Shown: piece after piece, positions 1-43,517 of the stretch | Numbering within the stretch: position 1 is the stretch's first letter | How the letters are laid out: each line of letters begins with the position of its first letter | Assembly: GCA_001442925.1 (NCBI GenBank) | Contig: LDXX01000012.1 | Span: 1 to 43,517 of the forward strand | From: Candidatus Kryptonium thompsonii | GTDB taxonomy: Bacteria; Bacteroidota; Ignavibacteria; Kryptoniales; Kryptoniaceae | Direction of reading: 5' to 3' | DNA: 43,517 nt | Notes under the pieces: model-generated | What the model saw: only the letters and a program-made list of their open reading frames with translations | What the model was told of the DNA's origin: nothing | Databases searched by the model: none | Program-made: the position numbers and the translations under genes

Positions 1-25
1 AGGATTTTGCCATTTTGTTTTTAAT

Positions 26-1570
26 TTATTGTTTGATTGCTTGTTTTATACTTGGAATATACTCTGCTATCTTTTCGATGACATTTTTATCTACCTTTGA
101 AAAATCTATTAACTCCCTCAGAATTGGAATCAAAGCACCCGCCCCGATTATCGCGTTGATGAGCCCAAGCGGGATTGAGGAAGATTGCAAATTGTCAGTT
201 CGGTGTCCTCCGTCTATTTGAAATATTTTAATGCCCTCTATATTTTTTGCGGGCGCCATAAGTTCGCTCAATATACTTGGAGCTTTTTCAATCAAGCTTA
301 ACAAGATGTCCCTATTTATTATCTTCTCGCTCAAAACATTTTCAGCTTCAAATTTCTTCATTCTAACAAATGCTTCCGATTCACCTTCCTTCATTTTTGA
401 TTTAGCCAGTATTTCAACCGCTTTAGCTTTTTGTTCAGCCACTTCAAGCTCCTTCAATGCTTCAATTAATGCAATTTCCTTTAACCTTTCCGCTTTTGCT
501 TTTTCAGCAACAGTTATTATTTTCTGCTTCGCTTCCTCTTCGATTGCATTTGCTTGCAATTTCAAAGCCTCGGCTTCCGCCTTTTCCTTCTCCTTAAGCA
601 AAATTGATATTTCAACATCGCGTTTCAACTGCTCGATTGCCTTTTGTTTTTCAATCTCGGCTTCCTCTTTCAATTTCGCCTGTTTCACCAAAGCTGCCTC
701 GCTTTGAATTTCAGCTTCTCTTATTGCGCGTTCTTTTTGAATCACAGCCTCGCGTGCTATTTTATCTTGCTCAGCTTTAAACTGCTCAATTTCAGCATAT
801 CGTTTTGCTTTGTATGTCTCCACCTGATAACTTTGATCAACCTCGGCAAAAGCTCTGTCCTTGTCAAGCTGAAGTTTTAATTTGAAGGTTTCAACATCTT
901 TTTGCTTTATGGCAACTTCTGTTTCTCTTTCTATTTCGTTCTTTTCCTTCAATCTCATCGAAGTTTGAGCTGTTATTTGCCTCAATCCTTCCGCATCAAA
1001 TATATTGTTTGGGTCAAAATAGTTTTTATCCGTCTGATCAAGATAATAAACCGAGACATTTTCAAGCGTAAGCCCATTTTGAAGAAGCGCATCTTTCAAA
1101 TTTTCCATAACCCTTTCCTCAAACAATCGTCTGTTCTCGTGAATTTCAGCCATATCCATTGTAGCAGCAACAGCCCTTAACGCCGAGATGAGTTTTTCCT
1201 CAACAAGGGTTTTTATCCCATCCTCAGAGAATGACTTCTCCCCAAGGCTTCGGGAAGCCATCTCTATGCTTTTCTCAGTTGGTTCAACCTTGACATAAAA
1301 TTCAGCCCCGATATCAACCCTTAATTTATCTTTCGTTATAAAAGCCTCACGACCTGATTTAAAAACCTCAAGTTTATATGTTTTAAGAGATATCCATTGA
1401 ATATCTTGAATTATGGGCAAAACGATTGAGCCACCATCTATCACAACTTTTCTACCTCCAAAACCAGTTCTCACAAAGGCGAGGTGAGGTGGAGTTTTAA
1501 CATAAAGCAAGGTAAATGCAAAAATAAAAATCGCAAGCAAAGCAAGAAAGCTAAAAATAAACCACAGCAT
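26..1570 (-). CDS. Flotillin-like SPFH/band-7 membrane scaffold protein
   Basis: The 514-residue protein has one N-terminal membrane segment (about residues 2-24), an SPFH/band-7-like region (about 25-210) and a long Ala/Glu/Lys-rich coiled coil (about 215-420), followed by a weakly hydrophobic C-terminal tail. This is the layout of flotillins and YqiK-type proteins, which oligomerise on the inner membrane and organise lipid domains. The start is well supported: a GGAGGTG ribosome-binding site lies upstream of ATG. It begins 16 bases after the ammonium transporter stop and is the last visible gene of the Lrp-Amt operon, so a role in organising or stabilising that transporter is possible but unproven. 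I see no NfeD partner, which often accompanies bacterial flotillins, although it could lie beyond the left edge. Confidence 0.85.
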   Translation of the reverse strand: MLWFIFSFLALLAIFIFAFTLLYVKTPPHLAFVRTGFGGRKVVIDGGSIVLPIIQDIQWISLKTYKLEVFKSGREAFITKDKLRVDIGAEFYVKVEPTEKSIEMASRSLGEKSFSEDGIKTLVEEKLISALRAVAATMDMAEIHENRRLFEERVMENLKDALLQNGLTLENVSVYYLDQTDKNYFDPNNIFDAEGLRQITAQTSMRLKEKNEIERETEVAIKQKDVETFKLKLQLDKDRAFAEVDQSYQVETYKAKRYAEIEQFKAEQDKIAREAVIQKERAIREAEIQSEAALVKQAKLKEEAEIEKQKAIEQLKRDVEISILLKEKEKAEAEALKLQANAIEEEAKQKIITVAEKAKAERLKEIALIEALKELEVAEQKAKAVEILAKSKMKEGESEAFVRMKKFEAENVLSEKIINRDILLSLIEKAPSILSELMAPAKNIEGIKIFQIDGGHRTDNLQSSSIPLGLINAIIGAGALIPILRELIDFSKVDKNVIEKIAEYIPSIKQAIKQ

Positions 1571-1586
1571 TTTTAAACACCTCCTT

Positions 1587-3236
1587 TTATTCTTTTATAA
1601 TTTTTATCTTGAAGCCTCTAAAACCTGCTTCGCTCAAAACTTTTGCAAATTTTTTAATTGTGATGTCAGGATTGCCCCTTGAAAATAAAATTTCATCTCC
1701 AGAAAATAACTTAACATTTGGATATATATCTTTAAACTCCAGAGGCACCTTCCTCCAATCCCCCGAACACATCTCGCGCCATAACTTAACAAACATCCTT
1801 TTATCCAAATTTTCAACCTTAATTTTAAAACTTTTATCCTCATCTGGCTTTCCAGCATCGGTTATTTTGGGCTTTTCCAAAGGGATCGGAGGTTTCCTCT
1901 TTGATATCTCTTTCTTGGCTTCAGAAATTTTTTCATGTTCAATTTCCTGGAACTCAACCGAAAAAAATGTTGAGCCAAGGATTGAAAACTCAGGATAACA
2001 TACCTGTCCATGTTCACTAAGATCAAGTCCCTCGATTTCCTCCTGCTCTGAAACCCTTAACCCTAAAATTTCTTTTATAACAAGCCAAATAACAAATGAG
2101 CTCATGAACGTAAACGCCCCAACAGCAATCACACCGAGAAATTGAACTTTAAGCAACTCCACCATTCCATTTATTAAACCGTCCTTCTCGTGAAATAAAC
2201 CCACTGCAAGTGTTCCCCAGATTCCATTTATCAAATGAACAGATATAGCCCCAACCGGATCATCAACCCTAACCTTGTCAAAGAATAAAACAGAAAAAAC
2301 AACAAGTATCCCAGCTATGAAACCAATTAAAAGCGATGAGAAAACCGAAACATAGGCACAGGGCGCGGTTATCGCAACAAGACCCGCAAGACATCCATTG
2401 AGAACCATTGTTAAATCAGGTTTCCTTAAAAAAACCCATGATGTCATTAAGGCTGACAAAGTTGCTGAAGCTGCGGACATATTTGTGATGGTTGCAATTC
2501 TCGCTATATCTGAAAAATTCGCCGACATTGTTGATCCCGGATTAAAACCAAACCATCCGAACCATAAAATAAATGTCCCAAGTGTAGCAAGCGTTAAATC
2601 ATGCCCTGGAATTGGATTAATTTTCCCATTTTTATATTTGCCAAGCCTTGGACCAAGCAGAATTGCCCCTGTAAGCGCAGACCAGCCCCCAACAGAATGA
2701 ACCACAGTTGAGCCGGCGAAATCAAGAAATCCAATTTTATTAAGCCATCCACCACCCCAAATCCAGTGCCCGACGACTGGATAAATAAGCGCAACCATTA
2801 AAAATGAAAAAATAAGGAAACTTTTGAATTTTATCCTTTCACCAACTGCCCCTGATACAATTGTCGCGGATGTCCCAGCAAAAACAAGTTGAAAGAAAAA
2901 TTTTGCCCACAATGGAACTGATGCCCAGCTTATCGCTTTATATACACCGAAATAATTCTCACCAGTTGCAGGGGAATTATCTTGACCTGAAACAAACAAT
3001 AAACCTTTGATACCAAAAAAATCATTCCCATCGCCAAACATAATACCCCAACCTATAATAAAAAAAGAAATTGAAGAGACAGAAAAAACGACAAAATTCT
3101 TCATTAAGATATTAACAGCATTTTTACTCCTTTGAAGTCCTGCTTCAAGCATTGCAAAACCAAGGTTCATGAAAAAAACAAGAAAACCAGCAATCATAGT
3201 CCAGACTGTATCTGCAATGACCTTAAATTCGCCCAC
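1587..3236 (-). CDS. amt: Ammonium transporter (Amt family) with long C-terminal extension
   Basis: The channel part covers about residues 1-417 and has 11 likely membrane helices. It carries the twin pore histidines (H180 in a VVHSVGG motif, H334 in SVHLINGIWG) and the acidic residue in the LDFAG motif, so it should conduct ammonium across the inner membrane. It ends with the usual cytoplasmic signature GLDLSEHG. After that come about 130 extra residues: a charged linker, then a compact domain at about 468-549. Most Amt proteins stop soon after the signature. I place the start at the GTG at 3234-3236, because GGAGG lies 8 bases upstream; the upstream GTG at 3243-3245 overlaps that same ribosome-binding site. 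The gene follows the Lrp-type regulator by a few tens of bases. No GlnB/GlnK gene is adjacent. Confidence 0.93.
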   Translation of the reverse strand: MGEFKVIADTVWTMIAGFLVFFMNLGFAMLEAGLQRSKNAVNILMKNFVVFSVSSISFFIIGWGIMFGDGNDFFGIKGLLFVSGQDNSPATGENYFGVYKAISWASVPLWAKFFFQLVFAGTSATIVSGAVGERIKFKSFLIFSFLMVALIYPVVGHWIWGGGWLNKIGFLDFAGSTVVHSVGGWSALTGAILLGPRLGKYKNGKINPIPGHDLTLATLGTFILWFGWFGFNPGSTMSANFSDIARIATITNMSAASATLSALMTSWVFLRKPDLTMVLNGCLAGLVAITAPCAYVSVFSSLLIGFIAGILVVFSVLFFDKVRVDDPVGAISVHLINGIWGTLAVGLFHEKDGLINGMVELLKVQFLGVIAVGAFTFMSSFVIWLVIKEILGLRVSEQEEIEGLDLSEHGQVCYPEFSILGSTFFSVEFQEIEHEKISEAKKEISKRKPPIPLEKPKITDAGKPDEDKSFKIKVENLDKRMFVKLWREMCSGDWRKVPLEFKDIYPNVKLFSGDEILFSRGNPDITIKKFAKVLSEAGFRGFKIKIIKE

Positions 3237-3263
3237 CGATGACACCTCCGTTGAAAAATTTTT

Positions 3264-3725
3264 TTAATCTTCATTAAAAATTTTTATTCTCGTGGTCTCT
3301 TTAATCGTTGACAAGACAATGTTAGTTTTCGTCCCCGTGACACCCGGCCAGGACTGAATCCGCGCAAGAAGTTTTTCAAGCGTTGATGTGTTCTCGGTTT
3401 TAACCTTCAAAAGATGTGAGCCCTCACCGGTTATCGAATGACATTCGAGAATTTCGTCCACTTCCATTGCTCGTTCAATGAAAAGAGGATAGTTCTTTGA
3501 TGAATCAATGTAGACGAAGACAAAAGCCGTAATGTCCTTCCCAAGCTTTTTAGAATCGAGCAATGCAGTATAGCCCTTTATAATTCCCTCATTTTCAAGC
3601 TTCTTCATCCTTTCACTTACAGATGGAACAGAAAGACCAAGTACCTGAGCAAGCTCGTTCCTTTTTATCCTGCCATTTTTTTGAAGCATGTCTAAAATTT
3701 TAAGGTCAATATCATCAATTTGCAT
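3264..3725 (-). CDS. Lrp/AsnC-family transcriptional regulator
   Basis: This 153-residue protein has the normal Lrp/AsnC length and plan: an N-terminal winged helix-turn-helix (about residues 1-60, starting with the family-typical IDDIDLKILDMLQKNGR and containing VPSVSERMKKLENEGII), then a RAM/ligand-binding domain (about 65-150, with the GSHLLKVKT segment). Such proteins bind DNA as dimers to octamers and often sense amino acids. It is the first gene of the lrp-amt-flotillin operon, so it most likely controls ammonium uptake and its own synthesis in response to an amino acid such as glutamine. The effector is inference. A promoter and a perfect palindrome lie directly upstream. Confidence 0.92.
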   Translation of the reverse strand: MQIDDIDLKILDMLQKNGRIKRNELAQVLGLSVPSVSERMKKLENEGIIKGYTALLDSKKLGKDITAFVFVYIDSSKNYPLFIERAMEVDEILECHSITGEGSHLLKVKTENTSTLEKLLARIQSWPGVTGTKTNIVLSTIKETTRIKIFNED

Positions 3726-3752
3726 AATTTTTTAGTGTAAAAATTTATTTTA

Positions 3753-3775
3753 CCTAAATTTCTTAGAAATTTAGG
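3753..3775. promoter_or_regulatory. Palindromic operator candidate at the lrp transcription start
   Basis: A perfect inverted repeat with 11-base arms (CCTAAATTTCT / AGAAATTTAGG) around a single central base. It lies just downstream of the -10 box of the lrp promoter and therefore spans the expected transcription start. AT-rich dyads of this kind are typical Lrp/AsnC binding sites, so autorepression of the lrp-amt operon is the simplest reading. It has no U-tract behind it, so it is not an intrinsic terminator. Confidence 0.65.
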
Positions 3776-3778
3776 CTT

Positions 3779-3807
3779 AATATAATAAAAAAAATCGAGC
3801 TTGTCAA
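3779..3807 (-). promoter_or_regulatory. Sigma-70-type promoter of the lrp-amt-flotillin operon
   Basis: On the minus strand a perfect -35 TTGACA (3802-3807) is followed after exactly 17 bases by a -10 TATATT (3779-3784). The expected start lies near 3772, inside the palindrome, about 45 bases before the lrp ATG. Confidence 0.75.
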
Positions 3808-3841
3808 GTGCCCCGCCTTTCAAATTTCACTTAATTAAAGG

Positions 3842-3870
3842 TTGAATTTCTGGAAAGTTTATTTTAAATT
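3842..3870 (+). promoter_or_regulatory. Possible promoter of pyrF
   Basis: On the plus strand TTGAAT (3842-3847) is followed after 17 bases by TAAATT (3865-3870), each matching the sigma-70 consensus at 4 or 5 of 6 positions. It sits about 30 bases before the pyrF ATG and back to back with the lrp promoter. In AT-rich DNA such a match is only suggestive. Confidence 0.35.
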
Positions 3871-3900
3871 TGTAAAAATTCCCGAAATAGCTCAGAGTCT

Positions 3901-4704
3901 ATGAGTTTCATTCAAAAGCTAAAAAAGTCGATCGCCCAAAATAATTCCCTGCTTTGCCTTGGATTAGACCCAGACCTTAAAAAACTACCCGCTGGATTGA
4001 GCAAATCAGTAGATTCCATTTTGGAATTTAACCGTAAAATAATTGAAGCGACCAACGAGCTTGTCTGCGCCTACAAGTTAAATTCAGCGTTTTACGAAGC
4101 ACTTGGAACTCGTGGATTTGAAATTTTAAAAGCAACGATTGAATCTATCCCCAAAGATATACCAATTATCCTTGATTCAAAACGGGGAGATATAAATTCA
4201 AGCAACGAAATGTACGCAAAAAGTGCATTTATTGAGCTTGGAGCGGATGCGATCACGGTTAACCCATATTTAGGAGTTGAACCCCTTAAACCGTTTATGG
4301 AATTCGAAGATAAATTCATATTTGTCTTGGTCTTGAGCTCAAATCCCGGGGCTTTTGATTTTCAATATGTAAAGTGTGAAGATAAATTTTTATTTCAAGT
4401 GGTTGCAGAAAAATTCATAAATTTAGATAATGTTGGATTCGTCGTTGGCGCAACAAGAGGAGAGGATATAAAACTTGTGCGTGAGATTTCCAACGAAAAA
4501 TTATTTTTAATCCCCGGAATTGGAGCGCAAAAAGGTGATTTAGAAGTGGCACTAAAATACGGAATTAACAAAGATAAAATTGCCTTGATAAATGTGGGGC
4601 GTGCTATTATTTACGCCTCCAGTTCACTCGATTTTGCTCAGAAGGCAAGAGAGAAAGCAAGCGAATTTAAAGAAAAAATAAACAAAATTTTAGCAGAGCT
4701 ATGA
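3901..4704 (+). CDS. pyrF: Orotidine 5'-phosphate decarboxylase (type 2)
   Basis: The enzyme decarboxylates OMP to UMP, the last step of de novo pyrimidine synthesis. The 267-residue length and motifs match the longer type-2 PyrF group: CLGLDPDLKKLP near the N-terminus, the catalytic DxKxxD motif as LDSKRGDI (D92, K94, D97), and a C-terminal VGRAIIYA phosphate-binding segment. There is no obvious ribosome-binding site before the ATG, so the transcript may be nearly leaderless. Its TGA stop overlaps the start of a 43-codon ORF in an ATGA arrangement, and proS follows. UMP kinase (pyrH), the next step after PyrF, is encoded elsewhere in this window in the translation cluster. Confidence 0.95.
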   Translation: MSFIQKLKKSIAQNNSLLCLGLDPDLKKLPAGLSKSVDSILEFNRKIIEATNELVCAYKLNSAFYEALGTRGFEILKATIESIPKDIPIILDSKRGDINSSNEMYAKSAFIELGADAITVNPYLGVEPLKPFMEFEDKFIFVLVLSSNPGAFDFQYVKCEDKFLFQVVAEKFINLDNVGFVVGATRGEDIKLVREISNEKLFLIPGIGAQKGDLEVALKYGINKDKIALINVGRAIIYASSSLDFAQKAREKASEFKEKINKILAEL

Positions 4705-4832
4705 GAAATTCCTTTGCTGAGATTTGGAATTTATTCAAAGAATTTTTCTCAAACCCCATCTACATACTTTACATCCTTTTCACGCTTGCACTTATGTATA
4801 TTGTCTGGTATTTGCAAACTAAAATAGGCTAG
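4701..4832 (+). CDS. 43-residue single-pass membrane protein, coupled to pyrF
   Basis: This ORF starts at the ATG that overlaps the pyrF stop codon (ATGA), the classic layout for translational coupling. It encodes 43 residues: a short amphipathic N-terminus (about 1-18, with WNLFKEFFSNP) and one strong hydrophobic helix (about 19-38, ending near IVWYLQTKIG). I do not recognise a family. The membrane helix and exact coupling make it more likely real than chance, but it is short enough to be doubtful. Confidence 0.5.
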   Translation: MRNSFAEIWNLFKEFFSNPIYILYILFTLALMYIVWYLQTKIG

Positions 4833-4945
4833 ATCTGAGAATTTGATTTTTCAGATTGATTAAGTAAAATTTTAAAAGCTTCTTCAGCTGTTGATTATAG
4901 TTGTGAAAATGAGCTAAAAATTTAAAAACAAAAATAAAAGTCAGG

Positions 4946-6643
4946 ATGAAATTATCTTGGGGATTTGTTCCAACTTTGAAGGAAGACCCTTCTGATGCGA
5001 TAATGCCAAGCCATAAGTTGATGATAAGAGCTGGGCTCGTCCGTCCGCTTGCAGCCGGCGTGTATTCATTTCTTCCGCTCGGTTGGAGGGTTGCTAAGAA
5101 AGTTATGCAAATCATAAGAGAAGAAATGGACGCAATCGGGGGTCAGGAATTTCATCTTCCGGCTTTAAATCCAATTGAACTGTGGGAGGAAACCGGAAGA
5201 TTACGAGATTTTGGCGATGTAATTTTTCAACTTAAAAATAGACCATTGGTTTTAGCACCTACACATGAAGAGGTTATCTGCCAAATTGCGAAGCACCACA
5301 TAAAGTCATACAAAGATTTGCCTCAAATATGGTATCAAATCCAAACTAAATTCAGAAATGAGCCACGCCCAAGAAGTGGAGTCATAAGGGGAAGGCAGTT
5401 TATAATGAAGGATTCATATAGCCTTGATGCTTCTTGGGAGGGGCTTGATAGATCTTACGAACTTCACAAGCAGGCATACATAAAAATTTACACGCGGTGC
5501 GGGTTAAAATTTTTCATCGTTGGAGCTTCAACGGGAGCCATGGGTGGCTCTGCATCTGAAGAATTTATGGTTGAATCACCATATGGCGAGGATACAGTTG
5601 TCCTGTGCGATAAATGTGGGTACGCCGCAAATACAGAGATAGCACAGTCAAATGTCCCACCCGCGAAAAGATACCCCGAAAGTCAACCGCTTAAAGAAAT
5701 TTACACACCAAATGTTAGAACGATAAACGAACTCGCACAATTTTTAAATGTCCCTACAGAAATTCTTGCTAAATCGCTTGTATATAAGCACAATGGTCAA
5801 CCCGTGTTAATTTTAATGCTTGGAAATGATCAACTCGTTGAAGCGAAGCTTTTGAAAGCCCTTGGAGGTGGAGAAATATCACCAATGGAACCCGAGGAAT
5901 TAAAGAACTTAACAGGAGCAAATGCTGGCTCAATCGGTCCGATCGGACTTAAAAATTTCAAAATAATTGCAGATATGAGACTAAAAGGAGCGAACAACTT
6001 GATAAGCGGGGCAAACAAAGATGACTACCACATCGCGAATATAGACATGGAAAGAGATGTAAAGGTTGATGGGTATTTCGATTTGCGAAAAGTTGAGGAA
6101 GGCGAACCCTGTATAAATTGTGGAAATCCGTTGAGAATTGTAAACGCGATCGAGATCGGGCATATATTTAAACTTGGAACGAAATACTCAGAATCTATGA
6201 AAGCGACATTTCTTGATGAGAATGGTCAAGAAAAACCGATAATAATGGGAAGCTATGGAATTGGCGTTGAAAGAATAATCGCCTGCCACATTGAACAAAA
6301 TCATGATGAGAACGGAATAATATGGGATAAGGCAATCGCTCCATACCATGTTCACCTGATCTCCGTAAATACGGAAAACCCGAAAGTCGTTGAAGTATCT
6401 GATAATCTTTACGAAAAATTTAACGCCGAAAAAATCGAGGTAATCTACGACGATAGGATGGATGTAAGCCCCGGGTTTAAATTTAAAGACGCGGATTTAT
6501 TGGGCATGCCGTTGCAGGTGATTGTGAGCGAACGAAACTTAAAAAATAACCAAGTTGAAATAAAGGTAAGAAAAACAGGTGAAAGAATTTTAATAAGTCT
6601 TGAAGAAGTTGTGGCAAAAGTCAGGGAAATATTAGAAATATAA
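4946..6643 (+). CDS. proS: Prolyl-tRNA synthetase with editing domain (bacterial type)
   Basis: Class II aminoacyl-tRNA synthetase that charges tRNA-Pro. The 565-residue length is that of bacterial ProRS carrying the INS editing insertion between motifs 2 and 3. Visible are motif 2 (FRNEPRPRSGVIRGRQFIMK, about 136-155), the editing insert at about 225-400 with its conserved lysine in AKSLVYK (K276), and motif 3 (GSYGIGVERIIACHIEQ, about 435-451). Four cysteines (CDKC at 221-224 and CINC at 389-392) flank the insert and could bind zinc. The C-terminal anticodon-binding domain occupies about 465-565. The 113 bases between the small ORF and proS hold only weak promoter-like AT stretches. An aldehyde dehydrogenase follows after 20 bases. 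Confidence 0.97.
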   Translation: MKLSWGFVPTLKEDPSDAIMPSHKLMIRAGLVRPLAAGVYSFLPLGWRVAKKVMQIIREEMDAIGGQEFHLPALNPIELWEETGRLRDFGDVIFQLKNRPLVLAPTHEEVICQIAKHHIKSYKDLPQIWYQIQTKFRNEPRPRSGVIRGRQFIMKDSYSLDASWEGLDRSYELHKQAYIKIYTRCGLKFFIVGASTGAMGGSASEEFMVESPYGEDTVVLCDKCGYAANTEIAQSNVPPAKRYPESQPLKEIYTPNVRTINELAQFLNVPTEILAKSLVYKHNGQPVLILMLGNDQLVEAKLLKALGGGEISPMEPEELKNLTGANAGSIGPIGLKNFKIIADMRLKGANNLISGANKDDYHIANIDMERDVKVDGYFDLRKVEEGEPCINCGNPLRIVNAIEIGHIFKLGTKYSESMKATFLDENGQEKPIIMGSYGIGVERIIACHIEQNHDENGIIWDKAIAPYHVHLISVNTENPKVVEVSDNLYEKFNAEKIEVIYDDRMDVSPGFKFKDADLLGMPLQVIVSERNLKNNQVEIKVRKTGERILISLEEVVAKVREILEI

Positions 6644-6663
6644 AAATACACACCAAACCAGCC

Positions 6664-8088
6664 ATGGTTAAAGAACACAAATTCTTTATCAACGGTGAAT
6701 GGCGAACCTCTCCAAGAAAGGTTCAAATTAAAAATCCATTTAACGGAGAAATTGTTGGCGAAGTTTTCTTTGCAACCCCTGATGATCTTGAAGATGCTGT
6801 GATTTCTGCACAGAACGCTTTTGAGGAAACAAAGAAACTACCGTCTTATAAAAGAGCGGAGATCCTTGAGTTCATCTCAAATGAAATCTCAAAGCGTCGT
6901 GAGGAATTCGCCGAAATGATAACTAAAGAAATGGGGAAGCCGATTTCATTTTCACGGACAGAAGTAGATAGAGCTGTTTTCACTTTCAAAATTGCAAGCG
7001 AGGAAGCAAAAAGGATTAACGGTGAGATAATCCCACTTGATTTAGCTTCCCACTCCGAGCGAAGATACGGGCTTGTCAAAAGATTTCCAATTGGAGTTAT
7101 ACTTGCAATAACCCCATTTAATTTCCCATTAAATCTCGTTGCACACAAAGTAGCTCCAGCAATTGCTGCAGGTAATTCAATAATCTTGAAGCCTTCTTCC
7201 CAAACTCCAATTGTCAGTATTATGCTTGCCGAAATAATTGAAAAATCTGATTACCCAACGGGTGGTTTCAACCTTGTCCCTTGCAAAGCGGATGAGATTG
7301 AACTTCTTGTGCGAGACGATAGAATAAAAATGGTCACATTCACAGGGAGCAGTGAAGTTGGATGGAAATTGAAAAATATAGCTGGCAAAAAAAGAGTTAC
7401 ACTTGAACTCGGTGGGAATGCAGCCGTTGTGGTTGAACCAGATGCAAACCTTGATTATGCAGTTAAACGAATCGCCCTCGGTTCGTTTGCCCAAGCTGGA
7501 CAATCATGTATAGCGGTGCAAAGGATCTATGTGCATAAGGACATTTACTCCGAATTCGAGGAAAGATTTGTTGAGGAAACAAAAAAGTTAAAACTTGGTA
7601 ATCCATTTGAGCCAGATACAATAGTTGGACCGCTCGTCGATGAAAACGCAGCTATAAAAACAGAAAACTGGGTTAACGAGGCGGTTCAAAATGGAGCTAA
7701 AATTTTAATTGGTGGCAAAAGGAACGGAACATTTTACGAGCCGACAATTCTTGTTGATGTGAAACCTGAGATGAAAGTAAGTTGTCAAGAGGTTTTCGCC
7801 CCTGTTGTGACGCTTGAAAAGTATGATTCATTCGAAGAAGCAATTGATAAAGTTAACAATTCAAGGTATGGGCTTCAGGCGGGTGTCTTTACAAATGATA
7901 TTAGGAAAATCTTTTACGCTTTTGAAAAAATTGATGTCGGCGGTGTTATAATAAATGATTATCCAACTTACAGAATTGATCATATGCCTTATGGTGGTGT
8001 TAAAGACAGCGGATTTGGGCGTGAAGGATTAAGATATGCTATTGAAGAAATGACCGAACTTAAACTTATGGTGTTAAACTTTACTTAA
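6664..8088 (+). CDS. NAD(P)-dependent aldehyde dehydrogenase
   Basis: The 474-residue protein is a full-length ALDH-superfamily enzyme. Visible residues are the oxyanion asparagine in TPFNFPLN (N153), the cofactor-binding FTGSSEVG, the catalytic glutamate in LELGG (E248) and the nucleophilic cysteine in GQSCIAVQR (C282). The C-terminal MPYGGVKDSGFGREG segment is typical of the succinate-semialdehyde / lactaldehyde / non-phosphorylating GAPDH branch, but the substrate cannot be fixed from sequence alone. It follows proS by 20 bases in the same direction and may be cotranscribed. Its stop overlaps the stop of the convergent PspC gene by four bases. Confidence 0.9.
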   Translation: MVKEHKFFINGEWRTSPRKVQIKNPFNGEIVGEVFFATPDDLEDAVISAQNAFEETKKLPSYKRAEILEFISNEISKRREEFAEMITKEMGKPISFSRTEVDRAVFTFKIASEEAKRINGEIIPLDLASHSERRYGLVKRFPIGVILAITPFNFPLNLVAHKVAPAIAAGNSIILKPSSQTPIVSIMLAEIIEKSDYPTGGFNLVPCKADEIELLVRDDRIKMVTFTGSSEVGWKLKNIAGKKRVTLELGGNAAVVVEPDANLDYAVKRIALGSFAQAGQSCIAVQRIYVHKDIYSEFEERFVEETKKLKLGNPFEPDTIVGPLVDENAAIKTENWVNEAVQNGAKILIGGKRNGTFYEPTILVDVKPEMKVSCQEVFAPVVTLEKYDSFEEAIDKVNNSRYGLQAGVFTNDIRKIFYAFEKIDVGGVIINDYPTYRIDHMPYGGVKDSGFGREGLRYAIEEMTELKLMVLNFT

Positions 8089-8747
8089 GATGTCGGCTCC
8101 TCCGGCACAATTATAGCCATGATGAGGTAAAGCAATATAGCGATACCAAGCGACGAAATTCCAAGTATAACCCAAAGAATTCTTATAACCGTTGGATCTG
8201 TGTTAAGATATTCACCAAGACCTCCACATACTCCAAATATCATCCGATTTTTTCTCGATCTAAAAAGTCGTTTCACTGTCCCACTCGCTTCTGTTTCTAT
8301 TTCAATTTTTTCACCCCCTGATTCTACTCCCGAAATAGATGTATTTCGTTTCCTTTGTATGTAGGTTGCTATTAAAAATATCCCCGCGGCGATAATCAAC
8401 AACGGAAAAATGTAATTAAAACCCACTTTAAGAAAACGCCAAAACGGCCATCCAAAATTTTCAAGCAATAAACCAATTCCGATAATTACAAGAATTATCC
8501 CAAGTATAAAAAGCACGCCCCCGCCTGCTTTCTTCGGTTCAACAGGGGGTTGTTCCTTAGTATGTTCCGGGTTCACTGGAATTATTAGCATGCCAGCAAT
8601 ATAAAGCAATAGCCCAACACCACCCATAAAGAAAAGAAGAATAAAAATTATCCTGACAATAACCGGATCGATCCCAAGATATTCTCCAATCCCACCGCAA
8701 ACACCGTCAATTATTCTATCATGTCTTGATTTGTAAAGCCGTTTCAC
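8085..8747 (-). CDS. Membrane protein with two PspC domains
   Basis: The 220-residue protein has a PspC-type domain at each end. The first (about residues 1-58) reads RLYKSRHDRIIDGVCGGIGE and the second (about 158-218) reads RLFRSRKNRMIFGVCGGLGE, both followed by a membrane helix. Between them are two or three further helices (about 73-130) and a short charged loop. PspC proteins act in envelope-stress responses of the Psp type, often regulating PspA. Here no pspA is adjacent. The start is a GTG with a weak ribosome-binding site. The gene is at the end of the frr/cyclo-ligase series and converges on the aldehyde dehydrogenase. Confidence 0.85.
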   Translation of the reverse strand: MKRLYKSRHDRIIDGVCGGIGEYLGIDPVIVRIIFILLFFMGGVGLLLYIAGMLIIPVNPEHTKEQPPVEPKKAGGGVLFILGIILVIIGIGLLLENFGWPFWRFLKVGFNYIFPLLIIAAGIFLIATYIQRKRNTSISGVESGGEKIEIETEASGTVKRLFRSRKNRMIFGVCGGLGEYLNTDPTVIRILWVILGISSLGIAILLYLIMAIIVPEEPTS

Positions 8748-8803
8748 TTTTCAAAATAATTTTTGTTTTAATGTTCTACCACTTTGATACGACACTATTT
8801 AAT

Positions 8804-9376
8804 TTATTGTTTCACTGCCTTACAACTTATAATTTCAGTCTCCGTGACGATAAAATCAACAGGAACATCACTTGGCGAAGTTTCTATTTTATCCACGATT
8901 TGAAAATCATAGACGAGAGCAATTTTAGGGCAGTTTACCTGGCTTAAAAACTTATCGTAATACCCGGCCCCAAAACCTATTCGGTTTCCGAACCTATCAA
9001 CCGCAATCGCTGGAACAAGAACAAGGTCAATCTCGCTCAAGCCAACTTCTCTTATCTTCTCTGGCTCAAGAATTCCAAAGGTTGATTTTTTAAGCTCGGA
9101 TATACTTTTCAACTCCGAATGTCGCATAACTTTTCTATCTTTATCAACCACTGGAACAACAACCCTTTTACCAACTGAAAAAAGATAGCTTATAATTTCA
9201 ATGGTATCAACCTCATTTTTCTTTGAAGAAACATATGTATGAACAGTGTTGGCGGTGTTGAAAATAGGTAATGTTTTTAAATTTTGAAAAATCAGCCTAC
9301 TTCTCCCCTTTGCTTCTTCTGGTGAAAGCGAATTTCGAATTGACAAAACTTTGTCTCTTATTAACTTCTTGTTCAA
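8804..9376 (-). CDS. 5-formyltetrahydrofolate cyclo-ligase
   Basis: The enzyme converts 5-formyl-THF to 5,10-methenyl-THF with ATP, returning a dead-end folate to the one-carbon pool. The 190-residue length fits the family. The N-terminal lysine/arginine-rich segment (KKLIRDKVLSIRNSLS) and the C-terminal GNRIGFGAGYYDKFL motif, which binds nucleotide and folate, are both present. It starts with TTG four bases after the frr stop, so it is probably translationally coupled to frr in the pyrH-frr operon. Confidence 0.93.
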   Translation of the reverse strand: MNKKLIRDKVLSIRNSLSPEEAKGRSRLIFQNLKTLPIFNTANTVHTYVSSKKNEVDTIEIISYLFSVGKRVVVPVVDKDRKVMRHSELKSISELKKSTFGILEPEKIREVGLSEIDLVLVPAIAVDRFGNRIGFGAGYYDKFLSQVNCPKIALVYDFQIVDKIETSPSDVPVDFIVTETEIISCKAVKQ

Positions 9377-9380
9377 ATTT

Positions 9381-9953
9381 TTAAAAACTCATTATCTCTT
9401 TTTCCTTCTGCTCAAGCATCAAATCAATCTCTTTTATGTATTTATCGGTCAGCTTCTGAACCTGCTCCTCAGCTCTTTTTCTTTCATCTTCAGAGATATG
9501 CTGTTCTTTCTCGATTCTTCTTAAATGTTCATTTGCATCCCTTCGAATATTTCTTATCGCAATTTTACCTTCTTCCCCAAACTTTTTAACAAGTTTAACG
9601 ATCTCTCTTCTTCTCTCCTCTGTAAGTGGTGGAATTGGAATCCTTATGATATTCCCGTCATTTGTTGGGTTCAAACCAAGGTCAGATGTAAGTATAGCTT
9701 TTTCAATCACAGGGATTAAAGATTTGTCCCATGGTGTAACTGTCAAGGTATGCGGATCGGGTACACCTATGGTTGCAACTTTGCTAATTGGTAAACTTTG
9801 CCCATAGTAATCTACCTTGATTCCATCAAGCAGAGCTGTTGTTGCCCTCCCTGTGCGTATTCTTGCAAGTTCTTGCCTTGTTATCTCAATTGATTTTTTC
9901 ATTCTTTCCTCTGCGTCCTTAAGTATTGCCGGTATTGTCGATGGTAGACCCAT
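9381..9953 (-). CDS. frr: Ribosome recycling factor
   Basis: RRF splits post-termination ribosomes together with EF-G. The 190-residue protein has the standard length (about 185) and motifs: [19 protein letters not shown] near the hinge, [16 protein letters not shown], and the C-terminal helix with [14 protein letters not shown]. It lies downstream of pyrH, the usual bacterial order pyrH-frr, separated by about 36 bases. Confidence 0.97.
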
Positions 9954-9989
9954 GTTTATAAACTTCTTTTGTTTTTTATCCTATCTATC

Positions 9990-10724
9990 TTACTGAGAAA
10001 CCTCAACCTTATAAACAACCTTTGAACCAATATTCTCTCCCAGAACTATACGCTTCAAATTTCCAGGAACAGTCATGTTAAAAACTATTATTGGAATGTT
10101 ATTTTCACGCGATAGGGTAATTGCCGTCAAATCCATGACTTTCAAGTTAAGCTTCAAAATATCAAGATAGGAAATCTGAACAAATTTGACCGCGTTTGGG
10201 TTTTTCTCAGGATCAGAATCATATATACCATCAACTCGTGTTCCTTTTAAAATAATATCCGCTCCTATTTCAATTGCCCTTAACACAGCAGCCGTATCGG
10301 TTGTGAAATAAGGATTCCCAGTTCCAGCGGCAAATATAACAACCCTTCCCTTCTCAAGGTGTCTTATAGCCCTTCTTCTTATAAATGGTTCTGCTATTTG
10401 TTCCATTGCAATCGCAGTTTGGACTCGCGTCATTACCCCCTTTTTCTCAAGAACACTCTGCAAAGCAAGCGCATTTATAACCGTAGCAAGCATTCCCATT
10501 TGATCTCCAACAACTTTATCAATTCCCTCAGCTACTGCATCAACACCCCTGTAAATATTCCCACCGCCGATGACAATTCCAATTTGAACGCCAAGATCAT
10601 GTACTTCTTTTATCTCATCAGCAAATTCATTTAAAACAATTGGATCAATTCCATAACTGCGATTTCCCATTAAGGCTTCACCGCTGACCTTAAGAAGAAT
10701 TCTTTTATAAACTGGCAGGCTCAT
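9990..10724 (-). CDS. pyrH: UMP kinase
   Basis: Amino-acid-kinase-fold enzyme that phosphorylates UMP to UDP. The 244-residue length is normal. Visible motifs are [13 protein letters not shown] at the N-terminus, [12 protein letters not shown] for phosphate binding, and the [22 protein letters not shown] segment near the nucleotide site. It is separated from tsf by a strong intrinsic terminator and has only about 60 bases upstream, so it needs its own promoter there or relies on read-through. Confidence 0.97.
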
Positions 10725-10755
10725 TTTAAGTGAGATCTTTAATTTGAAAAAATAT

Positions 10756-10787
10756 AAAAAAAGGTCTCAGAAATCTGAGACCTTTTT
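10756..10787 (-). terminator. Intrinsic terminator after tsf
   Basis: A perfect 8-base GC-containing stem GGTCTCAG / CTGAGACC (10763-10770 and 10775-10782) with an AAAT loop is flanked by an A-run on the left (10756-10762) and a T-run on the right (10783-10787). It begins at the tsf stop codon. On the minus strand the stem is followed by seven U, so it should end the rpsB-tsf message. The flanking A and T runs would also let it work in the other direction. Confidence 0.85.
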
Positions 10788-11392
10788 CACTTATCCACAT
10801 CCTCCCCAAGATAATACCTCACAAAGCGCCTGATCACAATGTTTTCACCAAATTTAGCAGCAGCCTCATGGATCAAATCCCTTACCGTCTTGCCTTGATC
10901 TTTTATAAATGGTTGATCAAGAAGACATACCTCCTCAAAGAACTTTTCAAGTTTTCCTTGAGCAATTTTCTCAGCCACATCTTCGGGTTTGCCCTCAGCG
11001 AGCGCCTGCGCTTTGTAAATTTCATACTCCTTTTTTACAACTTCCTCTGGCAATTGCTCCCTGCTTATAACCTTCGGATTCATTGCGGTGATTTGCATTG
11101 CTATATCGTGAGCCAATTGTTTAAATTCTTCAGTTCTTGCCACAAAATCAGTCTCACAATTAATTTCAACAATCGCTCCAACTCTGCCACCCGCATGTAT
11201 ATAAGCTTCGACAAGTCCTTGTTTTGTCTCCCTATTCGCATGCTTTTCGAGAACAGATGCTCCTCTCTTCCTTAAGTATTCTATTGCTTTCTCAATATCA
11301 CCATTTGTCTCCATAAGTGCTTTTTTACAGTCCATTACACCAGCGCCGGTTTTCTCGCGCAGTGCCTTTATTTGTTCAAGCGTTATTTCCAT
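10787..11392 (-). CDS. tsf: Elongation factor Ts (short form)
   Basis: EF-Ts exchanges GDP for GTP on EF-Tu. The N-terminal UBA-like domain and the hallmark TGAGVMDCKKALMETNGD are clear (about residues 15-33), as is INCETDFVAR in the core. At 201 residues it is the compact form with a reduced C-terminal core, common in thermophiles and several non-proteobacterial phyla; the E. coli protein is about 283. It follows rpsB by 24 bases, the conserved rpsB-tsf pair. Confidence 0.97.
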   Translation of the reverse strand: MEITLEQIKALREKTGAGVMDCKKALMETNGDIEKAIEYLRKRGASVLEKHANRETKQGLVEAYIHAGGRVGAIVEINCETDFVARTEEFKQLAHDIAMQITAMNPKVISREQLPEEVVKKEYEIYKAQALAEGKPEDVAEKIAQGKLEKFFEEVCLLDQPFIKDQGKTVRDLIHEAAAKFGENIVIRRFVRYYLGEDVDK

Positions 11393-11416
11393 TTTTCAGC
11401 TCTTGAAATTTTATTT

Positions 11417-12139
11417 TTACTTTTGTTCAGTTTCAACTAAAGATCTCTCAGATTCAAGAACAGCTTTTGCCTCAAGGATTGCATCAGTAAAAACTTTGGT
11501 GATAAGTTGAATTGATTTTATAGCGTCGTCATTCGCAGGTATTGGATAATTAACCAAGTCAGGATCACAGTTTGTATCCAGCATTGCAAAAATTGGGATG
11601 TTCAATTTTCTTGCTTCGGAGACAGCGATATGCTCTTTCTTGATATCAACTATGTAAACTGCCCCAGGCAAAGATTCCATATCTCTTATCCCACCAAGAA
11701 TTTTCTGATATTTTTCCTTCTCGCGTAGAATCTTCAATCTTTCCTTTTTCGTAAGCTCGTCTATCGTTCCATCTGCTTCCATCTTTTCAATGTTTTGCAG
11801 TTTCTTAACACTTTTCTTTATCGTTACAAAATTCGTCAATGTTCCACCAAGCCATCTCTCAATCACATAAGGCATCCCTGCCCTTTCAGCTTCCGTCCTT
11901 ATAATTTCCCTTGCTTGTTTCTTTGTGCCAACAAATAGAACTTGTTTTCCTTGCAATACAATCTTTTTAACTTCCTCACAAGCGATGTCAAGGTATTCTT
12001 GTGTTTTCTTCAAATCAATGATATGAATGCCGTTCTTCTCCATAAAAATAAACGGCTTCATCTTGGGATTCCATCGGCGGGTCAAATGTCCGAAATGCAC
12101 TCCCGCTTCAAGCAACTGCTGAAGCTCAACTCTCGGCAT
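11417..12139 (-). CDS. rpsB: 30S ribosomal protein S2
   Basis: The 240-residue protein matches S2, which binds the small subunit near the h26-h36 region and S1. The diagnostic motifs [20 protein letters not shown]-like N-terminus, [14 protein letters not shown], and the C-terminal NPIPANDDA-like [15 protein letters not shown] are present. The ribosome-binding site ACGGAGGAAAA lies before ATG. The 146 bases between rpsI and rpsB are mostly taken up by a structured RNA that is a candidate S2 autoregulatory leader. Confidence 0.97.
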
Positions 12140-12176
12140 AAAAATTTTCCTCCGTTTTTAGTTTTGGTTTATCCTC

Positions 12177-12263
12177 TACTCTCCTCACATCTTTGCGGAA
12201 TTCGGAGAAACCTCCGAACACCACCGCAAAGATTATCCCGGCTCGCCCGGGACTTGGAGAGTA
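12177..12263 (-). ncRNA. Structured leader RNA of rpsB (three-way junction), candidate S2-responsive element
   Basis: The minus-strand transcript between rpsI and rpsB can fold into a closed three-way junction. P1 pairs 12177-12184 with 12256-12263 (8 bp). Inside it, one arm pairs 12236-12241 with 12247-12252 (TCCCGG/CCGGGA, 5-base loop). The other arm pairs 12189-12198 with 12224-12233 (ATCTTTGCGG/CCGCAAAGAT, 10 bp) and is capped by a hairpin 12201-12207/12212-12218 (TTCGGAG/CTCCGAA). All four helices are perfect. No U-tract follows, so it is not a terminator. It ends 38 bases before the rpsB ATG. S2 autoregulation through the rpsB leader is known in gammaproteobacteria; whether this unrelated-looking fold does the same is inference. 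Confidence 0.8.
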
Positions 12264-12285
12264 TGCGAGATGAATTTTAACAATA

Positions 12286-12678
12286 TTATCTCTTTGAGAA
12301 CTGAAATCTTTTTCTCGCCTTGGGTTGTCCATACTTTTTGCGCTCAACCATTCTCGGATCTCGTGTCAAAAGTCCATACTGACGCAAAATTTTTCTGTAT
12401 GTCTCATCAACCTTTAAAAGAGCTCGCGCTATACCAAGTCTTATCGCGCCCGCTTGGCCAGTTAAACCACCACCTTCAACCCTTGCAATCACATCAAATT
12501 GTCCAAGCGTATTTGTCACAACTAAAGGTTGAATTATATCAACACGGTGTGCTTCAATTGGGAAATAATTTTCAAAATCCCTATTATTAACAATTATCTT
12601 TCCTGTCCCATGAACCAAACGAACTCTTGCAACTGATGTTTTTCTCCTCCCAACAGCATCGTATGAGACTACAGCCAT
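12286..12678 (-). CDS. rpsI: 30S ribosomal protein S9
   Basis: The 130-residue protein has the normal S9 length. It has [19 protein letters not shown] near the N-terminus, a central [19 protein letters not shown], and the basic C-terminal tail ending RFQFSKR, which in S9 reaches the P-site tRNA. It follows rplM by 25 bases in the universal rplM-rpsI order. Confidence 0.98.
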
Positions 12679-12703
12679 AATGATAATATCCCAAAATTTT
12701 GTT

Positions 12704-13177
12704 TTACTTTAAAAGTAATTCCTCAGGTATCGGTTCTGGCTTCTGCGCTTGATGCGGATGCTCAGGTCCAGCATAGATTTTAAGTTTCCTGATCATCTTT
12801 CTCGCAAGTCTATTCTTTGGCAACATGAGTTTAACAGCGTGCCAAAGAACCCATTCGGGTTTCCTCTTTAAAAGATCCCGCAAACTTTCAAATTTTTCAC
12901 CACCAGGATAACCCGAATGTCTAAAATAGAACTTTGTCTCCTCTTTCTTTCCAGTGACCTTGATTTTTTTAGCATTGATTACAACAACGAAATCCCCACA
13001 ATCAACATGCGGGGAAAAAATCGGTTTATGCTTACCCCTTAAAATTCTAGCAATGTTGCTCGCTAATCTGCCAAGGGTTTGCCCTTCTGCATCGATTAAA
13101 TACCACTTTCTCTGATTGATGACATCTTCCTTCCTTGGCGAAAATGTTCTGTTTGCAATCACATCAGGACTTGCCAT
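12704..13177 (-). CDS. rplM: 50S ribosomal protein L13
   Basis: L13 is an early-assembly 23S rRNA-binding protein. Family motifs are [35 protein letters not shown] and [18 protein letters not shown]. At 157 residues it is slightly longer than the usual 142-150, from an N-terminal extension. It heads the rplM-rpsI-rpsB-tsf series. The 73 bases upstream contain only weak promoter-like matches (TTGTTT and TATTTT, 17 apart). Confidence 0.98.
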
Positions 13178-13250
13178 CTCCGAAAACCTACCTTTAAATT
13201 TTCAATTTTTTGTTTGTAAAAATAACACTTTAAAGCGTAAAAAACAAATT

Positions 13251-14666
13251 TTATCTAACCCTCTCTAAAACCTTACCAACAACATAAACCAAAGTAGAAA
13301 CTATCAACCCTGGGAACATCGGTTCAAGCCCAAATGGATAAATAGGAACCCCATCCGAAGACTTAAAAATCTGTCCAATTGCAAACGAAGCAAATGAAGA
13401 AACGAATCCAGAAACCATTATTAAAAATGCATACTTTGGACTTGGTGCTAAACCCTCAAAATAGCTTGTAACAACAGGAATTAAAAGTCCAGGTATAGTC
13501 AAAGTCCCGATTATATACCAAAGATCCACGACAGATGGGAAATAAATGGCAAGTAAGATTGATACAACAGATGTTATTACAAGCCCAACTTTTGTATAAA
13601 GGTTTATCTGGCTTACTTGATTATGCTTCTTCTTTATCCTCCAGATTATATCGTTCCCAATTATGGTAGCCGAAATAAAAACTAAAGTGTTAAGGGTCGA
13701 CATAATCGTTGCGAGCATTCCGATATAAAATAATCCCTTTGCCACCTTAGGCAACACAACCTCAGCAAGCACAGGATAAGCCATAAGTGGTTGTTCAAGT
13801 TCGGGTAATATCGCCCTTGAATATAATCCAGCAGTTATCGTCATAAAATCAAAAATCATCCAAAATAAAATTGAAATTAAAATCCCATACTTTGCCACCC
13901 TCTCATTTTTCGCTGCATAGCATCTCTGATAAAAACCTGGATCAACAAGCGTCCATATGGCTATTAAAAACCAGGCGACTATATACTGAATAGAGTTCCC
14001 ACCTGTCAAACTCAATATTTCCTTGGGAACATTGGCAACAATAAAATCAATCCAACCGTATTTTAAACCTGCAAATGGAATTATTAAACTGAACCCTAAA
14101 AACATAAGGAAAAACTCTAAAATATCTGTATAAACATCGGCTCTAAAGCCACCTACAAAAAGATAACTTGTTGAAATAACAGTACTTATTACAACACTCA
14201 ATTTAAAATCTAGCCCAAATATAATTTGCAAAAGAACACCGAGCATCAAGAAGTAAGGCGCTGGAGTAACAAGTATAAGTGTTAAAATTGTACCGAAAAA
14301 TGATGTTTTTTTATCATATATTTGAGCAAGGCGTTCTGGTATTGTGAAAAGATTTGATTTACGAACTTTGCCCGCAAGCATAAAAGCAAAAATTGCTCCA
14401 AAGATGTAATAAGGTAAACCAAAAACCACCCAAGCTGATAAACCGTGTTTATAAGTAAACTCCCCAACACCTAAAATTCCACCATACCAAGTTGAAACAA
14501 GGGTTGCAACAAACATTGGAAGAGTTAAACTTCTACCAGCAAGAAGATACTCCTCAACGCTATCAGCATCATCATTCCTTTTCTTAGCAGTAAATCCAAC
14601 ATAAAGAACACCAATAAAATACAACACAATAAGAACAACATCTTCTATCGCTAAATTAACTCTCAT
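13251..14666 (-). CDS. Sodium:solute symporter, candidate inner-membrane thiamine transporter
   Basis: The 471-residue protein has about 13 membrane segments and SSS-family hallmarks, including EEYLLAGRSLTLPMF near the N-terminus and GGFRADVYTDILEFFLMFLG in the middle. Such carriers use a sodium gradient. Its ATG overlaps the stop of the thiamine pyrophosphokinase gene (ATGA), and the whole operon sits behind a TPP riboswitch, so thiamine or a thiamine precursor is the likely substrate. Riboswitch-linked SSS proteins (called ThiV in comparative-genomics work) have been predicted as thiamine-related transporters, but this assignment rests on context. No PnuT gene is present in the operon, which is the usual partner in Bacteroidetes. 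Confidence 0.85.
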   Translation of the reverse strand: MRVNLAIEDVVLIVLYFIGVLYVGFTAKKRNDDADSVEEYLLAGRSLTLPMFVATLVSTWYGGILGVGEFTYKHGLSAWVVFGLPYYIFGAIFAFMLAGKVRKSNLFTIPERLAQIYDKKTSFFGTILTLILVTPAPYFLMLGVLLQIIFGLDFKLSVVISTVISTSYLFVGGFRADVYTDILEFFLMFLGFSLIIPFAGLKYGWIDFIVANVPKEILSLTGGNSIQYIVAWFLIAIWTLVDPGFYQRCYAAKNERVAKYGILISILFWMIFDFMTITAGLYSRAILPELEQPLMAYPVLAEVVLPKVAKGLFYIGMLATIMSTLNTLVFISATIIGNDIIWRIKKKHNQVSQINLYTKVGLVITSVVSILLAIYFPSVVDLWYIIGTLTIPGLLIPVVTSYFEGLAPSPKYAFLIMVSGFVSSFASFAIGQIFKSSDGVPIYPFGLEPMFPGLIVSTLVYVVGKVLERVR

Positions 14667-15298
14667 AACCTTTCAGAAGTTATTTTAAAAACAAACACAC
14701 CTCCTTTCCCGATGTGAATTGAAACTTTGCGCCCAATCGCAACATTGCTTACACCTCTACCGCAGAAAGTTAAATTTTCATTCTTAAGTTTAAATTTTAA
14801 GCCAGTTGTCCTTAAAATAAACGCTCTCCTTCCAAGTGGAATAAGCGAGATGATGTCACCCTTATTTGCTACAAATGAGAATTTCTCTGTCGCAAAAAAT
14901 ATCTCGCTACCTTCATCGATTATCTTCAGATTTGCTTTCTTATGATAATTAACAAGTACGCTAAGATTCCCAAGATTATGGTCAACTCTGGTTCCAATAG
15001 TTGAAACTATATCAATACTTGTATATCCTTTGCTAATCAAAAACTTAACTGATTTTTCTATATCCGTGCTGTTTTGATCCGAATCGTATATAATTTCCGT
15101 CCCTTTCTCTCGAAAGAAGTTCAACACAGTTTTATCAACGGAATCAAGATCCCCAATTATAAAATCAGGTCGAATTTTAAATCTATATGCTATATTTGCG
15201 CCACCATCTGCACAAGCAATGACATCATAATTTCGAACTATTTTTCTCAAAAATCGCTTCGATGGGGCATCGCCATTGCATATTAAAATAGCCTTCAA
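14663..15298 (-). CDS. Thiamine pyrophosphokinase
   Basis: The enzyme transfers pyrophosphate from ATP to thiamine to make TPP, the salvage step. Motifs visible are AILICNGDAPS, the acidic CADGGAN, PDFIIGDLDSV, and DQNSTDIEKSVKFL, then the thiamine-binding C-terminal domain. I place the start at the TTG at 15296-15298, because GGAGG lies 8 bases upstream and the product begins MKAILICNG like its relatives. The TTG two codons earlier is only two bases from the same site. The gene sits between the TonB-dependent receptor and the symporter under one TPP riboswitch, so incoming thiamine would be activated at once. Confidence 0.93.
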   Translation of the reverse strand: MKAILICNGDAPSKRFLRKIVRNYDVIACADGGANIAYRFKIRPDFIIGDLDSVDKTVLNFFREKGTEIIYDSDQNSTDIEKSVKFLISKGYTSIDIVSTIGTRVDHNLGNLSVLVNYHKKANLKIIDEGSEIFFATEKFSFVANKGDIISLIPLGRRAFILRTTGLKFKLKNENLTFCGRGVSNVAIGRKVSIHIGKGGVFVFKITSERL

Positions 15299-15340
15299 AA
15301 TCAATACCTCCGATTTTTAGCAAGCCGAACAAATTTTAAT

Positions 15341-17857
15341 TTAAAGTTCAAAACCGACACCTACAAAATAATTTCTTTCTGCCCCAGGATAAAATTCATC
15401 TCCAACACCTGAACCAGCATAAAGTGCATTGAAAAGATTATTAATTTGAATCTTCAACTCAAAATTATTGAGCCCAAGAATTTTATCAAATCTATATCCC
15501 ACCGTCAAGTCGAAAACCTTATAGGAATCCACTTTTCTATCTATACCGCCGACATTATTTGAAGGGACGAGATTAAAATTGTCAGTGTAAAAATCACCGA
15601 CATACTTACCTAAAATTGAGATCAACAATCCGCCTTTTCTGTAAGAAATTCTCAATGAACCCATGTAATCTGGAAAACCAGCGATTCTTTTTCCATCAAG
15701 AGCAATTCTTTGGGGTGTTGAATATCTCTCCCCTGTATATGGATTTTTCCACACATAAACGCCATGCTTTACAATTTTATTTCTACTAATTGTTGCATTG
15801 CCACCTATCTCAAATCCTTCAATTAGTAAATCCTTTATTTCAGCAACCAATTCAACTCCAATATGCCTTGTCCTCTCGGCGTTACCAACAATTGGATCTC
15901 CAAATATGTTCAACTGTCCACTTTTCACAAGTTCATCCCTAAAGTCCATGTAATAAAAGTTAGCAATAAATTTATAACTATCGCTGAAATAACCCCCGCC
16001 AAATTCAATGTCAAAAAGTCTCTCTGGTTTAACCAGTGGCTTTGTGAAATCAAAACTTCCATCTGGCTTAACTTCAAAATTTGGTTTCTTGCCCCACGGA
16101 TACCAATACCCATCACTTGCATCATACAAATCCCTTCTGCTTGGCTCCCTGCTTGTGATTGAAAAACTTCCATATACATTTATATTCTGGGTTAAGTCAT
16201 AACTTATACCGATTTTCGAGTTTAAAAAGCGAAATGGCACAGAAAACTCGTTGCTTATCCATTTACCTGAATTGTAGTCGTAAAATTCTTTCTCGTTATA
16301 AACCTTGTACCTATTATAAACAAACTGCAAACCCAACATCAACCTCAAATCTGGTCTGAACTTGAAGAGTTCGTAGAGATAAAATGAAAAGATATCTTTT
16401 GCACCTTTGTACTCATAAAATCTATAATCACTTGGCAATCCTTCGGGAAGATTCTGAGCCCAAACGATTTTACCCCAGTGAAATCCAGTGTGCTTTCTAA
16501 GCTCAGCACCAAGTGTTAATTCTCCCTTCCCATGCTTAAGCATCAATCTCGGCAACCATCCATATTGATTTAAATCGATGAAATATCTTGCTATTGCTTC
16601 ACCAGGATTTCTCGATGGGGTTGTAAAGCCATACTTTAAAGCATAAGGACTTGAAAGACGGAAATAAACCGTATCAGCCCACGAAGCATCCATATCCCAA
16701 AAACCAACCCCGCGGATGTAAAATAGAGTATTATTGAGAATCAAGTTATCACTTAACTTCAATTCATGTAGAAGCTCATAATGTGGCTGGCTAAAGTTTT
16801 CAATCTCGTCATCTCGGGTTGTAACATCCATATAATTCAAATTCGCTCTTCTTTTGCTTTTATCTTTTACCCATGACTTTGGAATTCCACGATAAACTAG
16901 ATGATCTTCAAAGGGCCCACCATAAAGATGAATTTGGGTTGTCATATTATCGTCATATCTTATCGCACTTAAAAAGTAAGATGGGAATTTAGCCCATGAC
17001 TTTTCCCTGTAACCATCTGTTGCTATGTAAGAAAGGCGAGCGTAAAGTGAATACCTGTTTTCAATCAATCCTGAATTTATCGCGATTGAATGTTTTTTTG
17101 TATTGTAGCTTCCGTAGCCAGTGAACAGGGAAATTTTTGGTTCAATAGAGAAATTTGAAGTTATGATATTAACAGAACCACCAATTGCTGGTGGTCCGTA
17201 AAATGCGCTCCCAGCCCCACGCTGAATTTGAATTTTTCCAGCGCTTGCAAGCAGATCAGGCATATCAAGCCAGTAAACACCATGGTCCTCGGGATCATTT
17301 TGTGGAATTCCATTAACAAGAACAGAAATTCGCCTTTGGTCAAAGCCACGCAAATTCAGATAGTTGTATCCTATCCCATTGCCTGACCATGAGTAAGACA
17401 AAACCGACGGGAGTTCCGAAAGCAAAATTGGAACATCTTGTGTGGTATAAAAATCTTTTATCTGCTGTTTTTCAAGATTTGAAAAAACGACAGGGGATTC
17501 TTTCTCTGAAGCTATAAGAGCGGTAACCACAACGGTTTGCGATGGAAGCACCGTTGGTTCCAAATAAAAAACTAAATTTATCTCAGCCTGCGGAGCCAAT
17601 TCAACTATCTTTTTCTGTTTCGCATAACCAATAAAACTTGCAACAACATTTATCCTCCCCGCGGGGACATTATTTATTTCAAAATAACCCTTTTGATCCG
17701 TTGCCGAGCCAAGGGCTAAATTTTCAACATAAACATTTGCGTTCGGGAGTGGTTTCCTCGTTTCCGAATCAAAAACATAACCCTTTATTTTGCCTTGTGT
17801 AAACGCGAAGGATATAAAGAGTTGCAAAAGCAGAATTTGAATTAATATTTTCTTCAT
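15341..17857 (-). CDS. TonB-dependent outer-membrane receptor, probably for thiamine
   Basis: The 838-residue protein has a signal peptide (about residues 1-20), a carboxypeptidase-regulatory-like beta domain (about 22-105, starting GKIKGYVFDSETRKPLPNAN), a plug (about 110-235, with NLRGFDQRRISVLVNGIPQN and IQRGAGSAFYGPPAIGGSVNI) and a C-terminal 22-strand-type barrel ending in aromatic GVGFEL. It would import a scarce ligand across the outer membrane with TonB-ExbBD energy. The TPP riboswitch in its leader makes thiamine the likely ligand. A GGAGAG ribosome-binding site precedes ATG. Confidence 0.92.
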   Translation of the reverse strand: MKKILIQILLLQLFISFAFTQGKIKGYVFDSETRKPLPNANVYVENLALGSATDQKGYFEINNVPAGRINVVASFIGYAKQKKIVELAPQAEINLVFYLEPTVLPSQTVVVTALIASEKESPVVFSNLEKQQIKDFYTTQDVPILLSELPSVLSYSWSGNGIGYNYLNLRGFDQRRISVLVNGIPQNDPEDHGVYWLDMPDLLASAGKIQIQRGAGSAFYGPPAIGGSVNIITSNFSIEPKISLFTGYGSYNTKKHSIAINSGLIENRYSLYARLSYIATDGYREKSWAKFPSYFLSAIRYDDNMTTQIHLYGGPFEDHLVYRGIPKSWVKDKSKRRANLNYMDVTTRDDEIENFSQPHYELLHELKLSDNLILNNTLFYIRGVGFWDMDASWADTVYFRLSSPYALKYGFTTPSRNPGEAIARYFIDLNQYGWLPRLMLKHGKGELTLGAELRKHTGFHWGKIVWAQNLPEGLPSDYRFYEYKGAKDIFSFYLYELFKFRPDLRLMLGLQFVYNRYKVYNEKEFYDYNSGKWISNEFSVPFRFLNSKIGISYDLTQNINVYGSFSITSREPSRRDLYDASDGYWYPWGKKPNFEVKPDGSFDFTKPLVKPERLFDIEFGGGYFSDSYKFIANFYYMDFRDELVKSGQLNIFGDPIVGNAERTRHIGVELVAEIKDLLIEGFEIGGNATISRNKIVKHGVYVWKNPYTGERYSTPQRIALDGKRIAGFPDYMGSLRISYRKGGLLISILGKYVGDFYTDNFNLVPSNNVGGIDRKVDSYKVFDLTVGYRFDKILGLNNFELKIQINNLFNALYAGSGVGDEFYPGAERNYFVGVGFEL

Positions 17858-17948
17858 GGTTTTATCTCTCCACTTTTGTTTTTTGATTTTTATTTAAAGC
17901 CCGCGGGGGTTAGAAAGCTGAGATGGGATATAAGAAGGGAAACAGAAT

Positions 17949-17993
17949 AAAAAAGCCGTTTTCCAAAAACAGCGGTAGGAAAACGGCTTTTTA
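17949..17993 (-). terminator. Riboswitch-controlled intrinsic terminator
   Basis: A perfect 15-base stem (17950-17964 with 17978-17992, core GCCGTTTTCC/GGAAAACGGC) with a 13-base loop ends in a U-run on the minus strand. It lies between the TPP aptamer and the receptor gene. Its 5' strand can instead pair with the 3' end of the aptamer, so it is the expression platform: TPP bound favours termination, TPP absent favours antitermination. Confidence 0.9.
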
Positions 17994-18005
17994 ACCCTCA
18001 ATTAC

Positions 18006-18092
<87 letters not shown>

Positions 18093-18158
18093 CACATAAC
18101 CGTTAAAGAACAAACTTAAGCACTGTAAATTTAACACATAAAAAGATAAAAAACAAAC

Positions 18159-19229
18159 TTACCATTCCATCGTTTCACCATGCTTAAAAACCTTAAAATT
18201 ACCTTCGTCAAGGTTTAATTTCTTAACATGTTCAAGTAATCGCCTTGGTGGTTCATCACACCTTTCGTCGGACAAATCAAAAGTACCCCAATGCATAGCA
18301 CAAAAAATTTTGCCTTTAAGATCAAGATAAGCTTTAACAGCTTCCTCTGGATTCATATGAACTGGTCTCATCATCTCAGCAGGCTCATAAGCACCAATCG
18401 GAAGACAGACAATGTCAAAAGGACCCAACACATCGCCAATCAACTTAAACCCGAAAAAATAACCAGTGTCACCAGCGAAATAAAATCTTCTACTTCCAAC
18501 TACTACATACCCACCCCATAAACTCTCGTTCGAGTCATTTAGCCATCTTCCAGAAAAATGCTGAGTTGGAGTGAAAATTATTTTTAAACCTTTAAATTCA
18601 AATTCATCCCACCAATCAAGTTCAACCGCATTTTTGCCAATCCCTTCTTCATCAAACAATTTCTTTACCCCCAACGGGATGAAAATTTTTACTTCTGGAT
18701 TCAACTCGACAATTTTTTTTAAACTTGAAATATCAAGATGATCATAATGGTTATGCGAGATTATAACGAAATCAATCTTAGGAAGTTGTTTAATCTCCAA
18801 AGCGGGCGGGACATATCTTTTAGAACCAATTTTATTCCCGAACGGACCTGCTTTCATGCTGAAAATTGGATCAGTCAGAAAGTTAACCCCATCCATTTGC
18901 ACAAGGAATGTAGAATGACCAATCCATGTTATCTTGTTCGTTGGGTTTTTCTTTTTGTAACTTTCTTCATCAAATTTCACAATTTCAAAATCGCATCTTC
19001 TTCTCTCTGCCCCACCGCCAAATATCATCTCAAAAATTCTCTTCGCAATAAACGGAAAGACAACCGAGAACTTCCCTCGTTTAAAATTCGGATCAAGATT
19101 ATAAAATTTGCCATTTATATTTATGCTTCCATATTCAACCTTCAAACGATTTTTTCTATCACCAACAACATCGCAAAAAGAAGCTAAAGAAATAAAGCAA
19201 AGGATAAGCGACAAAACTTTCAACATCAT
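18159..19229 (-). CDS. Secreted or membrane-anchored metallo-beta-lactamase-fold hydrolase (NAPE-PLD/RomA-like)
   Basis: The 356-residue protein opens with a hydrophobic signal (about residues 1-19) and continues into a metallo-beta-lactamase fold with WIGHSTFLVQ (about 102-111), the metal motif SHNHYDHLD (H159, H161, D163, H164), a further histidine in PTQHF, D254 in FAGDTG and H313 in AMHWGTF. This pattern is that of the N-acyl-phosphatidylethanolamine phospholipase D / RomA-like group, which cuts phosphodiesters. Substrate is unknown. A cysteine follows the hydrophobic stretch, but the preceding ASF is not a good lipobox. It lies 29 bases after the CysQ-like gene and ends about 70 bases before the riboswitch. 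Confidence 0.85.
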   Translation of the reverse strand: MMLKVLSLILCFISLASFCDVVGDRKNRLKVEYGSININGKFYNLDPNFKRGKFSVVFPFIAKRIFEMIFGGGAERRRCDFEIVKFDEESYKKKNPTNKITWIGHSTFLVQMDGVNFLTDPIFSMKAGPFGNKIGSKRYVPPALEIKQLPKIDFVIISHNHYDHLDISSLKKIVELNPEVKIFIPLGVKKLFDEEGIGKNAVELDWWDEFEFKGLKIIFTPTQHFSGRWLNDSNESLWGGYVVVGSRRFYFAGDTGYFFGFKLIGDVLGPFDIVCLPIGAYEPAEMMRPVHMNPEEAVKAYLDLKGKIFCAMHWGTFDLSDERCDEPPRRLLEHVKKLNLDEGNFKVFKHGETMEW

Positions 19230-19258
19230 AACTCTAAAATTTTGTTATCACTACTTTT

Positions 19259-20107
19259 CTATTGCTCCCTGATAAACTTTAAAATTTCACCATGCAAGGA
19301 TTCATTAGCAACTATAACTCCCTTTCTTTTGACTTCCCTCTCGTTATAGTGTAAACTTTTCCCATAAGAGTCGGTAACTTTTAAGCCAGTCTCTTCAGCG
19401 ATTATATGAGCCCCTGCAAGATCCCATTCGCTTTTATTATAAACGCTTACAACAGCATCGGCAAAACCGCCAGCAACGCTTACAATTTTATAAGCGATTC
19501 CACCTGCATACTTCACATTTTTAAATTTCTCTGCAAGCGCCTTTATCAACTTAACATTATTGACCTCTTTTCTGCTCAGTATGACAGTTGCCCCATCAAG
19601 TGTGCTCGGATAATTTTTGCTCTTTATCAAAAAATTTTGAAGTTCCTGCTCATCTGGAAAAACACCATTTAATTCTTCCCCTTTTAGCATATACGCACCT
19701 TCCCCCTTAACACCAAAATACAACTCCTTGCTTACGGGGTTATAAACTACACCAATCACTGGAACTTTATTCTCAACGAGAGCAAGTGAAATTGAAAACA
19801 TAGGGAATCCTTCCAAGAATTCCTCCGTCCCATCCAGCGGGTCAACTATCCAAATTCTTTCTTTTTCTAACCTTGCTTGGTCATCAACCGTCTCTTCGGA
19901 AAGCCATCCATCATCAGGAAAAGCAAGCCTGATCCTTTCCATCAAAATCTTATTTGACTCAATATCAGCATCGGTGACTGGGCTTCCCTTTCCTGATTTG
20001 CTTTTATATGTTATGCGGTAATTTTTATTTTCAAAATACTCTTCTAAAACTTTTCCAGCGTTGAGAACTGCATCTATTGCCACTTTCAACTCTTTTAGGC
20101 ATTCCAT
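19259..20107 (-). CDS. cysQ: Inositol-monophosphatase-family enzyme, CysQ-like 3'(2'),5'-bisphosphate nucleotidase
   Basis: The 282-residue protein has the lithium-sensitive phosphatase motifs: SEE at about 70-72, WIVDPLDGTEEFLEGF at about 86-101 with the metal-binding aspartates, and SEWDLAGAHIIAEETG near 226. The DGTEEFLEG version and the length favour CysQ, which removes the 3' phosphate from PAP made during sulfate activation, over inositol monophosphatase. That choice is inference. It diverges from the metallophosphoesterase gene across about 155 bases in which I see no convincing promoter. Confidence 0.85.
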   Translation of the reverse strand: MECLKELKVAIDAVLNAGKVLEEYFENKNYRITYKSKSGKGSPVTDADIESNKILMERIRLAFPDDGWLSEETVDDQARLEKERIWIVDPLDGTEEFLEGFPMFSISLALVENKVPVIGVVYNPVSKELYFGVKGEGAYMLKGEELNGVFPDEQELQNFLIKSKNYPSTLDGATVILSRKEVNNVKLIKALAEKFKNVKYAGGIAYKIVSVAGGFADAVVSVYNKSEWDLAGAHIIAEETGLKVTDSYGKSLHYNEREVKRKGVIVANESLHGEILKFIREQ

Positions 20108-20262
20108 CTACTTAACAGTTTTAAGGGTTTATTTTTCGCAGTTTTAATAAATTATCAAAACTTGACTAAAAATGAAAGTTGTATCGCTTGTTTTTGTTAT
20201 GCTGATTTTTTAAAATTTAAAAAACAAAATTTTGAATTGAAGCTTTGCCTTGGGTTCTGAGG

Positions 20263-21456
20263 ATGACATTGATCTTGCTCAGCATTTTAATCCTGATTTA
20301 CCTATATCTCTCGGTCAAAATCTCAAATGCAGTTAAACAAATTACGAATGTGAATCAAAAAATTGTAAGATTTTTCGCCATCCTTATACCGCTTTATTTA
20401 ATCTCTTACCCTCTAATTGGCTTCATAGGTTATTTAAGCGGTTTTCAAGGGATAATTCATGCTTTCAGATTTGGCGATAAAACCTTTGACGCATTTTTCA
20501 CCTATCCATTTTGGTTTGGGCTTGTTTTCGCAATTCAAGCTTTCTTCCCAATTCTCATAATTGATATAGCAAAAGCAGTTATATCACCTCTCCTTGCCTC
20601 AGCCGTTCAGATGAGAATAAATTTTATCTATCCAAGACTGATCTTGTTAATTACCCTAACAACTACCTTATATGCTGGTGTAAAAATTTACATGGATACA
20701 AAATCAATAAATCTTAACACAATAAATTTCAAATCCCCAAACCTTCCTTCCGCCTTAAACGGTCTAAAAATAGTCCATATAAGCGACATCCAAGCAGATA
20801 GTAGAACTGGAAGGAACAAAATCGAAAAATACATCAACCTTGTTAATTCAGTCGAGCCCGATATCGTTATTTTCACTGGGGATCTTGTGACATCTGGAAC
20901 TAAATATATACCTCTTGCTGTAGAAATGCTTTCAAAAATAAAGTCAAGGTTTGGGGTTTTCGCATGCATCGGGGATCACGACTACTGGGCTGGGGTTGAA
21001 AGTATCTCAAAAGAGATGAAAAAGTATGGAATGAAATTATACGACAATGAAAATGTAAATTTAAAAATTGGCAACGCAACCCTTAGTTTAACACTTGTGA
21101 CAAATATTTACAGCAAACGCCCAGATACTGAAACACTTTCGAAACTTTCATCTCAAAATACCGCTGATTTAAAAATTTTTATAACACATCAACCCTCAGA
21201 AAATCTTGTCAAATTCGCACATGACAATAGGTATAAAATTTTTCTTGCTGGGCATACCCACGGTGGTCAAGTTGTCTTTTCTGTATTCGGTCATAAAGTC
21301 ATACCATCAAGAGTTGAAACAAAATATGTTTCAGGACATTATCAACTTGGCTCGATGCTAATAAATGTAAACAGGGGACTTGGTTTTACACTTGCACCAA
21401 TTAGATTTAACGCCCCCGCTGAAGTAACACTAATAAAATTATCTTCACAAAATTAA
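20263..21456 (+). CDS. Membrane-anchored calcineurin-like metallophosphoesterase
   Basis: The N-terminal part (about residues 1-150) has four to five membrane helices; the C-terminal part is a metallophosphoesterase with HISDIQADSRTG, FTGDLV, GDHDYW and AGHTHGGQ motifs, the metal ligands of the YkuE/YaeI group that acts on membrane-associated phosphoesters. I use the ATG at 20263; an in-frame TTG at 20245 is also possible, and neither has a clear ribosome-binding site. It leads a three-gene set: the lipoprotein ATG follows its stop directly. Confidence 0.85.
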   Translation: MTLILLSILILIYLYLSVKISNAVKQITNVNQKIVRFFAILIPLYLISYPLIGFIGYLSGFQGIIHAFRFGDKTFDAFFTYPFWFGLVFAIQAFFPILIIDIAKAVISPLLASAVQMRINFIYPRLILLITLTTTLYAGVKIYMDTKSINLNTINFKSPNLPSALNGLKIVHISDIQADSRTGRNKIEKYINLVNSVEPDIVIFTGDLVTSGTKYIPLAVEMLSKIKSRFGVFACIGDHDYWAGVESISKEMKKYGMKLYDNENVNLKIGNATLSLTLVTNIYSKRPDTETLSKLSSQNTADLKIFITHQPSENLVKFAHDNRYKIFLAGHTHGGQVVFSVFGHKVIPSRVETKYVSGHYQLGSMLINVNRGLGFTLAPIRFNAPAEVTLIKLSSQN

Positions 21457-22437
21457 ATGCCAAAACACGTTCTTTTTCTATGCCTGTGTTTGTTTATCTT
21501 CTTATCGGGTTGTAGAAGAGAAGTACAACAATTAATTGAACCTGATTTAATCCCTCCATCACCACCACAGGGATTATATGTTTATTTTGCAGGCGACGGC
21601 ATGGTGATTCTAATCTGGCAAAACAATAGAGAATCAGATTTGGCGTTTTATAAAATTTATCGTTCAACCGATAGCGTGAATTTTTCATTCATCGCACAAA
21701 CATATGAAAATATATTTGCGGACAAAGAACTTGATTATGACACAACTTATTACTACTACATTACTGCAGTCGATAACTCAGGCAATGAAAGTGAACCAAG
21801 CCTCACCGTTAAAGCAAAACCGATAAATCTTTATCCACCAATACAACCCCTTGGGTTAACAGTTGAAGCTCACAACGACATCAATGAAATCTACATCAAT
21901 TTAAGTTGGTATAAAAATCCGGACGGGGATATAAAGCTATACAAAATCTTTAGAGCCCAAACTCAAAATTTTGAAACAGTTAATTCAAATCTCATTGGAA
22001 CTTCAACAACCAACTTTTATAGGGATACATTAAATCTTTCCATAAATCAACGTTATTACTACAAAATTATTGCAGTTGACAAGGGTGGGCTTGAAAGCAA
22101 GCCAAGCTACGAAGAAAGCGATGTAATTTTACGGTCACCGGAACTTATCAAACCAGAAAACAATGCGATCACCGGTTACAATTTAACTTTTAAATGGGAA
22201 AAGGTTGAAAACGCAACTGGATACATCATATTCATTTCCACTTCAAAGTTTGGAAACGAGATATGGAAGAAGGTGATATACCAAGAGGGTTCAAACGATA
22301 CCATTTCCGTTTCATATTCGGGCTCATCGCTCTATAATGGCAAAACTTACTTTTGGAAAGTTGCGACTTTTACAAAAGATGAAAACATAATAAATTCAAT
22401 TAGCGAAACAAGAAGTTTTACCGTAAGTGTAAGATGA
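21457..22437 (+). CDS. Lipoprotein with three fibronectin-type-III-like modules
   Basis: The 326-residue product has a short lipoprotein signal with lipobox FLSGC (cysteine 19). It then has three beta-sandwich repeats (about 35-128, 129-228 and 229-326). The first two show the fibronectin III pattern: a tryptophan early (ILIWQNN, NLSWYKN), a tyrosine before the last strands (YYYYITAVDNSGNES, YYYKIIAVDKGGLES). The third resembles the periplasmic FnIII-like end module (TFKWEKVENATGYI). It is probably an outer- or inner-membrane surface lipoprotein with no obvious catalytic part. Its ATG directly follows the metallophosphoesterase stop, and its stop overlaps the ABC ATPase start (ATGA). Confidence 0.85.
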   Translation: MPKHVLFLCLCLFIFLSGCRREVQQLIEPDLIPPSPPQGLYVYFAGDGMVILIWQNNRESDLAFYKIYRSTDSVNFSFIAQTYENIFADKELDYDTTYYYYITAVDNSGNESEPSLTVKAKPINLYPPIQPLGLTVEAHNDINEIYINLSWYKNPDGDIKLYKIFRAQTQNFETVNSNLIGTSTTNFYRDTLNLSINQRYYYKIIAVDKGGLESKPSYEESDVILRSPELIKPENNAITGYNLTFKWEKVENATGYIIFISTSKFGNEIWKKVIYQEGSNDTISVSYSGSSLYNGKTYFWKVATFTKDENIINSISETRSFTVSVR

Positions 22438-23198
22438 TTGAAGCGATAAAAATAACAAAATACTTCAGTGATAAAGCGGTATTAAATGATGTAAGTTTCA
22501 GCGTCAGAAGTGGTGAAATTTGTGGATACATTGGACCAAATGGCGCTGGCAAGACGACCACAATAAAAATTTTGACAGGGATAATTAAACCATCAAGTGG
22601 ATTTGCTTATATTGATGGCATCAGCGTAACCGAAAACCCAAACGCAGTCAAAAAAATAATAGGTTATGTTCCAGAATCTGGAGCTGTATTTGAAACCTTG
22701 ACCCCAATTGAATTTCTCACCTTTATCGGTAGAATTTATCAAATGAAAGACTCAATTATTGAAAAAAAGATAAGCGAGCTAATGGAAATTTTCGAAATTT
22801 ACGAATACAGAAATGAGCCGATGTTAAGCTTCTCAAAGGGGATGAAACAAAAAGTTATATTAATATCCGCTCTAATGCATGACCCGAAGGTTTTACTCCT
22901 TGACGAGCCGTTAAATGGTCTTGACGCAAATTCAATTCAAATTTTTAAAGAAATAATAAAAAAACTTGCTGAAAACGGCAGAACAATTTTTTATTCCTCA
23001 CATCTGCTTGATGTCATCGAAAAAATCTGCGATAAATTGATAATAATTAACCATGGTAAAATCATCGCTTCCGGAACGCTTGATGAAATACTTAAAATAG
23101 CTGGGGTATTAGATTTAAACGATGCCTTCGCAAAATTGACTGGAAGCGAAAATCTCGAGATGAAACTTCAAAATTTTATCAATAAGATTAAACCTTAA
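22434..23198 (+). CDS. ABC transporter ATP-binding protein
   Basis: The 254-residue protein is a complete nucleotide-binding subunit: Walker A GPNGAGKTT (about residue 33), Q-loop at VGYVPESGAV-like GYVPESG, signature SFSKGMKQKV and Walker B VLLLDEPLNGLD, then the H-loop in YSSHLL. It resembles CcmA/DrrA-type exporter ATPases. Its start overlaps the upstream lipoprotein gene by four bases. No permease gene is adjacent on either side, since the next gene converges on it with stop codons overlapping by four bases. A partner would have to be encoded elsewhere. Confidence 0.92.
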   Translation: MIEAIKITKYFSDKAVLNDVSFSVRSGEICGYIGPNGAGKTTTIKILTGIIKPSSGFAYIDGISVTENPNAVKKIIGYVPESGAVFETLTPIEFLTFIGRIYQMKDSIIEKKISELMEIFEIYEYRNEPMLSFSKGMKQKVILISALMHDPKVLLLDEPLNGLDANSIQIFKEIIKKLAENGRTIFYSSHLLDVIEKICDKLIIINHGKIIASGTLDEILKIAGVLDLNDAFAKLTGSENLEMKLQNFINKIKP

Positions 23199-24649
23199 AG
23201 AAAAAGTTTATTTCCTATTGCACATGCACTGCAAAGCGCGTTCGAACAATAAAACTTGTAAAGTTGAATTCCACCCTGATGCGTTAACCCAGATGATGAA
23301 ATCTTCATCCTCCCTTTAAAAAGTTCATCTTCAAGTTTTGCTGTTATCCAGTTTGATGAAAGATTTGGGAAATTTTTATATATCTCAATCAATCTCTTTC
23401 CGATGTCTTCTTTTTTAAAAATCCTTGAAAACACAAGCATAATGGGCAGAATTGCATTGACAACTATTTCTTTTGACTTTGAAATCCCAATTGTGTAACC
23501 AGTTTTAACATTGCGCCCTCGACCAAAGTTATAATGGTTTTCCCAATAACCCTCCGACTTCACGCGCAATAAATTTACAAGATGTTGTATTTTTTCAGTC
23601 AAATTTACCTTCGAAAGGATTATATCACTTGCCTTGGCGTAAAAATCCTCATGGATCAAACGCCATATCAAAACAGAAGCACCCGCAAGTTTAAACACCG
23701 GAGAATTAGCGGGTCTTACAGATGAAAGTTTCCACTCTGAATGGTGCATGATTTCAGAGCGATAGGACTTCTTCACATTTACCCACTCCTGATACATCTC
23801 TTCAAGAAAAAGTTTCGTTTCATGGTCAAGTCTTTTCTTCACATAATATTCAAGCAATCCTGAAACGCCGAATAAGATCGCTTGTATTTTCAAAATTTGC
23901 TTTTCATAAGAGTGCGCAAAGGAATGTTCTGATATGAACCTTAAAGTTAAATTTTTCGAAAGCCTTTGGAATGGCAATTTATTTTTTGAATACCCGAGCC
24001 CTTCCATAATTTTTTCATAAAGAAGCTGATCCCATATAAACCGATGAGATAATTGATAAAGCGAATAACTTCGATATGTTGGTAGGTAATTCTCTGGTGG
24101 CTCTGAGATCAGGAAAAAGTTTTCATCGATTATCTCAAGCAACCTTTCGCTTAAATTTCTCGCTTTAAAAAATAACCGCGTTAAACCTAACTTTTTTATC
24201 CATTTAAGTTTCTCTTCAGCTGGAACTATTTGGTTTATTTCACAGCATTTGATTTTATCATCTTTCCCCACCAGTGCTCTGGGAAAACTGACCTTGCGGT
24301 CAATCTCCGCATTTAAAACCTTCCGCCCAGAAATTGTTTGAACAAATCCATCACTTGTGTCATCCTCTAGGACAACATGAAGGATAACTGTATTGTATCT
24401 CTCATCGAGATAATGTTTATGTCTTTTCCAGTCAGATGCCCTTATATGAATCTCAACATCCCCGCAATAGGTCTTACCATTGATTTTAACTTTCGCATTT
24501 ATAAAATCAGCGCCATCGTCTGTGTTTATCTCGCCAACGTCAAGGATCTCTACCACGCAATTGGCTTTTGCCTTTAAAGTTAAATTTCTACCCGAAGAGA
24601 GCCAGATAGAGTAAAGATATATTTCATCAATGTCTTTGGGGTTGAGCAT
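23195..24649 (-). CDS. DUF2851-family protein of unknown function
   Basis: The 484-residue protein matches the DUF2851 family of Bacteroidota/Chlorobiota. The diagnostic N-terminal block is present: VEILDVGEINTDDGADFINA, then GDVEIHIRASDWKRHKHYLD and NTVILHVVLEDD, and it ends in a Cys-rich motif CSNALCSACAIG that could bind metal. No function is established. It overlaps the end of the small lipoprotein gene by 23 bases and is the last gene of the speD-speE operon. Confidence 0.88.
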   Translation of the reverse strand: MLNPKDIDEIYLYSIWLSSGRNLTLKAKANCVVEILDVGEINTDDGADFINAKVKINGKTYCGDVEIHIRASDWKRHKHYLDERYNTVILHVVLEDDTSDGFVQTISGRKVLNAEIDRKVSFPRALVGKDDKIKCCEINQIVPAEEKLKWIKKLGLTRLFFKARNLSERLLEIIDENFFLISEPPENYLPTYRSYSLYQLSHRFIWDQLLYEKIMEGLGYSKNKLPFQRLSKNLTLRFISEHSFAHSYEKQILKIQAILFGVSGLLEYYVKKRLDHETKLFLEEMYQEWVNVKKSYRSEIMHHSEWKLSSVRPANSPVFKLAGASVLIWRLIHEDFYAKASDIILSKVNLTEKIQHLVNLLRVKSEGYWENHYNFGRGRNVKTGYTIGISKSKEIVVNAILPIMLVFSRIFKKEDIGKRLIEIYKNFPNLSSNWITAKLEDELFKGRMKISSSGLTHQGGIQLYKFYCSNALCSACAIGNKLFL

Positions 24650-24950
24650 TTAAGCTTTTTTTATCAAGATATTTTTTCGCTTCATCAAAAAATTTTGCCC
24701 ATTTTTCAGGGTCTTTACTATATGCCTTTGCAATCGAATCGATCTCCCGCATTTCGATTTTATTTGCACTCAAGACAGAATCAATTTTCATTTTAAGTTT
24801 AATCGTATCATTTTTAAACTTCTCAGTCAGGAATAAAATTTCCCCATATGTTTGTGCAAATTTCACATCTTTATCTTTTTCCTTGTCAGAGTGGCAGGAC
24901 ATAAAAAAAAGCGCGATTAGAATGACGATATATGCTTTTTTAAAGCCCAC
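24627..24950 (-). CDS. Small lipoprotein of unknown function
   Basis: The 107-residue product starts with GTG and has a lipoprotein signal with lipobox FFMSC (cysteine 19). The mature part is short, charged and mostly helical, with a repeated aspartate/lysine-rich pattern (SDKEKDKD). I do not recognise a family. It begins 12 bases after the speE stop and overlaps the DUF2851 gene by 23 bases, so it belongs to the same operon. Confidence 0.75.
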   Translation of the reverse strand: MGFKKAYIVILIALFFMSCHSDKEKDKDVKFAQTYGEILFLTEKFKNDTIKLKMKIDSVLSANKIEMREIDSIAKAYSKDPEKWAKFFDEAKKYLDKKSLNAQPQRH

Positions 24951-24962
24951 ATTTAAAAGTTT

Positions 24963-25847
24963 TTATTTAAGTAAATCTATGAAAAAGTTCGGGAGAGCGA
25001 ACGATGCAAGATGAACTTTTTCGTTATAATACTTTAAAGTTGGAGCAAAATTTTTAACTCTATCTGGATAAAAATCCTTTATGGGATCAAACTTTTTTGA
25101 ACCAAGAATAAAACTTATTACCCCGCTTGCATAGGTTGGAACATTAGCGATATAAAAATGAACTATTGGGAAATACCTTTTAAAAATTAAAAAAATCCGT
25201 TTTATTAAATCAGGGAAAACAAAAGGTGATTCTGATTGAGCTACGATTATTCCCGAATCATTTAAAGAGGCAAAAGCATCTTTATAAAAGCTTTCTTCAA
25301 AAAGTCCAACCGCCGGACCTATTGGGTCCGGGGAATCTATCAAAATGATATCATAAATTCCACGCTTTGATTTAACAAATTCAATTCCATCTTGAAAATT
25401 TATTTCAACCCTTTCATCATCAAGGTATGATGCAAGGTTTGGGAAATAAATTTTTGATGTCTTCACAACTTCTTCATCTATTTCAACAAGTTCAACTTTC
25501 TTGATTGTTTTATGTTTTAAAATTTCTCTCACAGCACCACCGTCTCCACCACCTATCACAAGCACATGTTTTGGTTCCGGATGAGTAAAAAGAGGGACAT
25601 GCGCTATCATTTCATGATAGATGAACTCATCCTTTTCTGTAAGCATAATAAACCCATCCAACGCCATAACCCTGCCATAGTCATAAGACTCAAAAATCTC
25701 AATCTTTTGGTAAGGCGTTTCTTTCTCAAAAAGTTTGTACTTCACCCTTAAAGATATAGCGGTGTTTCCGGGTCCGTATTCCGTAAGCCAAACTTCTTTT
25801 CTATTACTATTTGGTATGTCAGTATTTACTTCACCTTTCTCCTGCAA
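24963..25847 (-). CDS. speE: Spermidine synthase (polyamine aminopropyltransferase)
   Basis: The enzyme moves an aminopropyl group from decarboxylated AdoMet to putrescine or a longer amine. Motifs are [20 protein letters not shown], the AdoMet-binding [16 protein letters not shown] (about 95-110), the acidic [11 protein letters not shown], and the catalytic-aspartate segment [12 protein letters not shown] (D171, D174). The start is a TTG with GGAG just upstream; no ATG or GTG alternative exists before the conserved core. It overlaps the end of speD by 17 bases, so the two activities should be made together. Confidence 0.95.
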
Positions 25848-26244
25848 GAACTCCTGCTGATATTTTCTTTGTAATCGTACCAGTTATGTTTTCCGAAAGC
25901 CCGCGTTTTACCTCCATGAGGTAGCTACTTTTAGCCTTGAATTTTTCTTTTAAATACTGATAGCTCACATACGGATCAACATCGTCGCCACATGTGAAGA
26001 CATCAACTGCTGCATAGCCATACTCAGGCCATGTGTGGATTGTAAGATGTGATTCCGCTATAACAACAACCCCACTCACACCGTGAGGATTGAAGGGATG
26101 AAAAAATGTTTTCACAATAGTTGCACCAGCAAGTTCTGCCGATTTCGTCAGAACTTTTTCAACAAAAGAGACATCGTTCAAAAGTTTTCGGTCGCAGTTG
26201 AAAAGCTCGATTAGAAGATGCCTCCCTAATGCTTTCAATTTCAC
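25831..26244 (-). CDS. speD: S-adenosylmethionine decarboxylase proenzyme, class 1B
   Basis: The 137-residue proenzyme self-cleaves to a pyruvoyl enzyme that decarboxylates AdoMet. The cleavage site is E64-S65 in [17 protein letters not shown], and the catalytic cysteine is C85 in FTCGDDVDP. It starts with a very strong GGAGGAGGTG ribosome-binding site. A promoter and an 11-base dyad lie upstream. With speE it gives spermidine or longer polyamines, which are abundant in thermophiles. Confidence 0.96.
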
Positions 26245-26251
26245 CTCCTCC

Positions 26252-26282
26252 TATTTTTTAGAGTTTGACATTCTAAAAAATA
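26252..26282. promoter_or_regulatory. Dyad at the speD transcription start
   Basis: A perfect 11-base inverted repeat TATTTTTTAGA / TCTAAAAAATA around 9 bases (GTTTGACAT). It lies between the putative -10 box of speD and its ribosome-binding site, ending 2 bases before the GGAGG-rich stretch. It could be a repressor operator or a stem-loop in the leader. The sequence does not distinguish these. Confidence 0.55.
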
Positions 26283-26289
26283 CAGGTAA

Positions 26290-26318
26290 TTAATAATAAA
26301 TTTTTTGTTAAGTTTCAA
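26290..26318 (-). promoter_or_regulatory. Possible promoter of speD-speE
   Basis: On the minus strand TTGAAA (26313-26318) is followed after 17 bases by TATTAA (26290-26295), giving a start near 26283, right at the dyad. It sits just beyond the upstream operon's terminator, where a promoter is needed. Confidence 0.5.
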
Positions 26319-26329
26319 GTTTTTAAAAC

Positions 26330-26361
26330 AAAAAGGGGCTTTTATTCAAAAGCCCCTTTTT
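26330..26361 (-). terminator. Intrinsic terminator after the M20 dipeptidase gene
   Basis: A perfect 14-base stem AAAAAGGGGCTTTT / AAAAGCCCCTTTTT (26330-26343 and 26348-26361) with a 4-base loop, ending in U residues on the minus strand. It begins 8 bases after the dipeptidase stop codon and separates that operon from speD-speE. Symmetry would let it act both ways. Confidence 0.9.
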
Positions 26362-26369
26362 AAAGTTTT

Positions 26370-27755
26370 TTATTTTATCTGGGAAATCTCATAAAAGTAT
26401 CTAACAAACGCTTTCATCCCACCTGATGCCTGTCTCCAATCAAAGTTTTCATTCGGCTCATGATATCCATGCTCGGGTAAGCTAAGCCCAATCATAACAA
26501 TTGGAACTTTTAACAACTTTTGCATCGTGACAACCGCACCAATTGAACCACCTTCCCTTATGAAAGCGGGTTTAACTCCAAATGCATATTCGATTGCCTT
26601 CACCGCTGAATCAGCATAGGGTCCTTCGAATTCTCCAAGATACGGCTCAAGTGCGTTCTCACGTATAACTTCAACATCCGGGTTAAGCTTCTTCACATAA
26701 TCTTTAAGCAATTTGAAAGCTTTTTCCGGTGTTTGATTCGGGACAAGTCGCATGCTTATCTTTGCTTCAGCTCTTGGGGGAACTATCGTCTTTATCCCAG
26801 GGCCTGTATAGCCACCCACAATGCCATGAACTTCAAAAGTTGGCTCAGCCCAAATTCTTCTCAAAACCTCCGCTTTGTTCTTCGTTCTCACGCTCTTGAA
26901 ACCAAATATTTCGATTCTCTTTTTTACATCAAATCCTGATGCAAGGAAATTCTTCAATTCTTTATCGCTTAATTTCTTTACATCCTTGTAAAATCCGGGA
27001 ATCTTTATTTTACCTGTTTTTGCATCGTAAAGCTGTGATATGAGTTGACAAATTTCACCAATCGGATTTCTTGCCCAACCACCTGTGGTTCCAGAATGAA
27101 CATCTTTCGTGCCCGTTTCAAGAACAAGCCTGGCTCCTTGTAAACCTCTCAACCCATAAGGTATAGCAGGTTTATCAGAAGAAATCCACAAAGTATCCGA
27201 GACAAGGATAGAATCTGGTTTGATCTCCGATTTGTATTGCTTGATGAAGTATTCAAAGTTCGGGCTTCCGTTTTCCTCCTCAAATTCCCAAATGAACTTA
27301 ATATTCAATGGGATACCATTTTCAACCGCAAAACGAGCAGCAAAAAGGGCTGAAAGAGCTGGTCCTTTATCGTCAGTTGTTCCACGCCCATAATATTTCC
27401 CATTCTCCTTGCTAAACTTAAACGGTTCACGAACCCACTCAGGACCACCGGCAGGTTGAACATCAAGATGATTATAAATCGCAAGAGTTGGATTCTTTGG
27501 ATCAGTTACATATGACCCGAAGACAACTGGATTTCCGGGGGTTTGACATTTCTTAGCTTCAAAACCAAATTTCTTCAAAAATTCAACTGCAAGATCAGCC
27601 CCTCGCTCAATATCATTTCTGTAAGATGGGTCCATGCTGATGGTTGGGATTTCAACTATTTCACCAAGCATTTGTTCAAATTCATTTCTGACATCATTAA
27701 CATAACTATTGAGCTTTTCAGCTATGTTTTCCCAGTTTGGTAGTTGACCTGCCAT
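26370..27755 (-). CDS. M20-family metallopeptidase (dipeptidase)
   Basis: The 461-residue protein is a two-metal M20 peptidase. Visible are the metal motif AIYNHLDVQP (H96, D98), YYGRGTTDDKGP (D128), the catalytic glutamate pair in WEFEEENGS (E159, E160), an inserted dimerisation domain with RGLQGARLVLE and VHSGTTGG, and a C-terminal metal histidine in SLPEHGYHEPNENF. It matches the carnosinase/CPG2-like dipeptidase group. No signal peptide is visible, so it acts in the cytoplasm. A GGAG ribosome-binding site precedes ATG, and a terminator follows the stop. It is 36 bases after the recombinase gene. Confidence 0.93.
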   Translation of the reverse strand: MAGQLPNWENIAEKLNSYVNDVRNEFEQMLGEIVEIPTISMDPSYRNDIERGADLAVEFLKKFGFEAKKCQTPGNPVVFGSYVTDPKNPTLAIYNHLDVQPAGGPEWVREPFKFSKENGKYYGRGTTDDKGPALSALFAARFAVENGIPLNIKFIWEFEEENGSPNFEYFIKQYKSEIKPDSILVSDTLWISSDKPAIPYGLRGLQGARLVLETGTKDVHSGTTGGWARNPIGEICQLISQLYDAKTGKIKIPGFYKDVKKLSDKELKNFLASGFDVKKRIEIFGFKSVRTKNKAEVLRRIWAEPTFEVHGIVGGYTGPGIKTIVPPRAEAKISMRLVPNQTPEKAFKLLKDYVKKLNPDVEVIRENALEPYLGEFEGPYADSAVKAIEYAFGVKPAFIREGGSIGAVVTMQKLLKVPIVMIGLSLPEHGYHEPNENFDWRQASGGMKAFVRYFYEISQIK

Positions 27756-27791
27756 AGTTTTTTGCTCCTTTTTGTTTTAGTTTGTTAAAAA

Positions 27792-28745
27792 TTAAATTGC
27801 CCTTGGGTGATAAAGGCGATATATCTCTTTCAATGTTTCATTGCTTATGTGAGTATAAATTTGAGTTGTTGTTATGCTCGCATGCCCAAGCATTTCCTGA
27901 ACCGATCTTAAATCCGAACCGCCTTCAAGGAGATGCGTCGCAAATGAATGTCGCAATGTGTGCGGGTGTATTTCTTTTTTTATACCCGCCATCGAGGCAT
28001 ATTTCTTTACAATTTTATACACACTCATTCTCGTCAGTTTTCTGCCTAATCTACTTAAAAAAAGAAAATCTCCGCTTCCAATTTTAACAAGTTTCGGCCT
28101 AACTTTCAACTGATACTCCCGCACCCATTTAATTGCCACCTTACCAATTGGTACTAACCTCTCTTTTGAACCCTTGCCAAAAACCCTTATAATTTCCATA
28201 TCAAATAGCAGATCAATCTGCCTCAAATTTATCAATTCAGAAACCCTCACACCTGTCGCATACATCAATTCGAGTAGTGCTTTATCCCTCAATCCAATCG
28301 GAGTTGAGACATCCGGTTGCTCAAGCAAAGATGAGACTTCATCAATGCTCAGAACTTCAGGAAGTTTTCTCCTTGTCTTTGGACTTTCAATGTTTTCAAC
28401 GGGATAATTCTTAGAGTATGACTCAAGAAGCAAAAATTTATGGAATGTTCTTATCGAAGCAATATTTCTAGATATACTTGATGGGCTCAACCCAGCCATT
28501 CCAAGCGCATGGATATACTCCCTTATCAATTCTTCGCTGACACGATCCGGATGCTCAATTCCTCTATCCTCAAGAAAAGAAATATAGCGAGCAAGATCAA
28601 TGGAATATGATTCAACTGTATTTTTCGAATAACCCTTTTCAATTTCAACAGACCTAAGAAAATGAGTTAAAAATCGCCTCCAATTATTATTCTTAATCTT
28701 CAACAAAGCCCTATCGAACACATATTTTTCATCAACTTGAGACAT
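27792..28745 (-). CDS. Tyrosine site-specific recombinase, XerC/XerD type
   Basis: The 317-residue protein has an N-terminal SAM-like core-binding domain (about 22-115) and a catalytic domain with the residues R167 (ATGVRVSEL), K191 (GKGSKERLVPI), H262-x-x-R265 (PHTLRHSFA), H288 (LGHAS) and the nucleophile Y297 (TQIYTH). This is the full XerC/D set used for chromosome dimer resolution at dif. No dif site or mobile element is visible nearby, and the location inside a housekeeping operon favours the cellular Xer role rather than an integrase. It overlaps the PgpH-type gene by 14 bases. About 20 extra residues lie at the N-terminus. Confidence 0.93.
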   Translation of the reverse strand: MSQVDEKYVFDRALLKIKNNNWRRFLTHFLRSVEIEKGYSKNTVESYSIDLARYISFLEDRGIEHPDRVSEELIREYIHALGMAGLSPSSISRNIASIRTFHKFLLLESYSKNYPVENIESPKTRRKLPEVLSIDEVSSLLEQPDVSTPIGLRDKALLELMYATGVRVSELINLRQIDLLFDMEIIRVFGKGSKERLVPIGKVAIKWVREYQLKVRPKLVKIGSGDFLFLSRLGRKLTRMSVYKIVKKYASMAGIKKEIHPHTLRHSFATHLLEGGSDLRSVQEMLGHASITTTQIYTHISNETLKEIYRLYHPRAI

Positions 28746-31038
28746 TCCCTGACTTCTTTGTTTTTCTTGTTGCTTTAAATTTTACCTGCTTATTTTCACC
28801 CGACTTCTTTTCGATCACTTTTTCCTGTTCAGGATATTTAACCCTGGGGTGATAAAGATTGACAAGCATTTGAATAAATGTTTTCTTTATCTCTTCAATA
28901 TCTTTAAAAGTTAAATTTGATTCGTCAAGTTGACCATCTTCAATTCTGTTTTCAAATATTGCCTCAACAGTTTTCTCTATATTCTCAGGTGTTTTCTCAT
29001 CAAGCGATCTAACCGCAGCTTCCACGGAATCAGCAAGCATTACTATCCCTGTCTCCTTTGAATCTGGTTTTGGTCCTTTATACCTGAAATTGCTTTCCTC
29101 TATTTCGACGTTTCTTAGTTCTCTTCTCTTCAATGCTTTTCCATAAAAATAGGCAACGAGCGTTGTCCCATGATGCATAGGGATAAACTTTATTATCTCA
29201 GATGGAAGACCATATTTTCGAGCGATTTTTTGACCTTCCTCAACATGTGATATAATTATCTGAACGCTTTGCTCGGGCGTGATTGAACTGTGAAGTTTAT
29301 CTGATTCCATTTGATTCTCGACGAAAAATTCGGGATTTAGAATTTTACCGACATCGTGATAATATGCTCCAACGCGGGCTAGCACGGAGTTGGCTCCAAT
29401 TGCTTTTGCTGCTGCTTCTGCAAGCGTTGCAACTGCAATACTATGGTGAAATGTTCCTGGCGCCCTCGCCGAAAGCTCACGGAGAAGGGGATGATTGAAA
29501 TCAGAAAGCTCAAGAAGTGTAATTTCCGTCATAATCCCAAAGATCTTCTCAAAGAAAACTAACAATCCATATGTTAAAATTGGTGAAAGCAAAGCATTAC
29601 CAGCCACAAAGCTAAGTTTAGTAAGGATAACATTTATGGATTCCTGCTTTTGAAAAGAAAAACTAAGCACAACAAAAGCATACGCAATAAAAATGAAGAT
29701 AAAACTTCTAAAAATTTGCATCCTATTGCCAATACTCCTGACAGAATAAATTGAAATTGCTCCAGCGACAAATGATGCTACGGTAATATCATAGCTATAA
29801 CCAGTAATGGAACCGATCACAAGTGAAATAGCCGCAGTTGCCCAAAACGCAACTCTTGAATCAAATATTATCGTCATCAACATTGAAAATGCTGGTATAA
29901 GAATAAGATAATTCACTTCATATCCTGCTTTCATCCTCGTTATCAGGAAAGCGAGCAAAATCTCAAACATGAAAAGGGCAGTTATAAGGGAAAGCAATTT
30001 ATTATCAAAATAAATTTTCTTCCTGTACATGTAAAGATAAATCCAAAAGATGGTTAGTATGCTACTGATCAAAATAAAACGCCCAAGATCTTTCAACACT
30101 TGTCCTGTTCCAATGCCCCGCTCCTTCTGAGCCCTTCTCAATGATTCCAGCTTCAAATACTTTTCTGGAGTTATTATCTCATGTCTAGATATTATCTTCT
30201 CATTTTCTCGAACGACGCCAGCGGTTCTTAAAATCTTGCTCTTCTCCCGTTCAATTAAGTCATTTGTCTCTTCCTCGTTAAATATTAGATTCGGCTTAAC
30301 AAATGAATAAAAAATCTTTGCGATCAAGTCAAAATAAGTTGAATCTATTACACCGAACTCAGGAAAATTTTTCTGCACAAAATCTTCAGCAAAAACACGA
30401 GCTTCACTTAAGTCATAAAACTTTCCCTGCTTATAAACCTCCTCAAACTTCCCCTTTCTTAAAACTATCTCATTTCGCCTTAGCGCTGATCTCGGAATTG
30501 AAATAACCCCGACGGGTCGGTATATTGATGAAAGATATGTTTCAGCAGAGAGCTTTAATTTATTTAAATTAAAGTAACCGACTTTGTATAGAAACTCGAT
30601 TTTCTCAACTTCTTCAGGGGTGATTTTCTGAATCAAAACTTTCTTTAAATTTTCAATTTCAGCCGAATCACGCTTGTTATTCGACTTAACTTGATGAGCT
30701 TGTTTCAGATCAAGATATGATTTTAAATTAGTCAAAAAAACATGAATTTCATTTAGCTGATTTTTGTAAACTTGTGTATCTACATCAAATATGAAGTAAA
30801 CTTCATTGTAAACTCTTGCAATCTCCTCCTGATATTGTTTTTCATCTTTATAAATTGGAAAAGAAAAAGGTGCAACGACATCATCATAAAGCCATACGCT
30901 TCCAACCTCATATTTATGTTCAAAAACATAAGGGCTCCTGAACAAAATCACAGCAAAAAGCGGAGGGAGAAAAAACATCAAAACCTTCAAAGTTAAACCC
31001 CTCGCGAAAAAAAATGTTAGATTCTGTAAAATTTTCAT
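28732..31038 (-). CDS. 7TM-HD phosphodiesterase, PgpH/YqfF type (c-di-AMP hydrolase)
   Basis: The 768-residue protein has one N-terminal membrane helix, an extracytoplasmic helical domain (about 40-300, 7TMR-HDED type), seven membrane helices (about 310-490) and a cytoplasmic HD domain (about 500-700) with FHHSIAVATLAEAAAKAIGA and ARVGAYYHDVGKI, the metal-binding HD pair. PgpH-type proteins hydrolyse cyclic di-AMP to pApA and tie it to envelope and potassium control. A lysine-rich C-terminal tail follows. Substrate is by family, not tested. It starts 3 bases after the HAD gene and overlaps the recombinase gene. Confidence 0.92.
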   Translation of the reverse strand: MKILQNLTFFFARGLTLKVLMFFLPPLFAVILFRSPYVFEHKYEVGSVWLYDDVVAPFSFPIYKDEKQYQEEIARVYNEVYFIFDVDTQVYKNQLNEIHVFLTNLKSYLDLKQAHQVKSNNKRDSAEIENLKKVLIQKITPEEVEKIEFLYKVGYFNLNKLKLSAETYLSSIYRPVGVISIPRSALRRNEIVLRKGKFEEVYKQGKFYDLSEARVFAEDFVQKNFPEFGVIDSTYFDLIAKIFYSFVKPNLIFNEEETNDLIEREKSKILRTAGVVRENEKIISRHEIITPEKYLKLESLRRAQKERGIGTGQVLKDLGRFILISSILTIFWIYLYMYRKKIYFDNKLLSLITALFMFEILLAFLITRMKAGYEVNYLILIPAFSMLMTIIFDSRVAFWATAAISLVIGSITGYSYDITVASFVAGAISIYSVRSIGNRMQIFRSFIFIFIAYAFVVLSFSFQKQESINVILTKLSFVAGNALLSPILTYGLLVFFEKIFGIMTEITLLELSDFNHPLLRELSARAPGTFHHSIAVATLAEAAAKAIGANSVLARVGAYYHDVGKILNPEFFVENQMESDKLHSSITPEQSVQIIISHVEEGQKIARKYGLPSEIIKFIPMHHGTTLVAYFYGKALKRRELRNVEIEESNFRYKGPKPDSKETGIVMLADSVEAAVRSLDEKTPENIEKTVEAIFENRIEDGQLDESNLTFKDIEEIKKTFIQMLVNLYHPRVKYPEQEKVIEKKSGENKQVKFKATRKTKKSGNVSS

Positions 31039-31041
31039 ATC

Positions 31042-31908
31042 TTAAGCTGATTTTTTTGCATCAAGCAAAATTTCAAGAAATTCGCTCACACCATCTTCAT
31101 CGTTTGTCTTGGTCGTAACATAATCAGCATTAAATCTTACTTCGGCAATTGCATTTTTCATCGCTACAGCCACACCAACCTTCTTCAAGAATTCAAGGTC
31201 GTTATAAAAATCCCCAATTCCAACTACTTCCTTACATTTCAGCCCGTAATATTTACACACATATTTTAATCCTGTCGCTTTTGAAATCCCACGACGTTTC
31301 ACCTCAAGATAAGTTAACCTATCATATTTAAGCGATGGGTAAATTGAAGTCGATATATTCGAAAAGAAAGGGGGTTCAAGTTTATGCGCAATTTTATGAA
31401 GTATCAAACTTCGATCCGAACTAAAAACAACGCGAAGAACCTTATCAGTATGATCATAATATGAATCAACCTCCATTGTTTCAGCCTCCAAATTTCCAAT
31501 ATATGATGGAAAGATGGTATTTTCTGGAGTATAAATAACCTTATCTTCAGAATAAAAAAGTATGTTTACAAAATATCTCTCGGCAAGGTCAAGCGCTTTT
31601 AGAACCTTTTTTTCTGGAAGATAAAAGGCTTTGATCGTCTCACCCTCGGGAAACTTGACAAGAGCGCCATTTAGTGAAACTATAGGATCTTCAATGCCAA
31701 GCTTTTTAGCATATTTAACGGAAGCAGAATGCACACGACCAGTGATAAGAGTAAATCTAATCCCATAATCTTTTAATTCCTTAACAAGTTGCATCGTCCC
31801 TTCACCGATTTGATTCTCAGAGCTCAGCAATGTCCCATCAAGATCACAAGCGACGAGCTTTATCTTTTTTAATCTTTTTTTAAGTTCAGAAAGATCAACT
31901 TTCGCCAC
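31042..31908 (-). CDS. HAD-superfamily phosphatase, Cof type
   Basis: The 288-residue protein is a Cof/type-IIB HAD hydrolase: motif I VACDLDGTLLSSE (aspartates about 22 and 24), motif II TLITGR, and motif IV GIGDFYNDLEFLKKVGVAVAMKNA. Such enzymes dephosphorylate sugar phosphates, flavin mononucleotide or related compounds; the substrate is not readable here. The start is GTG; a stop lies two codons upstream, so no longer form is possible. It leads the HAD-PgpH-Xer-dipeptidase operon. Confidence 0.9.
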   Translation of the reverse strand: MAKVDLSELKKRLKKIKLVACDLDGTLLSSENQIGEGTMQLVKELKDYGIRFTLITGRVHSASVKYAKKLGIEDPIVSLNGALVKFPEGETIKAFYLPEKKVLKALDLAERYFVNILFYSEDKVIYTPENTIFPSYIGNLEAETMEVDSYYDHTDKVLRVVFSSDRSLILHKIAHKLEPPFFSNISTSIYPSLKYDRLTYLEVKRRGISKATGLKYVCKYYGLKCKEVVGIGDFYNDLEFLKKVGVAVAMKNAIAEVRFNADYVTTKTNDEDGVSEFLEILLDAKKSA

Positions 31909-32002
31909 TTTTCACACAGGTTGTTTTTCTGAAATTTAGCAAAAAAATTTAACAAAATTGTAAAAAAGAAAAAACATATGACATGGTCCAAAATTCTACA
32001 TG

Positions 32003-34381
32003 CTAATAAATCATCACATACTTTGAATAGCCAGGATAAACAAACGCGCTATTCTCAAAAACTTCTCCGCAACCTTCTCCACCAATTTCCTGATAAAATT
32101 TCACAATTCGTCCAAACCTAAAAAATTCGGGGCTTACCTCAAATTTTATATTCGGTGTATCACAAAAAATGAAAACATGTTTTTTATCTTTGTCAATTAC
32201 AACTTCAAAACTTCCGTTCCTCATAAAGCTTTTAACTATACTCTTATCATCCTTCAATATTTCAATGCCCGAATCAGATTTTTCACCATATGTTTGAACA
32301 GGCGCACTACCTTGATTTTTCAGTGCGAACCGCCCATCATTAACCCTTTCAAAAATTTGTCCTCGATTTTTGGCAACGGTTACAAATTTCACAGCAATTT
32401 TATTTGACTTCTCCAGGGGCAAATTATCAAGGCTTAATATCAAAACGGCAGAAATGGGGGAAGATATTTTTATTTTAAAATTACCAAGTTTGTAAGTTTT
32501 TGAAGTGTCAACTTCACCAGAAACCGCCTTGAAAGTTTTTGAGTTTATCAGCAAAACACCCTTTGCAAAGTCGATTTTAATCTCATCACGAGTAATTTTC
32601 ATCAACGAATCAATCAACTTCTTTGCGTTTCCTCTAAAAATATCTCTTGCTGGAATGTTAATTTCATTCCCTCCCAAACTTGCGATTTCATCATTACTTA
32701 AAATCTTATTTCTTAACATGAAGTTGTAGGAGAGTTTATAAGCCTCGTTCCACCAATCGATAAACGTTTTAAGATCATCGGGGTAAAAGCATATATTTAC
32801 TTTCTCATGAAATGGTTTTATTTCAGAGTTGATAAAAATCTTCGCAGCGTATCCAAATAACCCCCATCTTGTTGGATCAGATTGCAACCCAAATGGTGAG
32901 CAAACATTGACATCGCCCCAAGTATAGTAAGCGAAATAAATCACGGCATCATAATCCTGAAGCAAAGAATAAACAGCCATTTGAATTAAACTTGAAGCCC
33001 TATATTCATTTGGATAGCATAAAGCCCACTCACGAATTACAATTGGTTTTTTATCCCAAGCATAGAAACTTGAATAAACAGGAAAACCCCACCTATCACT
33101 TTTTTTAAGGTAATTTTCATTTCTGAAGAACGAAATACCAACCCACTCGCGACCTTGCTCAAAAAATGGATGATCCATATACATATTTTGTCCGATAAAA
33201 TCAAGTTCAGAAGCAACTGTGTATGTATCGCATATAAACTCACCGTTAACAGTTGTAGTCAAAGGTATAGGACATCCTCTCGAGCGAATGAACTCTTTCA
33301 AATCTTTGAAAAGTTTTACTTGAAGAGACATCAAAAATTCAATTCCATCTTTCTTTCTCAATGGGTGATCAATTTCACTATGCCCAACCTCGCTAAATTC
33401 CCCTAATTTTAACTTTGGGAATTTAACCCTACCTTCTTCAATAGATTCATCATTACCCAAGATTGAAAAACCATCTTTAGTTGTCCAAGCTCTTTTTAAA
33501 TTTTCAGTATTAACATACTTCTCCCTCAGAAATTGAACCCACAAGCGCATAAATTTAGTTTTATATGGTTCGATCATCGCATCAAGTTTATCGTATTGAA
33601 AGAAAAAGCTATCTTCATTTATGAGCTCTATCATCGCAACCGCTGGGTTTAACCCATTGGGCACCCCTGTATATGGATTTACATGCTTAAAAAGGAAGTT
33701 ATCAATAAATTCTTTCTGAAGCTTAATCATTTGCTCATCAAAAAGGCCATAAGGCGAACCCTTTCGCTCCATCTTCTCTGCGCCTTCAACCCCATCTCCA
33801 GCTTTAAATGTTCTATATGCACGAAGAACAAGATAAACGTAAATTCCACGCTTTTGCGCCTGATAAATCCAGTAATCAACTCTGTCAAGGTATTCTTTAT
33901 CGAGATTTCTAGAATTATTTTCGTTTGGATAAGACTCATCAATTATGTTTCTTCTGACTATACCAAATTTCTCACCTCCTCTGTTATCAAGTTCATGCAA
34001 CCTTATAATATTACACCCAGCGCGAGCAAGAACCTCAACCACTGTTTCGATTCTCTCCTTAGGTATGTCAACATGGCTTCCAGCAATTGTTACACCCCAA
34101 AATTTTATTCGCTTGTTTGTTTTTTCAAGGTAAAAATGTCCATCCTCCCCAACCTTTACAAATCCAAATTTTCCCGCGGGTGGGTCCAAGAGAAAACTAA
34201 AATCAATAAGTGAAGCATCGGGAAACTCCCCAAACCTTGGATCAAGCCATCTTACTGCAAGCGTATCTTTAAACTTGCCAGATATTTTTCTTTCAAATGT
34301 AATAGCCTGAGCAATAAGCAGGTTTGAAATAAAAGATAAAACAATCAAGACTTTTGCCAATTTGAAAAGTTTACCATTCAT
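32003..34381 (-). CDS. Secreted glycoside hydrolase, clan GH-A-like (family not identified)
   Basis: The 792-residue protein has a signal peptide (about residues 1-25), an N-terminal beta region, then a TIM-barrel-like part (about 90-490) with WGVTIAGSHVDIPKE and NIIRLHELD typical of clan GH-A. A glutamate pair at the expected places, E256 in MIELINEDS and E451 in VIREWALCYPNE, fits acid/base and nucleophile of a retaining enzyme. A C-terminal beta-sandwich follows. I cannot assign a CAZy family or substrate. I chose the ATG at 34379-34381: AGG lies 7 bases upstream; a GTG two codons earlier overlaps that site. It diverges from the cytochrome gene. Confidence 0.8.
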   Translation of the reverse strand: MNGKLFKLAKVLIVLSFISNLLIAQAITFERKISGKFKDTLAVRWLDPRFGEFPDASLIDFSFLLDPPAGKFGFVKVGEDGHFYLEKTNKRIKFWGVTIAGSHVDIPKERIETVVEVLARAGCNIIRLHELDNRGGEKFGIVRRNIIDESYPNENNSRNLDKEYLDRVDYWIYQAQKRGIYVYLVLRAYRTFKAGDGVEGAEKMERKGSPYGLFDEQMIKLQKEFIDNFLFKHVNPYTGVPNGLNPAVAMIELINEDSFFFQYDKLDAMIEPYKTKFMRLWVQFLREKYVNTENLKRAWTTKDGFSILGNDESIEEGRVKFPKLKLGEFSEVGHSEIDHPLRKKDGIEFLMSLQVKLFKDLKEFIRSRGCPIPLTTTVNGEFICDTYTVASELDFIGQNMYMDHPFFEQGREWVGISFFRNENYLKKSDRWGFPVYSSFYAWDKKPIVIREWALCYPNEYRASSLIQMAVYSLLQDYDAVIYFAYYTWGDVNVCSPFGLQSDPTRWGLFGYAAKIFINSEIKPFHEKVNICFYPDDLKTFIDWWNEAYKLSYNFMLRNKILSNDEIASLGGNEINIPARDIFRGNAKKLIDSLMKITRDEIKIDFAKGVLLINSKTFKAVSGEVDTSKTYKLGNFKIKISSPISAVLILSLDNLPLEKSNKIAVKFVTVAKNRGQIFERVNDGRFALKNQGSAPVQTYGEKSDSGIEILKDDKSIVKSFMRNGSFEVVIDKDKKHVFIFCDTPNIKFEVSPEFFRFGRIVKFYQEIGGEGCGEVFENSAFVYPGYSKYVMIY

Positions 34382-34423
34382 GAACACACCTGTAAAAATT
34401 TTTCGCTTGACAAATTTTAAAAA

Positions 34424-34452
34424 AATTTAAATTCTGCATATCTTAAAGTCAA
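34424..34452 (-). promoter_or_regulatory. Possible promoter of the glycoside hydrolase gene
   Basis: On the minus strand TTGACT (34447-34452) is followed after 17 bases by TAAATT (34424-34429), about 40 bases before the start codon. On the plus strand a TTGACA at 34407-34412 precedes the cytochrome gene, but it lacks a good -10 at the right distance. Confidence 0.45.
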
Positions 34453-34473
34453 ACAAGTAAATTTAAAGTTACA

Positions 34474-35241
34474 ATGAGACCCCTATTCGGAATTCCGATT
34501 TTAATTCTCGCTTTTTCACTTTTATCCTGTGCCCGACATCAGGGTGAAAATATAAAACTTCCTGAAGACATCAGACGCGGACGCGAAATTTTTTATGATC
34601 CAAACTATGGGAGCACCGGGCTTGCCTGTGCAAATTGTCATGCAGATTTTGATGATGTTAACCATCCTGATGATAAAATCAGACCAGGGCATAACCTGAT
34701 AGGGGCTCATAAGCGAAAAGTAACTTGGTATGGTAGATTTCGTGGTGATGCATTAAATATAACAGCAGCTGGCGCCGGGCTTTGCGTTGTGATGTACCAG
34801 AAAAAATACGGAGTCACGAACCCATTAAAAGCTCTAACACCAGAAGATGCACAGGCGCTATTAGCATATTTTGAATTTATATCCAAAGACACCGCAATCG
34901 AAAAATTAACATCACAACCTATTGTTTTACCTTGGGAAGAAGAGTCGATAAGAAAAGAAAAAATCCGCCAAATTAAAGGGAAAATCTTAACTCTTTCGGG
35001 AGTTCCAGAAAATGGTGCGATAGTTTATGAGAAAGCTTGCGCTCAATGTCATTCTGAAGAAGGTGATCTCGCCCCACAAATTTTCAGACCGGAAATCACG
35101 GCAGAAAAAATAATTGAAATGGTTCGCGCCGGCTCACCAGCATCAGCCGAAACCCCAATGCCCTTTTTTACCTCCGATAAATTGACGGATCAAGAGATAG
35201 CTGATCTAATCGCTTACATTATGAGATCACAGGGAAGATAG
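34474..35241 (+). CDS. Diheme cytochrome c lipoprotein
   Basis: The 255-residue product has a lipoprotein signal with lipobox LLSC (cysteine 19) and two covalent heme motifs, CANCH at residues 52-56 and CAQCH at 189-193. Methionines M107 and M229 (ETPMPFF) could be the sixth ligands. The first half resembles cytochromes in which RRGREIFYDP precedes a CxxCH; the second is a class I cytochrome c domain ending in DQEIADLIAYIMRSQG. It would carry electrons in the periplasm, anchored to a membrane. The electron partner is not in this window. Its stop converges on the CMD gene with a 15-base overlap. Confidence 0.9.
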   Translation: MRPLFGIPILILAFSLLSCARHQGENIKLPEDIRRGREIFYDPNYGSTGLACANCHADFDDVNHPDDKIRPGHNLIGAHKRKVTWYGRFRGDALNITAAGAGLCVVMYQKKYGVTNPLKALTPEDAQALLAYFEFISKDTAIEKLTSQPIVLPWEEESIRKEKIRQIKGKILTLSGVPENGAIVYEKACAQCHSEEGDLAPQIFRPEITAEKIIEMVRAGSPASAETPMPFFTSDKLTDQEIADLIAYIMRSQGR

Positions 35242-35829
35242 GATATTTTGAAAAATTTTCAATGCCCTTTTAACTTTTGCAATCCCACAAATATCGGTGA
35301 TCTCTTCGATTGTTTTGATAACATCTTCCTGTCTAACTCCCACATTTAACGCACCCCTCAAATGAGAATAAAGTTGCCTTTCCCATCCGAGCGATGTAAG
35401 AATTGCAACATTCAAAAGTTCCCTCACTTTCAAATTTAGCACATCCCTACTTAAAACTTTACCATAACCTTCGATCAACATCCACTCAAGAAGCTCAGGA
35501 TGAAGTGATTCCATGTTTTTAATCAACTTATCAAAACTTTCACCATAAACCTTTTTACATGTCTTAACTCCGTTCGAGTAAAATTTATCAACATTGTAAC
35601 CCTTTGATTTAGCCGAACCCTTTCCCACAAATTTCCTCAACACTGTAAAACCTTCGATAACTGCCGGAAATCCAGCAAAAAGATAACACTGTAAAATCGC
35701 TTCTTCAACTCTCTTAACTTTTACACCATGCGAGAAAGCTTCCCTTAACTCCTCCTCTAGTTTCTTCCCTTTACCAAGCGATACAAGTGAGACAATCCTT
35801 GTTAAAAATTTTATATCCGAGTTTTTCAT
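35227..35829 (-). CDS. Carboxymuconolactone-decarboxylase-like (AhpD-fold) protein
   Basis: The 200-residue protein contains two CMD-type helical repeats (about residues 1-75 and 85-200; e.g. NVAILTSLGWERQLYSHLRGA). It lacks the CxxC of AhpD peroxidases, having only one cysteine (QCYLFAG), so it is not a peroxidase of that type. Function is unknown; some relatives are decarboxylases or scaffold proteins. I use the ATG at 35829 with GGGAAAGAT just upstream. A longer frame starting at 35865 begins inside the terminator hairpin of the TPR gene and is rejected. Confidence 0.8.
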   Translation of the reverse strand: MKNSDIKFLTRIVSLVSLGKGKKLEEELREAFSHGVKVKRVEEAILQCYLFAGFPAVIEGFTVLRKFVGKGSAKSKGYNVDKFYSNGVKTCKKVYGESFDKLIKNMESLHPELLEWMLIEGYGKVLSRDVLNLKVRELLNVAILTSLGWERQLYSHLRGALNVGVRQEDVIKTIEEITDICGIAKVKRALKIFQNILSSL

Positions 35830-35846
35830 ATCTTTCCCATTTTTAA

Positions 35847-35874
35847 CAAAAAACCCGACCAACAATGGTCGGGT
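35847..35874 (-). terminator. Intrinsic terminator after the TPR gene
   Basis: A perfect 9-base stem ACCCGACCA / TGGTCGGGT (35853-35861 and 35866-35874), 4-base loop, then a U-run on the minus strand (35847-35852). It starts about 33 bases after the TPR stop codon and ends just before the CMD gene, so the CMD gene depends on read-through or its own promoter. Confidence 0.9.
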
Positions 35875-35906
35875 GTAGAAGTTTAAATTTCACAAAATTT
35901 AAGGAT

Positions 35907-36677
35907 TTACTGCTCCTTCAAAAGATCAAGCTCATATTGTGCATTCCTCGCAAGGCGTGGATCTTTTTTAGCCTCAAGGAATGCCTTCCTTGCTTCCTCA
36001 ATCTGACCTAGTTTTTTATAGGCAACGCCCAGCTCAAAATATGCATCTGAATTCGCACCTTTTGGATTTATCTCGATTGCTTTCTTAGCAGATTCAACTG
36101 CTTTATCATATTGAGAGAGTTTATTGTAAACAATCGCAAGCATTACATAAACCTTGGGATAATCCTGTCTATAAGTTGTTGCTTGCGTCAAAAGATCAAC
36201 CGCTTCTTGGAATTTCCCAGCTTGAATTAATGCGTTTGACTTACCTAATAACGCCTCAACGATTCCCTTAATTGCAGCATCAAGCTTTTTATCATATTGT
36301 AGCGCTTTCGTATAATTTTCAATGGCGTTGTCATAATCACCCTGAGTCAAATAAATTCCCGCAATCGCATTATAAGCTGGGGCAAAATCATTTTTAAGAT
36401 TTATCGCTTCTTTAAATGCATTTATTGCTTCCTCATTTTGCCTCAAGGCCTTGAGAGCAAGACCCTTATTGTAATAAAACCTTGGGTCTTTTTGAAGCTT
36501 CAACGCTTCATCATATTTTTCAATCGCTGCCTTATAATTCCCGCTTCTTAAAAGAGAATTACCCTCGTTAAAAAATTTTGCCGCTTCAACCTCGGGCTTT
36601 ACTGAATTACCGCCTTGTGAAATTGCAAATGAAACAACGAAAATTAAAAACATAGCCAAAGAAAAAAGTTTTCTCAT
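35907..36677 (-). CDS. Exported tetratricopeptide-repeat protein
   Basis: The 256-residue protein has a signal peptide (about residues 1-20, MRKLFSLAMFLIFVVSFAIS) and then about six TPR units with the usual small-residue and aromatic spacing (for example AIEKYDEALKLQ, AINAFKEAINLK, AIENYTKALQYD). TPR arrays bind partner proteins in the periplasm or at the outer membrane. No enzymatic motif is present. An ideal AAGGAGGTTGATAAT ribosome-binding site and a strong promoter lie upstream, and a terminator lies downstream, so it is a single-gene unit. Confidence 0.88.
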   Translation of the reverse strand: MRKLFSLAMFLIFVVSFAISQGGNSVKPEVEAAKFFNEGNSLLRSGNYKAAIEKYDEALKLQKDPRFYYNKGLALKALRQNEEAINAFKEAINLKNDFAPAYNAIAGIYLTQGDYDNAIENYTKALQYDKKLDAAIKGIVEALLGKSNALIQAGKFQEAVDLLTQATTYRQDYPKVYVMLAIVYNKLSQYDKAVESAKKAIEINPKGANSDAYFELGVAYKKLGQIEEARKAFLEAKKDPRLARNAQYELDLLKEQ

Positions 36678-36716
36678 ATTATCAACCTCCTTGAATTTTC
36701 ATTGCTCTTTTTTGTA

Positions 36717-36745
36717 ATTATAAAACATTTTTTGTTAAAAGTCAA
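36717..36745 (-). promoter_or_regulatory. Sigma-70-type promoter of the TPR gene
   Basis: On the minus strand TTGACT (36740-36745) and a perfect TATAAT (36717-36722) are 17 bases apart, about 40 bases before the TPR ATG. It is the cleanest promoter in the window together with that of lrp. Confidence 0.8.
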
Positions 36746-36774
36746 TATCTTACGGCGATTTGCATTTAAAAATC

Positions 36775-38532
36775 TTATCTAATTGCTTTTTCCCAACCGC
36801 GCTTTGATAAATCCCAGTATATCACCAAACCAGCAATTAAACCAATCAAAAGATAAACTATCCCAATTAAATACTCACCCAAAACAATTTTACCAATCCC
36901 AAAAAGCGACATATAAACCAAAACAATTCCGCTTATCCAATCCAAAAAAAGATAGATGTAGCCCGAGTCAGGGTTGACATCCCGAATTCCCTTAGCAATT
37001 TTCTTCCAGCCAATCCCACCCGGATGAACGCGGCGGTAAAAGTTAACAAGATGCTCTCTATCAACAGGCTTAGTTATAAAGGTTGCAAGAAGCCATGAAG
37101 CGGTTGTAAAACCAACGATGTAAAAAAGTGTTTCTGGGAAGGTTATCTTTGTGAAAAATTTTATGTAAGCATAACCAAAAAGTGGTGCAATCATAGCCAC
37201 GATCTCACTCCACGCATTTATTCTCCACCAATACCATCTCAAAATTAACACAAGTCCAAGTCCTGCGCTTGCTTCAATTATAAACTGCCATGCCCCAGAG
37301 ATAGTTTTGATTATCAAAGTTATCAAAACAGAAACAACCATTACAATCAATGTCACAAGCCTCGCTACGAAAACATAATGTTTTTCACTTCCATCCCTTT
37401 TCACAAATCTTCTGTAAAAATCATTTATGACATAAGATGTTCCCCAATTTAAATGTGTTGCGATCGTTGACATATAAGCTGCGAAAAATGCAGCTATCAA
37501 TAGTCCTTTTAGCCCCGCGGGAAGATAATCTCTCATTGCATAGATATAACCAAGTTTTTTATCATCCAAGCCAAGCTCTGGGTAAAGCACAAGCGTTGCA
37601 AGCCCAACGATTATCCAAGGCCAAGGTCTTATGCAGTAATGAGCAATTGTAAACCAGAGCGTTGCCAACAAAGAATGTTTTTCGTCTTTTGCAGACATCA
37701 TCCTTTGAGCAACATATCCACCTCCCCCAGGTTCAGCACCTGGATACCATGAAGCCCACCATTGAACGAAAATGTATGCAATAAAAGATGAAACACTCAA
37801 AGCGAGAACACCACCATAAGCAAGTTCTTTTTCTGCTCCAACAACAGGAGTGAACTTAAAAACCCATTCTGGAAGCTTTTCCTTTAACCCGGATATGCCA
37901 TTTATATCGGGGAGATTTACAACAACGATCGCAAGCACTATCGTTCCAACCATCGCAATGGCGAATTGAAATGCATCTGTCACAGCAACACCCCAAAGTC
38001 CGGAGAGAGCAGAATAAATTGCAACTATGAGCATCGCTCCGAAAACATAATATCTCACAATCTCCTCCGAAACCCCGAAAAAGCCAGTTAAAATTGAAAC
38101 CATCGCAACATTTACCCACCCAATTATAACAGTGTTAACAAATAAACCAAGATAAAGTGCCTTAAACCCGCGAAGGAAAGAAGCCGGCTTCCCAGAATAT
38201 CTTACTTCAACAAATTCAACATCGGTCAAAATCCCCGCTCTTCTCCAAAGTCGAGCAAAGAAAAAAACAGTTAACATTGAACCAAAAAGAAAATTCCACC
38301 AAAGCCAATTTCCAGCTATACCATTTTTAGCGACAAGTTCAGTAACCGCAAGGGGTGTATCAGCGGCAAATGTAGTTGCAACCATCGATGTCCCCGCAAG
38401 CCACCATGGAAGATTCCTGCCCGACAAAAAGAATTCGCCTACGCTTTTTCCTGCTCTTTTTGAATAGTAAACTCCGATTATGACGCTAAGTAAAAAATAT
38501 GCAGCAACAATTATCCAATCAATTAGTTGCAT
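36775..38532 (-). CDS. Sodium:solute symporter, candidate amino-sugar or anhydro-sugar transporter
   Basis: The 585-residue SSS protein has about 14-15 membrane segments; EFFLSGRNLPWWLAGTSMVA near the N-terminus is the SSS signature. It follows the GH3-beta-lactamase fusion gene by 18 bases and is in the same operon as a GlcNAc-kinase-like gene, so uptake of GlcNAc or a muropeptide sugar is the likely job, driven by sodium. This rests on context. It differs from the thiamine-operon symporter in length and signature, so the two are not recent duplicates. Confidence 0.85.
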   Translation of the reverse strand: MQLIDWIIVAAYFLLSVIIGVYYSKRAGKSVGEFFLSGRNLPWWLAGTSMVATTFAADTPLAVTELVAKNGIAGNWLWWNFLFGSMLTVFFFARLWRRAGILTDVEFVEVRYSGKPASFLRGFKALYLGLFVNTVIIGWVNVAMVSILTGFFGVSEEIVRYYVFGAMLIVAIYSALSGLWGVAVTDAFQFAIAMVGTIVLAIVVVNLPDINGISGLKEKLPEWVFKFTPVVGAEKELAYGGVLALSVSSFIAYIFVQWWASWYPGAEPGGGGYVAQRMMSAKDEKHSLLATLWFTIAHYCIRPWPWIIVGLATLVLYPELGLDDKKLGYIYAMRDYLPAGLKGLLIAAFFAAYMSTIATHLNWGTSYVINDFYRRFVKRDGSEKHYVFVARLVTLIVMVVSVLITLIIKTISGAWQFIIEASAGLGLVLILRWYWWRINAWSEIVAMIAPLFGYAYIKFFTKITFPETLFYIVGFTTASWLLATFITKPVDREHLVNFYRRVHPGGIGWKKIAKGIRDVNPDSGYIYLFLDWISGIVLVYMSLFGIGKIVLGEYLIGIVYLLIGLIAGLVIYWDLSKRGWEKAIR

Positions 38533-38550
38533 TTGACACCATTTTTATTT

Positions 38551-41445
38551 TCAATCCACAATTGCGTTTGAAATTGCTTTATGGACAACTTTTCTAAGTT
38601 GAATATGTTTAGTGTTCGCCCTGGTCGGATGAACACGATTCGTCAAAAGAACCGCGATAACATTTTTCTCGGGATAAACATAAACAGATGTTCCAGTAAA
38701 ACCAGTATGCCCAAACGCATTCTCTCCAAAGGCACCATCAAGAGCGCTTTTTCCATAAGGCGAAAGTGCATTATCCCAACCAAGCCCACGATTGTTAGGC
38801 CATCTCTTAGTGAAAAGTTCAACTGTCTCTTTCCTGAAAAATCTTTTACCGCCATATTCACCACCATTTAAAATCATCTGCATTAACACTGCAAGATCCC
38901 TCGCATTTGAAAACAACCCAGCATGCCCAGAAACTCCACCAAGAGCCCTAGCGTTTTCATCGTGGACAACCCCATGAACAAATTTACCAAGTGTACTATC
39001 ATATTCGGTTGGAGCGATATTTTCAAGCCACTTCTCCGGAGGTAAAAATGTGGTATTTTTCATTCCAAGCGGTATATAAAATGTCTTCTTGACATACTGA
39101 TCAAGTGGCATTCCCGTGACAACCTCAATAATTTTACCAAGAGTTATGAAGCCGAGGTCACTATAAACAGTTGAATCCCCAGTTTTATAAACTAAAGGTT
39201 GAGCATAAATCGAGTCAAGGATTTCATCCGGTGTCTTACAAAGTTGATAAAATGGTTTCCACGATGGAAGGCCACTGTTATGTAAAAGCAAATTTTTTAC
39301 GGTAACTTTTTCTTTACCATTCTGGGCAAATTTCGGAATGTATTTTGCCACAGGATCATCAAGATTAATCTTTCCTTCTTCATAAAGCTTCATAATCGAG
39401 ATTGTTGTTGCTGCAACCTTCGTTATCGAAGCCATATCATAGATTGAAGATGGGTTAACTTTTCTGGAATACGGATCATAAGAGTAAGTTCCAAATGCTT
39501 TATGGTAGGCTATGACTCCATTACGTGCCACAAGCAAAACCGCCCCAGGACTTACAGAATCTTGGATTGCTTTTTCCATGATCGAATCAAGAACCGCAAG
39601 CTTGGCTGGATCAAAACCAGCCTCGTCAGGATAACCATAACGCAATGTTGCTTGTGGGTAGCTCAACCCTGTTCCAAGTGTTGCGAAACCAGGAATATTT
39701 ATGGGTAACTTACCCTGCGGAGAGATCTCACCAAACAAAACCTCCGCAGTAGCCTCTACAACAGGTTGGGCATCCGAGTAAGAACAGATGTAAGCTTTCA
39801 CATTCGGATATTCAATGACAATATAAGGGTTTCCAAAAGAAATTAACACAACTGGTTTCCCCGACGCGAGAATTTGTTTAAGCAATCTTGACTGTTTCTC
39901 GGGTAGTGCAAGTGATGCTTGGTATGCTCTGACCCGAACATAGGCTGAAACTATAACAAGATCAAAGCCATTTAACTTTGAAAGTATAGCGTTTAATTCT
40001 TCATCTGTACTTCTTAAATCAACTCTTTCGAAGGAAATATTATCATATCTTTTCGAAATTTCCGAAACAAACGAATTCCCACTGTACGGATCATTTGAGT
40101 CAACCATAGTTATAAACAATATCCTCTTATCGTTGAATTGCATTAAAGGTAAAATTCCGTCATTTTTAACAACAGTTATTGAAGCGCGTGCTATCTCCTT
40201 CGCTTTTCGGAGGTGCTCCTCAGTAGCAACAACATCCCGAATTTTGTTAACATCAACAAACCTGTTTTTATGTAGCCCAAGGTCATACTTGAACTCAAGT
40301 ATCTTTCTTACAGACTCATTTATTCTCTCTTCACTTATTTCCCCTCTTTTCACAGCTTTTACAATTGCATCAATAGCCTCATCAACATCTGGTGGAATTA
40401 AAATTATATCATTCCCAGCTTTAACAGCTAAAACAGATGCAAGCGCATTAGAGTAAAGTTTTGTAACTCCACGCATTGTCATCGCATCGGTTACAATTAA
40501 ACCTTTAAAGCCAAGTTCGTTTTTCAAAATTCCGGTTACTATGTTATAAGACAAAGTAGATGGCAAACCTTTAACAGTATCTATTTGTGGGAAAGATATA
40601 TGCGCAATCATTACCGACTTAACACCTGCTTTTATGGACTCTTTAAACGGAACAAGTTCTATTGAGTCCAATCGTGACTTGGGATGATTAATAACCGGGA
40701 GATCAAGATGTGAATCTATATCCGTATCTCCATGCCCCGGGAAATGTTTAGCAGTTGCTATCATCCCATTTTCTTGAAGTCCACGTATAAATTCAACGGA
40801 AAACTTTGAAACTATTTCCGGGGTTTCACCAAAAGAGCGAATGTTAATTATAGGATTTTTGTAATTGTTGTTTACATCAACAGTTGGAGCATAATTTTGA
40901 TGAATCCCCATAGCCCTACCTTCTATAGCTGTTATCTTTCCAACTTCATAAGCATATTCTAGCTTCCCTGTGGCTGCAATTCCCATAGCTGGCGGGAAAT
41001 GAGTGGTGTTATCAAGTCGCATCGCTGTCCCCCATTCAAAATCAGCTGAGATCAAAAGCGGTATCTCAGCTATCTTTTGAAAGTAATTTATCATATCAGC
41101 GGTTTCATAAACATCACCCCTGAAGAAAATTAATCCCCCCACTTTCTTATCTTTAACATAATGGACAAGGCGTTGGAATTCTTTATTATCCCTCGCAAGA
41201 AAAATACCGCGTGCATCAGGCATTATCATCTGAGCTACTTTTTCCTCAAGCGTTAACTTCCTCATCCAATAATTAACCCACTCCGTTTTATTAAGCTTGG
41301 ACAAGTCAATATGTTTCTTTTGACTTCTTTTCTGTGGTAATTGCGATAAATTCTCAACAGAACTTTTCACGCGGTTGATCAATTTAACATTAAAAATCGC
41401 AAGCAAAATAACGGCAACAGAAAGCAATAAAAATATTTTCTTCAT
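38551..41445 (-). CDS. Fusion of GH3 beta-N-acetylhexosaminidase and serine beta-lactamase-like domain
   Basis: The 964-residue protein starts with a membrane anchor or signal (MKKIFLLLSVAVILLAIF). The N-terminal GH3 domain (about 50-385) is NagZ-like: KHFPGHGDTDIDSH with the D244-H246 acid/base dyad, and the nucleophile D320 in VTDAMTMRG. A GH3 C-terminal domain follows (to about 600). The last part (about 605-964) is a class C beta-lactamase/esterase fold with S673-x-x-K676 (MASITK), YSD at 761-763 and HTG at 913-915 instead of KTG. It would cut GlcNAc from muropeptides or chitin-like chains; the second domain may hydrolyse an amide or ester. I use the ATG at 41445, one base after the kinase stop; an ATG at 41460 overlaps the kinase gene. 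Confidence 0.9.
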   Translation of the reverse strand: MKKIFLLLSVAVILLAIFNVKLINRVKSSVENLSQLPQKRSQKKHIDLSKLNKTEWVNYWMRKLTLEEKVAQMIMPDARGIFLARDNKEFQRLVHYVKDKKVGGLIFFRGDVYETADMINYFQKIAEIPLLISADFEWGTAMRLDNTTHFPPAMGIAATGKLEYAYEVGKITAIEGRAMGIHQNYAPTVDVNNNYKNPIINIRSFGETPEIVSKFSVEFIRGLQENGMIATAKHFPGHGDTDIDSHLDLPVINHPKSRLDSIELVPFKESIKAGVKSVMIAHISFPQIDTVKGLPSTLSYNIVTGILKNELGFKGLIVTDAMTMRGVTKLYSNALASVLAVKAGNDIILIPPDVDEAIDAIVKAVKRGEISEERINESVRKILEFKYDLGLHKNRFVDVNKIRDVVATEEHLRKAKEIARASITVVKNDGILPLMQFNDKRILFITMVDSNDPYSGNSFVSEISKRYDNISFERVDLRSTDEELNAILSKLNGFDLVIVSAYVRVRAYQASLALPEKQSRLLKQILASGKPVVLISFGNPYIVIEYPNVKAYICSYSDAQPVVEATAEVLFGEISPQGKLPINIPGFATLGTGLSYPQATLRYGYPDEAGFDPAKLAVLDSIMEKAIQDSVSPGAVLLVARNGVIAYHKAFGTYSYDPYSRKVNPSSIYDMASITKVAATTISIMKLYEEGKINLDDPVAKYIPKFAQNGKEKVTVKNLLLHNSGLPSWKPFYQLCKTPDEILDSIYAQPLVYKTGDSTVYSDLGFITLGKIIEVVTGMPLDQYVKKTFYIPLGMKNTTFLPPEKWLENIAPTEYDSTLGKFVHGVVHDENARALGGVSGHAGLFSNARDLAVLMQMILNGGEYGGKRFFRKETVELFTKRWPNNRGLGWDNALSPYGKSALDGAFGENAFGHTGFTGTSVYVYPEKNVIAVLLTNRVHPTRANTKHIQLRKVVHKAISNAIVD

Positions 41446-41446
41446 T

Positions 41447-42406
41447 TTAAGCAATTCCATTTTGTTTCTTAATTAAATTTTTTCCATAAATCACAGCCCC
41501 ATAAGCAGGGGAAGAAGCAGGCCTAACTAAGTTGATTTCGGGCAATTCTTGTGCTATCATATCTTTCAATCTCCTTGAAACATAATTATCGCTTTGCAAC
41601 ACACCACCGAGAAGAGCGAGATTAACCTTTTCTCCAAACCTTGCTTTTTTCAGCATAGCCCTAATATGAGCTAAAAGTTCAAAACATGCATCATCAAGAA
41701 TTTTAATTGCTATCTCATCTCCAAGTTCCGCAGCCTTCATAACAAGTGGCGCCACCTTGGCGATATCAAATTTTCCCGAGTAAATTTCACTTACAACCTG
41801 CATTAAATCGGTTAAATTAAACTCTTCAAAAATTAACTGCTTCAAGATTGTTTCTTTTCCTCTTCCATCGACACATTTCGCAACAGCTCTCAAAGCTTCA
41901 CGCCCTATTACAAAAGCACTTCCCTCATCGCCTATAAATCTCCCCCAACCTCCAACCCTATGAATTTCTCCAGCAACATCTTTTGCAAACATAACTGAAC
42001 CTGTACCAGCAATTAAGATGATACCAGACTCCCCCATAAATGCACCTTCAAGAGCAATTCTAGCATCGGTTTCTATAATCAATTTAGGTAGAGATAATTT
42101 TTCGACTTCTGCATAATTAACTATTCCCGTGTAAATCCTTTCTCTATCTTTCTCTCTCCCAGCTCCAGTAATACCTATGACGACAAGCTCAACATCCGAA
42201 GTTTGGCAATTAGCACCATTGATAAGTTCATAAATTAACTCAACAAGCGATTTAGCGACCGTCTCAACTCCAAGCATTTGAAAATTTGCTGAGCCTTTAA
42301 AAGCTTCTGATATGACTTCTCCTTCAAAGGTCGAAATCACACCGTGCGTTTTCGTTCCACCTCCATCTATACCTATCAGATATCTCTTCACATTCCGTTT
42401 TTTCAA
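41447..42406 (-). CDS. BadF/BadG-type ATPase, candidate N-acetylglucosamine kinase
   Basis: The 319-residue protein has the ASKHA fold of the BadF/NagK family: LIGIDGGGTKTHGVIS for phosphate binding, TDARIALEGAF, ILIAGTGSVMFAK, and RVGGWGRFIGDEGSAFVIGR. NagK-like members phosphorylate GlcNAc to GlcNAc-6-phosphate. It is followed after one base by the GH3 fusion gene and preceded by a PorV-like gene 5 bases away. The neighbours support GlcNAc as substrate; a MurNAc or glucosamine kinase is the alternative. Confidence 0.88.
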   Translation of the reverse strand: MKKRNVKRYLIGIDGGGTKTHGVISTFEGEVISEAFKGSANFQMLGVETVAKSLVELIYELINGANCQTSDVELVVIGITGAGREKDRERIYTGIVNYAEVEKLSLPKLIIETDARIALEGAFMGESGIILIAGTGSVMFAKDVAGEIHRVGGWGRFIGDEGSAFVIGREALRAVAKCVDGRGKETILKQLIFEEFNLTDLMQVVSEIYSGKFDIAKVAPLVMKAAELGDEIAIKILDDACFELLAHIRAMLKKARFGEKVNLALLGGVLQSDNYVSRRLKDMIAQELPEINLVRPASSPAYGAVIYGKNLIKKQNGIA

Positions 42407-42411
42407 ATGTT

Positions 42412-43437
42412 TTAAAACTTAACAGACAAAGTTAAATACTGGACATTTTTCAAACGCCCAAAGTCAAGATATGCATAATCAACTGCAAGAGCTAAACCCT
42501 TTGCAATTGAATACTTTAACCCAGCGCCAAATGTATACCTCTGCTCCCCTCCTTTTTCAAATAACGATTTATAACCGCCTCTCAGGAAAAAAATCTCTTT
42601 AAACGAATATTCAACTCCGAGATTTAAATATTCCGTATTATCATTGGGGTGAACTGCATCAATTGCGGTTGTTAGCCTTTGTGATTCAGTTTTAATAAAA
42701 TCGTTTGAAAGTCCAACTCTAAATATCAAAGGCATCTCAAATTTATCTGTTTGAATAAATGCGTTGATATTATTTCCAGTGCCACCACCAACTGTATAGA
42801 TAATTATCAAATCACGCCCCGTAAGTTGCATTTTGGTTCCGTAATTTGACATACTCGCACCAATTCGCATCCCGTTTAAGAATGGGGTTATATATAAAGT
42901 TCCAAAATCAAATGCAAAACCCTGCGCCACTTCATGCCAAATATATTCCCTCACATATTTTGCATTGAAACCTATCGCAAACCTATCTGTTAACTGCCTT
43001 GCATACGAAACCCCCATCATCAATCCCCCAGCTTTAAATCTTTCACCAGTTCCATCTGGCATTTCAACAGTCCTCACTTCCATCTCACCCATCGTAAGTG
43101 AAGATATTTGCATGCCGATACTTCCAAAATTCCCAAGATTTAAAGCAAAGGCAGCAAAGCCATATCTTATGTCCATAATCCAATCAACCCAATCAAAGAT
43201 TACCTCACCCCTACCGCTTATCCTACTTAAACCAGCGGGATTCCAATAAATTGAACTTATATCATCAGCAATTGAATTGAAAGCGCCACCCATTCCAATT
43301 GCACGCGCTCCTATCCCAATTTTTAAAAATTGAGCCGAGGTCGTTCCAGTCTTGGTTAAACTGCTCCCTATCTGAGCCAAAGAAGTTGAAATTAAAACAA
43401 AACCGATGAAGCAAACAAATAAAACTTTTTTAAACAT
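42412..43437 (-). CDS. PorV/PorQ-family outer-membrane protein
   Basis: The 341-residue protein has a signal peptide (about residues 1-21), then a beta-barrel of the PorV/PorQ/FadL-like type, with the hallmark KIGIGARAIGMGGAFNSIADD and YWNPAGLSRI near the N-terminus. The family is common in the FCB group, where PorV carries type IX secretion cargo and other members are OM channels. The C-terminal end LTLSVKF is the expected outer-membrane beta signal. GGAG precedes ATG. In this operon it may act as an outer-membrane door for sugars, or may be tied to a T9SS cargo upstream. Confidence 0.85.
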   Translation of the reverse strand: MFKKVLFVCFIGFVLISTSLAQIGSSLTKTGTTSAQFLKIGIGARAIGMGGAFNSIADDISSIYWNPAGLSRISGRGEVIFDWVDWIMDIRYGFAAFALNLGNFGSIGMQISSLTMGEMEVRTVEMPDGTGERFKAGGLMMGVSYARQLTDRFAIGFNAKYVREYIWHEVAQGFAFDFGTLYITPFLNGMRIGASMSNYGTKMQLTGRDLIIIYTVGGGTGNNINAFIQTDKFEMPLIFRVGLSNDFIKTESQRLTTAIDAVHPNDNTEYLNLGVEYSFKEIFFLRGGYKSLFEKGGEQRYTFGAGLKYSIAKGLALAVDYAYLDFGRLKNVQYLTLSVKF

Positions 43438-43458
43438 AACGCTACTCCAAAAATTTTG

Positions 43459-43517
43459 TTATTTAATTATAGCGAATTTGATCAATTTTTCACCTATACC
43501 TGGGGCTTCGATATGAG
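43459..43517 (-). CDS. Possible 3' end of a further gene of the operon (partial)
   Basis: On the minus strand a frame is open from the window edge to a TAA at 43459-43461, giving about 19 residues ending GEKLIKFAIIK. The ending resembles the hydrophobic-basic end of type IX secretion C-terminal domains, which end in short patterns such as KKFVIIK. It stops 21 bases before the PorV-like ATG, an operon-like gap. The fragment is too short to be sure. Confidence 0.4.
   Translation of the reverse strand, partial: HIEAPGIGEKLIKFAIIK

Follow-up and report, generated by a model that had tools for sequence, protein, structure and literature searches.

Between the ribosomal protein genes rpsI and rpsB of a hot-spring bacterium, Candidatus Kryptonia, lies a compact minus-strand element (12177-12263), which raises the question of what this RNA is and how it might act on the genes around it. 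The window, i.e. the whole stretch of DNA analysed, spans 43,517 nucleotides, and its minus-strand gene order at this site is rplM, rpsI, the element, rpsB, tsf, pyrH and frr; the identities of S9, S2 and EF-Ts were confirmed by Pfam, and the names rplM, pyrH and frr rest on the translations. The most probable answer, to which we give a probability of roughly 0.88, is that the element is a cis-acting S2 leader of rpsB(-tsf) that belongs to the rpsB-motif/t44 family and represses through binding of S2. The features of the locus are as follows:

12286 to 12678, minus strand: rpsI, ribosomal protein S9, upstream gene (Pfam PF00380)
12173 to 12265, minus strand: whole leader core, extent of model R1 (CAUAC...GUAGAGG)
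12256 to 12263, minus strand: 5' strand of P1, UACUCUCC, partner 12177-12184, with a conserved CA just before it
12235 to 12253, minus strand: extra arm GUCCCGG/CCGGGAU, which creates the three-way junction
12224 to 12233, minus strand: 5' strand of the lower helix, AUCUUUGCGG, partner 12189-12198
12220 to 12223, minus strand: UGGU bulge, 5' strand of the pseudoknot; GGU is invariant in Kryptonia
12200 to 12219, minus strand: apical hairpin GUUCGGAG/CUCCGAAU with an invariant G.U closing pair
12189 to 12198, minus strand: 3' strand of the lower helix, CCGCAAAGAU
12177 to 12184, minus strand: 3' strand of P1, GGAGAGUA, with a conserved GAGG (12173-12176) just after it
12165 to 12168, minus strand: ACCA, pseudoknot 3' strand, at -29 to -26 relative to the rpsB ATG
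12149 to 12153, minus strand: Shine-Dalgarno sequence GGAGG of rpsB, read from the sequence
11417 to 12139, minus strand: rpsB, ribosomal protein S2, putative regulated gene and presumed ligand (Pfam PF00318, E 7e-99)
10787 to 11392, minus strand: tsf, elongation factor Ts, next downstream and presumably co-regulated (Pfam PF00889)

The minimum free energy of 12177-12263 (minus strand) was -48.8 kcal/mol, compared to a shuffled mean of -25.2 ± 3.1 (z = -7.5), and none of 200 shuffles folded as well, which agrees with the first-pass annotation that such a fold is very unlikely by chance. The four helices proposed there were correct in position and strand. P1 has 8 bp and the further arm 10 bp; the arm given as 6 bp has 7 bp in the minimum free energy structure (6 conserved), and the apical hairpin, given as 7 bp, has 8 bp when the G.U closing pair is counted. 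Nearness to the rpsB start was likewise correct, but the gap from P1 to the ATG is 37 bases in the window and not 38. The description of the element as the only GC-rich intergenic patch outside the riboswitch held broadly, since the highest 60-nt GC content was 0.60 in the element, compared to 0.58 around the TPP riboswitch, and no other estimated intergenic region of the window exceeded 0.52. No second copy of the element was found in its own genome, so a repeat or mobile element was ruled out; a search of the same genome with RF00177 gave no 16S rRNA match. The TPP riboswitch (17996-18095, minus strand) heads a cluster (13251-18095, minus strand) encoding a TonB-dependent receptor, a thiamin pyrophosphokinase and a sodium:solute symporter (SSF), and this position points to thiamine uptake by the receptor and the SSF protein.

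The element precedes rpsB in all six Kryptonia species. P1, the lower helix and the apical hairpin were kept in the six distinct Kryptonia leaders (that of the window, L009, and L010-L014), in which 98.9% of cells were paired and both sides had changed in 10 of 32 pairs; none of 500 shuffles equalled this, and pairing fell to 50% or less when partners were slid by one column. The pairings are thus conserved in relatives with compensatory changes, as the first-pass annotation had expected of a real element. Across 32 leaders of the class, 92.4% of cells were paired, with 195 double changes versus 59.7 in shuffled data, in an alignment fitted to the model; alignments A3 and A4 are both of this kind, and the covariation counts allow for relatedness only in part. 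The three-way junction noted earlier is present in the window, but the arm that creates it is not conserved. It is wholly missing in one Kryptonia species (L014), which keeps the remainder of the leader, and L037 and most other relatives have no arm at this site; genus g2, relatives in the same order, often has much longer arms there (L028, L029, L031, L033, L034 and L038). Because L014 and most relatives do without it, the three-way junction is a peripheral elaboration of the leader. In one Kryptonia species (L010, genome G004), about 100 extra bases lie between the rpsI stop and the leader and the distance from leader to rpsB is unchanged, so the leader travels with rpsB. The S2 protein of the window is 94-95% identical to those of Ca. 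Chrysopegis kryptomonas JGI-23 (L039) and a Kryptonia MAG (L040).

Covariance models were built from the six Kryptonia leaders (R1) and from 32 leaders (R2), and every fetched copy checked in related genomes lay just upstream of rpsB. Of 95 more distant rpsB loci, R1 matched about half, and these matches fell almost without exception inside the gap upstream of rpsB. Within the class, R2 matched at least 158 of 294 genomes, with one copy each among the matches listed; in the phylum Bacteroidota, model R3 matched at least 103 of 296, again with a single copy each. Both are minimum figures, since stricter filters apply once a search exceeds 40 genomes. Three leaders (L027, L032 and L036) matched R2 when searched directly, and the class-wide search gave no match in their genomes (G020, G048 and G039, respectively). 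S2 was encoded at all 61 element-centred loci fetched from the genome searches, and in the 39 loci with a computed distance (L142-L180) its start lay 18-50 nt downstream on the same strand, with a single exception of 146 nt at a locus with a truncated flank. Since rpsI is upstream in nearly every Bacteroidota case, only the E. coli and Erysipelotrichaceae leaders, which have no rpsI adjacent upstream, show that the element follows rpsB and not rpsI.

The fold also includes a pseudoknot that was absent from the first-pass annotation. The UGGU bulge pairs with ACCA (12168-12165), which ends some 11 nt short of the Shine-Dalgarno sequence, and the functional unit therefore extends beyond 12177. 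Leaders were parsed with a fixed template that sets the XXGU letters before the G.U-closed hairpin against the flank after P1, with bulges shuffled among leaders as the null. The results showed an exact complement of the leader's own bulge in 45 of 69 distinct leaders, compared to 11.8 ± 3.0 after shuffling (0/5000); the bulge/flank complements include UGGU/ACCA, CUGU/ACAG, GAGU/ACUC, CCGU/ACGG and GGGU/ACCC. With one leader per tetramer type, 6.8 of 12 were exact complements versus 2.0, a test that reduces the effect of relatedness without eliminating it. The E. coli leader follows the same rule (GGGGU/ACCCC). Two of the six Kryptonia species form a 4-bp pseudoknot, and the other four form just 3 bp (GGU/ACC). 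The partner strand in Kryptonia occupies roughly -30 to -25, with 11-13 nt between it and the Shine-Dalgarno sequence (12 nt in E. coli), and the pseudoknot leaves that sequence untouched. The partner abuts or overlaps the Shine-Dalgarno sequence in 11 of 70 leaders. In the Ignavibacteria-type leaders L056, L067, L070, L081, L083, L086, L092 and L104, the pseudoknot strand ACAGG overlaps it, from which direct masking of the Shine-Dalgarno sequence would follow.

Rfam reported only the TPP riboswitch in the window. RF00127 (t44) did not match the Kryptonia element even at E 5, and the matches over the element at E < 5 were at chance level, so no known family was reached directly; neither the element nor any match in the phylum met the gathering threshold for t44. 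Below this cut-off, RF00127 matched 24 of 296 phylum genomes, at sites that the Kryptonia-derived models match too, and the 12 of these matches that were fetched all lay directly upstream of rpsB. R2, built without these 12 leaders, matched 10 of them, and R3 matched all 24 genomes, with nine of those leaders in its training set. In E. coli, the leader (L129) carries a t44 annotation and is matched by RF00127; R2 and R3 matched neither it nor the Erysipelotrichaceae leaders. Because RF00127 misses Kryptonia and R2 and R3 miss E. coli, the link from the element to t44 runs through Bacteroidota intermediates recognised by both RF00127 and R2/R3. On the basis of these intermediate sequences, the anatomy and the gene context, we file the element under the rpsB-motif/t44 family, of which it is, judged by sequence, an S2 leader. 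The first-pass annotation could name no described family with this fold; that statement is superseded, as the fold is that of the rpsB motif/t44 plus an extra arm, and the family found is one of rpsB leaders, not one unrelated to rpsB. The comparison with known r-protein leaders in Rfam that it had suggested gave the link by way of intermediates and not by direct match.

The published rpsB motif precedes rpsB and includes a pseudoknot (Meyer et al. 2009, PMC2704228). The Kryptonia leader shares with it the position directly upstream of rpsB, a long paired stem with an internal loop, an apical stem, variable stem lengths and an NGGU junction strand that forms a pseudoknot with the 3' extension beyond P1 (UGGU/ACCA in the window). 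It differs by the extra arm in the lower internal loop; as we read the published description, P2 adjoins the pseudoknot strand. The order shared with t44 is CA-P1-internal loop-helix-NGGU-G.U-closed hairpin-P1'-GAGG-...-AACC(CC), and in both Kryptonia and E. coli roughly 12 nt separate the pseudoknot from the Shine-Dalgarno sequence. The E. coli leader has a GGGU bulge, a G.U-closed hairpin and an AACCCC partner on the same plan, and its P1 ends read CA/CAC...GUG/GAGG compared to CA/UAC...GUA/GAGG in Kryptonia. Outside the bulge, the G.U pair and the P1-end letters the sequences differ, and the Kryptonia copy lies below Rfam detection and carries the extra arm. Erysipelotrichaceae leaders upstream of rpsB (L112-L118) show the same plan (CACAC...GUGGAGG, CCGU paired with ACGG) and were reached by no model built. 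The Bacteroidia L13 leader (Eckert and Weinberg 2020, PMC7247131) occurs in the same phylum and the same rplM-rpsI(+rpsB) cluster, but it serves rplM, rpsI and sometimes rpsB, whereas the Kryptonia element stands after rpsI and directly before rpsB.

According to a 2024 review (PMC10931766), translation of rpsB-tsf in E. coli is repressed by S2, which binds the 5'UTR together with S1; deletion of a conserved bulge may abolish this control, and the Shine-Dalgarno sequence lies outside the operator, an arrangement that the gap of 11-13 nt in Kryptonia fits. By analogy, S2 binding, repression and the blocking step would be similar in Kryptonia. Excess S2 (in E. coli helped by S1) would bind the folded leader at P1, at the lower helix and at the apical hairpin, with its G.U closure and NGGU bulge, and would lock the pseudoknot between bulge and 3' flank in the A-rich stretch before the Shine-Dalgarno sequence, where the 30S subunit loads. 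Loading would then be hindered, and rpsB and the genes downstream would be translated less; with the element placed between rpsI and rpsB, S2 and EF-Ts output would be lowered and rplM-rpsI spared. The first-pass annotation's suggestion of a possible S2 autoregulatory leader has good support from the exclusive association with rpsB, the covariation and the likeness to the E. coli S2 operator.

It is improbable that this conserved intergenic RNA structure binds no protein and instead serves mRNA processing or stability between rpsI and rpsB. The element does sit within the rplM-rpsI-rpsB-tsf cluster and is very stable, but a stability hairpin needs no invariant unpaired GGU, GA, UGA and CA/GAGG, nor a covarying pseudoknot, and E. 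coli has the same anatomy before rpsB without an adjacent rpsI. Slightly less probable again is a leader for another regulator of the operon (S1, EF-Ts or S9): every copy checked directly precedes rpsB and the E. coli element is S2-regulated, although S1 assists S2 there (PMC10931766) and the EF-Ts gene follows a few of the published rpsB motifs (PMC2704228). A strong stem where two genes meet could also be a transcription attenuator or terminator governing read-through from rpsI into rpsB, yet P1 has no following U-tract, the terminator scan was empty at the element and promoter matches there were at chance level; with neither a terminator nor an internal promoter above chance, we regard this as very improbable.

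The spread of the S2 leader through Bacteroidota (Kryptonia, Ignavibacteria and others) appears to be new, as the rpsB motif was listed from Alpha- and Gammaproteobacteria, a few Epsilon-, Delta- and Betaproteobacteria, Cyanobacteria and some Firmicutes, and not from Bacteroidota (PMC2704228). The extra arm of the Kryptonia leader also appears to be new. Three E. coli r-leaders are reportedly widespread according to the abstract of Fu et al. 2013; the S2 leader may be among them, which would lower the novelty of the Bacteroidota spread. The element extends S2 feedback leaders to a phylum where the Rfam model scores below cut-off. The GGU bulge, the G.U pair and the pseudoknot come out as the invariant core, which makes the S2 recognition site testable across phyla, and the varying distance from pseudoknot to Shine-Dalgarno sequence offers natural variants for how S2 represses translation, a point that is unclear according to PMC10931766. 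More tentatively, and in our judgement at a little under even odds, the S2 leader may be a bacteria-wide, probably ancient RNA whose output step has been re-wired between lineages, with core and pseudoknot separated from the Shine-Dalgarno sequence by 11-13 nt in both Kryptonia and E. coli and overlapping it in several Ignavibacteria (CCUGU/ACAGGAG). If this is true, the Shine-Dalgarno-blind Bacteroidia would need yet another output step.
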